The notes beneath the pieces are model-generated. The model did no database searches, was not told where the DNA came from, and saw only the letters and a list, made by a program, of their open reading frames with translations. Shown here one piece after another: positions 1 to 64,000 of a stretch of DNA of 64,000 nt. Every line of letters starts with the position of its first letter. Position 1 is the stretch's first letter. Location: the NCBI RefSeq assembly GCF_017876775.1, contig NZ_JAGIOP010000002.1:2604001-2668000 (forward strand), in the 5' to 3' direction. This stretch comes from Mycolicibacterium lutetiense. Lineage in GTDB: Bacteria > Actinomycetota > Actinomycetes > Mycobacteriales > Mycobacteriaceae. A program made the translations under genes and the position numbers.

Positions 1-1790
<1,790 letters not shown>

Positions 1791-1798
1791 GTCGGGCC

Positions 1799-2929
1799 TC
1801 AGGTCACGGCCGCGACGGCCCGCGCGATCGCCAGCTCCTCGTTGGTCGGGACCACCAACACGGTGACCCGTGAGTCCGGCGTCGAGATCCGCCGCGCCTG
1901 GCCCGACCGCACCGCGTTGAGTTCCTCGTCGATCTCGATGCCCAGACCGATCAACCCGGCCAGCGCATCGCGGCGCACAGCGGCGTTGTTCTCCCCCACA
2001 CCCGCGGTGAAGCTGAGGACGTCGGTGCGCCCGAGCACCGCCAGGTAGCCGCCGATGTACTTGCGGAGCCGGTGGATGTAGACGTCGTAGGCCGATTGCG
2101 CGTTCTCGTCACCGCATTCGATGAGCTCGTGCACCTTGCGGAAGTCGTTCTGGCCGGCCAGACCGAGCATCCCGGAATGCCGATTGAGCATTGTCTCGAT
2201 CGCTTCGACGCTCATACCCGCAGTACGCCACAGGTACATGATGAGGCCAGGGTCGACATCACCGCTGCGGGTGCCCATCACCAGGCCCTCCATCGGCGTC
2301 ATACCCATCGAGGTATCGACCGGACAGCCACCGGCGATGGCCGACACCGACGCCCCGCTCCCCAGGTGCAGCACAATCTGATTCAGCGAGTCATAGGGCT
2401 GGTCCAGGAAGGCAGCGGCTTGCCGGCTGACGTACTCATGCGACGTGCCGTGGAAGCCGTAGCGACGGACCTGCCAACGCTGCGCGATCTCGCGGTCGAT
2501 CGCGTACGTTGCGGCAGCCTCGGGCAGTCGATGGAAGAACGCGGTGTCGAACACCGCGATGTGCGGCAGGTCCGGCAACAGCTTGCGGGCCACTTCGATA
2601 CCGAGGATCGCCGGCGGGTTGTGCAGTGGCGCAAGCGGTGACAACTCTTCGAGCTTGGCCACCAGCGCATCGTCGATCACGGTGGGCCGGTAGAAGATGG
2701 TGCCGCCGTGCACCACCCGGTGTCCGACCGCGGTCAGTCCGAGCGTGTCGAGGTGCATGCCCTGGGAAGCGAGCACCTCATGCACGATGCGCAGCGCAGC
2801 CTCGTGATCGGGTACCGGACCGGAACCGATCTCCTCGACGATCCCGTCGGCCAGGGACTGCCCGGTAGCCGGGTTCACCACGGCATACTTCAGCGACGAG
2901 GAGCCCGAGTTGATCACCAGAACCGTCAT
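1799..2929 (-). CDS. ackA: Acetate kinase
   Basis: 376-residue acetate kinase, normal family length. It interconverts acetyl phosphate plus ADP and acetate plus ATP. Visible family motifs are the N-terminal phosphate-binding strand [14 protein letters not shown] and [10 protein letters not shown]. The ATG at 2929 shares its A with the pta stop (TGATG), so translation is coupled; a TTG one codon upstream is less likely. It is the last gene of the fgd1-pta-ackA operon and completes the Pta-AckA overflow or acetate-assimilation pathway. Confidence 0.96.
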
Positions 2930-5013
2930 CAATGCCCCTGCGCCTGGATCGCCGTGATCGCCACGGTGTTGACGATGTCCTCCACCAGGGCTCCCCGGGA
3001 CAGATCGTTGACGGGTTTGTTGAGCCCTTGCAGCACCGGGCCGATCGCGACGGCGCCGGCGCTGCGCTGAACCGCCTTGTACGTGTTGTTGCCGGTGTTG
3101 AGATCCGGGAAGATCAGCACGGTAGCCCGGCCGGCCACGGCCGAATCAGGCATCTTGGTCGCCGCCACCGACGGCTCCACCGCGGCGTCGTACTGGATCG
3201 GCCCCTCCACCAACAGATCTGGTTCCCGTTTGCGCACCAATTCGGTTGCGGCCCGGACCTTGTCGACGTCGGCACCGGTGCCCGAGGTTCCCGTCGAATA
3301 GGACAGCATCGCCACCCGCGGGTCGATGCCGAACTGTGCTGCGGTGTGCGCCGAGGAGATCGCGATGTCGGCAAGTTGTTCCGATGTCGGATCGGGCACG
3401 ATCGCGCAGTCACCGTAGGCCAGCACCTTGTCGGCCAGGCACATCAGGAAGATGCTCGACACCGTGGAAATCCCGGGCGCGGTGCGGATGATCTCGAAGG
3501 CCGGCCGCACCGTGTGGGCGGTGGTGTGCGCGGCACCCGACACCATGCCGTCCACCATCCCGTTGTGCACCAGCATCGTGCCGAAATACGAGACGTCGTG
3601 GATGATCTCGCGGGCCTGCTCGACGGTCACGCCCTTCTTGCGGCGTATTTCGGCGTACTGCTCGGCAAACTGGTCACACAATGTGCTGGTGAGCGGATCG
3701 AGCACCACGGCGGCATCGATGTTCACCCCGAGTTCGGCTGCACGCGAACGGATCTGACTCTCTTCACCCAGGATGGTCAGCTCGGCCACCTCATGTTGCA
3801 ACAGCCGGCCCGCAGCCTTGAGGATGCGGTCGTCGGTGCCCTCGGGCAGCACGATGCGCCTGCGGTGTGAGCGGGCTCGGTCAAGGAGCTGGTAGGTGAA
3901 CATCTGCGGCGTGGTCACCGCGGGAATCGGGATGCTCAGTTGCGCCAACAGGTCGTTGACGTCGACGTGGCGCTCCATCAGCGCCAACGCCGTGTCGATC
4001 TTGCGTTGCGAGGTCGCGGTGACCCGGCCGCGCGTACCGGCAAGCCGGCTCGCGGTCTCGAAGGTTCCGTACTTGGTGGCGATGACGGGCAGCCGCAGCC
4101 CCAGACCTTCGACCAGCGCGGCGATGGCCGGGTGCAGCTCGAGCCCGCCGTTGAGGATGATGCAGGACAGTGACGGAAAGCCTTCGGCGACATGGGCACT
4201 GGCCAGTGCCAGCACGACGTCGGACCGGTCGCCCGGGGTGACCACGGCGACGCCTTCGGTCAGCCGCTCCAGACAATGCTCGGCGGTCATCCCCGCCACC
4301 ATCACGCCCATCGCCTCCCTGGACAGCAGCTCGGGATCCCCGGCGATCATGGTGCCGTCGACCGCCACCTGCAATTCGCTGACCGACGGCGCCACCAGCA
4401 ACGGTTCCTCGGGCAGCACATAGGCGGGCGGGCCGAGGGGTTTGAGGGCCCCGGCCACCGCGTCCAACTGCGCCGGGTCACACCGGTTGGCAACCACGGC
4501 CGCGGCGTGGGCGTGCTGATGGCTCAGCTCGGCCAGGCACACCTCGACCACCTGGGCGACCTCCTCGGGCGTACGGTCGGCGGCCTTGACCGCGAGCACG
4601 ACGGGAGCACCGAGGTTGACCGCGATGCGCGCGTTCATGCTCAGCTCGCTGGGGGTGGCGACGTCGGTGTAGTCGCTGCCGACGATCAGCACGGCATCGC
4701 ACCGCTCGGCCACGCGGTGGAACCGATCGACGATGTCGGCGATCGCGATGTCGGGATCCTCGTGCACCTGCTGGTAGCTGACCCCGACGCACTCGTCGTA
4801 ACTCAGCCCGGCCGTGGCACCGGACAGCAACAGTTCGAGGATGTAATCCCGATTCTCGCCGAGGCGGGTGATCGGGCGGAACACCCCGACCCTCGGCACC
4901 GTCGCGGCAAGTCGATGCAGGATGCCCAGCGCAATCGTCGACTTGCCGGTGTCGCCTTCGGGTGAGGCTACGTATACGGCAGTCGCGATCGAAGCCAGAC
5001 TGTCATCATTCAT
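2929..5013 (-). CDS. pta: Phosphate acetyltransferase (long, two-domain type)
   Basis: 694 residues from the ATG at 5013. The frame stays open further upstream, but that part overlaps fgd1 and has no coding character. The N-terminal half is a P-loop/DRTGG-type regulatory domain starting [14 protein letters not shown]. The C-terminal ~330 residues are the catalytic PTA domain ([32 protein letters not shown]). It makes acetyl phosphate from acetyl-CoA and feeds AckA. It starts 16 bp after the fgd1 stop and overlaps ackA by one base, so the three genes form an operon. Length and architecture match the actinobacterial long-form enzyme. Confidence 0.96.
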
Positions 5014-5029
5014 CGCCTCAGATTTTGCC

Positions 5030-6049
5030 TCATGCCCCGCTCCCGAGTGCGCGCAGCCGGGGCTCCAGGTCTTTCTTGAACAGGTCGAGGAACCGACGCT
5101 GATCGTGCCCGGGGGCGTGGAACACCAGATGGTTGAGGCCCCAGTTGACGTACTGGCCGACCTTCTCGACCGCCTCATCGGGATCCGAGGCGACGATCCA
5201 GCGCTTGGCGACCTGCTCGATGGGGAGCGCGTCGGCCGCCTTCTCCATCTCGATCGGATCCTCGATCGAGTGCTTCTGCTCGGGCGTCAGCGACAGCGGC
5301 GCCCAGAACCGGGTGTTCTCCAACGCCAGCTTCGGGTCGGGATCGTAGGAGATCTTGATCTCGATCATCCGGTCGATGTCCTCGACATTGCGGCCGGCGG
5401 CCTCGGCGCCCTGCTTGACCGCGGGGATGAGCTTGTCCTTGTACAGCTCCTCACCCTTGCCGGAGGTGCAGATGAACCCGTCACCTGCGCGACCCGCGTA
5501 TTTGGCCACCACCGGGCCGCCCGCGGCGATGTACACCGGGATACCGCCCTCGGGCACGTCGTAGATCGAGGCGCCCCGCAGCGTGTAGTACTCGCCCTCG
5601 AAATCGACGCGGTCGCCGACCCACAGCTCACGCATGAGCTTGACCGACTCGCGCAGGCGGGCGAAGCGCTCCTTGAACTCCGGCCACTCCCCCATGTATC
5701 CGGTGGCGATCTCGTTGAGCGCCTCACCGGTGCCCACCCCGAGGAAGATGCGGCCCGGGTAAAGGCAGCCCATGGTCGCGAAGGCCTGCGCGATCACCGC
5801 CGGGTTGTACCGGAACGTCGGCGTCAGCACGGAGGTGCCCAGGATCAGTCGCTCGGTGCGCTCGCCCACCGCCGTCATCCAGGCCAGCGAGAACGGCGCA
5901 TGCCCGCCCTCGTGGCGCCAGGGCTGGAAATGGTCGCTGACCGTCGCGCTGTCCATCCCCGCCGCTTCGGCCAGCACGGCCAGCTCGACGAGTTCCCGGG
6001 GCGCGAACTGCTCCGCCGACGCCTTATAACCAAGTTTGAGTTCAGCCAC
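5030..6049 (-). CDS. fgd1: F420-dependent glucose-6-phosphate dehydrogenase
   Basis: 339 residues, GTG start. Luciferase-like TIM-barrel enzyme that oxidises glucose-6-phosphate to 6-phosphogluconolactone while reducing coenzyme F420; its F420H2 powers nitroimidazole activation and other F420 reactions in mycobacteria. Visible are [15 protein letters not shown] with the F420-site His and Trp, [14 protein letters not shown], and [10 protein letters not shown] with the conserved Glu. First gene of fgd1-pta-ackA. In other mycobacteria the upstream neighbour is a divergent metallo-beta-lactamase-fold gene; here a TnpB element separates the two. The start region is partly duplicated upstream (see the repeat entry). 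Confidence 0.96.
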
Positions 6050-6089
6050 GGTTCGTTTCTACTCCCTGGGCGCGCCACGGGTGCGCCAC
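6042..6089 (-). CDS. Candidate 15-codon upstream ORF of fgd1
   Basis: A GTG at 6089 in a duplicated copy of the fgd1 start context opens a 15-residue frame ([15 protein letters not shown]). Its TGA stop lies inside codons 2-3 of fgd1. The overlap geometry would suit translational coupling, but nothing else shows it is translated, and it may simply be a by-product of the local duplication. No other function can be read from it. Confidence 0.25.
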
Positions 6090-6143
6090 GGGTTCGTTTC
6101 TACCAACTAACTTTGCGCAGCTCTACCAACCGACCTTGCCCAC
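6046..6143. repeat. Short degenerate direct repeats upstream of fgd1
   Basis: CCACGGTTCGTTTCTAC at 6046-6062 recurs with one extra G at 6086-6103, duplicating the fgd1 start codon and the bases before it. Right after it, 6099-6120 and 6122-6143 are a second pair of 22-bp near-tandem repeats (17 of 22 identical, core TCTACCAAC). They occupy the fgd1 leader and promoter region. The rest of the gap up to the tnpB start at 6274 shows no tnpA and no recognisable gene; the left end of the TnpB element must lie somewhere in it. Confidence 0.6.
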
Positions 6144-6273
6144 ATGGTGACGAAGGCCAAATGCACGAGCAGATTGCAGACGGCATGCCTTACCAGTGCG
6201 TACATCCCTGTTTGGTTGCCAGCGTGGTGCATCAACCAATGATCATGTCAGGGGTGTGGACGATACTGCCGCT

Positions 6274-7533
6274 GTGAGCGAGTTGATGGTGGTCAAGCGG
6301 TGTGTGAAGTATCCGCTGGCGCCGTCTGCAGCACAGTCGGAGGTGTTGGCTCGACAGGCCGACGCTGCTCGGGCGTTGTGGAATTTGATCCACGCCCACC
6401 ACACGTTCTATGAGGCGTCGAGACGGTGGCCGTCGTGGCCCGAGTCAGATGCTGCTATCCGCCAGGCCCGCAAAGACATCGACTGGCTGGCGATCCTGCC
6501 CGCCCAGGCTGCGCAGCAGGTACTCAAGGCTTACAAGCAAGCTTGGTTGAATTGTTGGAACGGCACCCATAGCCGGCCGAACTGGAAAACGCGTCGTGCA
6601 CGTCGCGCGGTTGACGTGCCCCAAGCTCGCGATCTCAACCTCACCCGCCTCAATCGCAAGTGGGCCACCGTGGCCATTCCGAAAGTCGGGATGGTCAAGG
6701 TCCGGTTGCACCGCAGCATGCCTGAACGGGTCACCGGTGCGCGGGTGGTGCGGGAGGCATTTGGCTGGATGCTGGTGGTGCGCGGTGAAAACCAGGTTGT
6801 GAAACCCCGCCAGCGCCGAGCGCAACGGGGCAGTGTCGGTATCGACCGCGGCGTGATCCACACTCTGGCACTGTCGGACGGGTCGTTCATCGACCAAGCC
6901 TCCACCCTCGCTTCGGGTGAGAAGAAACGTCTGTACCGTCTTGAACGTCGAGCCGCGCGGCAGCGGGCAGGGACACTCCGCGGCCGCACAGCAAGCCGCA
7001 GACTGTTGCGGACCTACGCCCAGATCGCGGGCCTGAAAGCCCGCCAGGCCCGACGCCGGTACGACTTCGCACACCAATCCACCGCTGCACTGGTCGCAAC
7101 CGGGATGGCTACGCTGGTTCTGGAGGACCTGCGGGTGAAGGACATGACCCGCAGCGCTAAAGGCACCGTCGAGGCACCGGGGGTGAACGTCAAACAAAAG
7201 TCCGGGTTGAACCGGTCCATCCTCAATCAAGGATGGACCCAGATCCTGACACTGCTCACATACAAGGCCGATCAAGCAGGGGCACGGGTCATCCGGGTCC
7301 GGCCACACGGCACGTCGCAGACGTGCCACCGATGCGGGTCCACCGCAGAGGGGCAACGCGAAAACCAAGCGTTGTTCCGATGCGCAAACCCAGCATGCGG
7401 GTGGACCGGCAACGCTGACACCAACGCCGCGATCGTAATCAAACACCGGGGCCAGGAAGTGGCCTTGCAGGACGTGGAGCCCAACGCCACCAGGCAGGCC
7501 GTGAAACGTCAAAACCCGAAAACCGCCGCCTAA
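6274..7533 (+). CDS. tnpB: TnpB, RNA-guided nuclease of an IS200/IS605-type (IS1341-like) element
   Basis: 419 residues from a GTG at 6274 (ATG at 6286 is an alternative); the frame is open upstream but lacks family similarity there. It has an OrfB N-terminal helix-turn-helix region, a RuvC-like core with Asp191 (SVGIDRG), Glu284 (LVLEDL) and Asp382 (GNADTNAA), and a zinc finger CxxC-x15-CxxxxC at residues 351-375. All catalytic residues are intact. TnpB proteins are omega-RNA-guided DNA nucleases. No TnpA transposase is present, so this copy could not move alone. It sits between fgd1 and the metallo-hydrolase gene, which are adjacent in other mycobacteria. Confidence 0.93.
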   Translation: MSELMVVKRCVKYPLAPSAAQSEVLARQADAARALWNLIHAHHTFYEASRRWPSWPESDAAIRQARKDIDWLAILPAQAAQQVLKAYKQAWLNCWNGTHSRPNWKTRRARRAVDVPQARDLNLTRLNRKWATVAIPKVGMVKVRLHRSMPERVTGARVVREAFGWMLVVRGENQVVKPRQRRAQRGSVGIDRGVIHTLALSDGSFIDQASTLASGEKKRLYRLERRAARQRAGTLRGRTASRRLLRTYAQIAGLKARQARRRYDFAHQSTAALVATGMATLVLEDLRVKDMTRSAKGTVEAPGVNVKQKSGLNRSILNQGWTQILTLLTYKADQAGARVIRVRPHGTSQTCHRCGSTAEGQRENQALFRCANPACGWTGNADTNAAIVIKHRGQEVALQDVEPNATRQAVKRQNPKTAA

Positions 7534-7553
7534 CAACGGCGCCAGTAGGGAAA

Positions 7554-7580
7554 CCGCCTCCTTCAAGACGGCGGAGGCTT
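7554..7580 (+). ncRNA. Probable right-end hairpin / omega-RNA 3' region of the TnpB element
   Basis: Twenty bases after the tnpB stop, GCCTCC (7556-7561) can pair with GGAGGC (7573-7578) around an 11-nt loop; a shifted CCGCC/GGCGG pairing is also possible. IS605-type elements carry such hairpins at the right end, and the omega-RNA that programs TnpB runs from the 3' part of tnpB into this end, with the guide read from the flanking DNA. The exact element end and guide start cannot be set by eye. The flanking DNA is the leader of the gene at 7605. Confidence 0.5.
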
Positions 7581-7604
7581 CATTCCAGTCCCTAAACTCG
7601 CGGC

Positions 7605-8345
7605 ATGGCAGCAGTCCTCACCGCGATCACCGAGCATGTGCACTTCGCCCAGACTGACCTGGTCAACTGGACGCTGGTGACCGACGGGGACCGGGTCATG
7701 CTGATCGACGCCGGGTTCCCGGGCCAGCGCCAGGACGTCATCGGCTCGGTGAACCAACTCGGCTACTCCATCGACGACATCGCCGCCGTACTGCTCACCC
7801 ACGCTCACGTCGACCACTTCGGCACCGCGATCTGGCTCGCGAAAACCCATGGGATACCGGTGTTCTGCCACGAGACCGAACTCGGTCACGCCAAGCGTGA
7901 ATATCTCGAGCAGGCTGCACCCGCCGATGTGGTGCGCAACATCTGGCAGCCCCGCTGGCTGAAGTGGGCGGCCACCATCACCGCCAAGGGCGGGATGAAT
8001 CACGCCGGTATTCCCACTGCGCAGGGGCTGACCGCCGAGATCGCCGCCGGGCTACCCGGGGCGCCGGTAGCCGTGCCCACGCCGGGTCACACCGGCGGAC
8101 ACTGTTCGTTCATCGTCGGCGGCGCTCTGGTCAGCGGCGACGCCCTGGTGACGGGGCACCCGCTGTTGCGGCACACCGGCCCGACGCTGCTGCCTGCCCT
8201 GTTCAACCACGACGAGGACGGCTGTCTGCGCAGCCTCGAGACGCTCGGGGTGCTGGGTACCGACATCATGCTGCCCGGCCACGGCCCGTTGTGGCGCGGC
8301 CCGATCGCAGAGGCCGCCCGGCAGGCCGCCGGCCGCCGCGCCTAG
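7605..8345 (+). CDS. Metallo-beta-lactamase-fold hydrolase
   Basis: 246 residues with the HxHxDH zinc signature THAHVDH (His66, His68, Asp70, His71), a later GHTGGH motif and a final PGHGP histidine. The fold acts on thioesters, lactones or phosphoesters; the substrate here is unknown. It is the neighbour expected divergent from fgd1 (compare Rv0406c), now separated from it by tnpB, so its original promoter has probably been displaced or replaced. Its stop overlaps the stop of the convergent gene in a CTAG (8342-8345). Confidence 0.88.
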   Translation: MAAVLTAITEHVHFAQTDLVNWTLVTDGDRVMLIDAGFPGQRQDVIGSVNQLGYSIDDIAAVLLTHAHVDHFGTAIWLAKTHGIPVFCHETELGHAKREYLEQAAPADVVRNIWQPRWLKWAATITAKGGMNHAGIPTAQGLTAEIAAGLPGAPVAVPTPGHTGGHCSFIVGGALVSGDALVTGHPLLRHTGPTLLPALFNHDEDGCLRSLETLGVLGTDIMLPGHGPLWRGPIAEAARQAAGRRA

Positions 8346-8668
8346 TGCTGCAGGATGCGGTACCCGAGTAGGAAGAACCCGGTCAGGCACAGTCCGCAGG
8401 CCAGCACGATCGTCGGCATCAGGACCATCTGATCGAGTTCGTCGGGGTCGAACACCTCGTCGTCGTACACCGATCCGAACAGCACCCGGGCAAACTTGGT
8501 CCGGCGGAATGCGTGCATCCGTCGCCGCGATTCCGCCGATTCGGCCCGGCGGCCGATGAACACCCGGACCGCCACCCCGGATGCGAACACCATCACCGCT
8601 GCAACCAGCAGCAACGACCCCACGAACACCTGCACACTCGGCAAATGCACCCCCAGCGGTGACGACAA
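8342..8668 (-). CDS. Small membrane protein of unknown function
   Basis: 108 residues with two hydrophobic segments, about residues 12-36 and 83-104. Between them is a basic then acidic cytoplasmic-type loop (FIGRRAESAESRRRMHAF, DDEVFDPDEL). No catalytic motif is visible and the family is not recognised. It lies 27 bp downstream of the GNAT gene on the same strand and may be co-transcribed with it. Confidence 0.75.
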   Translation of the reverse strand: MSSPLGVHLPSVQVFVGSLLLVAAVMVFASGVAVRVFIGRRAESAESRRRMHAFRRTKFARVLFGSVYDDEVFDPDELDQMVLMPTIVLACGLCLTGFFLLGYRILQH

Positions 8669-8695
8669 CTCCGGTGGCCAGCCTAACCGGCGTGG

Positions 8696-9208
8696 TCAGC
8701 TCAACTGCTTCTCGAACGCAATCGGGAACACCGCCCCTTCCGCCTCGGCCGGCATCGGGGCGATCAGCCGGGTGTAGCCCGCGGAGTCGTAGAGCGCCTC
8801 GGCCTCCGGCTGCAGGTGACCCGTCGTCAGATAGACCCTCCGGTACCCGCGTGCGGCGATCTCGCCTTCGAGGTGGGCCAGGAGCACCCTGGCGTATCCC
8901 CGCTGCCGGTAACGACTGTCGGTCCAGATGCGTTTGAGTTCGGCGGTCTCGGTGTCGAATCGGGTGAATGCGCCACCGGTCACCGGCACGCCGTCGAGCA
9001 CCCCGACGTACAGCCCGCCGCCGGGTGGCGCGAACTCGTCGGCGGACTTTCCACGCAGCCAGCCCAGCATCAGTTCGGGTGTGCCGCCGTAGCGCTCCGA
9101 GTACTCCACCGACAACTCCGCCAGCAACGGTTCGGCCAAGGGATCATCCAGGCCGACCGCGACGAACCGCACACCACTCACGGGGGCTGACTTAACCACC
9201 GATTGCAT
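8696..9208 (-). CDS. GNAT-family N-acetyltransferase
   Basis: 170 residues from the ATG at 9208; a GTG two codons upstream is possible. The acetyl-CoA-binding core is visible in RIWTDSRYRQRGYARVLLAHLE (Q/RxxGxA-type motif A), followed by VYLTTGHLQPEAEALYDSAGY, the usual GNAT motif B end. It should transfer an acetyl group from acetyl-CoA to an amine, but neither the substrate nor a partner can be read from the sequence. The downstream gene is the small membrane protein. Confidence 0.85.
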   Translation of the reverse strand: MQSVVKSAPVSGVRFVAVGLDDPLAEPLLAELSVEYSERYGGTPELMLGWLRGKSADEFAPPGGGLYVGVLDGVPVTGGAFTRFDTETAELKRIWTDSRYRQRGYARVLLAHLEGEIAARGYRRVYLTTGHLQPEAEALYDSAGYTRLIAPMPAEAEGAVFPIAFEKQLS

Positions 9209-9250
9209 ACCCACGGCTAATTCAACGCGCCCATTTAGCCGGAAGGAGAA

Positions 9251-9301
9251 ATGCGAAATGAATTTTCCTCGGCAATAAAAGCATTTTCAACGCTGCCGTA
9301 A
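9251..9301 (+). CDS. Candidate 16-residue leader peptide
   Basis: The ATG at 9251 follows an unusually good Shine-Dalgarno sequence (GGAAGGAG, 9241-9248) and opens a 16-codon frame, MRNEFSSAIKAFSTLP, ending in TAA. It lies in an AT-rich patch 80 bp upstream of the small secreted protein at 9383 on the same strand. It could be a leader peptide or a small independent protein. The surrounding 9209-9382 stretch holds no other gene. A TTGACC at 9310-9315 could be a -35 box for the downstream gene, but a convincing -10 is missing. Confidence 0.4.
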   Translation: MRNEFSSAIKAFSTLP

Positions 9302-9382
9302 ATCTTGCGTTGACCAGGCGCTAGGTGCATTCTCAATTTGTTTTTGATGTGCCACACATGGCGACCCGGGGAGGGGTTCAAA

Positions 9383-9622
9383 ATGGGGATTAAATCAATT
9401 TCTGGCGTCACAAAAAAACTGCTCATCGCCGGACCGATGTTCGGCGCCACCATTCTCATACCTTTTGCCGGTATCGGCACCGCCACTGCGACGTCACCGG
9501 TTTCGTCCTACCCGGCCGATTCCACCTACCCGGCCGACCCGTCATGGCCTTCACCAGCGTCGTGGGGGTCCTACCCGGCGGAGCCGTCTTACCCGGGAGG
9601 GTCGTCGTACGGCGGCAGATGA
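9383..9622 (+). CDS. Small secreted Pro/Tyr/Ser-rich protein
   Basis: 79 residues from the ATG at 9383, preceded by GGGGAGGGG. Residues 1-35 form a classical export signal: a lysine-containing start, the hydrophobic stretch LLIAGPMFGATILIPFAGIG, then small residues TATA. The mature part is only ~45 residues and made of degenerate YPADS/YPADP/YPAEPSYPGG units ending in GGR. No cysteine and no catalytic motif. It is probably a small cell-envelope or secreted protein of unknown role. The AT-rich 5' region contrasts with the chromosome around it. Confidence 0.65.
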   Translation: MGIKSISGVTKKLLIAGPMFGATILIPFAGIGTATATSPVSSYPADSTYPADPSWPSPASWGSYPAEPSYPGGSSYGGR

Positions 9623-9641
9623 ATTGCCCGGCAACGGGCAA

Positions 9642-10721
9642 TCACTTCCGGGCCAGGTAGTAGTAGTTCGACGGGTCCTGCTCGACTTCGGTGACGTCCA
9701 CGTCGGTGAACCCGGCGTCGGCGAGCATCGACACCGCCAGCTGCCTGCCCCACATCGTGCCCAGCCCGGCGCCGCCCAGGCCGAGCGAGACCGACATGCA
9801 GTGCGTCAGGGACACGGCGTAGCGATAGGTACCCATCGGGGTGCCGATGTTGTCCTCCAGCCGACTCGAAGCCTTGATGTCGGCCATCACCAGCACGCCA
9901 CCCGGCCGCAGCGCGCGATAGATGTTCTCCAGAACGCGGGCCGGCCGCGCCTGATCGTGAATCGCGTCGAATGCGGTGATGACGTCGTACGTCGCGGTCT
10001 GGTCCAGATCGGCCAGGTCCGCAGGCAGGAACGAGACATTGGTCAATCCGCGCTGCTCCGCCTCGGCGGCCCCGGTGGCGATCGCTTCCGGTGAGAAGTC
10101 GATACCGGTGAATCGGCTGGCCGGATAGGCCCGGGCCATCACGCCGATCGCGTATCCGCTGCCGCAACCGAAATCAGCGACGTCGATTCCGCTCTCGAGC
10201 CGTTGCGGAAGGCCGTCGACCAACGGCAGCACGGCACTGATCAGGGCCGCGTCGAACACCTCACCGCTGCGCTCTGCCATCACGGTGTGGAAACGCGGAT
10301 AGTCGTCGTAGTGCAGACCGCCGCCCTCGCGGAAGCAGCCGAGGATCTTCTGCTCGACCTCGCACATCAGCGGGACGTACTGGGCCAGGCGGGCCAGATT
10401 GCCCAGGCCGGAGTCGCGCGTCAGCGCAGCGGCGCGGTGGGCGGGCAACCGGTATGTCGAGGACTCGGCGTCGTAGTCGACCACCCGGCCGGCGGCCATC
10501 CCGCCCAGCCACTCTCGGACGTAGCGTTCGTCGAGGCCGGCCGCGGCGGCGATCTCGGCGCTCGTTGCCGGCGATAGCTGCGCCATGGTGTCGAACAGTC
10601 CGGTTTGGTGGCCGATACTCAGCAGGAGGGTCAACCCTGCGCTGTCGATCGCCGAGGTGATCCGTTCGAAGAAATCCTCTGCGGTTTCGCTAATTGCCTG
10701 CTGATCGGTGCCATTTGCCAT
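9642..10721 (-). CDS. SAM-dependent methyltransferase with N-terminal winged helix
   Basis: 359 residues from the ATG at 10721 (a GTG one codon earlier is possible). Residues ~20-105 look like the winged-helix dimerisation domain of O-methyltransferase-like proteins ([20 protein letters not shown]). The class I SAM-binding motif follows at ~185 ([20 protein letters not shown]), then the acidic motif GIDFSP and [10 protein letters not shown]. The architecture resembles the mycobacterial Rv2258c type. The substrate is unknown. Its nearest neighbours belong to unrelated clusters. Confidence 0.85.
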
Positions 10722-10881
10722 CACGCCCGCCCAGGCTACCTGCCTGCCTTGAGCACGTTTGCCGCTGCTGCATCAAGGTTGTCGGACGGGCGGCGACCCT
10801 GACAACAGCACCTGTCCGTCACCACACTCAGTCAATACGGAGGTGGGTCAGCCTTATCAGCCCCAGAAGTATGAGCTTCAA

Positions 10882-10917
10882 TTGGCGCCCATACGGTCGA
10901 TCACCAGCCGGTAAGAT
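10882..10917 (+). promoter_or_regulatory. Candidate promoter of the first ESX-type cassette
   Basis: A -10-like TAAGAT at 10912-10917 has TTGGCGC at 10882-10888, exactly 30 nt upstream. The same spacing of TTGGTGC to TANNNT precedes the EspC-like gene at 60253 and the EspA-like gene at 62231. The 24-nt gap from TTGGCG to the hexamer is too long for an ordinary -35, so the upstream part may be an activator site. The remainder of the gap 10722-10949 shows no gene. Confidence 0.4.
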
Positions 10918-10949
10918 TTGCTGCGAGGATATTGCCAGAGGGGGGCACA

Positions 10950-11264
10950 ATGCCTAAGCCAAACGAGCCGTTGAAAGTCGATCCCACCGAGTTGCATCTG
11001 ACGGCGGACCACATAGATGGACACTCGGCTGAATTCCTCGACGGTCACCAGGCGACGCATTGGCAGGCTAGTCAGGCACGTTTGGGGTCTGGCCTTGCCG
11101 GCAGTGCGTTGCCGGCGATGCTTGCGGAGTGGGAGGCCGACGGTATCCGTTTTGGCCGCCACTTCACGAGGCACGCCGAAGGGCACCGCGAGGCAGCGAC
11201 TCGATATGTAGGGACCGACACAGACAAGGCCGAGGGAATCAGCGACGCCGGCATTGATCTGTGA
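10950..11264 (+). CDS. EspC-like (DUF2580) ESX secretion-associated protein
   Basis: 104 residues, ATG at 10950 behind AGAGGGGGG. It is a two-helix protein of the EspC type: an N-terminal amphipathic helix (PTELHLTADHIDGHSAEF), a middle GSGLAGSALPAMLAEWEADG and a final helix ending AATRYVGTDTDKAEG. The YxxxD there fits the type VII export signal. It lies 3 bp before the WXG-type gene, an EspC-plus-partner arrangement typical of ESX substrates, which are exported as pairs. No ESX ATPase or core gene lies nearby. Confidence 0.75.
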   Translation: MPKPNEPLKVDPTELHLTADHIDGHSAEFLDGHQATHWQASQARLGSGLAGSALPAMLAEWEADGIRFGRHFTRHAEGHREAATRYVGTDTDKAEGISDAGIDL

Positions 11265-11267
11265 GCT

Positions 11268-12782
11268 GTGAGCATGTCATTGCCGCTAAACGAACTGAAG
11301 GACTGGCATAGCGAAATCGGTGACCTAGCGAAAGCTACACGCGAGGCCGTCGGTAACCACTCGAAGGCGGCTGAGTTCTACCGCTCACTGACCACTGCCT
11401 CAAGGTGGGAAGGCGAGGGAGGTGACGCGGCCAAGTCCGCGATGGGAGCAACCGCCCAAAACCACGAAGCCACAGCGGAGAATCTGCGCAGTGCAGCGGG
11501 GGGCATGGAGGACGCCACACAGGACGCCGAGGACATTTCGAAGAAGGTCAAGGCCATCCTCGACTATGCCGCCGAACAGCCTGCGGTCGAGATCAACGAG
11601 TCCACGAACCAGGTAATCCCTCCGGACACCAGCCATCTGACCGAGGAAGCCGCCGAGAAAGTCGCGTCGAAGGTTGCGGGCTTAGAGTCAGATATCGCGG
11701 CCGTCCTGGCAGATGCCGATTTGGTGGACGCCGACTTGGCGCGAGAGATCGCCACGGCCACAGGAACAACGCCGCCCGACGTAAATGATGGTGCTCCCAA
11801 TGCCGCCGGAAGGCCCGATGACCCTGCCGCAACCGCCCAGCAGTATGACCAGTCCGGGCAGCGCGCAAAGGACCAGGCCCTCGTCGACAAAGCCAAAGCC
11901 GAGGGCAGGACCTCTTCTTCGACCAGCTTCGAGGGCCAGCCGGGCCATATGAGCCGAGAGGAGGCCGAGGCGGTGGCCCGTCTGCGCGACTATGAAACCA
12001 TCTCCAACCCCACCAGCCACGCTGCTATCCATGGTGGCGAAAAGGCACGCCGCTTGGCAGCTGAACGACTCGATGACCACCGCATGTCGCAGTTCACCGG
12101 CCCCCTGGCGAAGGACACCGTTGTCGGCGGTGACGCCCGCACCCGCGCGCACGCCAGGCTCGAAATGCAACGCGCCTTCGAGAATGGCCAAGTGGCCGCG
12201 CATCCAGGGAGCATGACACCGGACGACGCAACCCGGCTAATGGACCGATTGGAAGTCGAGGGCCGCGCGCGTTTGCTGACTCAATTCACGAACGACCTGG
12301 AACATTTCGGGGTATCGCAGGACGGGGCCAAGGCTGCGGTTGAAGAGGTCAAGAACGGGAAGTCTCCCGATCAAGTCATCAAAGAAGCCACCGGAGGCCT
12401 TGCGACCCAGGCCAGCAATTTGGGCGAGGGCGCCAAAGCCCACGGTAACGCTATGCCGAGCGGCGAACACTGGGGCAAAGCCCCCGTGTGGTCACACGCC
12501 GATGTTGAAGCACTGAAAGGCTTCGGCTCGAAATTGGGCGCGGTCGGCACTGGCGCAGACGCTGTAATCACTGCAATCGATATTCTGCAGGGCGCACCTC
12601 TAGGCACAGAAGCCGCAGAATTCGGCGGGCGAACCGCCGGAACGATGCTCGGCGGGTGGGCAGCCGGCGCGGCTTGGGGAACACTCGTCGGACCCGAGGG
12701 CACACTCGTCGTTGGGTTCCTTGGCGCGCTTGCGGGCGGTATCGGAGGAGAAAAAGCTGTGGACTGGATGATGGGTAAATAA
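11268..12782 (+). CDS. WXG-type ~500-residue ESX-associated protein with glycine-zipper C-terminus
   Basis: 504 residues from GTG 11268 (ATG 11274 also possible). Residues 1-110 are a WXG100-like helical hairpin with Trp47-Glu-Gly49 in the turn (SRWEGEGGD). A long, charged, mostly helical middle follows. The last ~60 residues are a hydrophobic glycine zipper (GTMLGGWAAGAAWGTLVG, then FLGALAGGIGG), long enough for a membrane hairpin. The layout of an ESX export head, linker and membrane-active tail recalls WXG/LXG polymorphic effectors, but no known toxin motif was recognised. It lies between an EspC-like gene and a membrane protein gene; a role as effector is inferred. Confidence 0.65.
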   Translation: MSMSLPLNELKDWHSEIGDLAKATREAVGNHSKAAEFYRSLTTASRWEGEGGDAAKSAMGATAQNHEATAENLRSAAGGMEDATQDAEDISKKVKAILDYAAEQPAVEINESTNQVIPPDTSHLTEEAAEKVASKVAGLESDIAAVLADADLVDADLAREIATATGTTPPDVNDGAPNAAGRPDDPAATAQQYDQSGQRAKDQALVDKAKAEGRTSSSTSFEGQPGHMSREEAEAVARLRDYETISNPTSHAAIHGGEKARRLAAERLDDHRMSQFTGPLAKDTVVGGDARTRAHARLEMQRAFENGQVAAHPGSMTPDDATRLMDRLEVEGRARLLTQFTNDLEHFGVSQDGAKAAVEEVKNGKSPDQVIKEATGGLATQASNLGEGAKAHGNAMPSGEHWGKAPVWSHADVEALKGFGSKLGAVGTGADAVITAIDILQGAPLGTEAAEFGGRTAGTMLGGWAAGAAWGTLVGPEGTLVVGFLGALAGGIGGEKAVDWMMGK

Positions 12783-12786
12783 TCGC

Positions 12787-13500
12787 GTGTCAAATGTATG
12801 TATTGCAATCCTTATCACCGCCGTAGCGGTAGCGCTGATCCAACAGTTCTTCGACCACAGTCGCAGTTCTCAGCGCCGTATTTACTGGGGTAGCACCTGC
12901 TTAGGAGCTATCGCCGCGCTCCTCGCTCCCTACCCTGACTGGAAAAAAGGAGTCGGGGTTGCCTTGTTTCTCTTTGCCGCGATGGCGGCAGCTGCGTACG
13001 GCTACACCCCCTATATCAAGATCCGCGGCAAGATCTACGCACTCAATGCGGTCGACAGCCAGCCCGATCCAGAAGACAAACCCACCGAAACTGCCTTAGA
13101 CACAAATGATCACGGCGGGACCGATCCGACACCCGACTCTTACAGCGGCCTTCTAACAGCGCGAAAGATGTGGTGGGCACTCACAGCGCTCATGCTCATC
13201 GCCGCAATCAACGTCCGGATCTTCATCGAAAGTGGAGGCAAAGACTGGGCGGCGAGCGCAGCAGTGGTGGTGTTGATGATTTTCTTCGCGGTCGTCCTTG
13301 GACTCGGTGACGCCAGTTGGGGTTATGGAATCGCCCGTGGTCAAAAAATACAGTTCGCAATCGTAACAATCATTACAGCTGGCACATTTGCAATCATTTA
13401 CCTCGCCGCGTATTGGATCGGTAAGCGTAAACCAGTGCGGCGTAAGCAATCCATGGAGTACCGAGCGCACCCTCGGCACCAGCGAGGACCGGCGGACTGA
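12787..13500 (+). CDS. Polytopic membrane protein, possible partner or immunity protein of the upstream gene
   Basis: 237 residues, GTG start, 4 bp after the WXG-type gene. Five to six hydrophobic segments are visible: residues ~4-20, ~35-47, ~58-73, ~126-145, ~155-174 and ~188-210. Between the third and fourth is an acidic, Pro/Asp/Thr-rich loop, and the tail is basic. The family is not recognised. Tight linkage to a protein with a membrane-active-looking tail makes an immunity or receptor role plausible, but this rests on position only. Confidence 0.6.
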   Translation: MSNVCIAILITAVAVALIQQFFDHSRSSQRRIYWGSTCLGAIAALLAPYPDWKKGVGVALFLFAAMAAAAYGYTPYIKIRGKIYALNAVDSQPDPEDKPTETALDTNDHGGTDPTPDSYSGLLTARKMWWALTALMLIAAINVRIFIESGGKDWAASAAVVVLMIFFAVVLGLGDASWGYGIARGQKIQFAIVTIITAGTFAIIYLAAYWIGKRKPVRRKQSMEYRAHPRHQRGPAD

Positions 13501-13553
13501 CCAACGCGTCACCCCCTTCCGCGCCAAACTTGACACGTGTAAAGTTCGCCGCC

Positions 13554-14405
13554 ATGGACAACATCAGGGGCAAGACCATCGCGATCACCGGCGCCGCGCG
13601 CGGCATCGGTTACGCCACCGCCAAGGCCCTGCTGGCCAAGGGCGCCCGCGTCGTCATCGGCGACCGTGACATCGCGCTCCAGGAGTCGGCCGTCGTCGAG
13701 CTGACCAAGCTCGGCCCGGTGTCGGGCTACCCGCTCGACGTCACCGACCGCGAATCGTTCGCGACGTTCCTGGACAAGGCCCGCACCGACGGCGGCGGGC
13801 ACATCGACGTGCTGATCAACAACGCCGGCGTCATGCCGATCGGCGCATTCCTGGAACAGTCCGAACAGTCGATCCGGTCCTCCCTGGAGGTCAACGTCTA
13901 CGGCGTACTCACCGGCTGCCAGTTGGCACTGCCGGAGATGGTGAAGCGCCGCAGCGGCCACGTCATCAACATCGCGTCACTGTCCGGCCTGATCCCGCTG
14001 CCCGGCCAGGTGGTCTACGTCGGCGCCAAATACGCCGTCGTCGGACTGACCACCGCGCTCGCCGATGAGATGGCCCCGCACGGGGTCGACGTGTCGGTGG
14101 TCATGCCGCCGTTCACCAACACCGACCTGATCTCGGGCACCAAGTCCAGCGGGGCGCTCAAGCCCGTCGAGCCCGAGGACATCGCCGCCGCCATCGTCAA
14201 GACACTCAACAAGCCCAAGACGCACGTGTCGGTGCCGCCGCCGCTGCGCTTCACCGCCCAAGCCGCCCAGATGCTGCCGCCCAAGGGCCGTCGCTGGATG
14301 AACAGGAAGCTGGGCCTGGACAGCGTGTTCCTGCAGTTCGACGCGGCCAAGCGCAAGAGCTACGAGGACCGGGCCCAGTCGGCCCAGGGTGTCATCGAGA
14401 GCTAG
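13554..14405 (+). CDS. Short-chain dehydrogenase/reductase
   Basis: 283 residues from the ATG at 13554; the open frame begins earlier at a TTG without support. Classical SDR: TGAARGIG cofactor loop near the N-terminus, NNAGV after the fourth strand, and the active-site YVGAK (YxxxK) near residue 155, with the Ser in NIASLSG. The D after the second strand (VIGDRD) suggests preference for NAD(H). The substrate is unknown. The C-terminal ~60 residues are longer than in a minimal SDR and basic. It converges on the next gene with a CTAG stop overlap (14402-14405). Confidence 0.88.
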   Translation: MDNIRGKTIAITGAARGIGYATAKALLAKGARVVIGDRDIALQESAVVELTKLGPVSGYPLDVTDRESFATFLDKARTDGGGHIDVLINNAGVMPIGAFLEQSEQSIRSSLEVNVYGVLTGCQLALPEMVKRRSGHVINIASLSGLIPLPGQVVYVGAKYAVVGLTTALADEMAPHGVDVSVVMPPFTNTDLISGTKSSGALKPVEPEDIAAAIVKTLNKPKTHVSVPPPLRFTAQAAQMLPPKGRRWMNRKLGLDSVFLQFDAAKRKSYEDRAQSAQGVIES

Positions 14406-14821
14406 TCGACTGCGAACGTCGGCAGCTCGGCGCCGTGGCGGTAGCCCTCGATCACGTCGAGGGCACCGCCGAGCAATTCCTCATGAGTGAACTCGTAGCG
14501 CTCGACGCTGCCGACGAACACCACCCGCACGATCTCGCCGTCCTCGGCCGCATCCAGCCACAGTGAGGTCACCGGGACTCCGTCCGACACCGGAGCGCCG
14601 GACGGCTCGTAGAACCACACCGCGTAGTCGTCATTGGATTCGTCTTCGTCAAACGTCCAGCCGCGCGCGGTGATTCGCTCGTCGAACTCGGCCAGATCGG
14701 CGACGACCGCATCCGGGATGTCGGCCAGCTGATCGACTGCTTCCTGAGATATCCGATGCGTGTCACGGGTGGCCTGCCGCTTGCGGCGGCGGGCCTTCTT
14801 GGCGGCACTCTCCTTGGACAC
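14402..14821 (-). CDS. Conserved hypothetical protein
   Basis: 139 residues, GTG start. The N-terminal ~20 residues are highly basic (KKARRRKRQATR), the rest is acidic with a compact alpha/beta pattern (GWTFDEDESNDDYAVWFYEP, SLWLDAAEDGEIVRVVFVG). No enzyme motif, signal peptide or membrane segment is visible. It lies 13 bp downstream of metZ on the same strand and could be the last gene of the purT-metZ block. Function unknown. Confidence 0.7.
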   Translation of the reverse strand: MSKESAAKKARRRKRQATRDTHRISQEAVDQLADIPDAVVADLAEFDERITARGWTFDEDESNDDYAVWFYEPSGAPVSDGVPVTSLWLDAAEDGEIVRVVFVGSVERYEFTHEELLGGALDVIEGYRHGAELPTFAVD

Positions 14822-14834
14822 GCCCCACCCCCGA

Positions 14835-16049
14835 CTAACTCAGCGCCTGGTCCAGGTCGGTGATCAGATCCTCGGTTCCCTCGAGGCCGATCGAGATGCG
14901 CACGACGCCGTCACCCAGTCCGATCGCGGCGCGTCCCTCCGGACCCATGGCCCGATGCGTCGTGGTGGCCGGATGGGTGATCAGCGTCTTCGCATCGCCC
15001 AGGTTGTTGGAGATGTCGATGAGGCGCAGCTTGTCGAGCACCTCGAACGCGCGCGCCTTTCCATCGGCGGCGTCCAGCTCGAAGGTGATGACCGTGCCGC
15101 CGCCACTCATCTGGCGCTGGGCCAACTCGTACTGCGGATGCGACTTCAGGAACGGGTATTTCACCCAGCTCACCGAAGAGTGGCCTTCCAGGAACTCGGC
15201 GATCTTCTGCGCCGAGCGATTCGCATAGTCCACCCGGACATTAAGCGTCTCAAGGCCTTTCAGCAGCGTCCAGGCATTGAACGCGCTGATCGCCGGGCCG
15301 GTGTGGCGCATGAGCTTCTGCACCGGGCCGTCGATGTACTCCTTGTCGCCCAGGATCGCCCCGCCGAGCACGCGACCCTGCCCGTCGATGTGCTTGGTGC
15401 CCGAATACACCACCACATCCGCACCCAGCGGCATACCCTGCTGCAGCAGCGGCGTGGCAAAGACGTTGTCCAGCACTACCTTTGCACCGGCGGCGTGGGC
15501 CAGCTCGGACACCGCGGCGATATCCACCAGGGACTGCATCGGGTTGGACGGCGTCTCGAAGAACACCGCCGTCGTCGGCACGGACAGTGCCTCTTCCCAC
15601 TGCGCCAGGTCGTCGCCGTCGACGAACACCGTCTCCACACCCCAGCGCGGCAGGATCTCGCTACACACCACGAAACACGAGCCGAACAGGCTGCGGGCGG
15701 CCACCAGGCGGTCACCGGCCCCCAGCAGCGCAGCCAGCGAGGTGAACACCGCCGCCATGCCGGTGGCGGTGGCGAAACAGGCCGGCGCACCCTCGATGAG
15801 GCGCAGCCGCTCCTCGAACATCGAGATGGTCGGGTTGCCGTAGCGGGAGTAGACGAAGCGGTCGATCTCGCCGGTGAACGCCTTCTCCGCGGCCGACGCC
15901 GACTCGTAGACGTACCCCGAGGTCAGGTACATCGCCTCGGCGGTTTCCTCGAACTCCGAGCGCAGGATGCCGCCGCGCACACCGATGGTGGCCTGGCTGA
16001 CGCCCTCGGGCAGGGCAGCCGGGATCCGGACAGATGGGATGTCGGTCAT
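14835..16049 (-). CDS. metZ: O-succinylhomoserine sulfhydrylase
   Basis: 404 residues from the ATG at 16049, close to the ~406 of the mycobacterial enzyme. The open frame runs 62 codons further upstream but overlaps the rhodanese gene. PLP-dependent Cys/Met-metabolism family: YSRYGNPT, the PLP-stacking region FATATGMAAVF, and the Schiff-base lysine in YSGTKHIDGQGR. It makes homocysteine directly from O-succinylhomoserine and sulfide. The adjacent rhodanese-domain gene, 20 bp upstream and on the same strand, fits sulfur handling; the order metZ-rhodanese-(purT) is conserved in mycobacteria. Confidence 0.93.
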   Translation of the reverse strand: MTDIPSVRIPAALPEGVSQATIGVRGGILRSEFEETAEAMYLTSGYVYESASAAEKAFTGEIDRFVYSRYGNPTISMFEERLRLIEGAPACFATATGMAAVFTSLAALLGAGDRLVAARSLFGSCFVVCSEILPRWGVETVFVDGDDLAQWEEALSVPTTAVFFETPSNPMQSLVDIAAVSELAHAAGAKVVLDNVFATPLLQQGMPLGADVVVYSGTKHIDGQGRVLGGAILGDKEYIDGPVQKLMRHTGPAISAFNAWTLLKGLETLNVRVDYANRSAQKIAEFLEGHSSVSWVKYPFLKSHPQYELAQRQMSGGGTVITFELDAADGKARAFEVLDKLRLIDISNNLGDAKTLITHPATTTHRAMGPEGRAAIGLGDGVVRISIGLEGTEDLITDLDQALS

Positions 16050-16069
16050 GTTCTTCTCGACTCTGCGGC

Positions 16070-16483
16070 TCAACTTTGTTTCCAAGGCAAACCGACGGCC
16101 TTCCAGCCGGTCGCGCCCCGGTGACGGTTCTCGTCGAGGTTGCCCTCGAATCCGTCGAGGATGTTGTAGGACGGCGTGATGCCGACCGCAGTGGCGGCCT
16201 CGGCAGCGCCGATCGAACGGTTGCCGGAGCGACACAGGAAGACCACCGGACGCTCACCCGGCGTCACACCGGATGTCTGAAGATCGTCGACGAACGCATC
16301 GTTATGACTGCCGTCGGTCCGGTTCCACTCCACGTAGATCACGTCACGCCCGAGGCTGGTCAGATCCGGCGCGCCGACGAAGCGCCATTCGGCTTCGGTA
16401 CGACAGTCCACCAGCACGGCCTCGGGATTCTCGCTCAGAAGCTTCCAGGTCTCCTCAGGCGTGATGTCCCCTGCATAGCTCAC
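16070..16483 (-). CDS. Rhodanese-domain sulfurtransferase
   Basis: 137 residues. The GTG at 16483 is preferred because it overlaps the upstream gene's stop (GTGA) and has GGGAG about 11 nt before it; the frame is open 12 codons further. Single rhodanese domain with active-site loop FLCRSGNRSIGAA (CRSGxR). The family transfers sulfane sulfur through the catalytic cysteine. Placed immediately upstream of metZ, it probably supplies or traps sulfide or persulfide for homocysteine synthesis, but that link is inferred from position. Confidence 0.9.
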   Translation of the reverse strand: MSYAGDITPEETWKLLSENPEAVLVDCRTEAEWRFVGAPDLTSLGRDVIYVEWNRTDGSHNDAFVDDLQTSGVTPGERPVVFLCRSGNRSIGAAEAATAVGITPSYNILDGFEGNLDENRHRGATGWKAVGLPWKQS

Positions 16484-16944
16484 GGGCGTGAGTCTCCCAT
16501 ACCCGAACAGACGCGCCATTGGCCGTCCTCGAGCACAAAGGCCGTCTCGGTGTTCACCTTGGTGTCCGGTGCGTTGTCGAAGTGGTACACCACCGTCGCG
16601 GTGGCCTGATCACCCTCGACCTGCACAGCGGTGACGTCATCGACGTACCTGGCGCCCTGCTTGCCCACCGAATCACGCTGCCGGGCAATAAAATCTGCCT
16701 CGGTTCCGCGTTGCGCGGTGCAAGTGAAATCGGAGAATTCGCCGAAGTTTTCCCGCTGCAGCGCGTCGTTCTGGCCGACCGCCGCAAGGCTGACCTTCTG
16801 CTCCTCGCTCCGCCCGTCGTTGCCGAAGACGTTGAGCAGAATGACAATGATCACCACGACGACAATGACGGCCAGCGCGCCCAGGAAGGGCGCCATCGTG
16901 GGCCGATCCGCTGCGTCGTCAGCCTCGCCGGTTTCGTCAGTCAT
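16480..16944 (-). CDS. Membrane-anchored protein with extracytoplasmic C-terminal domain
   Basis: 154 residues. Acidic N-terminal ~17 residues, one strong transmembrane segment (FLGALAVIVVVVIIVILLNV, residues ~20-40), then a ~110-residue domain ending QWRVCSGM. Two cysteines (FTCTAQRG and WRVCSG) could pair outside the membrane. The tail resembles the lumazine-binding/NTF2-like domains of many mycobacterial secreted proteins, and the same layout recurs in the gene at 31579. It is translationally coupled to the rhodanese gene (4-bp overlap) and lies 6 bp after purT. Function unknown. Confidence 0.75.
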   Translation of the reverse strand: MTDETGEADDAADRPTMAPFLGALAVIVVVVIIVILLNVFGNDGRSEEQKVSLAAVGQNDALQRENFGEFSDFTCTAQRGTEADFIARQRDSVGKQGARYVDDVTAVQVEGDQATATVVYHFDNAPDTKVNTETAFVLEDGQWRVCSGMGDSRP

Positions 16945-16950
16945 CCCGGC

Positions 16951-18183
16951 CTACCACAGCTTGCGCAGCGCAGAGCCGACCCGGCGGGCACGGTCACGGG
17001 CGATGATCACGTCGGGCGCGGTCGCGAGGGCGACCCCCAGGCGCCGCGGGGCCTCCGATTCACCCGGACGACCGAACAACCGCACATCGCTTTCCGACGT
17101 GGCCAACGCTTCGGACAACACCGCGCTGATGTCGGCCGACGGCTCGCCGGCATCGGCCCCGCCGTAGCTGACCTCGGCGGCCGCCGGGGAGATCATGATG
17201 GTGTCCACCGCCAGGCCCAGAATCGCCCTGGCGTGCAGCTCGAACTCCGACAACCGCTGCGACCGCAGCGTCACCAGCCCGCTGTCGTGCGGCCGGATCC
17301 GGACGTCGGAGAAATACACGTCGTCGCCCTGGACCAGCAGCTCGACCCCGAATACCCCGCGTCCGCCCAATGCGTTGACGATCCGCGCCGAGATCGACTT
17401 CGCGGCGTCCAGCGCAGCGGGCGACAGTGGCTGAGGCTGCCACGCCTCCAGCACGTCCGTACCGACCTGGCGGTGCCCGATCGGCTCGCAGAACTGCACG
17501 CCCGGACCCGACGGCCCAGCCGTCCGCACCGTCAACATCGTGATCTCGTATTCGACCTCGACCACCGACTCGGCCAGCACCCGGTTCTGGGCGATGTGGC
17601 CGGCGGTGGTCGCCCGCTGCCAGGCCGGTTCGACGTCGTCGGATCGCAGCAGCACCGACTCACCGTCGCGCTGCGCACCCATCACCGGCTTGACCACCAA
17701 CGGGAAGCCGGCATGCTCGGCCACCGCGGTCAGCTCCTCGACCGACCCGGCGAACCAGAACGGCACCGTGGGCAGGCCCAACTCGTCCGACGCGAGCCGG
17801 CGCAGGCCTTCGCGGTCCTGACTGAGCCGGATGGCGCGCGGCGTCGGCAGAACCTCGATGCCGCCCCGCTCGGCCACCGCCACCAGGGCGTCGGCGGCGA
17901 TGACGCCGGACTCGGCCACCACGTAACGCGGCTTCTCCCGCTCGATCAGCGCGGCGAGTTCCTCGGCGTCGTTCATCTTGATCACCGCCGAGCGGTCCGC
18001 GACGCCGTGCGCGGGTGCGTAGTACCGGTCCGCGGCCACCACGACACCGCCCAGCCGCTGGAATGCCAACGCAAGCTCCCGGCTCAGCTCACCCGAACCC
18101 AGCAGCAACACCGTCGCCGCGGGGTCGGTGGGCCTGTCGGTGCCCTGTTCATCGGTCTGCGCGTCCTCAATCGATTCACTCAT
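16951..18183 (-). CDS. purT: Formate-dependent phosphoribosylglycinamide formyltransferase
   Basis: 410 residues from the ATG at 18183 (a GTG-type start three codons upstream is possible). ATP-grasp enzyme: an N-terminal nucleotide-binding fold (LLLGSGELSRELALAFQRLG), the central ATP-grasp domain (FPLVVKPVMGA, GHRQVG) and metal ligands in VELLV...DVRIRPHDSGLVT. It makes FGAR from GAR, formate and ATP, the folate-independent route in purine synthesis. First gene of a run through the membrane protein, rhodanese and metZ, all closely spaced. Confidence 0.92.
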   Translation of the reverse strand: MSESIEDAQTDEQGTDRPTDPAATVLLLGSGELSRELALAFQRLGGVVVAADRYYAPAHGVADRSAVIKMNDAEELAALIEREKPRYVVAESGVIAADALVAVAERGGIEVLPTPRAIRLSQDREGLRRLASDELGLPTVPFWFAGSVEELTAVAEHAGFPLVVKPVMGAQRDGESVLLRSDDVEPAWQRATTAGHIAQNRVLAESVVEVEYEITMLTVRTAGPSGPGVQFCEPIGHRQVGTDVLEAWQPQPLSPAALDAAKSISARIVNALGGRGVFGVELLVQGDDVYFSDVRIRPHDSGLVTLRSQRLSEFELHARAILGLAVDTIMISPAAAEVSYGGADAGEPSADISAVLSEALATSESDVRLFGRPGESEAPRRLGVALATAPDVIIARDRARRVGSALRKLW

Positions 18184-18207
18184 CGCACACACCAGCCTGC
18201 CAGATCG

Positions 18208-18510
18208 TCACCCGACCCGATGGTCGATATAGCACCAACGCCAACTCTCACCAGGTTCGGCCGAACGCATCACCGGATGACCGCTTTGCTGAAAGTGCCT
18301 GGTGGCATGCTGATGCGGGCTCGAGTCACAGCAACCGACGTGACCACACGTCAGGCACATCCGTAGATGCGCCCAGTTGCTCTCGCCGTCTTCCTCACAT
18401 TCCTGGCATCGTCCGGGGGTCACCGGAATCGGCTCGGCGACCTCGGTGTTCAGATGCTCACAGGTGCGAGGCGCCGGATTCTGCTCACGCCGACGTGATC
18501 TCCTCAACAT
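18208..18510 (-). CDS. UBP-type zinc-finger protein
   Basis: 100 residues from the ATG at 18510. Nearly the whole protein is a ZnF-UBP domain: CEHLN, CQECEEDG, LRMCLTCGHVGCCDSS and PHQHATRHFQQSGHPV supply the Cys/His ligands. In eukaryotes the fold binds ubiquitin's C-terminal glycines; in bacteria its ligand is unknown. It is divergent from the antiporter gene, 43 bp between starts. Some bacterial CPA1 antiporters carry the same domain fused at their C-terminus (established for the family; not re-checked here), so the two products probably work together. Confidence 0.85.
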   Translation of the reverse strand: MLRRSRRREQNPAPRTCEHLNTEVAEPIPVTPGRCQECEEDGESNWAHLRMCLTCGHVGCCDSSPHQHATRHFQQSGHPVMRSAEPGESWRWCYIDHRVG

Positions 18511-18553
18511 GTTGATCAAGGATAGGCACGGCACACGAAGGAGGAACGACAAC

Positions 18554-20143
18554 GTGGGTCCCTCACTCCTGGCGGCCCTGGTCGCCGCAATTCTGCTGGC
18601 CGCCGTGGCCCGCCGGTTCGACGTCTCGGCGCCGTTGGCGCTGGTGGTGGCCGGTCTGGCCGCCAGCGCGCTGCCCGGCTTCGACGATGTCCATCTGGAT
18701 CCCGAGCTGGTGCTCTTCGTGATCCTGCCGCCGCTGTTGTGGTCGGCGGGCCTGGAGAGCAGCTACGTGGCCCTTCGCCGCAACATCCGCCCGATCGGGT
18801 TGCTGGCGGTCGGGTTGCCGCTGGCCACCACGTTCGCCGTCGGCATCGTCGCGTTCCACACCGTGCCCGAACTCACCGTTGCCGCGGCCCTGACCCTGGG
18901 CGCGATCGTGGCCCCACCCGACGCCGTGTCGGCCACCGCCGTCGGCCGCAGGCTCGGACTGCCCCGACGCACCATGACGCTGCTGGGTGGGGAGAGCCTG
19001 CTGAACGACGCCACCGCGCTGACCGCCTACAAGGTGGCACTGGGGGCTGCCATCGGCACCGCCGCCAGCTGGGGCAGCGGGCTGGGCACGTTCGCCCTGG
19101 CCGCGGTCGGTGGTGTGGTGGTGGGCTGGGTGGTCGGCCTGGTGGTGCACTTCATCCGCACCCGGCTCGACGACCCGCTGATCGAAAGTGCGATCGGCCT
19201 GGTCGCGCCGTTCTTCATCTACCTGCTGGCCGAGGAGGTCCACGGCTCGGGCGTGATCGCCGTGGTGGTGGCGGCGCTGCTGCTGGGCCAGCGCGCCACG
19301 CAGGCCGGCTACGCCACGCGACTGCAGGACAATGCGGTGTGGAAGGCCGTGCAGCTGATCCTGGAATCGTTCGCCTTCCTGCTGATCGGGCTGCAACTGC
19401 CCAAGGTGATCGGCGAGCTGGCCGGAATCTCGGCCGCCACCCTGGCGATCTCTTCGGCGGCCGTGCTCACCACCGTGATCGGGGTGCGGATGGTGTGGGT
19501 CTATGTCTCGATGTATCTGCCCCGATTGCTGTCCAAGCGGATCCGCGACCACGAACCCGAACCGTCCCGGGCGCAGGTGTTCATCGTCGCGTGGGCGGGT
19601 ATGCGTGGGGTCGTGTCGTTGGCCGCCGCGTTCGCCGTACCCGCCACCACCCTGGCCGGCGATCCCTTCCCCGGCCGCCCGCAGTTGGTGTTCCTCACCT
19701 TTGTGGTCGTGGTCGGCACGCTGTTGCTGCACGGTTTGACGCTGCCCTGGTTCATCCGGGTGCTCGGGGCGCAGGGCGACGAGGCCCACAGTGACGCCGT
19801 CGCCACGGCTGCGGCGCAGGACAAAGCGGCCCGGGCCGCCGCCGAGCGGCTCGACACCCTGATGTCCGAACAGTCAGCCACCGATGTGCCCGAACGCGCC
19901 GGCGACGTACTGCGGGCGTGGAACACCCGCCGCCGCAACGCCGCCTGGGAGCGTTTGGGCCGCGACGACGCCGACATCGGTGAGAGCCCGACCTCGGCGT
20001 TCCGCCGGCTACGCCTGGAAATGCTTGCCGCCGAACGGGACACGTTCATCGCCGAGCGTGATGCGGGACATATCGACGACGAGGTTCTGCGTACTGTGCT
20101 GCATGGGCTCGACTTGGAAGAGGCGACACTGAATCGTGATTAA
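18554..20143 (+). CDS. CPA1-family Na+/H+ antiporter
   Basis: 529 residues from GTG 18554, behind the strong AAGGAGG at 18538-18544; an in-frame ATG upstream overlaps the zinc-finger gene and is rejected. About 12 membrane segments, with the ion-binding region GAIVAPPDAVSATA and GGESLLNDATAL typical of NhaP/YjcE-type exchangers and WAGMRGVVSLAAAFA in a late helix. The final ~120 residues are a charged, helical cytoplasmic tail (ERLDTLMSEQSATDVPER). Last codons overlap the downstream transporter by 8 bp, so they are co-translated. Confidence 0.92.
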   Translation: MGPSLLAALVAAILLAAVARRFDVSAPLALVVAGLAASALPGFDDVHLDPELVLFVILPPLLWSAGLESSYVALRRNIRPIGLLAVGLPLATTFAVGIVAFHTVPELTVAAALTLGAIVAPPDAVSATAVGRRLGLPRRTMTLLGGESLLNDATALTAYKVALGAAIGTAASWGSGLGTFALAAVGGVVVGWVVGLVVHFIRTRLDDPLIESAIGLVAPFFIYLLAEEVHGSGVIAVVVAALLLGQRATQAGYATRLQDNAVWKAVQLILESFAFLLIGLQLPKVIGELAGISAATLAISSAAVLTTVIGVRMVWVYVSMYLPRLLSKRIRDHEPEPSRAQVFIVAWAGMRGVVSLAAAFAVPATTLAGDPFPGRPQLVFLTFVVVVGTLLLHGLTLPWFIRVLGAQGDEAHSDAVATAAAQDKAARAAAERLDTLMSEQSATDVPERAGDVLRAWNTRRRNAAWERLGRDDADIGESPTSAFRRLRLEMLAAERDTFIAERDAGHIDDEVLRTVLHGLDLEEATLNRD

Positions 20144-22142
20144 GCGTCTGGCATGGCTCGCGGTATTGGTCGTGATCGTCTCCGGCGCGCTGCTGGGCCT
20201 GCTCAGCGGCAGCGACGCCGCGTCGCAGTCACCGGTCGCCGTTCCATCCGATGCCGAGTCGGCGCGGGCCGACGCACTGCGGGCCGATTTTCCCGGCGGA
20301 GACCAAATTCCGGCGATCCTGGTGGTGACCCGCACCGACGGCGGTGAACTCACCATGGACGACATCGACGCCACCGCCGACGCCCGGAACCGAATGACCG
20401 ATGCGTCCGGCCCGCCTGTGGTGGTCGCCGACGACAGTAAGGCCGCCGTAGCCACCGTGCCGCTGAAGGCCGACCTGTCCGGCTTCGCGCTGAACGACGC
20501 CGTCAAGGATCTGCGCACCACCGCCACCAACGGCCTGCCGGGCGACCTGCGGGCACAGGTCACCGGCGGCCCCGCGTTCGGTGCCGACATCGCCAATTCG
20601 TTTGCCGGAGCGAACATCACGCTGCTCGCGGTGACGGCGGCGGTGGTGGCTCTGCTGCTCATCATCACCTACCGCTCGCCGGTGCTGTGGCTGGTGCCTC
20701 TGCTGGTCATCGCCTTCGCCGACCGCGTCGGCGCCGTCGTCGGCACCGCAGTGGCCTCCGGACTCGGGCTGAGCCCGGACGGTTCCACCTCGGGCATCAC
20801 CAGCGTGCTGGTGTTCGGCGCAGGCACCAACTATGCGCTGCTGTTGATTTCGCGGTATCGCGAGGAACTGGGGCGTTACGAGCAGCATCGCGAAGCCCTG
20901 GTGACAGCAGTGCGCGCCGCCGCCCCAGCGATCGTGGCCAGCAACGCCACCGTGGTGCTGGCCCTGCTGACCCTGCTGTTCGCCTCCGCACCCAGCAACC
21001 GGAGCCTCGGCGTGCAGGCCGCATCGGGTCTGGTCGTTGCCGCGATCTTCGTGCTGATCGTGTTGCCGCCGCTGCTCGCGTTGTGCGGCAAGCGACTGTT
21101 CTGGCCGTTCATTCCCCAGGTCGGCGCAACGCCGCTGACCGAAAGCGGTGTCTGGCACCGGATTGCCGACTCGGTGGCCCGCAAACCCACCCGTGTCGCA
21201 GTAGCCTCGCTGGCCGGCCTGGCCCTGCTGAGCACCGCCCTGCTGGCCACGCCGATCGGGCTGACCCAGACCGAGCAGTTCCGGGTGCAGGCCGAATCGG
21301 TGACCGGCTACCAGACCCTGGCCGCGCACTTCCCGAGCGGCCTGACCGACCCCACCCGCGTCATCGCCTCCACCGCCGAGGCCGACGCCGTGCGACGCGC
21401 CATCACCGACACCCCCGGCGTCGTCTCCGCCACGCCCGTCGGCCAGTCTCCGACCGGACTGAGCCAATGGTCGGTGATACTCAAGGCCGAACCCGCCTCC
21501 GACGAGGCCTTCGAAACCATTGACGCCCTACGCAATTCGGTGCACACCGCCGATCCCGCCGCGCTCGTGGGCGGGTCCGATGCCCAGGCCAGGGATACCG
21601 CCGCGGCAGCCCAGCGTGACCGGCTCGTGGTGATCCCGGCGATCCTGGCGGTGGTGCTGGCAGTGCTCTACCTGCTGTTGAGATCGGCCTTCGCACCGCT
21701 GGTCCTGGTCGGAGTCACCGTGCTCAGCGCGTTGGCCGCGCTCGGGCTGGGCGGCTGGGCCAGTGTCCACGTGTTCGGCTTTCCGGCCCTGGACAACAGC
21801 ACCCCGCTGTTCGCGTTCCTGTTCCTGGTGGCCCTCGGCGTGGACTACACGATCTTCCTGGTGACCCGGGCCCGCGAGGAGACACCCGAGTACGGAACCC
21901 GCCTGGGCATCGTGCGGGCCGTGTCGGCCACCGGAGCGGTGATCACCAGTGCCGGTGTGGTGCTGGCAGCGGTGTTCTGCGTGTTGGGCGTATTGCCGCT
22001 GATCGTGTTGACCCAACTGGGCATCATCGTCGGGCTCGGCATCCTGCTGGACACCTTCGTGGTCCGCACCGTGATCATCCCGGCCCTGTTCACGTTGATC
22101 GGGCCCCGCATCTGGTGGCCCGGATTGCACGCTTCGCGCTAA
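20136..22142 (+). CDS. MMPL/RND-superfamily membrane transporter
   Basis: 668 residues, GTG start overlapping the antiporter end. One N-terminal membrane span, an extracytoplasmic domain of ~140 residues, then a block of five spans (~165-330), a second extracytoplasmic domain (~350-490) and five more spans. The RND motifs with charged residues in the membrane are present: VLVFGAGTNYALLLISRYRE and its counterpart FLFLVALGVDYTIFLVTRARE. It is shorter than lipid-exporting MmpL3-type proteins and closer to YdfJ-like members; cargo unknown. Confidence 0.88.
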   Translation: MIKRLAWLAVLVVIVSGALLGLLSGSDAASQSPVAVPSDAESARADALRADFPGGDQIPAILVVTRTDGGELTMDDIDATADARNRMTDASGPPVVVADDSKAAVATVPLKADLSGFALNDAVKDLRTTATNGLPGDLRAQVTGGPAFGADIANSFAGANITLLAVTAAVVALLLIITYRSPVLWLVPLLVIAFADRVGAVVGTAVASGLGLSPDGSTSGITSVLVFGAGTNYALLLISRYREELGRYEQHREALVTAVRAAAPAIVASNATVVLALLTLLFASAPSNRSLGVQAASGLVVAAIFVLIVLPPLLALCGKRLFWPFIPQVGATPLTESGVWHRIADSVARKPTRVAVASLAGLALLSTALLATPIGLTQTEQFRVQAESVTGYQTLAAHFPSGLTDPTRVIASTAEADAVRRAITDTPGVVSATPVGQSPTGLSQWSVILKAEPASDEAFETIDALRNSVHTADPAALVGGSDAQARDTAAAAQRDRLVVIPAILAVVLAVLYLLLRSAFAPLVLVGVTVLSALAALGLGGWASVHVFGFPALDNSTPLFAFLFLVALGVDYTIFLVTRAREETPEYGTRLGIVRAVSATGAVITSAGVVLAAVFCVLGVLPLIVLTQLGIIVGLGILLDTFVVRTVIIPALFTLIGPRIWWPGLHASR

Positions 22143-22152
22143 CTTGGCAGGT

Positions 22153-22959
22153 GTGCAGGAGCTGCGACTACCGACGAAACTCGGCCGTCTCCGCGTCCAG
22201 GTCCGCGGCGACGGCGATGCCATCTTGTTCTGGCCGAGCCTGCTGATGACCGGCGACATGTGGGCCGGGCAGGCGCAGGAGTTCGATCCCGATCACCGGG
22301 TCATCCTCGTCGACCCACCCGGCCACGGCGGTAGCGAAAAGCTGACCGCCCCATTCAGTTTCACCGACTGCGCCGATACCGTCGCCGACATCCTCGACGG
22401 CGTCGGCGTCGAGCGCACGCACTTCGTCGGCAACTCGTGGGGCGGAATGATCGGTGGGACGTTCGCGGCGTTACATCCGGATCGTATCGGCCGTGCCGTG
22501 TTGATGAACTGCACGGCGTCGGCGGCCGGTCCGCGGCAGAAGCTCGAATACGGCTTGCTGTTGCAGATGGCCAGACTGCTCGGCGGGATCCGCGGCCCAC
22601 TCACCCGATCGGTGCTCTCGGCGTTCCTGGGCCCGACCACGTTTCGCACGCGTCCCGAGGTGGTCGCCTTCGTGCGGGATGCGGCACACCGCGTCGACGT
22701 TGATTCCGCCGCATGGGCAGTGAAGAGCGTGGTGCCGCGCCGTCCGGACCAGCGGGCGTTGCTCTCCCGTGTGAAGGCGGCGGTGCTCGTGGTCGCCGGA
22801 GCCGAAGATGCGACCTTCCCGTTGCGGGAGACCATCGCGATGGCCGACGCCATTCCGGGGGCCGACGTGACGGTGCTCGACGGCGTCGCGCACCTGGCCG
22901 CGCTGGAGAATCCCCGCCTCGTCAACACGTTGATCAGGGATTTCCTGGCACGCGGGTAG
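22153..22959 (+). CDS. Alpha/beta-hydrolase
   Basis: 268 residues from the GTG at 22153 (a TTG three codons earlier is possible). Alpha/beta-hydrolase fold: oxyanion region DPPGHGGS, nucleophile elbow GNSWGG (Ser near residue 97), the acid in VVAGAEDATFP and the base in DGVAHLAALENP. It could be an esterase, lactonase or C-C hydrolase; no signal peptide. It lies 10 bp after the transporter and 9 bp before the P450 gene, so it belongs to the same transcription unit and may act on the same compound. Confidence 0.86.
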   Translation: MQELRLPTKLGRLRVQVRGDGDAILFWPSLLMTGDMWAGQAQEFDPDHRVILVDPPGHGGSEKLTAPFSFTDCADTVADILDGVGVERTHFVGNSWGGMIGGTFAALHPDRIGRAVLMNCTASAAGPRQKLEYGLLLQMARLLGGIRGPLTRSVLSAFLGPTTFRTRPEVVAFVRDAAHRVDVDSAAWAVKSVVPRRPDQRALLSRVKAAVLVVAGAEDATFPLRETIAMADAIPGADVTVLDGVAHLAALENPRLVNTLIRDFLARG

Positions 22960-22968
22960 CGTCGTGGC

Positions 22969-24174
22969 ATGACTGGGCCGACAACGCTGCCGCCATTGCA
23001 CATGCGGCGCAATGCCTTCGACCCGACGCCCGACCTGCGCGAGATCCGTGAGACCGACGGGGTACGCAAGGTCATCAGTGCGCTCGGCAATCCCGTTTAC
23101 CTGATCACCCGCCACGAGGACGTCAAGGCGGTACTCGGTGATCACGAACGGTTCTCCAACAGCAGACCACCCGGTTTCACCCTGCCCGGAGCGCCCGAGA
23201 TGTCCGAGGAGGAGCTCGCGAGCGCCCGGGCCGGGAACCTGCTGGGGCTCGACCCGCCCGAACACCAGCGGCTGCGCCGCATGCTCACCGCAGAGTTCAC
23301 CATCCGCCGGATGAAACGTCTGGAACCGCGGATCGCCGAGATCGTCGACTCCCGGCTCGATGCGATGGCAGCGGCCGGCCCGCCCTCGGATCTGGTGGCC
23401 AACTTTGCGCTTCCCATCCCCTCCCTGGTGATCTGCGAACTGCTCGGCGTGCCCTACGAGGATCGCGACGACTTCCAGCAACGCTCGGCCCACCAGCTCG
23501 ACCTGTCGCTGCCCATCGCGGAACGTCTTGCGCTGCAACAGCAGAGCCGTGACTACATGCGCGGCCTGGTCAAGCGGGCCCGCCAGGATCCGGGCGAGGA
23601 CATCCTCGGCATGCTCGTGCGAGACCACGGCGGCGAACTGTCCGACGACGAACTCGTCGGTATCGCCGGACTTCTGCTGCTCGCCGGGCATGAAACCACG
23701 TCGAACATGCTGGGCCTCGGCATCCTGGCATTGTTGCGCCACCCCGACCAGTTGGCCGCAGTCCGCGACGATCCGGATGCCGTCGGCCCCGCCCTCGAGG
23801 AACTGCTGCGCTGGTTGTCCATCGTGCAGAACGCCATCCCCCGCTTCACCACCACCGAGGTCGACGTTGCCGGCGTACGGATTCCCGCGGGCGAGTTGGT
23901 CTTTGCCTCACTACCTGCGGGCAATCGGGACCCCGACTTCATCGACACCCCCGACACGCTCGACATCACCCGCGGCGCGCCCGGCCACCTGGCCTTCGGC
24001 CACGGTGTGCACCACTGCCTCGGCGCCCCGCTGGCCCGGATGGAGATGCGGATCGCCTTCCCGGCCCTCCTGCAACGGTTCCCGGACCTCGCGCTGGCCG
24101 AACCGTTCGAGGACGTCGCCTACCGGTCTTTCCACTTCATCTACGGGCTGAAATCGTTGGCGGTAACGTGGTGA
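22969..24174 (+). CDS. Cytochrome P450
   Basis: 401 residues, ATG start. Class I bacterial P450: I-helix LLLLAGHETTSN, K-helix EELLRW, and heme loop AFGHGVHHCLGAPLAR with the thiolate ligand Cys350. Soluble, no membrane anchor. The next gene is a 3Fe-4S-type ferredoxin overlapping its stop, the expected electron donor. Only the reductase is missing and would have to be supplied elsewhere. The family number and substrate cannot be assigned by reading. Confidence 0.95.
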   Translation: MTGPTTLPPLHMRRNAFDPTPDLREIRETDGVRKVISALGNPVYLITRHEDVKAVLGDHERFSNSRPPGFTLPGAPEMSEEELASARAGNLLGLDPPEHQRLRRMLTAEFTIRRMKRLEPRIAEIVDSRLDAMAAAGPPSDLVANFALPIPSLVICELLGVPYEDRDDFQQRSAHQLDLSLPIAERLALQQQSRDYMRGLVKRARQDPGEDILGMLVRDHGGELSDDELVGIAGLLLLAGHETTSNMLGLGILALLRHPDQLAAVRDDPDAVGPALEELLRWLSIVQNAIPRFTTTEVDVAGVRIPAGELVFASLPAGNRDPDFIDTPDTLDITRGAPGHLAFGHGVHHCLGAPLARMEMRIAFPALLQRFPDLALAEPFEDVAYRSFHFIYGLKSLAVTW

Positions 24175-24371
24175 GCGCCATGAAAGTAGAAGCTGATCAG
24201 GACGCCTGCATCGCATCGGGCAACTGCGTGATGGTCTCCGACGTCCTCTTCGATCAGGACGACGACGGAGTCGTGGAAGTCCTCGTCGACGAGGTGCCGG
24301 ACGATGAGATCGCGCATGCCCGCGAGGCCGTCAAGCTGTGCCCCGCATCAGCATTGAAGCTCACCATCTAG
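24171..24371 (+). CDS. 3Fe-4S-type ferredoxin, P450 electron donor
   Basis: 66 residues from GTG 24171, which overlaps the P450 stop (GTGA); ATG 24180 is an alternative. Only three cluster cysteines are visible: Cys13, Cys19 (DACIASGNC) and Cys57 (LCPAS), the spacing of 3Fe-4S ferredoxins that serve actinobacterial P450s. Very acidic (DQDDDG, DEVPDDE), as expected for docking on the P450 proximal face. The stop shares a CTAG with the convergent HNH gene (24368-24371). Confidence 0.93.
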   Translation: MSAMKVEADQDACIASGNCVMVSDVLFDQDDDGVVEVLVDEVPDDEIAHAREAVKLCPASALKLTI

Positions 24372-25810
24372 AAGGGTGGGGGTGGTCCGTATTGTTCGGC
24401 GAGCCAGGCTTGGTAGTCGCGTTCGTATGCGAGGTCGTTGTTGAGTTCGGCGCGTAGGCGTCGTTCTTCGGCGATGCGTTCTTGATGGTCTTGTTCGCGG
24501 GTTCGTGTGCGTTTGGGCATCATTGCGCCCCGGTTGGGGTGCGGGGCTTGGGGTTCGGGCAGGTTCAGTTCCCCGGCGGGTTGGGCCAGGGTCGGGAACA
24601 TCCCCGCGCCGTGGGGTTCGGTGGTGTAGGTGTGCCCGGTCGGTGATCTGAATTCGACTGTGCCGTCGGGGAATTGACGGTCGGTCCAGCCGGGGCAGAA
24701 CGTTTTGACCAAATGGTGTGCCCGGCAGAATAGTTTGGTGTTCGACGGATGTGTCGGGCCTGCCGGCCAGGGTGCTGTGTGGTCGATGTCGCAGCGTTCG
24801 ACCGGGGCGTCACAGCCCGGGAACCGGCAGGTCAGGTCCCGCCATCGGATGAACTCTGAGAGCGCCACCGACGGGCGGTACCCCGGCTCAGCGGTATCGG
24901 GTTCGGCGGGTTGGGCGGGCATCGCCACCGGCTTGAGTGTGGCGTTGGAGGCCAGGTCGCGCACCGATTCGGCGGGCAGGATTCCGTACCCGGGTAGATA
25001 CCCCGGCGCATCGGAGGTGCCGTCGAGGGTGGCCTGCTCGGCCAGCACATGGACCATTGCAGCGTTGGCCGCGGCCCGTTTCTGGGTGGCCGGGCAATCG
25101 TCGCGACCGCACCGACACGGCAGCTGTGATTCCAGCCGGGCCAACGGTCCCACCGCATCGGCACGACGCTGCTCATGGGTGCGGGGATCGTGTTCACACA
25201 CTGTGTTGGCCACGGCGTCCAGGCGTTGATTGAGCGCGGCCCCGTCTTCGGCATGCACGTTGGCCCACAGCGAAGTCATGCCCGGGCTGCTCGGTTCGAC
25301 CTGAACGAACCGCTCATCGTTCACATCCGGGGGAACCCGCACCCCGTTGGGATCCAGTTTGGCGATCCACTGATCCACCCGATCCCGCAACTGCCGTTCA
25401 GACAGCCGCATCCACCGATACGCCCGCCCGGCCAGTTCCGCATCCAGTCCGGCCCACACCCCGGCGTCCACGATGCCGGTGCGGGCGATGATCACACACA
25501 CCACCCGATAGTCGATATCCCCGACCGCGAACCGGGCCGCCACCATCGGCAGTTTGTCCCGCAACACCCGGGCGCGATGGATCTGGGTGCCGGCCCGACC
25601 CCGACTGATCCGCATCGCCGCCGAAATCTCGGCGGCCACCGCCTCGAACGGATCGGTGGTCCAAAAGATCGACTCGGCCAACTCGCGTTCCCGCAGAGAA
25701 TCCAACGCCCCGATCGCCGAAAGCCGCCCCGCGATCGCCACCGACTCCGCCCGCGCCCCAGCACTGACCGCGTCGATCAGCGCCACATCGGAATCAGACG
25801 ACTCGAACAT
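24368..25810 (-). CDS. 13E12-repeat-family HNH endonuclease-domain protein (DUF222)
   Basis: 480 residues from ATG 25810 (MFESSDSDV); the frame is open to a GTG at 25876. DUF222 helical domain to about residue 300, then a C-terminal HNH domain: TCRFPGCDAP, CDIDHTAPWPAG and LFCRAHHLVKTF with the zinc and catalytic His residues intact. The last ~60 residues are charged and helical. The family is multicopy in mycobacteria (REP13E12) and several members are in the LexA regulon. A perfect SOS box lies over this start codon. Confidence 0.9.
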   Translation of the reverse strand: MFESSDSDVALIDAVSAGARAESVAIAGRLSAIGALDSLRERELAESIFWTTDPFEAVAAEISAAMRISRGRAGTQIHRARVLRDKLPMVAARFAVGDIDYRVVCVIIARTGIVDAGVWAGLDAELAGRAYRWMRLSERQLRDRVDQWIAKLDPNGVRVPPDVNDERFVQVEPSSPGMTSLWANVHAEDGAALNQRLDAVANTVCEHDPRTHEQRRADAVGPLARLESQLPCRCGRDDCPATQKRAAANAAMVHVLAEQATLDGTSDAPGYLPGYGILPAESVRDLASNATLKPVAMPAQPAEPDTAEPGYRPSVALSEFIRWRDLTCRFPGCDAPVERCDIDHTAPWPAGPTHPSNTKLFCRAHHLVKTFCPGWTDRQFPDGTVEFRSPTGHTYTTEPHGAGMFPTLAQPAGELNLPEPQAPHPNRGAMMPKRTRTREQDHQERIAEERRLRAELNNDLAYERDYQAWLAEQYGPPPPF

Positions 25811-25818
25811 ACGTTCGA
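25803..25818 (-). promoter_or_regulatory. LexA (SOS) box overlapping the HNH gene start
   Basis: TCGAAC-ATAC-GTTCGA matches the mycobacterial SOS consensus TCGAAC-N4-GTTCGA at all 12 defined positions. On the coding strand the ATG of the HNH gene lies inside the box, so ATG-TTC-GAG (Met-Phe-Glu) is both operator half-site and start of the protein. LexA bound here would block transcription until DNA damage. Confidence 0.88.
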
Positions 25819-25912
25819 GTATGCCATGCTGGGCCGACACGGGTGCCGGTTCGATCAGATGGATCGCGGGCACCATCGGCGGCGGAGGTCACCTCGAGTC
25901 AGCCCACCTCCG

Positions 25913-26590
25913 CTATCCCGGATGGTGCCGCTCGTGCTCGCCCGGCATCTCGATCACTCCGGCCCGGATCAGGATCAGGAGGCTGACCACCAGGACCCAG
26001 ATCGGGAATGCCAGCACGATCCACATGCTCACATCGCCTGCGACCAACAGAGCCGCCGCGACAACGTACGTGGTTAAAACCAGCGGGCGCGGCATCAGCC
26101 CCGTCTTCAACCAGATCGTGGCCAGCGAGATCATGAACACCGCGGCCATGCGGACCCCGTAGGTCTTGCTGAGCGCCATCAACAACATCTGGCCGAACGC
26201 GGCAACCTCGGAATGCACGGCGGGGTCGACCATCCCGGCCTTGCTGGCAATCAAGGCGGCACCGACCGCCGAGGACACGAACATCATGGCCAGGAACAGG
26301 ATCCCGCTACCGAGGAACACCGACGCGAAAAACCTGTCCTCGTAACGCCCGAAGCCGTCGCGCACCACGCCGATGAACCACAGGAACGCGATACCCGCGA
26401 ACGGCATCAGGACAGACGCGACCCGCAGTCGGGTACTCGCCCCGTCGATCCACTGCGAACCCGGCTCGGCACCTTCGGGCAGCGCGGTGCGGATCAGGAT
26501 CAGCGAGGCCCCGAACAGCAGCGCGAACAACACTCCCGCGATCGCCGCGGCGCGCGGCGTCGACAAACGATGCAACGGTCGTTGATCCAC
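25913..26590 (-). CDS. Integral membrane protein of unknown function
   Basis: 225 residues with six hydrophobic segments: residues ~14-34, ~56-76, ~86-110, ~130-155, ~165-185 and ~190-210. A charged loop RDGFGRYEDRF lies between the second and third. No transport or enzyme signature is recognised. It lies 19 bp downstream of the thioesterase gene on the same strand and could be the last gene of the purA-thioesterase unit. Confidence 0.75.
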   Translation of the reverse strand: MDQRPLHRLSTPRAAAIAGVLFALLFGASLILIRTALPEGAEPGSQWIDGASTRLRVASVLMPFAGIAFLWFIGVVRDGFGRYEDRFFASVFLGSGILFLAMMFVSSAVGAALIASKAGMVDPAVHSEVAAFGQMLLMALSKTYGVRMAAVFMISLATIWLKTGLMPRPLVLTTYVVAAALLVAGDVSMWIVLAFPIWVLVVSLLILIRAGVIEMPGEHERHHPG

Positions 26591-26609
26591 CGCGTCATCG
26601 TGACACGGA

Positions 26610-28543
<1,934 letters not shown>

Positions 28544-28633
28544 CTAATCTTCCGCATTAATGTGATGCAGCCGGTAGGCCACCTTATCCCAGCTCACGCC
28601 AGGAACACATTTGCCCGACCACAAGGAGCAGTC

Positions 28634-29215
28634 TTGACCACCTCAGGCGGGGTTGCGGTGATCGGCACAGCGCGTGTCGCGCGCCCGCTCCGCGACCTGC
28701 CGAGGGTCGATGTGGATGGGCTCGGGGCGCACCGCAGAGTGGTCGTGACCGGCGGCGACGCCGAACTTTCCGCCGTACTCACCGCATTGCTGCGCGCCGA
28801 TCGGCTCGATGTCGAGGTCGCCCCCGCGGCCGGCAGCTGGTCGGCCCGCCGCGCCTTGAGTGCCCCGGCCCGGCGTGTCCCGCTGATCCGCGACGAAACG
28901 GGAACCGTCCTGGTCGGCGCGGCGCAATGGCATGGAGCCGACGGTGCACCGCTGCAGGGCGAAGCCATCGTCGACGACTGCGTGCTGTTCGATGGCGAGG
29001 CGCCCGGTGTCCGCGTCGAACCCACGCCGGACATGCCCGGGCTGCGCGCGAGCGTGCTCTCGGCTCGCGGCCGGGCACGGCACTGGGTCGTCGGCCGCGC
29101 CGCGCAGCTGGGCACCCCGGGCGCCCAGGTGATCCGCGACGGTGTGCCCGCATCTCGGACGGTGCGGCGCTCGACGTACTACCGGCACACCGAAGGCTGG
29201 CTGAGGGTCGGCTGA
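28634..29215 (+). CDS. Conserved mycobacterial protein (Rv0358-like position)
   Basis: 193 residues from a TTG at 28634, supported by AAGGAG at 28623-28628. A far longer open frame extends leftwards but lies antisense to purA and is an artefact of base composition. The protein is rich in Arg, Ala and Gly with an alpha/beta pattern (RRVVVTGGDAELSAVLTALL), no membrane segment and no recognised catalytic motif. It lies 28 bp before the site-2 protease gene, the same pairing as Rv0358-Rv0359. Function unknown. Confidence 0.75.
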   Translation: MTTSGGVAVIGTARVARPLRDLPRVDVDGLGAHRRVVVTGGDAELSAVLTALLRADRLDVEVAPAAGSWSARRALSAPARRVPLIRDETGTVLVGAAQWHGADGAPLQGEAIVDDCVLFDGEAPGVRVEPTPDMPGLRASVLSARGRARHWVVGRAAQLGTPGAQVIRDGVPASRTVRRSTYYRHTEGWLRVG

Positions 29216-29243
29216 ACTGGGCCGCGGCCGGTAGCGTCGAACC

Positions 29244-30023
29244 GTGAACATCCGCCCGCTGCATCAGTCGGTACGGCCCAGCCCGGTCTTTCTGGCCGTC
29301 GTCGCGGTCACCGTGGCCGGCGGGGTGCTGGCGTGGCTCGCCGCCGACAACGTGAAGCCGATGTCCTACGTCGCTGTGTTCATCCTGGTGATCGCCGGCT
29401 GGTTGGTGTCGCTGTGCCTGCACGAGTTCGGCCACGCCTACACCGCGTGGCGTTTCGGTGACCATGATGTCGCGGCGCGCGGCTATCTGACGCTGAACCC
29501 GCTCAAGTACTCCCATCCCCTACTGTCACTCGGTTTGCCGGTGCTGTTCATCGCGCTCGGCGGCATCGGCCTGCCCGGCGGGGCCGTCTATGTCCGCACC
29601 TCGTGGATGACGGCGCGTCAGAAGACACTGGTCAGCCTGGCCGGCCCGGCGGCCAACCTGGTGCTGGGGGTGCTGCTGCTGGGCATCACCCGGGTCTTTT
29701 TCGACCCGGCCCACGGCGTGTTCTGGTCCGGGCTGGCCTTCCTGGGGTTCCTTCAGGTCACCGCCGTAGTGCTGAACCTGCTGCCGATTCCCGGGCTGGA
29801 CGGGTACGGCGCACTGGAACCGCATCTGAGCCCCGCCACCCAGCGGGCGGTGGAGCCGGCCAAGCAGTGGGGTTTCTTCATCCTGTTGATCCTCTTGATC
29901 ACGCCCACGCTCAACCGGTGGTTCTTCTCGGTGGTCTTCTGGTTCGTCGACCTCTCCGGCGTGCCGAGCCAGCTGGTGTTGATCGGCAGCCAGTTGACCC
30001 GGTTCTGGTCAGCCTGGCTCTGA
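29244..30023 (+). CDS. M50-family site-2 intramembrane metalloprotease (Rip2-like)
   Basis: 259 residues, about six membrane spans. Zinc site His60-Glu61-x-x-His64 (LHEFGHA) in the second span and the downstream third-ligand motif NLLPIPGLDGYGAL near residue 185. No PDZ domain, so it belongs to the minimal type. Position and length match Rv0359, named Rip2. Site-2 proteases release anti-sigma factors or clear membrane signal peptides; its substrate here is unknown. Confidence 0.88.
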   Translation: MNIRPLHQSVRPSPVFLAVVAVTVAGGVLAWLAADNVKPMSYVAVFILVIAGWLVSLCLHEFGHAYTAWRFGDHDVAARGYLTLNPLKYSHPLLSLGLPVLFIALGGIGLPGGAVYVRTSWMTARQKTLVSLAGPAANLVLGVLLLGITRVFFDPAHGVFWSGLAFLGFLQVTAVVLNLLPIPGLDGYGALEPHLSPATQRAVEPAKQWGFFILLILLITPTLNRWFFSVVFWFVDLSGVPSQLVLIGSQLTRFWSAWL

Positions 30024-30067
30024 CGCGTCGGCGTCGTTGACCACACCCACCCACCCGCACACCCGTC

Positions 30068-30113
30068 GTCACGCTGGAGTGACGCTCGACGGCGACAGCC
30101 ACTCTGGCGTGAC
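30068..30113 (+). terminator. Imperfect stem-loop after the site-2 protease gene
   Basis: Arms 30068-30083 (GTCACGCTGGAGTGAC) and 30098-30113 (GCCACTCTGGCGTGAC) pair at 13 of 16 positions around a 14-nt loop, 45 bp after the stop. No U-tract follows, as usual for mycobacterial terminators. An 11-bp unit GTGACAAAGGC is then repeated head to tail at 30109-30130. Confidence 0.5.
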
Positions 30114-30156
30114 AAAGGCGTGACAAAGGCGGGCCAGAGGAGCGGCCCACTTGCCA

Positions 30157-30178
30157 CATATGCACACTTTCGCATACA
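30157..30178 (+). promoter_or_regulatory. Candidate metal-regulator operator before the CDF gene
   Basis: An AT-rich inverted repeat, CATATGC (30157-30163) and GCATACA (30172-30178) separated by 8 bp, lies 8 bp upstream of the chosen ATG. Its size and location suit an ArsR/SmtB-type metal sensor such as those controlling CDF exporters in mycobacteria, but two positions break the symmetry and no regulator gene lies nearby. Confidence 0.3.
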
Positions 30179-30186
30179 TTGCGGGC

Positions 30187-31083
30187 ATGGGTGCAGGCCA
30201 CAATCACAGTCACAGCAGCGACACACGCGTCAGCAGGATGCTCATCGCCGCGGCGATCCTGTCCGCGTTCTTCGTCCTTGAGCTGGTCACCGCGCTGGCG
30301 ATCAACTCGATCGCACTGCTTGCCGACGCCGGCCACATGCTCACCGACCTGGTCGCCATGTTCATGGGCCTGACCGCGGTACTGCTGGCCAAGCGCGGCA
30401 GCACCTCCCCGGCCCGCACCTACGGCTGGCACCGGGCCGAGGTCTTCACCGCGGTCGCCAACGCGGCCCTGCTGCTGGGCGTGGCGGGCTTCATCCTGTA
30501 CGAAGCCATCGAACGACTCGGCAATGCACCCGACGTGCCCGGCGTGCCGATGATCGTGGTGGCCCTGGCCGGCCTGGCCGCCAACGGCGTCGTCGTCTTG
30601 ATGCTGCGGTCGCACTCCAAGGACAGCCTGGCCGTCAAGGGTGCCTACATGGAGGTCATGGCCGACACCGTCGGCAGCATCGGCGTGCTGGTCGCCGGCA
30701 TCGTCACCGTCACCACCAGCTGGCCCTACGCCGACGTGGTGGTCGCGGTCCTGGTAGCCCTGTGGGTCCTCCCGCGGGCCATCGCCCTGGCGCGGGCAGC
30801 ACTGCGGATCCTGAGCGAATCCTCCCCGCAGCACATCGACGTCGAGGAGCTGCGTACCGCGCTCGGGGCGGTCGACGGCGTGACGGGTGTGCACGATCTG
30901 CACGTGTGGACGCTGGTCCCCGGGAAGGACATGGTCACCGCGCACCTGACCAGCAGTTCCGACACCGCCCGCGTGCTCGACGACGCGCGCGCGGTACTCA
31001 ACGCCCGGGGCCTGGCCCACGCCACCGTGCAGGTGGAGCCGCCCGATTCAGCCGAAGACTGCTCCTGCGACGCGAAGGACTAG
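30187..31083 (+). CDS. Cation diffusion facilitator metal exporter
   Basis: 298 residues from the ATG at 30187, whose His-rich start GAGHNHSHSSD is typical of zinc-type CDF proteins; the frame is open 12 codons upstream. Six membrane spans; metal-site motifs DAGHMLTDL in span 2 and EVMADTVG in span 5, and a C-terminal cytoplasmic domain with HDLHVWTL. It ends DCSCDAKD, a possible extra metal-binding tail. It would export Zn2+, Co2+ or Cd2+ by proton exchange. Its stop shares a CTAG with the convergent gene. Confidence 0.93.
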   Translation: MGAGHNHSHSSDTRVSRMLIAAAILSAFFVLELVTALAINSIALLADAGHMLTDLVAMFMGLTAVLLAKRGSTSPARTYGWHRAEVFTAVANAALLLGVAGFILYEAIERLGNAPDVPGVPMIVVALAGLAANGVVVLMLRSHSKDSLAVKGAYMEVMADTVGSIGVLVAGIVTVTTSWPYADVVVAVLVALWVLPRAIALARAALRILSESSPQHIDVEELRTALGAVDGVTGVHDLHVWTLVPGKDMVTAHLTSSSDTARVLDDARAVLNARGLAHATVQVEPPDSAEDCSCDAKD

Positions 31084-31496
31084 GCCAGGCCGAGTTCGGC
31101 CCGGGCCGACGGATCGCAGTCGTCGAGCAGGTCGACGCACCGCTGGAACTCATCGGTCTCACCGATGTCGTCGGCGGCACGGGCCAGCGCGGCCACACAC
31201 CGCAGGAATCCCTGGTTCGGCTCATGGGCGAACGGCACCGGGCCGAAACCCTTCCAGCCGTTACGCCGCAACTGATCCAGCCCGCGGTGATAACCGGTGC
31301 GGGCATACGCATATGCGGTGACGGCCTTGTCGTCGGCGAGCGCCTTCTCGGCCAGCACGGCCCACGCGATCGACGCCGACGGGTGGGCCGCAGCCACCAC
31401 GGCCGGCTTCTCACCCGCAGCCAATTCGTCCTCGGCCTCAGGGTCTCCGGGAAGGAGGACCGGCTCCGGTCCCAACAAATCACCCATCCGTGTCAT
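31080..31496 (-). CDS. DUF3151-type conserved actinobacterial protein
   Basis: 138 residues from ATG 31496; a longer frame upstream overlaps the divergent gene and is rejected. Conserved features are DLLGPEPVLLPGDPEAE near the start, ASIAWAVLAEKALADDKAVT and GYHRGLDQLRRNGWKGFGPV, a mostly helical TPR-like fold. Match in length and position to Rv0360c. Probably cytoplasmic; function unknown. The 82-bp gap to the divergent gene at 31579 contains a repeated 13-bp unit (TACCGACGTACAG and TAGCGACGTACAG). Confidence 0.85.
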   Translation of the reverse strand: MTRMGDLLGPEPVLLPGDPEAEDELAAGEKPAVVAAAHPSASIAWAVLAEKALADDKAVTAYAYARTGYHRGLDQLRRNGWKGFGPVPFAHEPNQGFLRCVAALARAADDIGETDEFQRCVDLLDDCDPSARAELGLA

Positions 31497-31578
31497 GGGC
31501 CTATTGTGCACCGACCGATAAGCTCCACCGGTACCGACGTACAGACCGGTAGCGACGTACAGGAGGACCGCAGCAGGT

Positions 31579-32379
31579 ATGTCGAACCCAATGGGACCTG
31601 ACGAGAACCGCACCGACCACAGCGACGCACCGACCGAGAAAGTCGAGCTGCCTTCGAAGGCCGAGCTGTCCGCCTTGTCCGAGCCCGCCACCGAGATCAT
31701 CGGCTCAGCCGATGAGGTCACCGAGGCGGTGGCACTCAGCGAAGAACGACGCTTCACCGCACCGTCCGGGTTCGACGGGTCCACCCAGAAGATCGACACC
31801 CCGCCCGACCCGGAGACCGAGGTGTTCGCACCGCCCACCGAGGGCGACACCGTCACCGAGGAAGTGCCGAAAGGCGCTGCCCCACAGGTCATCGCGCCGC
31901 GCGAGGAATCGGCTCAGGCACCCACGCCGGCCGCCCGCCGCAGCTGGGGCTGGGTGGTGGCGGTCGTACTGGTGATCGCGGCCCTGGTGGCGATCGCAGT
32001 GCTCGGCACCGTCCTACTGACCCGCGAATCGACCTCGTCGGCCTCCCGGGAAGACGACGTCCGCACGACGATCCAGGGCTTCGACGCAGCCATCCAGCGT
32101 GGCGACCTGGCCGCCCTGCGATCGATGACCTGCGGCACCACCCGCGACAACTACGTCAAGTACGACCAGAAGGCCTGGGACGAAACCCACGCCCGGGTGG
32201 AGAGCGCCAAGCAGTACCCCGTGGTGGCCAGCATCGACCAGGTGGTCGTCACCGGCGATCACGCCGAGGCAAACGTCACCAGCTTCATGGCGTTCGCCCC
32301 GCAAACCCGGTCCACCCGTAGCTTCGACCTTCAGTTCCGCGACAGTCAGTGGAAGATCTGCCAGGCGCCTACCGGCTAA
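31579..32379 (+). CDS. Single-span membrane protein with acidic cytoplasmic domain (Rv0361-like)
   Basis: 266 residues. Residues 1-120 are acidic and low-complexity (Glu/Pro/Thr/Ser), probably disordered and cytoplasmic. One membrane span follows (WVVAVVLVIAALVAIAVLG, ~130-150) and a ~105-residue outer domain with two cysteines (MTCGTT, KICQAP) of NTF2/lumazine-binding type. RBS AGGAGG lies just before the ATG. Same layout as the protein at 16480. It lies 9 bp before the CHAP-domain gene, so they probably share a transcript and the envelope as place of action. Confidence 0.78.
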   Translation: MSNPMGPDENRTDHSDAPTEKVELPSKAELSALSEPATEIIGSADEVTEAVALSEERRFTAPSGFDGSTQKIDTPPDPETEVFAPPTEGDTVTEEVPKGAAPQVIAPREESAQAPTPAARRSWGWVVAVVLVIAALVAIAVLGTVLLTRESTSSASREDDVRTTIQGFDAAIQRGDLAALRSMTCGTTRDNYVKYDQKAWDETHARVESAKQYPVVASIDQVVVTGDHAEANVTSFMAFAPQTRSTRSFDLQFRDSQWKICQAPTG

Positions 32380-32388
32380 TCTGACCGG

Positions 32389-32976
32389 GTGAGGCGGCGT
32401 GGACCCAAGCTGTGGTTGGCCCTGTGCACGCTCGGGGCAGTCATCGCCGTCGGCGCGGCCGCACTCCTGATCCGGCATCCCGGCGCAATCGACATCCTGC
32501 CCGGCAAACCTGCCGCCTTCCCCCAGATCGACCGCACCGCACTCGATCCGGCCCAGGCGCGGATCGTCGATGTGCTGCAGTCGCAGTACAGCGCCCAGCC
32601 CGGCGGCAGCCATTTCTCCGAAGGCGTCGAGGAGCCGTGGTGCGCCGACTTCGTCAGCTGGGTGCTCAACGAGGCGGGCCGGCCGCTGTCCAACCCGAAC
32701 TCGGGGAGCTGGCGGATCCCGGGCGTGTACACGCTGCAGGAGTACTACCAGGCCGCCGGCCGGTTCACCGATCCGACGGGATACCGGCCCCGCACCGGCG
32801 ACGTGGTGATGTACGCCGAAGGCAGCCCGCTCGGGTTGCACACCAATTTCGTTGTGACCGTGGATGACAACGCGATAACCACAATCGGCGGCAATGAGGA
32901 GGGCGGCATCCGGGTGCACACCCTCGATGACGCCGAAGTCGCCGGGATCCTCGGCTACGGCCGGTTGTCCGGTTAG
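32389..32976 (+). CDS. Secreted CHAP-domain protein, putative peptidoglycan amidase/endopeptidase
   Basis: 195 residues, GTG start. An N-terminal signal anchor (RRRGPKLWLALCTLGAVIAV) and then a CHAP domain: catalytic Cys in EPWCADFVSWVLNEAG, GDVVMY, and the catalytic His in LGLHTNFVVTVDD. CHAP enzymes cut cell-wall peptides or amide bonds. No lipobox and no cell-wall-binding repeat. It overlaps the convergent fba stop by 4 bp (32973-32976). Confidence 0.82.
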   Translation: MRRRGPKLWLALCTLGAVIAVGAAALLIRHPGAIDILPGKPAAFPQIDRTALDPAQARIVDVLQSQYSAQPGGSHFSEGVEEPWCADFVSWVLNEAGRPLSNPNSGSWRIPGVYTLQEYYQAAGRFTDPTGYRPRTGDVVMYAEGSPLGLHTNFVVTVDDNAITTIGGNEEGGIRVHTLDDAEVAGILGYGRLSG

Positions 32977-34010
32977 CCGCCGGTGACGCTGCGCCCGGCG
33001 CTGTGCAGATCGTTGCAGGCCTCGATGACGCGTTCAGCCATCGACGCCTCGGCCTTCTTCAGGTAGCTGCGCGGGTCGTAAACCTTCTTATCCCCAACTT
33101 CCCCGTCCACCTTCAAAACACCGTCGTAGTTGGTGAACATGTGAGCGGCCAGCGGGCGGGTGAAGGCGTACTGCGTGTCGGTGTCGACGTTCATCTTCAC
33201 CACGCCGTACCTGAGGGAGTCCTCGATCTCGGACTTCAGCGAACCCGATCCGCCGTGGAAGACGAAATCGAAAGGCTTTGCGTCGTCGGATAATCCGAGC
33301 TTTGCGGCCGCCACCCGCTGACCCTCGGCCAGCACCTCGGGCTTGAGCACCACATTGCCGGGCTTGTAGACGCCGTGCACGTTTCCGAACGTGGCCGCCA
33401 GCAGGTACGCCCCCTGTTCACCGGCACCCAGCGCGTCGATCGTCTTCTCGAAGTCCTCCGAGGAGGTGTAGAGCTTGTCGTTGATCTCGGCCTCGACCCC
33501 GTCCTCTTCGCCGCCGACCACACCGATCTCGACCTCGAGAATGATCTTGGCCGCAGCGGCAAGCTTCAACAGTTCCTGGGCGATGGTCAGGTTCTCGTCG
33601 ATCGGGACGGCCGAACCGTCCCACATGTGGGACTGGAACAACGGATTGCGGCCGGCGGCGACCCGCTCGGCCGAGATGGCCAGCAGCGGGCGCACATAGG
33701 TGTCCAGCTTGTCCTTCGGACAGTGGTCGGTGTGCAGGGCGACCGTGATCGGGTAGCGGTCGGCGATCACGTGGGCGAACTCGGCCAGTGCGACGGCACC
33801 GGTCACCATGTCCTTGACCCCGAGCCCCGAAGCGAACTCGGCCCCACCGGTCGAGAACTGGATGATGCCGTCGCTGCCCGCGTCGGCGAAACCCTTGATG
33901 GCCGCGTTGACGGTTTCCGACGACGTGCAGTTGATGGCCGGGAACGCGAACGAATGCTCCTTGGCCCGGCCGAGCATCTCGGCGTAGACCTCAGGAGTGG
34001 CGATCGGCAT
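32973..34010 (-). CDS. fba: Class II fructose-bisphosphate aldolase
   Basis: 345 residues from ATG 34010, behind AGGA; the frame runs 114 codons further but overlaps the dedA promoter and gene. Zinc-dependent aldolase: HTDHCPKDKLD with the catalytic Asp and Zn His, EVEIGVVGGEEDG, and the second ligand region FDFVFHGGSGS followed by VKMNVDTDTQ. It cleaves fructose-1,6-bisphosphate to two triose phosphates in glycolysis and works backwards in gluconeogenesis. Single gene, divergent from dedA with 73 bp between. Confidence 0.97.
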   Translation of the reverse strand: MPIATPEVYAEMLGRAKEHSFAFPAINCTSSETVNAAIKGFADAGSDGIIQFSTGGAEFASGLGVKDMVTGAVALAEFAHVIADRYPITVALHTDHCPKDKLDTYVRPLLAISAERVAAGRNPLFQSHMWDGSAVPIDENLTIAQELLKLAAAAKIILEVEIGVVGGEEDGVEAEINDKLYTSSEDFEKTIDALGAGEQGAYLLAATFGNVHGVYKPGNVVLKPEVLAEGQRVAAAKLGLSDDAKPFDFVFHGGSGSLKSEIEDSLRYGVVKMNVDTDTQYAFTRPLAAHMFTNYDGVLKVDGEVGDKKVYDPRSYLKKAEASMAERVIEACNDLHSAGRSVTGG

Positions 34011-34083
34011 GGTTTGTCCTTCCGTCTGACACGGGGTTATCGCAGGTGAAGGCCGGTCGCACGGCCCAGGTACCCTTGGGATC

Positions 34084-34779
34084 GTGATCGACATCGCCCT
34101 CCCTGAGGCTACGACCAATCTGGCACTCATGCCGGATTTCATGGATCCGCTACACCTCATCGGATCCTTCGGCACCTGGGCCCTGGTGGGCATCCTGGTC
34201 GTCGTGTTCGTCGAGTCCGGCGTGCTGTTCCCCGTTCTGCCCGGCGACTCGCTGCTGTTCGTCGCGGGCATGCTGGCCGCGGGCACCGCCGCCCAGGGGA
34301 CGGCAGTGGGCGCCAACTTCGAACTCTGGCAGTTGCTGCTCTTCATCCCCATCGCGGCGATCCTCGGCGGTCAGGTCGGCTACCTCATCGGCCGGTTCCT
34401 CGGCGTCGAGATGTTCAAACCCGACGCCCGGGTGTTGAAGCAGAAGTACCTCGACGAGGCCCACACGTTCTTCGAGCAGCGCGGCCCGTTCGCCATCGTC
34501 ATCGCCAGGTTCGTGCCGATCGTGCGCACGCTGGCACCGATCGTCGCCGGCGCCGCGAAGATGCGCTATTCGGTGTTCACGACGTTCAACGTCATCGGCG
34601 CCGTGGTGTGGGGCGTCGGCCTCGTGCTGCTCGGCTACTGGTTGGGTCAGTTCGAGATCATCCAGAAGCTGCTCGAGCCGATCTTCGTCCTGATCGTGGT
34701 GGCCTCGGTGGCACCGATGTTCATCGAGTGGTTCAAGCGCCGCCGCGCCGCCAAGAAGGCCGCCGCCGAGCAGGTCTAA
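34084..34779 (+). CDS. DedA-family membrane protein
   Basis: 231 residues, GTG start. DedA/SNARE-associated (VTT) domain with about five membrane segments; conserved are FVESGVLFPVLPGDSLLF, GYLIGRFLG, and the arginine motif FFEQRGPFAIVIARFVPIVR, then FNVIGAVVWGVG. DedA proteins act as lipid-carrier flippases or scramblases, for example for undecaprenyl phosphate. Very basic tail (RRRAAKKAAA). Position equals Rv0364. Its stop overlaps the coxE stop by 4 bp. Confidence 0.92.
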   Translation: MIDIALPEATTNLALMPDFMDPLHLIGSFGTWALVGILVVVFVESGVLFPVLPGDSLLFVAGMLAAGTAAQGTAVGANFELWQLLLFIPIAAILGGQVGYLIGRFLGVEMFKPDARVLKQKYLDEAHTFFEQRGPFAIVIARFVPIVRTLAPIVAGAAKMRYSVFTTFNVIGAVVWGVGLVLLGYWLGQFEIIQKLLEPIFVLIVVASVAPMFIEWFKRRRAAKKAAAEQV

Positions 34780-35972
34780 CTGCCGGCAAGCACGTCGAAC
34801 AGTTCGCGCAGGCCGGTGAGCGTGTGGGCCGGCAGAAAGTGATCGCACAGCGGCAACGCGGCGGCCATCGACCCGGCCAGGGGCACATACCCCGGGGCGG
34901 CCGCGCGCGGGTTGAGCCACACCACCAGGTGTGCCCGCCGGCGCAACCGAACCATCTCGCGCTGCAGGAGTTCGGGCGGGTCCGAATCCCAGCCGTCGGA
35001 GGCGATCACCACCACCGCCCCTCGCAGCGCGTGACCGTGCGAACCGCCCAGCAACGCACCGATGGACCGGGCGAGCCGGGTGCCGCCGTAACGGTCGATC
35101 ACCTTCTCGTTGGCCCGGGCCAACGAGACCTCGGCGGACCGGTGGGACAACACCGCGGTGAGCCGGGTGAGCGTGGTGGCGAACGCGAACACCTCGGGGC
35201 GGCTCCGTCGGTGCATCGCCGCCGCCCGCATCAGATGCAGATACACCGCCGCATACGGCTGCATCGACCCGCTGACGTCACACACCAGCACCACCCGCCT
35301 GCGACGGAGGCGAGCGCGAGTCCGGGCCACCCGCAACGGTTCCCACCCGGTCGTCCGCGAGGCCCTGATGGTTTCCCGCAGATCGACGCGACGGCCGGCC
35401 GGGTGACGGCGCCGGCGCAAGGTGCGCCGCTGCGGCCAGCGGGCCTCCGCGCTTTCCAACCAGGCTCCGATCCGCCTCAGCTCGTCGCTGTCGAACCGCT
35501 CGAACGGTTCGTCGGCCCGGACCGCCATCCAACTGGGCATCAGGTCAGGCAGGGCAGAGAGTGAACGGAAGTCGTCGGGTTCCGCGATCGCCGCGGCGAC
35601 GGACGTCGGCCTGGTGGTCCACGGCAGACCCTCGCCGTCCTGTCCGGAGCCGGCCGGGGCCATGCTGGGTGCCGGTGCCACCGGCGATGTGGTGTTCCGC
35701 TTGAGGCTGGGCGGATCGAGCCCGACGACGGCGTCGGCGAAGACCGCGTCGAACACGGCATCGAACGCGGGCAGATCTTCGGCGCGACTCACCAGTGACA
35801 GCCGGGCAGCCCAATACAGCTGGGACCGTACGACGGGGACGAGGACGTGCATCGCCTCGACCAGACGCCCGGATCCGACCGCCGAGACCGTCACGCCGCC
35901 CGTGCGGAGCCGGTGGACCAGCGCGACGGCGAACGCGGCCAGATCGACCCCGCGGAGCAGGGATGCCGTCAT
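34776..35972 (-). CDS. coxE: CoxE-type von Willebrand factor A-domain protein
   Basis: 398 residues. The N-terminal half is a helical region with many Arg, the C-terminal half a VWA domain with the MIDAS motif LVCDVSGSMQPY and the later ASDGWDSD. CoxE works with the MoxR-like ATPase (CoxD) in inserting copper and sulfur into the CO dehydrogenase active site. Last gene of the cox operon; its start touches the coxG stop at 35972. Confidence 0.87.
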   Translation of the reverse strand: MTASLLRGVDLAAFAVALVHRLRTGGVTVSAVGSGRLVEAMHVLVPVVRSQLYWAARLSLVSRAEDLPAFDAVFDAVFADAVVGLDPPSLKRNTTSPVAPAPSMAPAGSGQDGEGLPWTTRPTSVAAAIAEPDDFRSLSALPDLMPSWMAVRADEPFERFDSDELRRIGAWLESAEARWPQRRTLRRRRHPAGRRVDLRETIRASRTTGWEPLRVARTRARLRRRRVVLVCDVSGSMQPYAAVYLHLMRAAAMHRRSRPEVFAFATTLTRLTAVLSHRSAEVSLARANEKVIDRYGGTRLARSIGALLGGSHGHALRGAVVVIASDGWDSDPPELLQREMVRLRRRAHLVVWLNPRAAAPGYVPLAGSMAAALPLCDHFLPAHTLTGLRELFDVLAGS

Positions 35973-36613
35973 CAGCGAGCGCGTGGAGCGTGCCTGGCCA
36001 TCCGCAGGCGGCCGATCGTGAACACGATGGCGGCCATGAGGAAGGCCCCGAAGACTCGCGGTCCGTACCTTTTGAGGGCACTGCCGCCGGCCAGGCCGAT
36101 CAGGTCGATCGGCTCGGGGTCGGGTGCCGGGGTCGGCGCAGCGGTGGGTGCCGGAGTTTCGGCAGGGGCGTCGGCGGCGAGCTTGGCCTCCAGCGATTCC
36201 ACGAACTGACCCAGCAGCTTCTCCGACACGTCCTGCAACATTCCGCTGCCGAACTGCGCGAGCTTGCCCACGACCTTGAGGTCGGTGTCGACCGTGACGC
36301 GGGTGGCCTGCCCGGCGTCGTGCAACCGGGCGGTCACGGTGGCCGCGGCGTTACCGGTGCCGCGGGCCTCCTTGCCCTTGGCATCGATGACGGCGCGGTG
36401 TTCGTCGCGGTTCCGCTCGACGAAATGGACCTTGCCGCTGAACTCACTGGTGACCGGACCGACCTTGATCTTCACCTTGCCCAAGGTGTCCTCACCCTCG
36501 TGACCGGTCAGCTGTGCGCCCGGCATCAGCGGGACCACCTGCTCCAGGTCGGTGAGCAGGTCCCACGCCTTCTCGACGGGAACGCTGACGGTGAACTCGT
36601 TGGCGATCTTCAT
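35972..36613 (-). CDS. coxG: CoxG-like SRPBCC-domain membrane-anchor protein
   Basis: 213 residues. Residues 1-145 are an SRPBCC (START-like) domain (NEFTVSVPVEKAWDLLTDLE, MPGAQLTGHEG), a Pro/Ala-rich linker follows at ~155-175, then one membrane span (FGAFLMAAIVFTIG) and a basic tail. CoxG anchors CO dehydrogenase to the membrane and, in mycobacteria, is linked to quinone delivery to the enzyme. It overlaps the ATPase gene by 4 bp. Confidence 0.87.
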   Translation of the reverse strand: MKIANEFTVSVPVEKAWDLLTDLEQVVPLMPGAQLTGHEGEDTLGKVKIKVGPVTSEFSGKVHFVERNRDEHRAVIDAKGKEARGTGNAAATVTARLHDAGQATRVTVDTDLKVVGKLAQFGSGMLQDVSEKLLGQFVESLEAKLAADAPAETPAPTAAPTPAPDPEPIDLIGLAGGSALKRYGPRVFGAFLMAAIVFTIGRLRMARHAPRAR

Positions 36614-37500
36614 AGGACGCTTCCTCTCAGTTCCAGCAGTGCGTCACCGAGCACTCCGGTGTCGTCGGGGGTCTTGGCCAGTGCCCCGATGGTCGTCAGA
36701 GCGGCGGGGTCCACCAGGTCGCCGACGCCCAATGTCACCAGGGCAGCGACCCAGTCGATGATCTCGGCGATCCCGGGAGGCTTGTCGAGATCGAGATGCC
36801 TGGCCGCACCGACGAATTGGGAGGCCCGTTCGATGAGCGCATCGGTGGCTCCCGGCACGGTGCGCCGGACGATCGCGACGGCGTGGGCGGGCTGCGGGTA
36901 CTCGATCCAGTGGTAGAGGCAGCGTCGGCGCAATGCGTCGTGCAGGTCCCGGCTGCGGTTGGACGTCAGCACTACAATGGGCGGCTGCTCGGCGACGAAG
37001 GTGCCCAACTCGGGCACGGTGACCGCGGCCTCGCCGAGGAATTCCAATAACAGCGCCTCGAATTCATCGTCGGCGCGGTCGATCTCGTCGACCAGCAGCA
37101 CCGGTGGCCGGGGCCCGCGGTGCCGCACGCATCGCAGGATCGGACGGTCGACGAGGTAGTCCTCGGTGTAGAGGTGCGCCTCGTCGATCTGTTCGGCACC
37201 GTGCGCCTCGGACAGTCGGATGGACAGCAGCTGGCGCGGGTAGTTCCAGTCGTAGAGCGCCTCGCTTGCGGTCAGCCCCTCATAGCACTGCACCCGGACC
37301 AGTTGGGTATCCAGCACGGCCGCCAGGGTTTTGGCCGCGGTGGTCTTGCCGACCCCCGGCTCGCCCTCCAGGAGCAGCGGGCGACCCATCGTGACCGCGA
37401 GATAGACGGCGGTCGCGGTGCCTGCGTCGAGCAGGTAGTCGTTGGTGTCGAACCGCCGCACCACATCCTCGACACCGCTGAAGATCGGGTCAGTGTCCAC
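36610..37500 (-). CDS. coxD: MoxR-type AAA+ ATPase (CoxD-like)
   Basis: 296 residues. AAA+ ATPase with Walker [16 protein letters not shown] near residue 40, Walker B VLLVDEIDRADDEFEALLLE, sensor 1 VVLTSNRSRDLHDALRRRC and sensor 2 arginine region later. MoxR-family ATPases pair with VWA proteins as metal-centre chaperones; here the partner is coxE two genes downstream. It overlaps the XdhC-like gene upstream by 11 bp and coxG downstream by 4 bp. Confidence 0.88.
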   Translation of the reverse strand: MDTDPIFSGVEDVVRRFDTNDYLLDAGTATAVYLAVTMGRPLLLEGEPGVGKTTAAKTLAAVLDTQLVRVQCYEGLTASEALYDWNYPRQLLSIRLSEAHGAEQIDEAHLYTEDYLVDRPILRCVRHRGPRPPVLLVDEIDRADDEFEALLLEFLGEAAVTVPELGTFVAEQPPIVVLTSNRSRDLHDALRRRCLYHWIEYPQPAHAVAIVRRTVPGATDALIERASQFVGAARHLDLDKPPGIAEIIDWVAALVTLGVGDLVDPAALTTIGALAKTPDDTGVLGDALLELRGSVL

Positions 37501-38212
37501 TCAACCCGCCGACCCTGATCCCCTCGATCAGCTCGGCAACGATCGAAACCGCTATCTCGGCAGGGGTTTTCGCACCGATCGCCAGGCCGACCGGGCTGTG
37601 CACCCTGGCCCGCTCGGTTTCCGACAACCCCAGCCCGTCCAGGATGGACGCCCCGCGCACCCGGCTGGCGACCAGCCCGATGTAGCCGACCCCGGCGTCC
37701 AGCGCAGCCCGGATGACGTCGGCTTCGGCGCCGCCCAGGCTGGCGATCACCACCGCGGTGGCATCCCCCGAGCTGTCCGGGCCGTCCAACCGCCGCACGT
37801 CATAGCCGAGGACCCCGCACAGATCGTTCATGGCGTCGGCGATCGGTGTGCCGCCGAAGATCTGCACCAGCGGGGCGGGCACCTCGGGCGCCAGGAAGAT
37901 CTCCAGCGCGCCGCCGGACAGGCAGGGATTGACCACCACACAGGCGCCCGGGGCCTCCGGAAAGTGCACATCGCCGTCGGGCAACACGCGCAGCAGCACG
38001 CTCTGGCCCAACTGGAGCGCGCCGAGCGCGGCCTTGCGCACCGAGTTCTGCGCGCAATGCCCTCCGACGAATCCCTCAATGGTCCCATCGGCCAACAGAA
38101 TTGCCTCATCACCGGGATGGGATGACGTGGGCTGCTGTGCGCGTACCACCGTCGCGTGTACGAACGGTGTCCGGGCCCGACGCAATTGCGCCGCACGTTC
38201 ACTGAGAGTCAT
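37490..38212 (-). CDS. XdhC/CoxF-family molybdenum-cofactor protein, copy 1
   Basis: 240 residues from ATG 38212. N-terminal XdhC domain (FVHATVVRAQQPTSSHPGDE, FVGGHCAQNSV) and C-terminal Rossmann-like XdhC domain (VGYIGLVASRVRGASILDGL, ARVHSPVGLAIGAKTPAEIA). XdhC proteins bind and sulfurate molybdenum cofactor before delivery to xanthine-dehydrogenase-type enzymes. It lies 11 bp after coxL and is the shorter of the two copies in this operon. It has C-H-C in GGHCAQN in place of the GGC of the second copy. Confidence 0.86.
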   Translation of the reverse strand: MTLSERAAQLRRARTPFVHATVVRAQQPTSSHPGDEAILLADGTIEGFVGGHCAQNSVRKAALGALQLGQSVLLRVLPDGDVHFPEAPGACVVVNPCLSGGALEIFLAPEVPAPLVQIFGGTPIADAMNDLCGVLGYDVRRLDGPDSSGDATAVVIASLGGAEADVIRAALDAGVGYIGLVASRVRGASILDGLGLSETERARVHSPVGLAIGAKTPAEIAVSIVAELIEGIRVGGLSGH

Positions 38213-38223
38213 CGCAGCTCCTT

Positions 38224-40623
38224 CTAGATCGGCGGCCTGGCCCGGCCCTGCATGGCCTCCCATACCCGCGAAGGGTTCAGCGGCATATCGGCATGTCGAA
38301 CACCGAACGGCGCCAGGGCATCCACCACCGCGTTGACCACCGCGGGCGGTGAACCCACCGTGGCGGACTCGCCAATGCCCTTGGCCCCGATCGGATGGTG
38401 CGGTGACGGGGTGACGGTGTGCCCGGTCTCCAGATGTGGCACCTCCATCGCCGTGGGGATCAGGTAGTCCATCAGCGACCCGCCCAGGCAGTTCCCGTCC
38501 TCGTCGAACGCGATCATCTCCATCAGGGCCATGCCGATGCCGTCGACCACACCGCCGTGCACCTGTCCCTCGATGATCATCGGGTTGATCCGGGTCCCAC
38601 AGTCATCCACCGCCAGGAACCTGCGGACCTTGACCACGGCGGTACCGGGATCGACGTCCACGACGCAGAAGTAGGCGCCGTACGGGTAGGTGAGATTCTC
38701 TGGGTTGTAGCAGATCTGGGCGTCCAGTCCGCCCTCGATCCCCTCCGGGAGATCTCCTGCCCCGTGGGCGCGCATCGCGATGTCGGCGATGGTGACCGAC
38801 GCCGTCGGATCGCCCTTGACGTGGAAGTTGCCCTTGTCCCACTCAAGATCGGCAACGGAGGCCTCGAGCATTCCCGACGCGATGATCTTGGCCTTGTCCC
38901 GGACCTTGCGGGCGACCAGTGCCGCCGCCGCACCCGACACCGGGGTGGACCGGCTGCCGTAAGTGCCTAGACCGAACGGGGTTTGGTCGGTATCGCCGTG
39001 CACCACGTCGATGTCTTCGGGCGGGATGCCCAGCTCCTCGGCCACGATCTGGGCGAACGTCGTCTCATGGCCCTGTCCCTGGCTCTGAACACTCAGACGC
39101 ACCACGGCTTTTCCGGTCGGATGTATTCGTAGCTCACAACCATCGGCCATACCGAGACCGAGAATGTCCATGTCCTTGCGTGGGCCGGCGCCGACCGCCT
39201 CGGTGAAGAACGACATACCGATGCCCATGAGTTCGCCGCGTTCGCGCTTCTCCCGCTGCTCGGCGCGCAGGCCGTCGTAGTCGATCATCTCCATCGCCAG
39301 GCGCATCGTCGTCTCGTAGTCGCCCGAGTCGTACACCCAGCCGGTCTTGGTGGTGTACGGGAACTGCTCGGGTTTCAATAGATTCCGCAGCCGCAACTCG
39401 GCGGGGTCCATCTTGAGCTCGAAGGCCAGACAGTCCACCAGGCGCTCGACGAGATACACCGCCTCGGTGATCCGGAACGAGCAGGCGTAGGCCACCCCGC
39501 CCGGCGCCTTGTTGGTGTACACCGCGGTCTGGTGCGCGTAGGCGGCCTGCAGGTCGTAGCTGCCGGTGAACACCCCGAAGAACCCGGCCGGGTACTTCAC
39601 CGGCGCCGCCTGGCCGTTGAACGCACCGTGGTCGGCCAGAACGTTGGTGCGGACGGCCAGGATCTTGCCGTCAGCGGTGGACGCGATCTCACCCACCATG
39701 ATGTAGTCGCGGGCGAAGCTGGTGGAGGTCAGGTTCTCGCTGCGGTCCTCCATCCATTTGACCGGCTTGCCCAACACCAACGACCCGACGATCGCGCACA
39801 CGTAGCCGGGATAGATCGGCACCTTGTTGCCGAACCCGCCGCCGATGTCCGGGGAGATGACCCGGATCTTGTGCTCGGGCAGGCCGGCCACCAACGCATA
39901 CAGGGTGCGGTGCGCGTGCGGTGCCTGCGAGGTGGTCCAGAGCGTCAGCTTGCCGGTGACCGGATCCAGATCGGCTACCGCACCGCAGGTTTCCATCGGC
40001 GCCGGATGCACCCGCGGGTAGACCATCTCCTGTTTGACCACCACGTCGGCTGCGGCGAAGACGGCCTCGGTGGCTGCGGCATCCCCGGTTTCCCAGTCGA
40101 AACAGTGGTTGTCGGTCTTGCCGTCGAGGTCGTCACGGATCACCGGGGCGTCGGGGTCGAGCGCGTGACGGGCGTCGATCACCGGATCCAGCGGGTCGTA
40201 GTCGACGTCGATGAGTTCCAGGGCGTCCCGCGCCGAGTAGCGGTCCTCGGCGACGACGAAAGCCACCTCCTGGCCCTGGAATCTGACCTTGTCGGTAGCC
40301 AGGACGGCTTGCACGTCGTTGGACAGCGTCGGCATCCACGCCAGACCCTTTTCCGCCAGGTCGGCGCCGGTGACCACGGCCTTGACCTTCGGATGTGCCT
40401 GCGCGGCAGTCACATCGATGCTGACGATCCTGGCGTGCGCGTACGGTGAGCGCAGGATCGCCAGGTGCAGCATGCCCGGCAGCGTGACATCGTCGACATA
40501 GGTGCCACGGCCCCGGATGAACCGCGGGTCCTCCTTGCGCAGCATCCGGCCATGACCGCAGGGCTTCTCGTCATTGACTGCGGTGTCCTCGGGTCGGCTG
40601 ACGGGATTCTCCAGCGTCGTCAT
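38224..40623 (-). CDS. coxL: Aerobic CO dehydrogenase large subunit, form I
   Basis: 799 residues, molybdopterin-binding catalytic subunit. The form I signature AYACSFR is present at residues 378-384, so Cys381 can bind the Mo-S-Cu-S-Cys centre; form II enzymes have AYRGAGR there. The active-site glutamate motif GAKGIGESATVGSPP is near the C-terminus and QGQGHETTFAQ binds the pterin. It oxidises CO to CO2 and passes electrons through CoxS and CoxM. Its start overlaps the coxS stop by 4 bp. Confidence 0.96.
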   Translation of the reverse strand: MTTLENPVSRPEDTAVNDEKPCGHGRMLRKEDPRFIRGRGTYVDDVTLPGMLHLAILRSPYAHARIVSIDVTAAQAHPKVKAVVTGADLAEKGLAWMPTLSNDVQAVLATDKVRFQGQEVAFVVAEDRYSARDALELIDVDYDPLDPVIDARHALDPDAPVIRDDLDGKTDNHCFDWETGDAAATEAVFAAADVVVKQEMVYPRVHPAPMETCGAVADLDPVTGKLTLWTTSQAPHAHRTLYALVAGLPEHKIRVISPDIGGGFGNKVPIYPGYVCAIVGSLVLGKPVKWMEDRSENLTSTSFARDYIMVGEIASTADGKILAVRTNVLADHGAFNGQAAPVKYPAGFFGVFTGSYDLQAAYAHQTAVYTNKAPGGVAYACSFRITEAVYLVERLVDCLAFELKMDPAELRLRNLLKPEQFPYTTKTGWVYDSGDYETTMRLAMEMIDYDGLRAEQREKRERGELMGIGMSFFTEAVGAGPRKDMDILGLGMADGCELRIHPTGKAVVRLSVQSQGQGHETTFAQIVAEELGIPPEDIDVVHGDTDQTPFGLGTYGSRSTPVSGAAAALVARKVRDKAKIIASGMLEASVADLEWDKGNFHVKGDPTASVTIADIAMRAHGAGDLPEGIEGGLDAQICYNPENLTYPYGAYFCVVDVDPGTAVVKVRRFLAVDDCGTRINPMIIEGQVHGGVVDGIGMALMEMIAFDEDGNCLGGSLMDYLIPTAMEVPHLETGHTVTPSPHHPIGAKGIGESATVGSPPAVVNAVVDALAPFGVRHADMPLNPSRVWEAMQGRARPPI

Positions 40624-41111
40624 GCTGTGACCTCCTCATTCGCAGCCGACTCGCGGCCCTGCCGCGCCGCCCACTGCACCGAGCGCACGATGGTGGTGTA
40701 GCCGGTACACCGGCAGATCTGACCCGAAATCGCCTCGCGGATCTCATCTTCGGTGGGGTCCGGGTTGCGATCGAGCAGCGCCCTGGCGGTGATCATCATG
40801 CCCGGCGTGCAGAACCCGCACTGGAGGCCGTGACACTGCATGAAGCCCTCCTGCACGGGATCCAACCGGCCGTCGACCTCCATCCCCTCCACGGTGCGCA
40901 CGGCATGCCCGGCGGCCATGGCGGCGAGCATCGTGCAGGACTTCACCGGTTCGCCGTCGACGTCTACCACGCAGGTGCCGCAATTGGATGTGTCACAGCC
41001 CCAATGGGTTCCGGTCAGTCCGAGTTGATCGCGCAGGAAGTGCACCAGCAGGATCCTGGGCTCGATCTCGGCGCTGACCGCCTCGCCGTTGACCGTCATG
41101 TTGATCTGCAT
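40620..41111 (-). CDS. coxS: Aerobic CO dehydrogenase small iron-sulfur subunit
   Basis: 163 residues with two 2Fe-2S clusters: plant-type GCDTSNCGTCVVDVDG plus SC in the N-terminal domain, and CHGLQCGFCTPGMM with GQICRCTGY in the helical C-terminal domain. It relays electrons from CoxL to the FAD of CoxM. It starts 3 bp after coxM and overlaps coxL by 4 bp. Confidence 0.96.
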   Translation of the reverse strand: MQINMTVNGEAVSAEIEPRILLVHFLRDQLGLTGTHWGCDTSNCGTCVVDVDGEPVKSCTMLAAMAAGHAVRTVEGMEVDGRLDPVQEGFMQCHGLQCGFCTPGMMITARALLDRNPDPTEDEIREAISGQICRCTGYTTIVRSVQWAARQGRESAANEEVTA

Positions 41112-41114
41112 GCC

Positions 41115-42005
41115 CTAGTTCCCTTCCGGCGCAGGAATGGCTCGCACCCGCTCGACCGCGGTGCGCAAGGTGCGGATGGTGAGCTCCGATGCCAGGTGAC
41201 GTTTGTAGTCGGCGGTGCCGCGCATATCGCTGATCGGTGCACAGGCCTGCGCGGCGGCCGCTCCCGCTGCCGAGAAGGTCTCCTCCGACGCCGGCCTGCC
41301 CACCAGCGAGTCGGACACTGCACGCAGGGCCGCGGCATCGGCATTCACCGCGGTCAGCCCGATCCGCGCGGCCGAGATCGCGCCGTCGTCCAGGGTCACT
41401 TGCACGCCGGCCGCCGTCACGGCCCAGTCCCCCACGCGGCGTTCGACTTTCGCATAGGCACTGGAGGTCCGGTGCCGCACCGGGATCCGCACCTCGATCA
41501 GCATCTCGTTGTGGGCCAGCGCGGTCTCGTACGGCCCCACCAGGAAATCGTCGATGCCGATCTCCCGTTCGCCGGCCGGCCCGCGGGCCAGACAGGTCGC
41601 CCCCAGTGCGGTGCACGCGGTGGTGAGGTCCTCGGCCGGGTCGGCCTGACACAGCGAGCCGCCCAGCGTGCCGCGGTTGCGCACCACCGGGTCGGCGATC
41701 ACGCGTTCGGCGTCACGGAAGATCGGGCATACCGCCGCCAGCGGATCGGACTCCAGCACCTGGCGGTGCCGGGCCATCGCCCCGATGCGGACCAGGGTGG
41801 GGTCGGTGACGATATAGCCGAGTTCGGCGGCCAGGTCGTTTATGTCGACCAGGTATTCGGGGTTGGCGATCCGCAGCTTCATCATCGGCAGCAGGCTGTG
41901 CCCGCCGGCGACGATCCTGGCGTCCTCACCCAACCGGTCCAGTAGTCCTACCGCGTGGTCGACACTGGTGGCGCGTTCGTACTCGAAGGGGCCGGGAACT
42001 TGCAT
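41115..42005 (-). CDS. coxM: Aerobic CO dehydrogenase FAD-binding medium subunit
   Basis: 296 residues. FAD-binding PCMH domain with the family's AGGHSLLPMMKLRIANPEYL and VRNRGTLGGSLCQADPAEDL (TLGGS) motifs, followed by the CO-dehydrogenase flavoprotein C-terminal domain. It collects electrons from CoxS for the respiratory chain. The transcribed order coxM-coxS-coxL is that of form I operons. It lies 33 bp after the longer xdhC gene. Confidence 0.95.
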   Translation of the reverse strand: MQVPGPFEYERATSVDHAVGLLDRLGEDARIVAGGHSLLPMMKLRIANPEYLVDINDLAAELGYIVTDPTLVRIGAMARHRQVLESDPLAAVCPIFRDAERVIADPVVRNRGTLGGSLCQADPAEDLTTACTALGATCLARGPAGEREIGIDDFLVGPYETALAHNEMLIEVRIPVRHRTSSAYAKVERRVGDWAVTAAGVQVTLDDGAISAARIGLTAVNADAAALRAVSDSLVGRPASEETFSAAGAAAAQACAPISDMRGTADYKRHLASELTIRTLRTAVERVRAIPAPEGN

Positions 42006-42038
42006 GTGATCTAGCCCACACCAGGTCCTACGTCGGCG

Positions 42039-43193
42039 TCAATAGGTGGTTAAGCGATCGCTTAACTCGTGGTGGATGCGGCCTTCGATTTCGGCAAGGG
42101 GACGCCCGCCGCCTCCCCAGCGCTGGGCGATGATCTCGGCCGCGATGGACACCGCCGTCTCCTCGGGAGTCCGTCCGCCCAGATCCAGTCCGATCGGGCT
42201 GGACAACCGGGCCAGTTCGGCGTCGGTCATCCCCGCCTCGCGCAACCGGGCCAACCGGTCGACGTGGGTTCGCCGTGAACCCATCGCACCGATGTAGGCG
42301 ACGTCGGGCAGGCGCAGCGCCACCTCCAGGAGTGGCACGTCGAACTTGGGGTCATGGGTGAGCACGCAGATCACCGTGCGGGGATCGATCTGCCCCGCCT
42401 CGGCCTCCGCAGCCAGGTAACGGTGCGGCCAGTCCACCACCACGTCGTCGGCCGTCGGGAACCGAGCCGAGGTGGCGAAGACCGGACGGGCGTCGCACAC
42501 CGTGACCCGGTAGCCCAGCAGCGCACCCTGCCGTGCGACGGCCGCGGCGAAGTCGATCGCGCCGAACACCAACATCCGGGGTCTCGGTGCGTGGCTGGCG
42601 ACGAAAACCTCCATGCCCTCACCGCGGCGCTGACCGTCCGGACCGTAGGTCAGCACCTCGGTACGACCCGCGGCCAGCAGTCCGCGGGCGTCGTCGGCGA
42701 CGGCGGCATCGGCGCGCGGCGAACCCAGTGAGCCCACCACCGATCCGTGTGGGTCGTCGGGGTGCACGACCAGACGCCTACCGACCCAGGACGTGTCGGG
42801 ATGCGCGATCACCGTTGCCACCGCGACCGGGCGATGCGCTTCGATGTCAGCGGCGACAGCATTCAACTCGGCAAAGTTGTTCGCCGACACCGGTTCCACG
42901 AACACGTCGAGGATTCCGCCGCAAGTGAGACCGACCTCGAAGGCATCGTCGTCGCTGACGCCGTAGCGCTGCAGCACCGGGATGCCGCTGGCCATCACCT
43001 CGGTTGCCAGCTCGTACACCGCGCCCTCGACGCAGCCACCCGACACCGACCCGGCGACGGTGCCGTCGGGGGTGACCACCATCGCCGCACCCGCCGGCCG
43101 CGGGGCCGATCGAAACGTGCGCACCACCGTCCCGACGCCTGCCGTGCCGCCGGCACGCCACACTGCTAACAACGTGCTCAGCACATCCCTCAC
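42039..43193 (-). CDS. XdhC/CoxF-family molybdenum-cofactor protein, copy 2
   Basis: 384 residues, GTG start. N-terminal XdhC domain (GSVSGGCVEGAVYELATEV with the conserved Cys), a central linker and a C-terminal Rossmann domain (RPRMLVFGAIDFAAAVARQG, VCVLTHDPKFDVPLLEVAL, AYIGAMGSRRTHVDRLARLR). This is the full-length XdhC type that handles and sulfurates the molybdenum cofactor. First gene of the cox operon, divergent from the lysR gene with a gap of only ~22 bp. An 18-bp perfect palindrome lies in its last codons. Confidence 0.9.
   Translation of the reverse strand: MRDVLSTLLAVWRAGGTAGVGTVVRTFRSAPRPAGAAMVVTPDGTVAGSVSGGCVEGAVYELATEVMASGIPVLQRYGVSDDDAFEVGLTCGGILDVFVEPVSANNFAELNAVAADIEAHRPVAVATVIAHPDTSWVGRRLVVHPDDPHGSVVGSLGSPRADAAVADDARGLLAAGRTEVLTYGPDGQRRGEGMEVFVASHAPRPRMLVFGAIDFAAAVARQGALLGYRVTVCDARPVFATSARFPTADDVVVDWPHRYLAAEAEAGQIDPRTVICVLTHDPKFDVPLLEVALRLPDVAYIGAMGSRRTHVDRLARLREAGMTDAELARLSSPIGLDLGGRTPEETAVSIAAEIIAQRWGGGGRPLAEIEGRIHHELSDRLTTY
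42049..42066. promoter_or_regulatory. 18-bp perfect palindrome at the end of the xdhC gene, before coxM
   Basis: GTTAAGCGATCGCTTAAC is fully self-complementary and lies inside the last codons of xdhC, 44 bp upstream of coxM. It forces two TTA leucine codons, which are rare in this GC-rich genome, into the reading frame. It could be a protein-binding operator or a processing hairpin between the first gene and coxMSL. Confidence 0.45.
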
Positions 43194-43215
43194 GACATCA
43201 ATCTAGGCTTCAGTG

Positions 43216-44172
43216 GTGACACCAGCACAACTACGTGCATTTTCGGCAGTCGTGCGATTGGGCTCGGTGCGGGCCGCCGCCGAAGAGCTGGGTGTCACCG
43301 ACGCCGGGGTGTCCATGCACGTCGCCCAACTGCGCAAGGAACTCGACGATCCACTGTTCACCCGGACCGGCAGCGGGCTGGCCTTCACCCCCGGTGGCCT
43401 TCGTCTGGCCAGCCGGGCGGTCGAGATCCTGGGCCTGCAACAGCAGACGGCGATCGAGGTGACCGAGGCCGCGCACGGCCGGCGCCTGCTGCGTATCGCG
43501 GCGTCCACGGCGTTCGCCGAACATGCCGCGCCGGGACTCATCGAGCTGTTCTCCTCACGCGCCGACGACCTTTCGGTCGAGCTCAGTGTGCAGCCGGCCA
43601 ACCAGTTCGGGCACCTGATCGCCTCGCGCGCCGTCGACATCGCGCTCGGTCCGCCCCCCGACGGCAACGGTCTGGAGCTGGCGGTGCGCCCATTCCTGAA
43701 GTACCAGTTCATCACGGTCACCACCCCGGACAACCCGCTGCTCACCCGCACCCCCACCCCGGTGTCACTGCGCGATCAGCAGTGGCTGCTCGGCCCGTCC
43801 GGCGGCAGCGTCGACGGTGAAATCGCCACGATGCTGCGGCAGCTGTCGATCCCCGAAGACCGGCAGCGGATCTTCCAGAGTGATGCCGCCGCCCTGGAAG
43901 AGGTGCTCCGGGTCGGGGGCGTGATGCCGACGATCGGGTTCGCCGTGGCCGCAGACCTGTCCAGCGGCAGGCTCGCACAGATCAAGGGCGTGGGCCTGCA
44001 GATGGCCGGTGAATGGGTCGCCTCGACACTTCCCCCGGCAGCCCGCCAGCCTGCGGTGTCCGAGCTGGTGCGGTTCATCACCACGCCGCGCTGCACCCAG
44101 GCCATGATCCGCGGCACCGGGGTGGGCGTTACCAGATTCCGGCCCAAAGTCCATGTGACCCTGTGGAGCTGA
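43216..44172 (+). CDS. LysR-family transcriptional regulator
   Basis: 318 residues from GTG 43216 (GTG 43213 equally possible). N-terminal winged helix-turn-helix (TPAQLRAFSAVVRLGSVRAA, VTDAGVSMHVAQLRKEL) and a LysR effector-binding domain (RLLRIAASTAFAEHAAPGLI). Divergent from the cox operon with ~22 bp between start codons, so it very likely regulates cox transcription, as does the homologous Rv0377 position. The effector is unknown. Confidence 0.9.
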   Translation: MTPAQLRAFSAVVRLGSVRAAAEELGVTDAGVSMHVAQLRKELDDPLFTRTGSGLAFTPGGLRLASRAVEILGLQQQTAIEVTEAAHGRRLLRIAASTAFAEHAAPGLIELFSSRADDLSVELSVQPANQFGHLIASRAVDIALGPPPDGNGLELAVRPFLKYQFITVTTPDNPLLTRTPTPVSLRDQQWLLGPSGGSVDGEIATMLRQLSIPEDRQRIFQSDAAALEEVLRVGGVMPTIGFAVAADLSSGRLAQIKGVGLQMAGEWVASTLPPAARQPAVSELVRFITTPRCTQAMIRGTGVGVTRFRPKVHVTLWS

Positions 44173-44176
44173 GCCG

Positions 44177-45085
44177 CTAGCTCAGTCCCAGGGCGACGGC
44201 CAGTTCACGGAGCGCCGGACGCGGGTCGGCCATCGGATTGTCGCCGAGCACCTGCAGCACGACGTGGTCCGCGCCGGCGTCCAGATGGGCGGTCACCGCC
44301 TTGGCCGCGCTATCGACCGATCCCATCCCCACCACAGCGCGCGCCAGCCGGTCGGATCCACCGCGCACCAGATCGGACTCGTCAAACCCTTGACGCAGCC
44401 ACGAGTTCCGGTAGTTCGGCAGGCCGCTGTAGACGTCCAGGTGCCCGTGCGCCCGGCGGAGCTGATCCTCGTCGGTGGATCCGACGGCCACTGCCTGTTC
44501 GGAGACGATCCACTTGTCCGGGCCGAGGATGTCGCGGGTGACCCGGGTCTGCTCGGGAGTCACCAGGTAGGGGTGGGCACCGTCGGCGTGCGTACCGGAC
44601 AGCTCGATCATCTTCGGGCCCAGGGCCGCCAGCAACCGGGGCGGGCGGCCGACGCCGGGCTCGATCTGCTCGGGCACCGCAGCCATCCGGTCCAGATAGT
44701 CGCGCATCGTGGCCAGGGGTTTCTGGTAGACGCCGCCCAGACCATGTTCGACCAGCGGTCCATGACTGACACCCAGACCCAGCACGAACCGGCCCGGGTA
44801 CAGCGCGGTCAGGGTGCGTGCCCCCGACTCCGCGGCCGACGGCACCCGCACGTGAATATTGGCGATCCCGGTGCCCACGACCAGACGCTGCGTCGCGGCC
44901 AGGAACGCAGCCGACTGCGTCAGACACTCCTTGCCGGTGACCTCGGGCAGGAACAACGAGCCGAAGCCGAGGGCCTCGATCTCGCGCGCGACGTCCTGCG
45001 CATCCGGCATCGACCAGGTCTCGCTGGCCCACCACACCCCGATCCGGCTGGGAAAATCGATGTTGGCTCGCAGTGCCTGGGTCAA
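44177..45085 (-). CDS. Luciferase-like, F420-family oxidoreductase
   Basis: 302 residues, TIM-barrel luciferase-like monooxygenase family with the features of mycobacterial F420-dependent members: LGFGSLFLPEVTGKE, LVVGTGIANIHVR, ALYPGRFVLGLGVSHGPLVE and a C-terminal DAGADHVVLQVLGDNP. The substrate is unknown. It lies 3 bp after the GH76-like gene on the same strand. Confidence 0.87.
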   Translation of the reverse strand: MTQALRANIDFPSRIGVWWASETWSMPDAQDVAREIEALGFGSLFLPEVTGKECLTQSAAFLAATQRLVVGTGIANIHVRVPSAAESGARTLTALYPGRFVLGLGVSHGPLVEHGLGGVYQKPLATMRDYLDRMAAVPEQIEPGVGRPPRLLAALGPKMIELSGTHADGAHPYLVTPEQTRVTRDILGPDKWIVSEQAVAVGSTDEDQLRRAHGHLDVYSGLPNYRNSWLRQGFDESDLVRGGSDRLARAVVGMGSVDSAAKAVTAHLDAGADHVVLQVLGDNPMADPRPALRELAVALGLS

Positions 45086-45088
45086 GTC

Positions 45089-46201
45089 CTACTCCTCGTC
45101 GTCCGCGGCCAGCGTGTGCGCGGCTTCCATCAACATCCAACCCGAAACCTGAACCGACAGGTCACGCTCGGGGATCGCCGACGCGTTCACCGCACCTTCG
45201 ACGAACTGGGCCTGTTGGCCTTCGGCCCCGGGCACCTCGGCGGCCTGGTCCCAGAACGCGCCGAACAGCGGCAGCCCATCGACGGTCTGGCGGTTGTCCC
45301 AGGCGGCCTGCGCGGAGGCGAGCACGATCGAGCGCGCCGTAGCGCGCGCGGCACGATCGTCGACCGTATCCCCCGGCAAGGTGTTCGCCACCAGCGCCAG
45401 GTACCGCGCGGTGATGCCGTTGAACAGCCCGCCGTCACCGCCGCCGGCGCCTTTGATGACGCCGTCCGTAGTCATTTCCCGGTCCACCGCGGCCACCAGG
45501 CGACGTACCCGTTCGGCGTGCCGGGCGTCCTCGGTACGTACCGCGAGTTCGACCTCCAGTCCGAGCACCACGCCCTGGCAATAGGTGTACTGCGCCCGCA
45601 CCATCGACCCAGCTTTGATGCCGTCGAACACCAGGTGGGTTTCCGGGTCGATCAGGGTGTCGTCGATCCAGTCGGCCATCTGCTGGGCCCGGCGTAACCG
45701 GTCGTCGTAGCGGGCCAAGAAGATCCCGGCCGGACCGTTGGCCGGGGCATTGAAGAACTGGTCCTGTTTGCGCCAGGGGATGCCGCCGCCGTCCTCGGGC
45801 ACCCAGGCGTCGACGAACTGGTTGCACAGCTTCTTGAGCGCACCCGCCTTCTCCACCCCGACCAAGCGGCCGGCCCGCTCCAGCGCCAGCGCCAGCCAGG
45901 CCATGTCGTCGTAGTAGTTGTTGGTCCAGGACAGGTTGTTGCGGAGGTGATGCCCGCGGATCTGCCGTTGGATACGGGTTCTCCGCTCGGGCTGCGGATC
46001 ACGCACCTGTGCGTCGACCAGGGTGTCCAGCAGATGCGCCTGCCACCAGTAGTGCCAGGTGCCGAACTGGCTGTGTTTCTTGGACGCCGGCCAGGCCGTC
46101 ACACCGAGCTGAGTGCCCGGCAGACGCCAGAGCTTCGTCAGGTGTCGCTTGGTGATCGCCGCTTCGGCGCTGGCCGCACGGTTGGCCCATAGCTGATCCA
46201 T
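45089..46201 (-). CDS. GH76-like glycoside hydrolase (alpha-1,6-mannanase family), apparently cytoplasmic
   Basis: 370 residues from ATG 46201, eight bases after AGGA. An (alpha/alpha)6-barrel GH76 protein: WHYWWQAHLLDTLVDAQ, the Asp-Asp pair of the active site in YYDDMAWLALALERAG, and the conserved YTYCQGVVLGLEVEL and GGLFNGITARYLALV. GH76 enzymes cleave alpha-1,6-mannans, the backbone type in mycobacterial lipomannan. No signal peptide or membrane segment is visible, which is odd for an enzyme of an envelope polymer. The homologous M. tuberculosis gene is Rv0365c. Confidence 0.85.
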   Translation of the reverse strand: MDQLWANRAASAEAAITKRHLTKLWRLPGTQLGVTAWPASKKHSQFGTWHYWWQAHLLDTLVDAQVRDPQPERRTRIQRQIRGHHLRNNLSWTNNYYDDMAWLALALERAGRLVGVEKAGALKKLCNQFVDAWVPEDGGGIPWRKQDQFFNAPANGPAGIFLARYDDRLRRAQQMADWIDDTLIDPETHLVFDGIKAGSMVRAQYTYCQGVVLGLEVELAVRTEDARHAERVRRLVAAVDREMTTDGVIKGAGGGDGGLFNGITARYLALVANTLPGDTVDDRAARATARSIVLASAQAAWDNRQTVDGLPLFGAFWDQAAEVPGAEGQQAQFVEGAVNASAIPERDLSVQVSGWMLMEAAHTLAADDEE

Positions 46202-46216
46202 GTTCACGATCCTGCC

Positions 46217-46861
46217 TTACCAAGCTGCCGAAATGTCGGCATGTCGAGCGATCCAGGCGTGCATGGCGATCCCGGCGGCGACTCCGGCGTTGATGCTGCG
46301 GGTCGACCCGAACTGCGCGATGGAGACGGTGACGGCCGCCCCACTCTGCGCCTCCGGGGTGATACCCGGTCCTTCCTGGCCGAAGATCAGCAGGCAGTCG
46401 CGGGGCAGTTCGGTCTGTTCCAGACGTACCGCGCCGGGCACGTTGTCCACCGCGACGACGGTCAGCCCGGCATCGGCTGCGAAGGACAGCAGGTCGGCGG
46501 TCGTGTCGTGGTGGCACAACCGCTGATAGCGGTCGGTCACCATGGCGCCCCGCCGGTTCCAGCGGCGCTTCCCCACGATGTGCACGGCATCTACGGCGAA
46601 GGCGTTGGCGGTGCGCACCACCGTACCGATATTGGCGTCGCTGCCGAAGTTCTCGATCGCGATGTGCAGCCGATGCCGCCGCCGGTCGATGTCGGCGATG
46701 ATGGCCTCCCGGGTCCAATACCGGTAGGCGTCAACGACATTGCGGGTATCGCCGTCCTGCAGGAGCGCGGGATCGTAGCGCGGATGGTCCGGGAGCGGCC
46801 CCTCCCACGGACCCACCCCCGGGGACTCTCCCCACTCGGTCGGGCCTGCGGCGTCAGCCAC
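46217..46861 (-). CDS. SpoU/TrmH-family RNA 2'-O-methyltransferase
   Basis: 214 residues. SPOUT-fold methyltransferase with motif 1 ENFGSDANIGTVVRTANAF, motif 2 LLIFGQEGPGITPEAQ and motif 3 VSIAQFGSTRSINAGVAAGI, forming the trefoil-knot SAM site. It methylates ribose in tRNA or rRNA; the exact nucleotide is unknown. Position equals Rv0380c. It overlaps the lipoprotein-like gene upstream by 8 bp. Confidence 0.9.
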   Translation of the reverse strand: MADAAGPTEWGESPGVGPWEGPLPDHPRYDPALLQDGDTRNVVDAYRYWTREAIIADIDRRRHRLHIAIENFGSDANIGTVVRTANAFAVDAVHIVGKRRWNRRGAMVTDRYQRLCHHDTTADLLSFAADAGLTVVAVDNVPGAVRLEQTELPRDCLLIFGQEGPGITPEAQSGAAVTVSIAQFGSTRSINAGVAAGIAMHAWIARHADISAAW

Positions 46862-47750
46862 GGGTGGTCCACAGGGCGGCGTGTGTGCCGATCACCGACA
46901 CCGACGCGTACAGCAGCGCCGCGTTCATCTCCCCCTGCGTACACAGCGAGGCCCGCATGTTGACGGCGTCACGTGAGGCCTCCGGCAGGATCAGCACCGA
47001 CGAGCCGTACACCGAGCAGAGATGGCTGAGCCCCGGCGGGGGCAGCGTGGGGCCGGTGACCACCATCAGCGGACCACCGCGGGCCGCCGCATCTTCTCCG
47101 TAACGCTTTGCTGCACCGTTGATTTCGAGTCCCAGCAGCATGTAGCCCTTGCCGCTGAAGGCAGTGGGGTCCCCCAACGAGGCCGGGGAAAGTTGTCCGC
47201 CGTCGGCGCTGAAGGCGTCGACGCTGGTGGACTTCACGGTGACCCCGGTGTCGTTGATGTTGGTGGGCAGCACCCCTACCGGGAAGGCCGCGGGGTAGGC
47301 GACCGTGGTTCCGGCAATGCGCTCGCGTGGCGAGTACATATACACTCCGCGCACCTGGCTCTGATCCCGGAACGGTCCCAGACACACTGTGCCGCTGAGC
47401 TTGTCAGGTGACGGCGCCGCCAGCGGCCGGATCCCCAGGTTGGTGATGTCATCGCAGCCGTGGAGCGCGTCGGCCTCGATCGGATGCGCCAGCGCACCGT
47501 ACAGACCGAACCGGATGTCCTCGGGTTTGGCACGGGCATCGCCCGAGGCCGAGCCCTCGACGTCGACCAGCACATGGTCGGAGTCGAACCGCAGATCGGA
47601 CACCTTGAGGCGCCAACCGAGGATGTCGATCGACTCGCCGAGCGCGCCTGTCGAGGCCTCGTAGGTACGTTTCGGCTCATCGGACGTGCAGCCCGTGGTG
47701 ACGACGAGAAGTACCGCCATCACCGCCGCGATCAGCGCCCGCACTGCCAC
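46854..47750 (-). CDS. Putative lipoprotein (Rv0381c-like)
   Basis: 298 residues. Signal peptide with a lipobox-like end: hydrophobic stretch ALIAAVMAVLLVVTTGC, Cys21 followed by TSDEP. The rest is a beta-rich extracytoplasmic domain with no recognised enzyme motif (ILGWRLKVSDLRFDSDHVLV, GYMLLGLEINGAAK). The Thr at -3 of the lipobox is not ideal, so secretion without lipidation is possible. It lies between the SDR and the RNA methylase, with all genes on one strand. Confidence 0.75.
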   Translation of the reverse strand: MAVRALIAAVMAVLLVVTTGCTSDEPKRTYEASTGALGESIDILGWRLKVSDLRFDSDHVLVDVEGSASGDARAKPEDIRFGLYGALAHPIEADALHGCDDITNLGIRPLAAPSPDKLSGTVCLGPFRDQSQVRGVYMYSPRERIAGTTVAYPAAFPVGVLPTNINDTGVTVKSTSVDAFSADGGQLSPASLGDPTAFSGKGYMLLGLEINGAAKRYGEDAAARGGPLMVVTGPTLPPPGLSHLCSVYGSSVLILPEASRDAVNMRASLCTQGEMNAALLYASVSVIGTHAALWTTRG

Positions 47751-47762
47751 GTCAGTTCTGCC

Positions 47763-48539
47763 CTAAGTTCTCCCACGACCTTTTCCCACTGCTTTTGTTA
47801 TGGCGCGCACCAGGTTTCGTGGAACCATCCGGCCCCCGGTGGTGAGCACCTTGTACTGCAATCCGGGCACGATAACCACCTTGCCCGCGGCCACGTCGGC
47901 CAGGCATTCGCACACCACATCCTCGACCTGCAGCCACAGGAACGACGGTGTGCCTGCCATGTCGATGCCCGCGCGGGCATGGAACTCGGTGTGGACGAAG
48001 CCCGGGCACAGCGCGTGCACCCCGACCCCGGTGCCGCCCAGCCCGTTGGCCAGCCCCTCGGTGAACGAGACGACCCAGGCCTTGGAAGCCGAATAGGTCG
48101 ATCCGCGTCCGGGGACCAGCCCGGCGATACTGGCCACGTTGATGACGGTGCCGTTGCCTGCCTCGATCATCGACGGCAGCGCGGCATGCGTCAGTTCCAT
48201 CACCGCGGTGACGTTGACGTCGAGTTGGGCCTGTAACTGTGCGAGGTCGGCGGTCCAGAATTCGCCCGAGGTGCCGAATCCGGCGTTGTTCACCAACACC
48301 TGCACTCCGGCGCGCAGTCGGTCGGCGACCTTGGCCCGGTCCGAGGCGGACGCGAGGTCCGCGGGCAGCACTTCGACGTCGGCGCCGGCTTCGTCGTGCA
48401 GTTCGGCGGCAAGTTGTTTCAACCGTGCGCCGTCGCGCGCGACGAGGACCAGGTCATAACCGTCACGCGCGTAGCGGCGGGCGAACCCGGCACCGAGCCC
48501 CGAGGTCGGTCCGGTGATCAGAGCGAGGGGACGAGACAC
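47763..48539 (-). CDS. Short-chain dehydrogenase/reductase
   Basis: 258 residues. Classical SDR: TGPTSGLGAGFARR cofactor loop, VARDGARLK (Arg after strand 2, suggesting NADP), NNAGFGTSG, catalytic Ser in INVASIAGLV and YSASK (YxxxK) near residue 157. The C-terminal segment VVIPGLQYKVLTTGGRMVPR is typical of the mycobacterial DltE-like group. It lies 3 bp downstream of ttfA. Substrate unknown. Confidence 0.88.
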   Translation of the reverse strand: MSRPLALITGPTSGLGAGFARRYARDGYDLVLVARDGARLKQLAAELHDEAGADVEVLPADLASASDRAKVADRLRAGVQVLVNNAGFGTSGEFWTADLAQLQAQLDVNVTAVMELTHAALPSMIEAGNGTVINVASIAGLVPGRGSTYSASKAWVVSFTEGLANGLGGTGVGVHALCPGFVHTEFHARAGIDMAGTPSFLWLQVEDVVCECLADVAAGKVVIVPGLQYKVLTTGGRMVPRNLVRAITKAVGKGRGRT

Positions 48540-48542
48540 GAC

Positions 48543-49409
48543 CTAGCGCTGGTAGTGCGGTGCGTGACGCCCGTTGCGGGCCGGCGGCGGGGTGCGACGG
48601 ATCGCATCCGGGCGGCCCGGTTCCTGGCGCGGCTGGGTGTAACGGCTCACGTCACCACGTCCGGGTGCCGCATCGGCCCGGCCCGGCGGGAGCTCGCGAC
48701 GTCCGGCGGGGGTCGGCGTCAACGGGCGGCTGGGTGAGCTTGCGCGGCGGGCCAGCGCGGCCTGGCTGCCCTGACCGGACTGCGGTGCCACGCCGTTCTG
48801 CGCCACCGGGGGCAGTACCCGCAGCAGGTCGTTGAACTGACGGACGGTGCGCAGTCCCTCATCCCACTGGGCGCGGGTGCTGGTGACCGGCATGCTGACG
48901 AGCGTCCAGTTCTGCTCGTTCCACATGACCTCGGCGCAATCGGGAGCGGTGTGGGCGAACGTGACCATCCGGCGGTCGCACGCGCGGCGAGCGGCATCGA
49001 GGTTGGTGGAGTACACCATCCGCGGACCGATCGCGCCGAGCAGCCAGATGTCGCTCTCCCGGGGCTCCTTGATGCCCTTGAGACGCAGATCGACGACGAC
49101 ATTCGTGCCCACCTTTCGGTGCAGCGCAATCACCGTCGCCACCTCGTCGATGTCAAAGATGAACACCGCCTCGCCACGAATCTGGCCGAGGACGACGTTC
49201 TTGGCCGTGACGTCACCGACGGTCGACATCACCCCGCGCTTCCAGCGCTTGAGGATCTCGTGCGACTCGTGCTCGTAATCGAAGCCATGCGACTTCGCCC
49301 ACGACTTGCGGCGCCGTCCCAACCCACGTCGACGGTCGATGTCGACGTACAGCAGTACCGCCGCACCCACGAAACAGAGTGCGGACAGCGTGAACCAGAG
49401 CGGGACCAT
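48543..49409 (-). CDS. ttfA: TtfA-like TMM transport factor, MmpL3 accessory protein
   Basis: 288 residues from ATG 49409 (MVPLWFTLSAL); the frame is open 13 codons further. One N-terminal membrane span (LWFTLSALCFVGAAVLLYVD), a conserved cytoplasmic domain of ~190 residues (RRKSWAKSHGFDYEHESHEI, VVVDLRLKGIKEPRES) and a ~90-residue Pro/Arg-rich disordered tail. Position and architecture match Rv0383c, named TtfA, which binds MmpL3 and is required for trehalose monomycolate export in mycobacteria. Assignment rests on layout and neighbours (clpB nearby, Rv0381c/Rv0380c order). Confidence 0.82.
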   Translation of the reverse strand: MVPLWFTLSALCFVGAAVLLYVDIDRRRGLGRRRKSWAKSHGFDYEHESHEILKRWKRGVMSTVGDVTAKNVVLGQIRGEAVFIFDIDEVATVIALHRKVGTNVVVDLRLKGIKEPRESDIWLLGAIGPRMVYSTNLDAARRACDRRMVTFAHTAPDCAEVMWNEQNWTLVSMPVTSTRAQWDEGLRTVRQFNDLLRVLPPVAQNGVAPQSGQGSQAALARRASSPSRPLTPTPAGRRELPPGRADAAPGRGDVSRYTQPRQEPGRPDAIRRTPPPARNGRHAPHYQR

Positions 49410-49468
49410 CGGGCCTAGCCTACTTGTTGACGGTGGAATTGCCCCCACCTTATGAGGTCACAACCCGG

Positions 49469-50113
49469 TTACTGGTGATCAGGACGCTGTCCCCGGGGCT
49501 CTTCGAGGTAGGTGACGATCGCGTTCGTGAGGCCGCGCCGGGCCACATCGAGGTCGGTATAGGTGCCGAGTTGACGCTCGGAGGTGATGCCACGCATCGC
49601 GCCGGGGATGAACGAGGCGACCTCGCGGACCCGCTCGGGGTCCACGTCGAGATCGGCGAAGGCCTGCTGACAGGTCTGCAGCCAACCCTGCCCCCACGAC
49701 CAGAGTTCGGCCGCGGTCTTCGGGTAGAGGCGTTCCAGCTCCGCGCGGTCCCGGGGCAGCGCGGCGCGTAAGTTCTCGATCGCCCGGGAATCGCTGGCCG
49801 TCAGCCCGTCGTAGAGCAGGTCGATGATGCCGGCGACGCGCTGACGTAGTGGTGCACCGTCGTCACGGCGGCCCAGCATGCCTGCGCGGCGTTCGGCGGT
49901 GCGCTGCAGGACTGCCGCCCAGAATCCGTCGATATCTCCGAACTGGTATTTCACTGCGCCCCAGGTGGCACCGATCTCCTTGGCGATCCGGTTGGCCGAC
50001 ACCGCTCCCGGGTCGCCGGTGGCCAGCGCCCTGCGCGCGGCTTCCAGCATGTTTTCCCGGGTGGCGAGGCCGCGTCGGTTGGTCCGCCGCGCGCCCGCCT
50101 CGGTCTCGCTCAT
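49469..50113 (-). CDS. TetR-family regulator of the adjacent Rieske oxygenase operon
   Basis: 214 residues. N-terminal helix-turn-helix (ATRENMLEAARRALATGDPG, SANRIAKEIGATWGAVKYQFG), then a TetR ligand-binding domain. It is divergent from the Rieske oxygenase gene with 71 bp between starts. The intergenic AACCCTCTTCCAAAGTTTC has weak symmetry but no clean palindrome was seen. It probably controls the divergent operon; the ligand is unknown. Confidence 0.86.
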   Translation of the reverse strand: MSETEAGARRTNRRGLATRENMLEAARRALATGDPGAVSANRIAKEIGATWGAVKYQFGDIDGFWAAVLQRTAERRAGMLGRRDDGAPLRQRVAGIIDLLYDGLTASDSRAIENLRAALPRDRAELERLYPKTAAELWSWGQGWLQTCQQAFADLDVDPERVREVASFIPGAMRGITSERQLGTYTDLDVARRGLTNAIVTYLEEPRGQRPDHQ

Positions 50114-50184
50114 CTCCAGCAGATTACCCCCGTTTTCACAGAACCCTCTTCCAAAGTTTCACGCGAGCTCCTACGATTCGCGAC

Positions 50185-51243
50185 ATGGCAAAACCACCGC
50201 TGTCGATGAAACCGACCGGATGGTTCCAGGTCGCCTGGACAGACCAGGTTCCCGCGGGCTCCGTACACGCCATGAAGTACTTCGGCGAGGAGATGGTCGC
50301 CTGGCGCTCGGAATCCGGGCAGGTGACCGTGATGAACGCCTACTGCGAACACCTCGGCGCCCACCTCGGATTCGGTGGCCACGTCGTCGGCGAGGCCATC
50401 CAGTGCCCGTTCCACGGTTGGCAGTGGAATCCCGAGGGCCGCAACGTCTGCATCCCGTATCAGGACCGGCCCAACCGCGGCCGCCGGATGCGCACCTACC
50501 CCGCCGTCGAGCGCAACGAGGCCATCTACATCTGGCACGACGCCGAAGGGCGTGAACCGTTTTTCGACGCACCGGACGTGTTCGCATCCTTCGCCGACGG
50601 CAGCAGCGCGGCCGACTACTACCCACAGCAGCGGTTGTTCCGCGAATCGCTGGAACTGCATCCGCAGTACGTGCTGGAGAACGGCGTCGACTTCGCGCAC
50701 TTCAAATACGTGCACCAGACCCCGATCGTGCCGGTCTTCACCCGTCACGACTTCGCCGCACCGATCTCCTACGTCGACTTCACCATCACCTTCGAGGGCG
50801 ACGACCAGCAGTCCATCGACGATGTGCGCAGCGGCGTCGAGGCCATCAACGGCGGCTTGGGCATCGCGGTGACCAAGAGCTGGGGCATGATCGACAACCG
50901 CACCATCTCGGCGGTCACGCCCGTCGATGAATCCACTTCCGACGTTCGGTTCATGGTCTACATCGGCCGGACCCCCGGGAAGGACACTCCGCGGGCCGCT
51001 GAGCGTGCTGCCGAGTTCGGCGACGAAGTGATCCGCCAGTTCACCCAGGACATCCATATCTGGTCACACCAGCGCTATTCCGATCCACCGGCGCTGGCCA
51101 CCTCCGAATACGAGGGCTTCACCGCAATCCGCAAGTGGGCCATGCAGTTCTATCCCGACGGTCTGGGCGGTAGTGCGGCAGACCTGGCTTCTGGTGGCGG
51201 AGCCGCCAATCCAACATCAGGGAGAAAGGCAGACACCATATGA
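50185..51243 (+). CDS. Rieske non-heme iron oxygenase (KshA-like)
   Basis: 352 residues from ATG 50185; a longer frame overlaps the tetR gene and is rejected. Rieske 2Fe-2S centre: Cys54 and His56 (YCEHLGAHLG), Cys74 and His77 (CPFHGWQWNP). Mononuclear iron site in ENGVDFAHFKYVHQTP. This is the layout of 3-ketosteroid 9-alpha-hydroxylase oxygenases. KshA needs a KshB-type reductase, not present here. It overlaps the next gene by 4 bp (ATGA). Confidence 0.9.
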   Translation: MAKPPLSMKPTGWFQVAWTDQVPAGSVHAMKYFGEEMVAWRSESGQVTVMNAYCEHLGAHLGFGGHVVGEAIQCPFHGWQWNPEGRNVCIPYQDRPNRGRRMRTYPAVERNEAIYIWHDAEGREPFFDAPDVFASFADGSSAADYYPQQRLFRESLELHPQYVLENGVDFAHFKYVHQTPIVPVFTRHDFAAPISYVDFTITFEGDDQQSIDDVRSGVEAINGGLGIAVTKSWGMIDNRTISAVTPVDESTSDVRFMVYIGRTPGKDTPRAAERAAEFGDEVIRQFTQDIHIWSHQRYSDPPALATSEYEGFTAIRKWAMQFYPDGLGGSAADLASGGGAANPTSGRKADTI

Positions 51244-52319
51244 GCGAAAAGATTCGGGTATTCCAGGTTGCCACCGGCAACGTCGGCACCGAGATGATCA
51301 AACGCATCGGGCAACGCCCCGACCTTGAATTGGTCGGGTTACATTGCTACACACCGGAAAAAGTGGGCCGCGATGCCGGCGAGATCGCCGGCATCGATCC
51401 GATCGGGGTGACTGCCACCGGCTCGATCGACGAGATCATCGCCGCGCGTCCCGATGTACTCACCTTCCACGGCGTCTTCCCCGACGAGGACCTCTACGTG
51501 AAAGTCCTTGAGGCCGGGATCAATATCGTCACCACCGCCGACTGGATCACCGGCTGGCACCGCGACACCAACCATCCGCACCCGTCCGGCAAGCTGGTGT
51601 CGCAGCTGCTTGCCGAGGCGTGCGAAAAGGGTGGTTCTACGTTCTACGGCACCGGCATGAACCCCGGCGTGAATCAGATCCTGGGTGTGGTGTGCTCGGC
51701 CGACGTCGCCGAGATCGAGAACGTCACCACCATCGAATCCGTCGACGTGTCATGTCATCACAGCAAGGACACCTGGATCGAGGTCGGCTACGGCCTGCCC
51801 GTCGACGACCCGTCGATCCCGGGCAAGCTGGAGAAGTACACCCGGGTTTTCGCCGACAGCGTGCTGATGATGGCCGACTGCTTCGGGCTGGAACTCGACG
51901 AAGTCACGTTCAGCGCTGAGCTCGGCGCCTGCACCAAGGATGTCGACCTCGGCTGGTACACGCTGCCCAAGGGATCACTCGGCGGCAACTACATCAAATA
52001 TCAGGGCATGGTCGACGGCGTACCGCGCGTCGAAACCCACCTGGAGTGGCAGATGACCCCGCACACCGATCCCAGCTGGGACATCAAGGGCTGCTACATC
52101 ACTCAGATCAAGGGCGATCCGTGTGTCTACAACAAGCACATGATCTTCCCGAAACCCGGTGTGGACCTGTCTGATCCGACCTCGTTCGCCTCGATCGGCA
52201 TGACCGTGACGGGATTGCCGGCACTCAACGCCATCGCGTCGGTGGTCGCCGCCCCGCCTGGGCTGTTGACGAGTGCCGACGTGCCGCTGCGCGGCTTCGC
52301 GGGGCGCTTCAACATCTAA
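51240..52319 (+). CDS. NAD(P)-binding dihydrodipicolinate-reductase-like protein
   Basis: 359 residues. Rossmann N-terminus (RVFQVATGNVGTEMIKRIGQ), then LTFHGVFPDEDLYVKVLEAG and INIVTTADWITGW; the C-terminal domain is of DapB/diaminopentanoate-dehydrogenase type. Lysine biosynthesis is unlikely because the operon partner is a Rieske oxygenase. It may reduce or oxidise the oxygenase product. Translation is coupled to the oxygenase. A perfect hairpin closes the operon 11 bp after the stop. Confidence 0.78.
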   Translation: MSEKIRVFQVATGNVGTEMIKRIGQRPDLELVGLHCYTPEKVGRDAGEIAGIDPIGVTATGSIDEIIAARPDVLTFHGVFPDEDLYVKVLEAGINIVTTADWITGWHRDTNHPHPSGKLVSQLLAEACEKGGSTFYGTGMNPGVNQILGVVCSADVAEIENVTTIESVDVSCHHSKDTWIEVGYGLPVDDPSIPGKLEKYTRVFADSVLMMADCFGLELDEVTFSAELGACTKDVDLGWYTLPKGSLGGNYIKYQGMVDGVPRVETHLEWQMTPHTDPSWDIKGCYITQIKGDPCVYNKHMIFPKPGVDLSDPTSFASIGMTVTGLPALNAIASVVAAPPGLLTSADVPLRGFAGRFNI

Positions 52320-52330
52320 CGCTTCAGCAC

Positions 52331-52373
52331 AGCAATAGCCCCGCCACACCTGTTGTGTGGCGGGGCTATTGCT
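52331..52373. terminator. Perfect 19-bp stem-loop between convergent operons
   Basis: AGCAATAGCCCCGCCACAC (52331-52349) pairs without mismatch to 52355-52373 across a 5-nt loop. It lies between the stop of the reductase-like gene (52319) and the stop of clpB (52380) and can terminate both strands. No U-tract follows on either side, which is common in mycobacteria. Confidence 0.9.
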
Positions 52374-52379
52374 ACCGGG

Positions 52380-54926
<2,547 letters not shown>

Positions 54927-54971
54927 GACACCTCCCTTTTTCGTGTAGAGAAAATGCTTGTCGTGTTCTTC

Positions 54972-54997
54972 AACGTAGTCAAGGTTGAGTCTGTTCC
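54972..54997 (-). promoter_or_regulatory. Candidate sigma-H/sigma-E-type promoter of clpB
   Basis: Read on the minus strand: GGAAC at 54997-54993 and CGTT at 54975-54972, 17 bp apart, match the -35 GGAAC and -10 CGTT core of mycobacterial stress sigma factors. It starts 46 bp upstream of the clpB start. The -35 element is inside the spacer of the HAIR operator. Confidence 0.6.
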
Positions 54998-55004
54998 GCT
55001 CAAC
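54984..55004. promoter_or_regulatory. HAIR operator for HspR upstream of clpB
   Basis: GTTGAGT-N7-GCTCAAC compares with the HAIR consensus CTTGAGT-N7-ACTCAAG: 11 of 14 positions agree. HspR represses clpB and dnaK operons in actinobacteria. It lies 58 bp upstream of clpB and 30 bp upstream of the divergent gene at 55034, so HspR could affect both. Confidence 0.75.
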
Positions 55005-55033
55005 TTTAAAAATTTTCGATCGAGAGGGCGGCT

Positions 55034-55702
55034 ATGACGGAAAGCTGGGGTTCGGTGCTCGCCGAACTGATCCCACTGGCCATGGTGGTGGCCCTGTCGC
55101 CGCTGTCCATCATCCCGGCGGTGCTGGTGCTCCACACACGTCACCCCCGACCGACCGGCCTGACCTTCCTCACCGGATGGCTCGTCGGCCTGGCCGCACT
55201 GACCACGATCTTCGTCGGCGTCTCCAGCATGCTCGGCGGGCTCAACGCCACCCCGACGTGGGCCTCGTGGTTACGCATCGTGGTGGGCGCTGCCCTCATC
55301 GTGTTCGGCGCGTACCGCTTTCTCACCCGGGAAAAATCGGAGCACATGCCCGGCTGGATGACCGGCCTCAGCAAGCTCACGCCCGCCAAGGCGGGAGCTG
55401 CGGGCCTGGCCCTCACCGTGGTGAACCCGAAGGTGCTGTTCATCTGCGCAGCAGCAGGATTAGCCATCGGTAGCGCCGGCCTCGGCCAGCCCGGGGTATG
55501 GGCGGCAGGGCTCTACTACGTGCTGGCGGCCGGATCGACCGTGGCTCTGCCGATCCTCGCGTATGCAGTATCGGGTGAGCGGCTGGACCCAGCGCTGGCC
55601 CGACTCAAAGACTGGATGGAACGCCAGCACGCCGTGTTGATCGCCGCGATTCTCGTCGTGATCGGCCTCCTCGTGCTCTATAAGGGAATTCACGCGTTAT
55701 AG
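55034..55702 (+). CDS. GAP-family (Sap-like) membrane protein
   Basis: 222 residues, six membrane segments. Family features are an N-terminal VVALSPLSIIPAVLVLHTRHP with conserved Pro residues and a central KAGAAGLALTVVNPKVLFIC, as in the peptidolipid-addressing GAP/Sap proteins of mycobacteria that help export glycopeptidolipids or sulfolipid. The cargo here is unknown. It is divergent from clpB and shares its regulatory region. Confidence 0.82.
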   Translation: MTESWGSVLAELIPLAMVVALSPLSIIPAVLVLHTRHPRPTGLTFLTGWLVGLAALTTIFVGVSSMLGGLNATPTWASWLRIVVGAALIVFGAYRFLTREKSEHMPGWMTGLSKLTPAKAGAAGLALTVVNPKVLFICAAAGLAIGSAGLGQPGVWAAGLYYVLAAGSTVALPILAYAVSGERLDPALARLKDWMERQHAVLIAAILVVIGLLVLYKGIHAL

Positions 55703-55739
55703 GCGCCGCATTCGGTGCAGGTCGGGCTACGGTGTGCGC

Positions 55740-56363
55740 ATGTCCGAATACGGTTTCGGTGATTTCGAATTCGAGCGGAAGTTCTTTGTCCGCGAATTGC
55801 CCGCAGTGGCAGCATCGGATCCCACACCAGCGCTGATCGTCCAGGCCTACCTTTTCGCGTCCGACGGATATGCGGTTCGCGTCCGCGTCCAGGGTGCCGC
55901 TCCCGCCGCATTGGATGCCACCCCCGCCGAGCTCGTAGAGAGTTTGGGCGAGGGATCGCTGGGAACCATGACCGCCAAAGGTCCCGCCGTCGGGGGCACC
56001 CGCTATGAGGCCGAACGCGAACTCGATCCACTGGTCGCGGCCCAGATCGTGCGCCGGTCCGAACATGTGATCGCCAAAGTTCGCTATTCGATGTGGCTCG
56101 GCGAGGACGGCTGGATCATCGACCAATTCCTCGGCCGAAACGCACCCCTGCTGCTCTCCGAAGTCGAGCGCGGTGGGCCAGTCGTCGATCTGGCCATTCC
56201 GTCATTCTGCGTTTCCGAGGTTTCCGAGGATGACCGGTTCCGCAACGAGTATCTGGCGCACAAGCCATTCGGCACCTGGGCCGACGAGTACCGGCGTGAA
56301 CTCGACCGCCGCGGACCCAGCTTTGTGGAGTCCTTGGGCCAGAATCAGTTTGAGGGCAGTTGA
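55740..56363 (+). CDS. CYTH-domain protein, putative triphosphate-binding enzyme
   Basis: 207 residues from ATG 55740. The N-terminal EFERKFFV (ExExK) starts a CYTH beta-barrel; RVRVQ, TAKGP, YEAERELD, KVRYSMW and WIIDQFLG, LLLSEVER supply the alternating charged residues that bind triphosphate and metal. CYTH proteins include inorganic triphosphatases and thiamine triphosphatases. No CHAD domain is attached or adjacent. The IS3 element starts 32 bp after its stop; the gene itself is intact. Confidence 0.84.
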   Translation: MSEYGFGDFEFERKFFVRELPAVAASDPTPALIVQAYLFASDGYAVRVRVQGAAPAALDATPAELVESLGEGSLGTMTAKGPAVGGTRYEAERELDPLVAAQIVRRSEHVIAKVRYSMWLGEDGWIIDQFLGRNAPLLLSEVERGGPVVDLAIPSFCVSEVSEDDRFRNEYLAHKPFGTWADEYRRELDRRGPSFVESLGQNQFEGS

Positions 56364-56449
56364 GCGACGGGGCTTCTCCGTCTGGGGCAAGTGAATGAAT
56401 CACCCCGGGTTTGATGCACACCTTCTTTCGAGGGAAGGTAGTTCGCATC

Positions 56450-56761
56450 ATGCCGAAGAGATACGACGAGGAGTTCAAGGCCCGAGCGGTCCGGTTGGTC
56501 ACTGACCATCTCGAGGAGTACGACACCCGCACCGCCTGCATCACCGCGGTCGCCAAGCGGTTGGGAGTGTCCTACGAAACGCTGCGGCGGTGGATCAACC
56601 AAACTGAGGTCGATACCGGGGTCCGCGACGGGGTATCCACCGACATCTCGCGCGAGAACCGGGAACTCAAGCGTAAGAATCGTGAGCTTGAGGAAACGAT
56701 CGAAATCCTCAAGGCGGCAACAAGTTTCTTCGCGCGGGAGAGCGACCCGCGACGCCGTTGA
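56450..56761 (+). CDS. IS3-family transposase OrfA
   Basis: 103 residues from ATG 56450. Helix-turn-helix DNA-binding protein (RYDEEFKARAVRLV, RLGVSYETLRRWI) followed by a leucine-zipper-like helix (ENRELKRKNRELEETIEILK), as in IS3 OrfA. It ends in FFARESDPRRR and overlaps orfB by 4 bp in the -1 frame, so an OrfAB fusion would require programmed frameshifting; no clear A6G slippery run was seen. Confidence 0.92.
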   Translation: MPKRYDEEFKARAVRLVTDHLEEYDTRTACITAVAKRLGVSYETLRRWINQTEVDTGVRDGVSTDISRENRELKRKNRELEETIEILKAATSFFARESDPRRR

Positions 56762-57402
56762 TCTGTGCGTTCATCGCCGAGCATCGTGCTCGGTTCGGGG
56801 TCGCTCCGATCTGCCGCGTGCTCACTGAGCACGGCTGCAAGATCGCTCCGAGAACCTTCTACGCCTGGCTGTCGCGGCCCCCGTCAGCGCGGGCCTTGTG
56901 GGACACCGTCATCACCGAGGTGATGGCCGGCTACTACGAGCCCGACGAGGCGGGCCGCCGCAAGCCGGAGTCGTTGTACGGCGCGGTCAAGATGTGGGCT
57001 CACCTGCAACGCCAGGGCATCACGGTGGCCCGCTGCACCGTGGAACGCCTCATGCGGGCCAACGGATGGCAGGGGGTGACCCGGCGCAAAAAGGTCCGCA
57101 CCACGATCGCTGACCCGGCCGCAGCCCGCGCTGCGGATCTGGTCAAACGCCGGTTCCGGGTGCCCGCCCCCAACATGCTGCTCGTCGCCGATTTCACCTA
57201 CGTGCGACTCGCCTCTGGGGTGTTCGTCTACACCGCGTTCGCCATCGATGCCTACGCGGGGCGGATCGTGGGCTGGACGTGCTCGGCCAGCAAGGAGGAT
57301 CGGTTCGTACGCCAAGCCATCCGGCACGCCGCGCTACTCAGAATGAGTCAGGGCAATCCGTTGCTGGGCAACACTATTCATCATAGTGATGCGGGGTCGC
57401 AG

Positions 57403-58881
57403 GGCGGATTCAACTGGTCGTCGCAACACCTTGATCACGGAGGTGTGGTGTGGCCAAGCGTAAGGACGCGGAATCGGTTGGTAGGCGACGGCAGTGGGCG
57501 GCTGACCGTGCGTTGCGGCCTGCGATGCGCTCACCAGGGCGCCCGGACCCGTCGCGGTCGGTGCAGCGTCAGTTTTGGCGGCTGATCGCCCAGGGTGTCT
57601 CCACCGACGACGCAGCCGCAGAGGTCGGCGTGTCGACACCGGTGGCGACCAGGTGGTTCCACCACGCTGGCGGCATGACGCCGATCAGTCTGGATGAGCC
57701 CACGGGCCGGTATCTGTCGTTCGCCGAGCGGGAGGAGATCGCACTGCTACGCGCCCAGGGCGCCGGGGTGCGTGAGATCGCCCGCGAGATCAAGCGTGAC
57801 CCCTCGACAGTTTCGCGGGAACTGCGGCGCAACGCAGCCACCCGCAGCGGCACGCAGGTGTACCGCGCAGGGGTGGCGCAGTGGAAGGCCCAGCAAGCAG
57901 CAAAGCGCCCGAAACCCGCGAAACTGGCAGTCAACCCGCAGCTGCGTGAGTACGTGCAGCAGCGGCTCGATGGCAGTGTCCGCGGACCCGACGGCACCGC
58001 CGTCGCAGGTCCGCAGACCAAGGCCTGGAACGGCCGCAACAAGCCGCACCGACAAGACCGACGGTGGTCGACAGCATGGAGCCCGGAACAGATTGCCCAC
58101 CGCTTACCGCTGGATTTCCCCGATGATGAGTCCATGCGCATCAGCCATGAGGCGATCTATCAGTCCTTGTTCATCGAGGGGCGTGGGGCGCTCAAACGGG
58201 AATTGGTCGCGTGCCTGCGGACCGGTCGTGCGCTGCGGGTCCCGCGGGCCAGGACACAGAACAAACCGCAGGGACATGTCACCGCGGACGTCGTGATCAG
58301 CAAACGCCCTGCCGAAGCCGCCGATCGCGCAGTTCCTGGGCATTGGGAGGGTGATTTGATCATCGGTGCGGGCCGGTCGGCGATTGCCACCGTGGTGGAA
58401 CGCAAGAGCCGCTCGGTGATGCTGGTTCACCTTCCCCGCCTCGAGGGGTGGGGTCTGGCGCCGCCGGTGAAGAACGGGCCGGCGCTCAGCGGCTACGGCG
58501 CCGAGGCGATGAACGCTGCCCTGATCGCCTCACTGGCACAGCTACCCAAGCAGCTGCGTCAGACGTTGACATGGGACCGCGGCAAAGAGTTGGCCGCGCA
58601 CGCCCAGTTCACCTTCGACACCGGAACGAAGGTGTTTTTCGCCGACCCGCACTCGCCATGGCAGCGGCCTACCAACGAGAACACCAATGGCGTTCTGCGT
58701 CAGTACTTTCCGAAAGGCACCGACTTATCTCGATGGTCGGCTCAAGACCTCGAAGCGGTCGCACTGACGCTCAACAACCGACCCCGAAAGGTCCTCGGCT
58801 GGAAGACTCCCGCCGAAGTCTTTGCCCAACAGCTACACTCACTCCAACAACCCGGTGTTGCAACGACCGATTGAACCCGCC
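57403..58881. mobile_element. IS30-family insertion sequence
   Basis: 1,479 bp. The left end GGCGGATTCAACTGGTCGTC and the inverted right end GGCGGGTTCAATCGGTCGTT continue to a common GCAACACC, 24 of 28 positions identical. The direct repeat CAG at 57400-57402 and 58882-58884 is the target duplication. It holds one transposase gene. The intact ends and exact duplication point to recent insertion into the IS3 copy. Confidence 0.94.
57450..58874 (+). CDS. IS30-family transposase
   Basis: 474 residues, GTG start with GGAGG upstream. N-terminal helix-turn-helix regions (YLSFAEREEIALLRAQGAG, IKRDPSTVSRELRRN) and the IS30 DDE core: first Asp in PGHWEGDLIIG, second in LTWDRGKELAAH, Glu in PTNENTNGVLRQYFPKGTDL. 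All catalytic residues are intact, so the element may still be active. The C-terminus reaches into the right inverted repeat. Confidence 0.95.
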   Translation: MAKRKDAESVGRRRQWAADRALRPAMRSPGRPDPSRSVQRQFWRLIAQGVSTDDAAAEVGVSTPVATRWFHHAGGMTPISLDEPTGRYLSFAEREEIALLRAQGAGVREIAREIKRDPSTVSRELRRNAATRSGTQVYRAGVAQWKAQQAAKRPKPAKLAVNPQLREYVQQRLDGSVRGPDGTAVAGPQTKAWNGRNKPHRQDRRWSTAWSPEQIAHRLPLDFPDDESMRISHEAIYQSLFIEGRGALKRELVACLRTGRALRVPRARTQNKPQGHVTADVVISKRPAEAADRAVPGHWEGDLIIGAGRSAIATVVERKSRSVMLVHLPRLEGWGLAPPVKNGPALSGYGAEAMNAALIASLAQLPKQLRQTLTWDRGKELAAHAQFTFDTGTKVFFADPHSPWQRPTNENTNGVLRQYFPKGTDLSRWSAQDLEAVALTLNNRPRKVLGWKTPAEVFAQQLHSLQQPGVATTD

Positions 58882-59302
58882 CAGTACACCTCGGTGCGGT
58901 TCGGAGAAACCCTGTCCCTGTCGGGGCTGATCCCGTCAATCGGAACGGTCGGGGACGCCTTCGACAACGCCCTGGCCGAAACGACCATAGGGCTGTACAA
59001 AACCGAAGCCATCCGCGACGACTCGCCATTCCGACGGGGCCCGCTGCAACGGCTGGCCGACGTCGAGATGCTCACCGCCGACTGGGTGCACTGGTACAAC
59101 ACCGATCGGCTCATGCACCGCCTGGGCCGCATCCCACCGACCGAATACGAGGCCATCTACTACGCTACAAACACAGCCCAACCAGAGGCTGCACACCCAT
59201 AACCACGTGTGCATCAAACCCGGGGCGATTCAGAATCCACACCACGGATAGCATCGACGAAACTGGTGCGGCCGATCTTGGCAGACACGAAGGGGCCGAA
59301 TC

Positions 59303-60085
59303 ATCGACAACAACGCTCCAACGCCTGGGACACCCGGGCCGCCCGGCTGGTTCGCCGACCCCTGGAATGCTCAGCAGCTGCGCTACTTTGACGGCCAACA
59401 ATGGACCAGTCACACCGCTCCGACGTCTGAGGCACCTTCCGACTACGCCTGGGATACCGGTTATCCGTTTGGGGAACAGGTCCTGATCCTGCGGGCCATC
59501 GCGACGCCATCGGACGCCAGCATCATGTGCGGCGTCGAGAACGCCCGCGGCCAGCACATCGGATTGATTCAACCGACGACGAAGATTGGCTGGATCACTC
59601 GGGGAACCGAGGGGATGACGTTAGTGATGACTCGTCCCGACGGGGCGCCGTTGCTGTACTTCACCAGCTCCGGGGCGTACACCGGACTATCCATCCAGGT
59701 GCATGACGCCACTGGACAGGACTTGGGGCGTCTCCGTCGAGGTGGCTCGCGCTGGCGCATCTACACCTTGACGATGGAGCTGGAGTTTGACGGACAACGT
59801 CTCGGACGGTCCAATATCGGCACCACCATCATGCAAATGGACAAGAAGGTCCACGAACCGATTTACGATGCAGCCGGCGCAGTGCTCGGCCACGTGGATC
59901 GCCGCTGGCACCCCAACACGGGATCACGCAATCCGCATTACGACTACACACTGGACTGCTGCGCGCGAACATCACACCCGCTCCCCGCGCTGATGCTGAC
60001 TACGGCCTTCGCGCACTACATGTATGACCGGATCCAGATAGGCGGTCCGTTTGGCGGAACGCGCTGGCCGTCCCGGAACAATTGA
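59303..60085 (+). CDS. DUF2510 + LURP-one/scramblase-like protein, paralog 1 (apparent AUC start)
   Basis: About 260 residues. Residues ~12-40 are a DUF2510 domain (GWFADPWNAQQLRYFDGQQW); the rest is a tubby-like LURP-one/scramblase-type beta domain (LGRLRRGGSRWRIYTLTMEL) ending in TTAFAHYMYDR. The only ATG/GTG/TTG in this frame is at 59525, after the DUF2510 domain. A stop at 59249 closes the frame upstream. ATC 59303 (or 59300), a few bases after AAGGGG, is the most likely start, matching the same context in paralog 2. Function unknown. The IS3 element ends 70 bp upstream. Confidence 0.7.
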   Translation: MDNNAPTPGTPGPPGWFADPWNAQQLRYFDGQQWTSHTAPTSEAPSDYAWDTGYPFGEQVLILRAIATPSDASIMCGVENARGQHIGLIQPTTKIGWITRGTEGMTLVMTRPDGAPLLYFTSSGAYTGLSIQVHDATGQDLGRLRRGGSRWRIYTLTMELEFDGQRLGRSNIGTTIMQMDKKVHEPIYDAAGAVLGHVDRRWHPNTGSRNPHYDYTLDCCARTSHPLPALMLTTAFAHYMYDRIQIGGPFGGTRWPSRNN

Positions 60086-60130
60086 TGGGAACGCGCATTC
60101 CAACCGCGCTTGCGAAGCCGGGCACCGAGA

Positions 60131-60166
60131 TTGGTGCGACGAGGCGCCTCAGCGCGCTGTTAGGGT
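60131..60166 (+). promoter_or_regulatory. Candidate promoter of the EspC-like gene, second cassette
   Basis: TTGGTGC at 60131-60137, then N17, then CGCTGTTAGG at 60155-60164. It contains an extended -10, TGT-TAGGGT (hexamer 60161-60166). The same bipartite signal with the same spacing occurs at 62166. Predicted leader of ~80 nt before the ATG at 60253. Confidence 0.55.
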
Positions 60167-60252
60167 CTCCTCCAAGACGGGAGTGAATGCCTGCAGATGT
60201 GGCACTGGGACCGAGGTCGCCACCAACTGCGAACACGCACAAGGAGAAAAGC

Positions 60253-60570
60253 ATGTCCGGCGAACTGCGCGTGATTACCTCACACGTGCTCGAACTTGCA
60301 GAGCGACAGAACACCGCCGCACAACAAATCCTCGCGGCCGCCGCTGCGTCGCACGGCGTCAGCACGTCAATGATGGTCAATCACGGCGTCGTCTGCTCAG
60401 CGGCCAACGCGGCCGTCGCAGCGGCAGAAGCAGCACGGGCTGCTGCCTGCGCTGGTTTGAACTCCGTTTCGAACAGCCTGTCGAGCCGACTGGGGCTGGC
60501 AGCGTCACGTTACGACCAGTCCGACACGCAAGAGGCGGGCAAACTCGGTAAAGAGATGCATCCACGCTGA
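60253..60570 (+). CDS. EspC-like (DUF2580) ESX secretion-associated protein
   Basis: 105 residues from ATG 60253, behind AAGGAG. Two-helix EspC type: LRVITSHVLELAERQNTAAQ, a central NHGVVCSAANAAVAAAEAAR, and the C-terminal LAASRYDQSDTQEAGKL with the YxxxD export signal. In M. tuberculosis EspC is encoded beside EspA and EspD and exported with them by ESX-1. Here the next gene is EspD-like. There is no ESX core gene in the window. Confidence 0.85.
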   Translation: MSGELRVITSHVLELAERQNTAAQQILAAAAASHGVSTSMMVNHGVVCSAANAAVAAAEAARAAACAGLNSVSNSLSSRLGLAASRYDQSDTQEAGKLGKEMHPR

Positions 60571-60670
60571 GACCACTACCAGCTGGCAACTTCGTCAGCG
60601 GTAACGTTCGAATCAAAGGCAATTGTCTCGGCTCGCGCCGGCCGTCGATCAGAATCGGGACTTCAGATAC

Positions 60671-61258
60671 GTGACCACACACGATCCGGACGATGAGTTC
60701 TTCCACTCCGACGACACGGGTTTGGATGCGCTCGACTTCGACACACCACCCCAACCCGACGATGGCGGGTCGGGAATTGACGCACTGCCGGAATACTCCG
60801 TAGGCGAAATCGACCAGGGAACCAGCCTCGGAGGTGTAGACGACTTCACCGGCGCTGACGTCGAAGACGATGAGGACGACGTTTTCGGCGCGGTCGAGAC
60901 CGACGCGGCTACCGCGGACGAGGCAAAGGGCCCCGTGGTCCAGGCGATCAACCCGCCGGGCACCGTCTCGGTGACGGCCTACCTCGGCGGGTCGGTCGCC
61001 CAGGTCGATCTGGATCCAAAGGTAACCACCTTGACCGAATCCCAACTGGCTGAAGAGATCCGGTTCGTGGCAGGCGTGGCGGCCACGAAAGCTACGGCTG
61101 CCGTGCATGTCGGCGTGGTGAACATGCTCGTCGAGCAGGGCATGGATCTGCGCGACGCGCGGGATTTCGTGGAGACCAACATGCCGTTCGCCACACCGGA
61201 ACAGGCCCACGAGGCCGACGTTGCGCTCATCGCACGGCACACCGAGCGCGAAGACTGA
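60671..61258 (+). CDS. EspD/EspH-like ESX accessory protein
   Basis: 195 residues from GTG 60671. The first ~95 residues are strongly acidic and low-complexity. The C-terminal half matches EspD-type proteins in order: VQAINPPGTVSVTAYLGGSV, LDPKVTTLTESQLAEEIRFV and AATKATAAVHVGVVNMLVEQ, which corresponds to NPPRTVSVS and MSESQLASEI of M. tuberculosis EspD (recalled, not searched). EspD stabilises and co-exports with EspA and EspC. It lies 100 bp after the EspC-like gene and 13 bp before paralog 2. Confidence 0.8.
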   Translation: MTTHDPDDEFFHSDDTGLDALDFDTPPQPDDGGSGIDALPEYSVGEIDQGTSLGGVDDFTGADVEDDEDDVFGAVETDAATADEAKGPVVQAINPPGTVSVTAYLGGSVAQVDLDPKVTTLTESQLAEEIRFVAGVAATKATAAVHVGVVNMLVEQGMDLRDARDFVETNMPFATPEQAHEADVALIARHTERED

Positions 61259-61271
61259 CCGAGGGGCGACC

Positions 61272-62081
61272 ATCAACGAAAGCGTGCCACCACCGCCGCA
61301 GGCGGGATGGTTTACCGACCCTTGGAACACTCATCAGATCCGGTACTTCGACGGCAGGCAGTGGACAGCCCACGCGGCATCTGGTCCGCCGATGCAACCG
61401 CCGACCGCGGCCAAGGTCCCTGCCCCGCCGCTGACTTCAGGCGGGTACCCGTTCGGGGAACCCACTCTGTTCCTCCAACCAATCCGCGGTGAAGCGGGCT
61501 CCGATATCCGTTGCTCGATTACGAACCCGCGTGGGCAACTACTCGCGTTGGTCCAACTACTGAAAGCACCCCCCCTGGGGGCTGAGGCAATCAGCGAACT
61601 CGTATTCGAGGTCGTTCGGCCCGATGGAACCCAACTGCTGCGGTTCATCCGATCCGTTGGATTCGCGGGTCGTGGCAAACATCGTCTGCACGTTCACGAC
61701 CCCGACGGCCGTGAACTCGGTTGTCTTCGGCAGACCAGCTCGTATTGGCAATACTTCCGAACCCCCAAAATTTCGTTCGAGCTCGAATATCAGGACCAAT
61801 CGCTAGGCGCCACCAAAATACGTTCCTATATCCCCAAGTTCACCAAGTTGGAACTCGACGAACCGATCTACGGCACCAGTGCAGAGATCGGGCGGGTACA
61901 TAGTCAACGGAACCAATCCAAGCTCGAAGCCATGTTCATGTACGCGACCTTCGATTACCGGCTCGACTGTGCGCATCCCACGTCACCACCAATACCTACG
62001 CTGCTGCTGGCCACCACTTTTGCACATTTTCTGTATGACCATCTCGATTCGCTAGCGCCGTTCTCGCGGTGGGCCCGATGA
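61272..62081 (+). CDS. DUF2510 + LURP-one/scramblase-like protein, paralog 2 (apparent AUC start)
   Basis: 269 residues if started at ATC 61272, five bases after GAGGGG. Other starts are worse: TTG 61221 lies inside the EspD-like gene and GTG 61284 is 17 nt from the Shine-Dalgarno sequence. DUF2510 domain at ~13-38 (AGWFTDPWNTHQIRYFDGRQ), then a LURP-one/scramblase-like domain (RLHVHDPDGRELGCLRQTSS, LDEPIYGTSAEIGRVHSQ) ending LLATTFAHFLYDHLD. Clear paralog of the protein at 59303 with many shared positions. Function unknown; adjacency to Esp genes suggests a role in type VII secretion or membrane effects. Confidence 0.8.
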   Translation: MNESVPPPPQAGWFTDPWNTHQIRYFDGRQWTAHAASGPPMQPPTAAKVPAPPLTSGGYPFGEPTLFLQPIRGEAGSDIRCSITNPRGQLLALVQLLKAPPLGAEAISELVFEVVRPDGTQLLRFIRSVGFAGRGKHRLHVHDPDGRELGCLRQTSSYWQYFRTPKISFELEYQDQSLGATKIRSYIPKFTKLELDEPIYGTSAEIGRVHSQRNQSKLEAMFMYATFDYRLDCAHPTSPPIPTLLLATTFAHFLYDHLDSLAPFSRWAR

Positions 62082-62165
62082 GTGTCCCGTCGGCCTGGAC
62101 ACCAGCCGTCAGTGCATCCAGTGTTGCCCCAGAGAACGCCAAAGGCGCGTTCGGAACACCCAAAA

Positions 62166-62201
62166 TTGGTGCATAGCAACATGTTGAGACGCTGTTAGGC
62201 T
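62166..62201 (+). promoter_or_regulatory. Candidate promoter of the EspA-like gene
   Basis: TTGGTGC (62166-62172), N17, CGCTGTTAGG (62190-62199), identical in sequence and spacing to the signal at 60131. Extended -10 TGT-TAGGCT, hexamer 62196-62201. The rest of the gap 62082-62230 holds nothing else recognisable. Confidence 0.55.
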
Positions 62202-62230
62202 CACCTCAACGAAGGAAGGGCCAGACAAGA

Positions 62231-62950
62231 ATGAGCTTTTGGGATGCCGCGGAGAAGGTTAGCAAGACTCTCAGCAAGAGCGACGAGTTGAGCGATCTCG
62301 GGGATGCCAACACTCTGTGGTCCACGAAGTCTCATAACGATGCCGGGGACAAGCTCGGGCTGGGTTCCGACGCAATCGGGCTCGTGCAGATGCTCATCGG
62401 GAAATCTGTCGCAACCCCCATCATCAATGTCGGCCTGTTGGGCATCCAAGGTATGACTCTCACTTGCGGAATCGGCAATCCGGATACTGGCGACAGGTTC
62501 GGGCAGGGCGCAGAGCAGTTGGGCCAAGTCCATGACACCCTGGAATCAGCGAAGCCGACCGCTGGATGGCAAGGAGGCGCCTCGCAGGCCTACACAGGGC
62601 AAGATGCGAAGCAGCAGGAACGTGCGCGCGAGATCGCAGAAGCGGACAAGGCCTTGGAAGCAATCGTGCGCAAGCAGGCGAATCAAATCGATCAGACGCG
62701 CTCGTTTCTTGGTACCTGCGCGACTGTGCTGGGCTATGCGATCCTGCCCGCAATGATTGCGAAGGTCTCCGGTCCGCAAGGTCCTGCTGTCGCAATGGCG
62801 ATCGAGATAGGCGCGGTCGCCGGCTCTGTGCCTCTCGCTGCCGGACAGATGTCGGCGATGTCCGCCAAGTCAGCAGCAAATGCTGTCGAGGTAGGGAAGG
62901 TGATCGGGCAATACACCAAGGTGGCAGCAAGCGCGACGTTCGGCCAGTAG
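62231..62950 (+). CDS. EspA/EspE-family ESX substrate-like protein
   Basis: 239 residues, ATG behind AAGGAAGGG. The core compares with EspA: GWQGGASQAYTGQD against EspA's GWLGSAADKYAGKN, then REIAEADKALEAIVRKQANQ and IDQTRSFLG against the EspA helix with DLDRQL and QANAVQTTR (recalled, not searched). The WxG plus YxxxD (YTGQD) are consistent with type VII export. A hydrophobic stretch (~165-205) follows and the protein ends soon after, without EspA's long Gly-rich tail. With the EspC- and EspD-like genes it completes an espACD-type set. Confidence 0.78.
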   Translation: MSFWDAAEKVSKTLSKSDELSDLGDANTLWSTKSHNDAGDKLGLGSDAIGLVQMLIGKSVATPIINVGLLGIQGMTLTCGIGNPDTGDRFGQGAEQLGQVHDTLESAKPTAGWQGGASQAYTGQDAKQQERAREIAEADKALEAIVRKQANQIDQTRSFLGTCATVLGYAILPAMIAKVSGPQGPAVAMAIEIGAVAGSVPLAAGQMSAMSAKSAANAVEVGKVIGQYTKVAASATFGQ

Positions 62951-62961
62951 GAACCGACCAC

Positions 62962-63591
62962 CTACAGCTCCGGCAACCCCAGCTCACCCGCATCGGCGGT
63001 GAGGTAGCGGGTCACGGTCGGCGCGAGCAGTCGCACGATGTCGTCACCGTCGAGTGTCGCCAACGGCGGGACCTCCATCACGTAGCGCAGCATCGCGGTA
63101 CCGACGAGGCTCGACGCGGCGAGCATGGCCCGCAGCCGAGCCTGCTCACCGCCACCCAGTACGCCTGACACCGCGGCGAGCACGTAATCCTGCATGAACG
63201 TTCGAAATGCCACGTGCGCATCGGAATTCGACGTCGCGGACTGCAGCATGACCCGCATGCTGGCTGCGGTGTCAGGCGCCTCCCACATCTTCAGATAGAC
63301 GCGCACCATGCGCTCGCCGACCTCCCCCTCCGACCCTTCCAAGGCACCCACCAGCACGGCGGGATCGAGGATCAGCCGGAGCGATTCCCGGAACAGGTCG
63401 GCCTTCGAGCCGAACAGGTAAAGCACCATCGACGCGTCGACGTTCGCGTCGGATGCAATCCCGCGCAGTGTCGTCTTCTCGTAGCCCTCGGCGGCGAAGC
63501 GGAGCTTGGCAGCCGCCAGCACGGCGTCGCGAGACACCGGGTCACCCTGGCGCCGCCCGCGGCGTGTAGCAGTTTTCCCAGGTGAAGCCAT
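62962..63591 (-). CDS. TetR-family regulator
   Basis: 209 residues, ATG at 63591. N-terminal helix-turn-helix (SRDAVLAAAKLRFAAEGYEK, TTLRGIASDANVDASMVLYL) and a TetR ligand domain of the C-terminal type found in actinobacterial members. Divergent from the membrane-protein gene at 63692; two related operators lie between them. It probably represses both genes until a ligand binds. It converges with the esp-like locus 11 bp away but need not control it. Confidence 0.9.
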   Translation of the reverse strand: MASPGKTATRRGRRQGDPVSRDAVLAAAKLRFAAEGYEKTTLRGIASDANVDASMVLYLFGSKADLFRESLRLILDPAVLVGALEGSEGEVGERMVRVYLKMWEAPDTAASMRVMLQSATSNSDAHVAFRTFMQDYVLAAVSGVLGGGEQARLRAMLAASSLVGTAMLRYVMEVPPLATLDGDDIVRLLAPTVTRYLTADAGELGLPEL

Positions 63592-63607
63592 ACGTCGACA
63601 TTATCAT

Positions 63608-63623
63608 TTCAACACCTATTGAA
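63608..63623. promoter_or_regulatory. TetR operator 1
   Basis: TTCA-ACACCTAT-TGAA, extended by further symmetric bases to ATTTCAA-N6-TTGAAAT (63606-63625, perfect 7-bp arms). It lies 17 bp before the tetR start codon. Confidence 0.7.
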
Positions 63624-63664
63624 ATTTGAGTAGCAACGGGCCTACCCTCACATCCACCGGGTAA

Positions 63665-63680
63665 TTCAACACCGGATGAA
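63665..63680. promoter_or_regulatory. TetR operator 2
   Basis: TTCA-ACACCGGA-TGAA, 13 of 16 positions identical to operator 1 in the same orientation, 12 bp before the ATG at 63692. Two sites bracketing the intergenic region suggest control of both directions. Confidence 0.55.
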
Positions 63681-63691
63681 AAGAGGAAACG

Positions 63692-64000
63692 ATGCTCTCG
63701 ACACAGACACCCACGGCCGTCCATCACGCAGCACCCGAACACGCGCCACCCGCCGCCCTGCGCGCCATGGGCATCGTCGCCGCCCTGACCGTCGTGATCG
63801 CGATCGTGGCCATCGCCTTCGCCCTGCCGGCGTCACGATCCAAGCCCCACAACGTCCCGATCGGTGCGGCCGGACCCCAGGCCGCCACCAGCCAGATCGC
63901 CGAGCGCCTCGAACAGCAGGCCCCCGGCGCGTTCAAGCTCACCTACTACCCCGGCGAGGCCGCCCTGCGTGAGGCGATCCTCAACCGAAACCTCTACGGC
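63692..64000 (+). CDS. Membrane protein, 3' end beyond the window
   Basis: The first 103 codons are visible, from ATG 63692 behind AAGAGGAAA. A His-containing cytoplasmic start (TAVHHAAPEHAPP), one long membrane span (AALTVVIAIVAIAFALP), then an extracytoplasmic stretch NVPIGAAGPQAATSQIAERL, FKLTYYPGEAALREAIL. This start is typical of ABC-2/YhgE-like permease-type proteins that are often paired with a TetR gene, but only the N-terminus is available. Confidence 0.6.
   Translation, partial: MLSTQTPTAVHHAAPEHAPPAALRAMGIVAALTVVIAIVAIAFALPASRSKPHNVPIGAAGPQAATSQIAERLEQQAPGAFKLTYYPGEAALREAILNRNLYG

Follow-up and report, generated by a model that had tools for sequence, protein, structure and literature searches.

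A predicted scramblase/tubby-fold protein encoded beside EspA-, EspC- and EspD-type genes in mycobacteria: a possible overlooked accessory of a secretion module

Gene content of the locus

The window, a stretch of 64,000 nucleotides from Mycolicibacterium lutetiense, contains five open frames in the order P1, espC, espD, P4 and espA (Table 1). The frames, their common strand and their coordinates had been proposed in an earlier note made from the DNA letters and were confirmed by an ORF and sequence check. Sequence profiles also support the assignment to Esp families: the EspA_EspE and EspC members of an espACD-type set are both present, and the EspD-like product, assigned here to EspD/EspH, has no Pfam match above the cut-off (DUF2694 at 0.061) but pairs by tblastn with the ESX-1 gene of this genome that occupies the espH position (L097, 39%, 9e-19). 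That ESX-1-type locus lies 0.58 Mb from the window locus, in agreement with the suggestion that an ESX apparatus would be found elsewhere in the genome. A search of the same genome for DUF2510-barrel genes returned the two copies in the window and one weak match to the DUF2510 region (2.4e-4).

The SfLAP and TetR genes that flank the locus recur across loci in other genomes (tblastn). The IS3-type element upstream of P1 has 19-bp perfect inverted ends (by eye) and terminates 77 bp before the P1 ATC codon; it may interrupt transcription of P1 in this genome.

Table 1. Genes and sequence features of the locus (positions in the window)
Feature	Position	Strand	Details
SfLAP (Sap-like) gene, recurrent neighbour	55034..55702	+	PF11139 2e-59; synteny
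IS3-type element split by IS30-type transposase gene	56403..59225	+	NF033516 (partial, below cut-off), NF033563
P1, DUF2510 + tubby/LURP-one/scramblase-type barrel (predicted), 260 aa	59303..60085	+	PF10708 3.8e-10; ATC start (putative); SD AAGGGG upstream; groups with P1-ortholog clade
AGATTGGTGC, one-mismatch copy of AAATTGGTGC, upstream of espC	60128..60137	+	
EspC/EspF-family gene, 105 aa	60253..60570	+	PF10824 5.9e-24; YxxxD = YDQSD at residue 87
EspD/EspH-family gene, 195 aa	60671..61258	+	pI 4.1 (acidic); possible YbaB-like C-terminal half
P4, second DUF2510 + barrel paralog (predicted), 269 aa	61272..62081	+	PF10708 1.4e-8; ATC start (putative); SD GAGGGG
AAATTGGTGC promoter-type motif upstream of espA, then TANNNT box	62163..62172	+	one of 10 exact genome sites
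EspA/EspE-family gene, 239 aa	62231..62950	+	PF18879 4.8e-25; WQG (WxG), YTGQD (YxxxD)
TetR-family gene, recurrent neighbour	62962..63591	-	PF17920/PF00440; synteny

Domain architecture and fold of P1 and P4

The presence of DUF2510 in both paralogs, as first proposed, is clear from the PF10708 scores of 39.8 and 34.7 bits for P1 and P4, respectively, against a cut-off of 24, and the same profile is matched by all 23 members of set A2 at E <= 1. The proposal that a tubby/LURP-one-type domain follows gains support from a structure model of P4, which displays a 12-stranded barrel and a C-terminal helix, a trait of the tubby C-terminal/scramblase superfamily. The predicted fold of P4 is supported by VIA-align and by relatives: PF03803 (scramblase) scored above its cut-off in all three scanned relatives from one other family. 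Proteins that combine DUF2510 with Scramblase were also found in another family of the order. Against this fold, a Foldseek search with the P4 model yielded nothing at E <= 0.001, and the best 50 matches listed included no tubby protein. Neither P1 nor P4 has a Pfam match to scramblase (PF03803), tubby or LURP-one. The same fold is predicted for P1 from its 37% sequence identity to P4. The two belong to two old clades on the tree and do not represent a recent tandem duplication.

Neighbourhoods in other mycobacteria

Related loci were collected by profile search in a drawn sample of 396 genomes of the genus, and sequence stretches around the matches, at most 20 kb long, were searched by tblastn and iterated profiles; the neighbourhood E-values are inflated, as the profiles were iterated on the very same loci. 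At least 30 DUF2510-barrel genes were found in at least 21 genomes, counts that exclude two genomes with matches at E of about 1e-11 or better (G182, L057; G008, L058) and weaker matches, mostly to DUF2510 alone. Twenty-seven of the 30 listed genes share their stretch with members of two or more esp families (espA, espC, espD), and so the linkage to esp genes exceeds chance; for 29 of the 30 one family or more is present. Falling outside the 27 are both genes of L061, which are accompanied by an espD remnant only, and a copy on a Mycobacterium alvei plasmid (L078), which has no esp gene in its stretch. An EspA_EspE match is present in all 21 listed genomes with a barrel gene, compared with 245 of the 392 genomes covered by the family scan (Fisher p 7.5e-5, kinship ignored).

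The complete five-gene set was found together in other genomes: P1, espC, espD, P4 and espA follow one another in L060 and, with a frameshifted P1, in L062. Neither outcome that the earlier note had named as counting against it was seen. The interleaved order described in that note is a local form; in 11 other loci (L068–L077 and L086) the barrel gene and espA point away from each other. The order espA-espC-espD is kept in eight of these 11, as in the M. tuberculosis espACD operon, and occurs overall in L067–L069 and L072–L077; espD was not recovered in the divergent loci L070, L071 and L086 by tblastn or iterated profiles. This divergent layout is equally compatible with a regulatory role of the barrel gene. 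In the fortuitum group the barrel and esp genes all lie on one strand. Partial sets also occur in this group, with espC-espD-P4-espA lacking P1 in L024, L063, L065 and L066, P1-espA-espC-espD in L067, P1-espA-espC-P4 together with a second esp set in L064, and both paralogs retained after loss of espC and espA in L061.

Barrel genes that lack DUF2510 are linked to esp genes in L091–L093, and in L066 another is found ∼3 kb away from the esp set. A separate DUF2510-less clade of eight has no esp gene in its stretches apart from an espC-type gene ∼9 kb from the L079 copy. In seven of the eight (L079–L084 and L090, with L094 the exception) a coupled gene of ∼100 codons comes next, the product of which has a hydrophobic C-terminus in all five sequences inspected, and six (L080–L084 and L090) are near genes that cluster with the Mce- and MPAB-type genes of L082.

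Start codon

The DUF2510-barrel gene appears to begin at an unusual AUC codon that is conserved in sequence. The coordinates given in the earlier note place the starts of both window copies at ATC codons (59303 and 61272), a point that the note left unmentioned. P1 has no ATG, GTG or TTG between the upstream stop and the DUF2510 motif, and its ATC has a Shine–Dalgarno (SD) dG of -8.3, the value also scored by the ATG codons of espC and espA in the window; the ATC of P4 scores -7.0, compared with only -0.3 for an alternative GTG at codon 5.

Starts were scored in 31 DUF2510-barrel genes, namely the 30 listed and the M. senegalense copy (L024). An ATC, ATT or ATA (ATH) codon lies 10–16 codons before the DUF2510 tryptophan in 25 of them, with anti-SD energies of -5.7 to -12.7 and with 22 of the 25 at -6 or below; the 335 internal ATH codons of the scored genes, used as a control, have a mean of -2.6, with 10% at -6 or below. 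Four genes (L072, L073, L075 and L085) have an ATG or GTG 7–10 codons before the tryptophan, and the assignment is ambiguous in two (the second copy of L071, and L074). Nine of the 31 (the second gene of L060, the first genes of L061, L062, L064 and L071, those of L067, L076 and L078, and window P1) are free of ATG, GTG and TTG throughout the interval from the preceding stop codon to the tryptophan. Against an AUC start, five of the 25 ATH-start genes (L060 first, L062 second, L068, L069 and L070) also have a canonical codon upstream of the tryptophan with an SD dG of -6 or below.

In the DUF2510-less clade an ATC stands at the corresponding place in seven of eight members, with energies of -6.0 to -11.7, and is absent from L094. 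Among relatives in family f16, seven of eight loci place an ATG or GTG nine codons ahead of the tryptophan, the eighth giving no frame. Parsimony on the tree requires a minimum of three changes between ATH and canonical starts for the 38 scored of 47 rows; nine rows were unscored, and ATH was assigned to L089 and to the latter half of the interrupted L062 gene.

Protein databases hold P1-type entries of 155–211 residues without DUF2510 (P0023, P0024, P0026 and P0027), three of which are named hypothetical protein. An AUC start, if real, offers a reason for these shortened versions and hence for the module having been missed by annotation-based surveys. It would also be a rare conserved non-canonical start among mycobacteria. 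In Staphylococcus aureus, non-canonical starts with an extended SD are reported to yield, when the medium is poor, ∼10% of the output of AUG; its infC, cvfC1 and ccpN genes combine, as here, a conserved ATH start with a strong SD (PMC13009471). Unlike those genes as presented there, the present family is mycobacterial and esp-linked and would use AUC, and its start is predicted here from sequence.

Promoter-type motif

AAATTGGTGC or near variants of it precede other copies of espA as well, with ∼20–26 bases to the TANNNT box (spacing by eye). The 10 exact sites in the genome compare with two for the reversed control. Four of the 10 are upstream of espA/espE-type genes and one each precedes an EccD gene (TIGR03920 1.9e-63), a hydrolase-domain gene with a WXG100-like start (below cut-off) and a DUF4190 gene; no clear gene start follows the remaining three (by eye). 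When one mismatch was allowed, 24 of 50 sites preceded an esp or barrel match by less than 330 bases, in loci that had been preselected for such genes. The distribution suggests that AAATTGGTGC marks a T7SS regulon held in common. WhiB6, named as an ESX-1 regulator in PMC6343904, is a candidate for the factor acting on it.

Comparison with known systems

The espACD operon of M. tuberculosis corresponds to Rv3616c–Rv3614c. Compared by description, it resembles the window locus in bringing EspA-, EspC- and EspD-type genes together apart from the ESX-1 locus, and differs from it in that the window adds DUF2510-barrel genes, has the order C, D, barrel, A instead of a single espA-espC-espD run and encodes an EspA-type protein of only 239 residues. 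The ESX-1 block of the window genome, espE-espF-(espG)-espH, likewise unites EspA/E-, EspC/F- and EspD/H-type genes; unlike the window locus, it directly adjoins eccA1/eccB and has no barrel gene. An espACD-like operon is noted in Mycobacterium sp. TNTM28 and M. fortuitum (PMC8217490), again an esp-like set in rapid growers, there of three genes, and a TNTM28 EspD-type protein (P0146) is 48% identical to that of the window; in contrast to the window, the accessible part of that description mentions no DUF2510 or barrel gene. The window proteins are set apart from the scramblase family (PF03803) and LURP-one (1zxu) by the lack of a Pfam match to PF03803, by their linkage to esp genes and by the apparent AUC start.

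The literature searched returned nothing on DUF2510, either by itself or with LURP-one or mycobacteria, and the part of the literature surveyed held no DUF2510/scramblase partner of esp genes and no AUC start of such a gene. Within the literature searched, a scramblase-superfamily partner of an EspACD-type module thus appears previously unremarked.

Functional implications

The recurrence of a protein with a predicted scramblase/tubby fold beside esp genes in many mycobacteria looks like that of an overlooked accessory of the secretion module. Our preferred reading, which we put forward tentatively, is that an EspA-EspC-EspD type substrate module has a dedicated scramblase/tubby adaptor at the membrane, present at low dose. 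EspC and EspA would presumably be exported through the genome's ESX-1 apparatus, while EspD would remain cytosolic and stabilise both. The DUF2510-barrel proteins would be intracellular, attached to the cytoplasmic membrane on its inner leaflet, where the barrel could bind a membrane lipid and the small DUF2510 domain a protein partner, so that together they might retain Esp substrates at the membrane or present them there; the conserved AUC codon may enforce their low dosage. Several observations count against such an adaptor. Nine EspA-type places are present in the window genome and only that in the window has a barrel partner; YxxxD/E is found in just 11 of 34 EspA-family aligned stretches, compared with 32 of 34 for the EspC family; and L061 and L078 have barrel genes outside an intact esp set. 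With somewhat greater reserve, we suggest that the family may represent a new class of T7SS accessory across a broad range of mycobacteria, in which a low-dose scramblase/tubby protein with an AUC start discriminated by IF3 would make the way in which EspA and EspC are loaded or expressed depend on the condition of the cytoplasmic membrane (or of translation). A conserved partner with a predicted lipid-type fold in rapid growers would provide a tractable handle on the role of EspA, EspC and EspD in ESX-1 secretion and envelope integrity.

The barrel protein might instead regulate the esp operon from a membrane tether, detaching or swapping partner upon a change in secretion or lipid state and thereby altering esp expression. 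We consider this unlikely, though it ranks just below the adaptor in view of how the genes are arranged and how the barrel gene appears to start: in 11 loci the barrel gene faces away from espA across a common intergenic region, and such starts are reported to limit the output of S. aureus infC, cvfC1 and the repressor gene ccpN (PMC13009471). The superfamily has, moreover, been proposed to comprise membrane-tethered transcription factors (Bateman 2009, by its title as cited in PMC10584680). Pfam scans, however, found no DNA-binding domain, the barrel genes of the fortuitum group sit within the module on the same strand, and AAATTGGTGC is also upstream of esp and T7SS genes without a barrel partner.

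Three other explanations are less likely than either the adaptor or the regulator. It is improbable that the barrel serves to bind or mend the inner membrane of its own cell in defence against membrane-active Esp/ESX products, in the manner of an immunity protein; a membrane-lipid fold closely linked to substrate genes would suit this role, as would the greater SDS sensitivity of M. tuberculosis upon loss of espACD and the tie of EspA to cell-wall integrity (PMC2891827), but eight of the nine EspA-type places have no such partner, and an EspA_EspE match was found in 245 of 392 genomes, as opposed to a partner in at least 21 of 396. Least probable of all is that the DUF2510-barrel protein is itself a secreted lipid-active effector: its gene is linked to families of secreted substrates, yet the YxxxD/E matches of P1 and P4 fall in the barrel or C-terminal helix, not after a helix-turn-helix, and the one in GYPFGE is the only match common to both. 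Hitch-hiking, in which the SfLAP–TetR slot gathers esp genes along with unrelated ones and the barrel genes simply ride along, we also regard as quite improbable. Many loci do occupy one chromosomal slot with IS elements and rearrangements close by, and some retain a single part (L061 and L089); the linkage nevertheless persists in stretches with no SfLAP or TetR match (L087 and L091–L093) and across proteins that are often just 28–42% identical to P1.

Start codons and upstream elements

A putative ATC start (rarely ATT or ATA) with a Shine-Dalgarno sequence is conserved in 25 of the 31 DUF2510-barrel genes, including both window copies, P1 and P4; a canonical start codon is absent in nine of the 31. 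An IS3-type element, itself interrupted by an IS30-type transposase gene, is inserted 77 bp upstream of P1 and may cut off upstream transcription into this gene. The AAATTGGTGC motif recurs in the window and elsewhere in the same genome, with espA/espE, EccD and one WXG100-like gene downstream of its sites, which represent a possible T7SS regulon.

Features of the window and related sites
Feature	Position	Remark
AAATTGGTGC motif, window	62163-62172; 60128-60137	latter a one-mismatch copy
AAATTGGTGC motif, window's genome	C1:1269381; C2:2007587, 3223421, 3253283, 3266820	C, contig
Putative ATC/ATT/ATA-start DUF2510-barrel genes	window 59303, 61272; loci L024, L060-L071, L076-L078, L086, L087	23 outside window
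IS3-type element	56403-59225	19-bp perfect inverted ends, by eye
Conserved neighbour gene	55734-56363	209 aa

The product of the conserved neighbour gene gave no Pfam or NCBIfam matches; in other species the gene is often retained next to SfLAP.

Barrel and esp genes in other settings

Locus L061 (genome G348) retains both P1 and P4, but its esp genes are reduced to a remnant of espD; in M. frederiksbergense (L062) a frameshift splits P1. On an M. alvei plasmid (L059/L078), a DUF2510-barrel gene lacks esp neighbours and instead has TerD, AIM24 and tellurium-resistance-type genes close by. In L079-L084 and L090, a DUF2510-less barrel gene is coupled to a short gene, roughly 100 codons long, whose product ends in a hydrophobic C-terminus; Mce-type genes mostly lie nearby.

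A small 113-kb contig of the window's genome has its own EccB, EspC-type and DUF2694 genes, which form a plasmid-like ESX locus (L105, G000:C3:85001-105000). In one genome of the genus, a 45-kb stretch (G236:C1, ~6.37-6.41 Mb) holds an array of twelve or so EspA_EspE matches.
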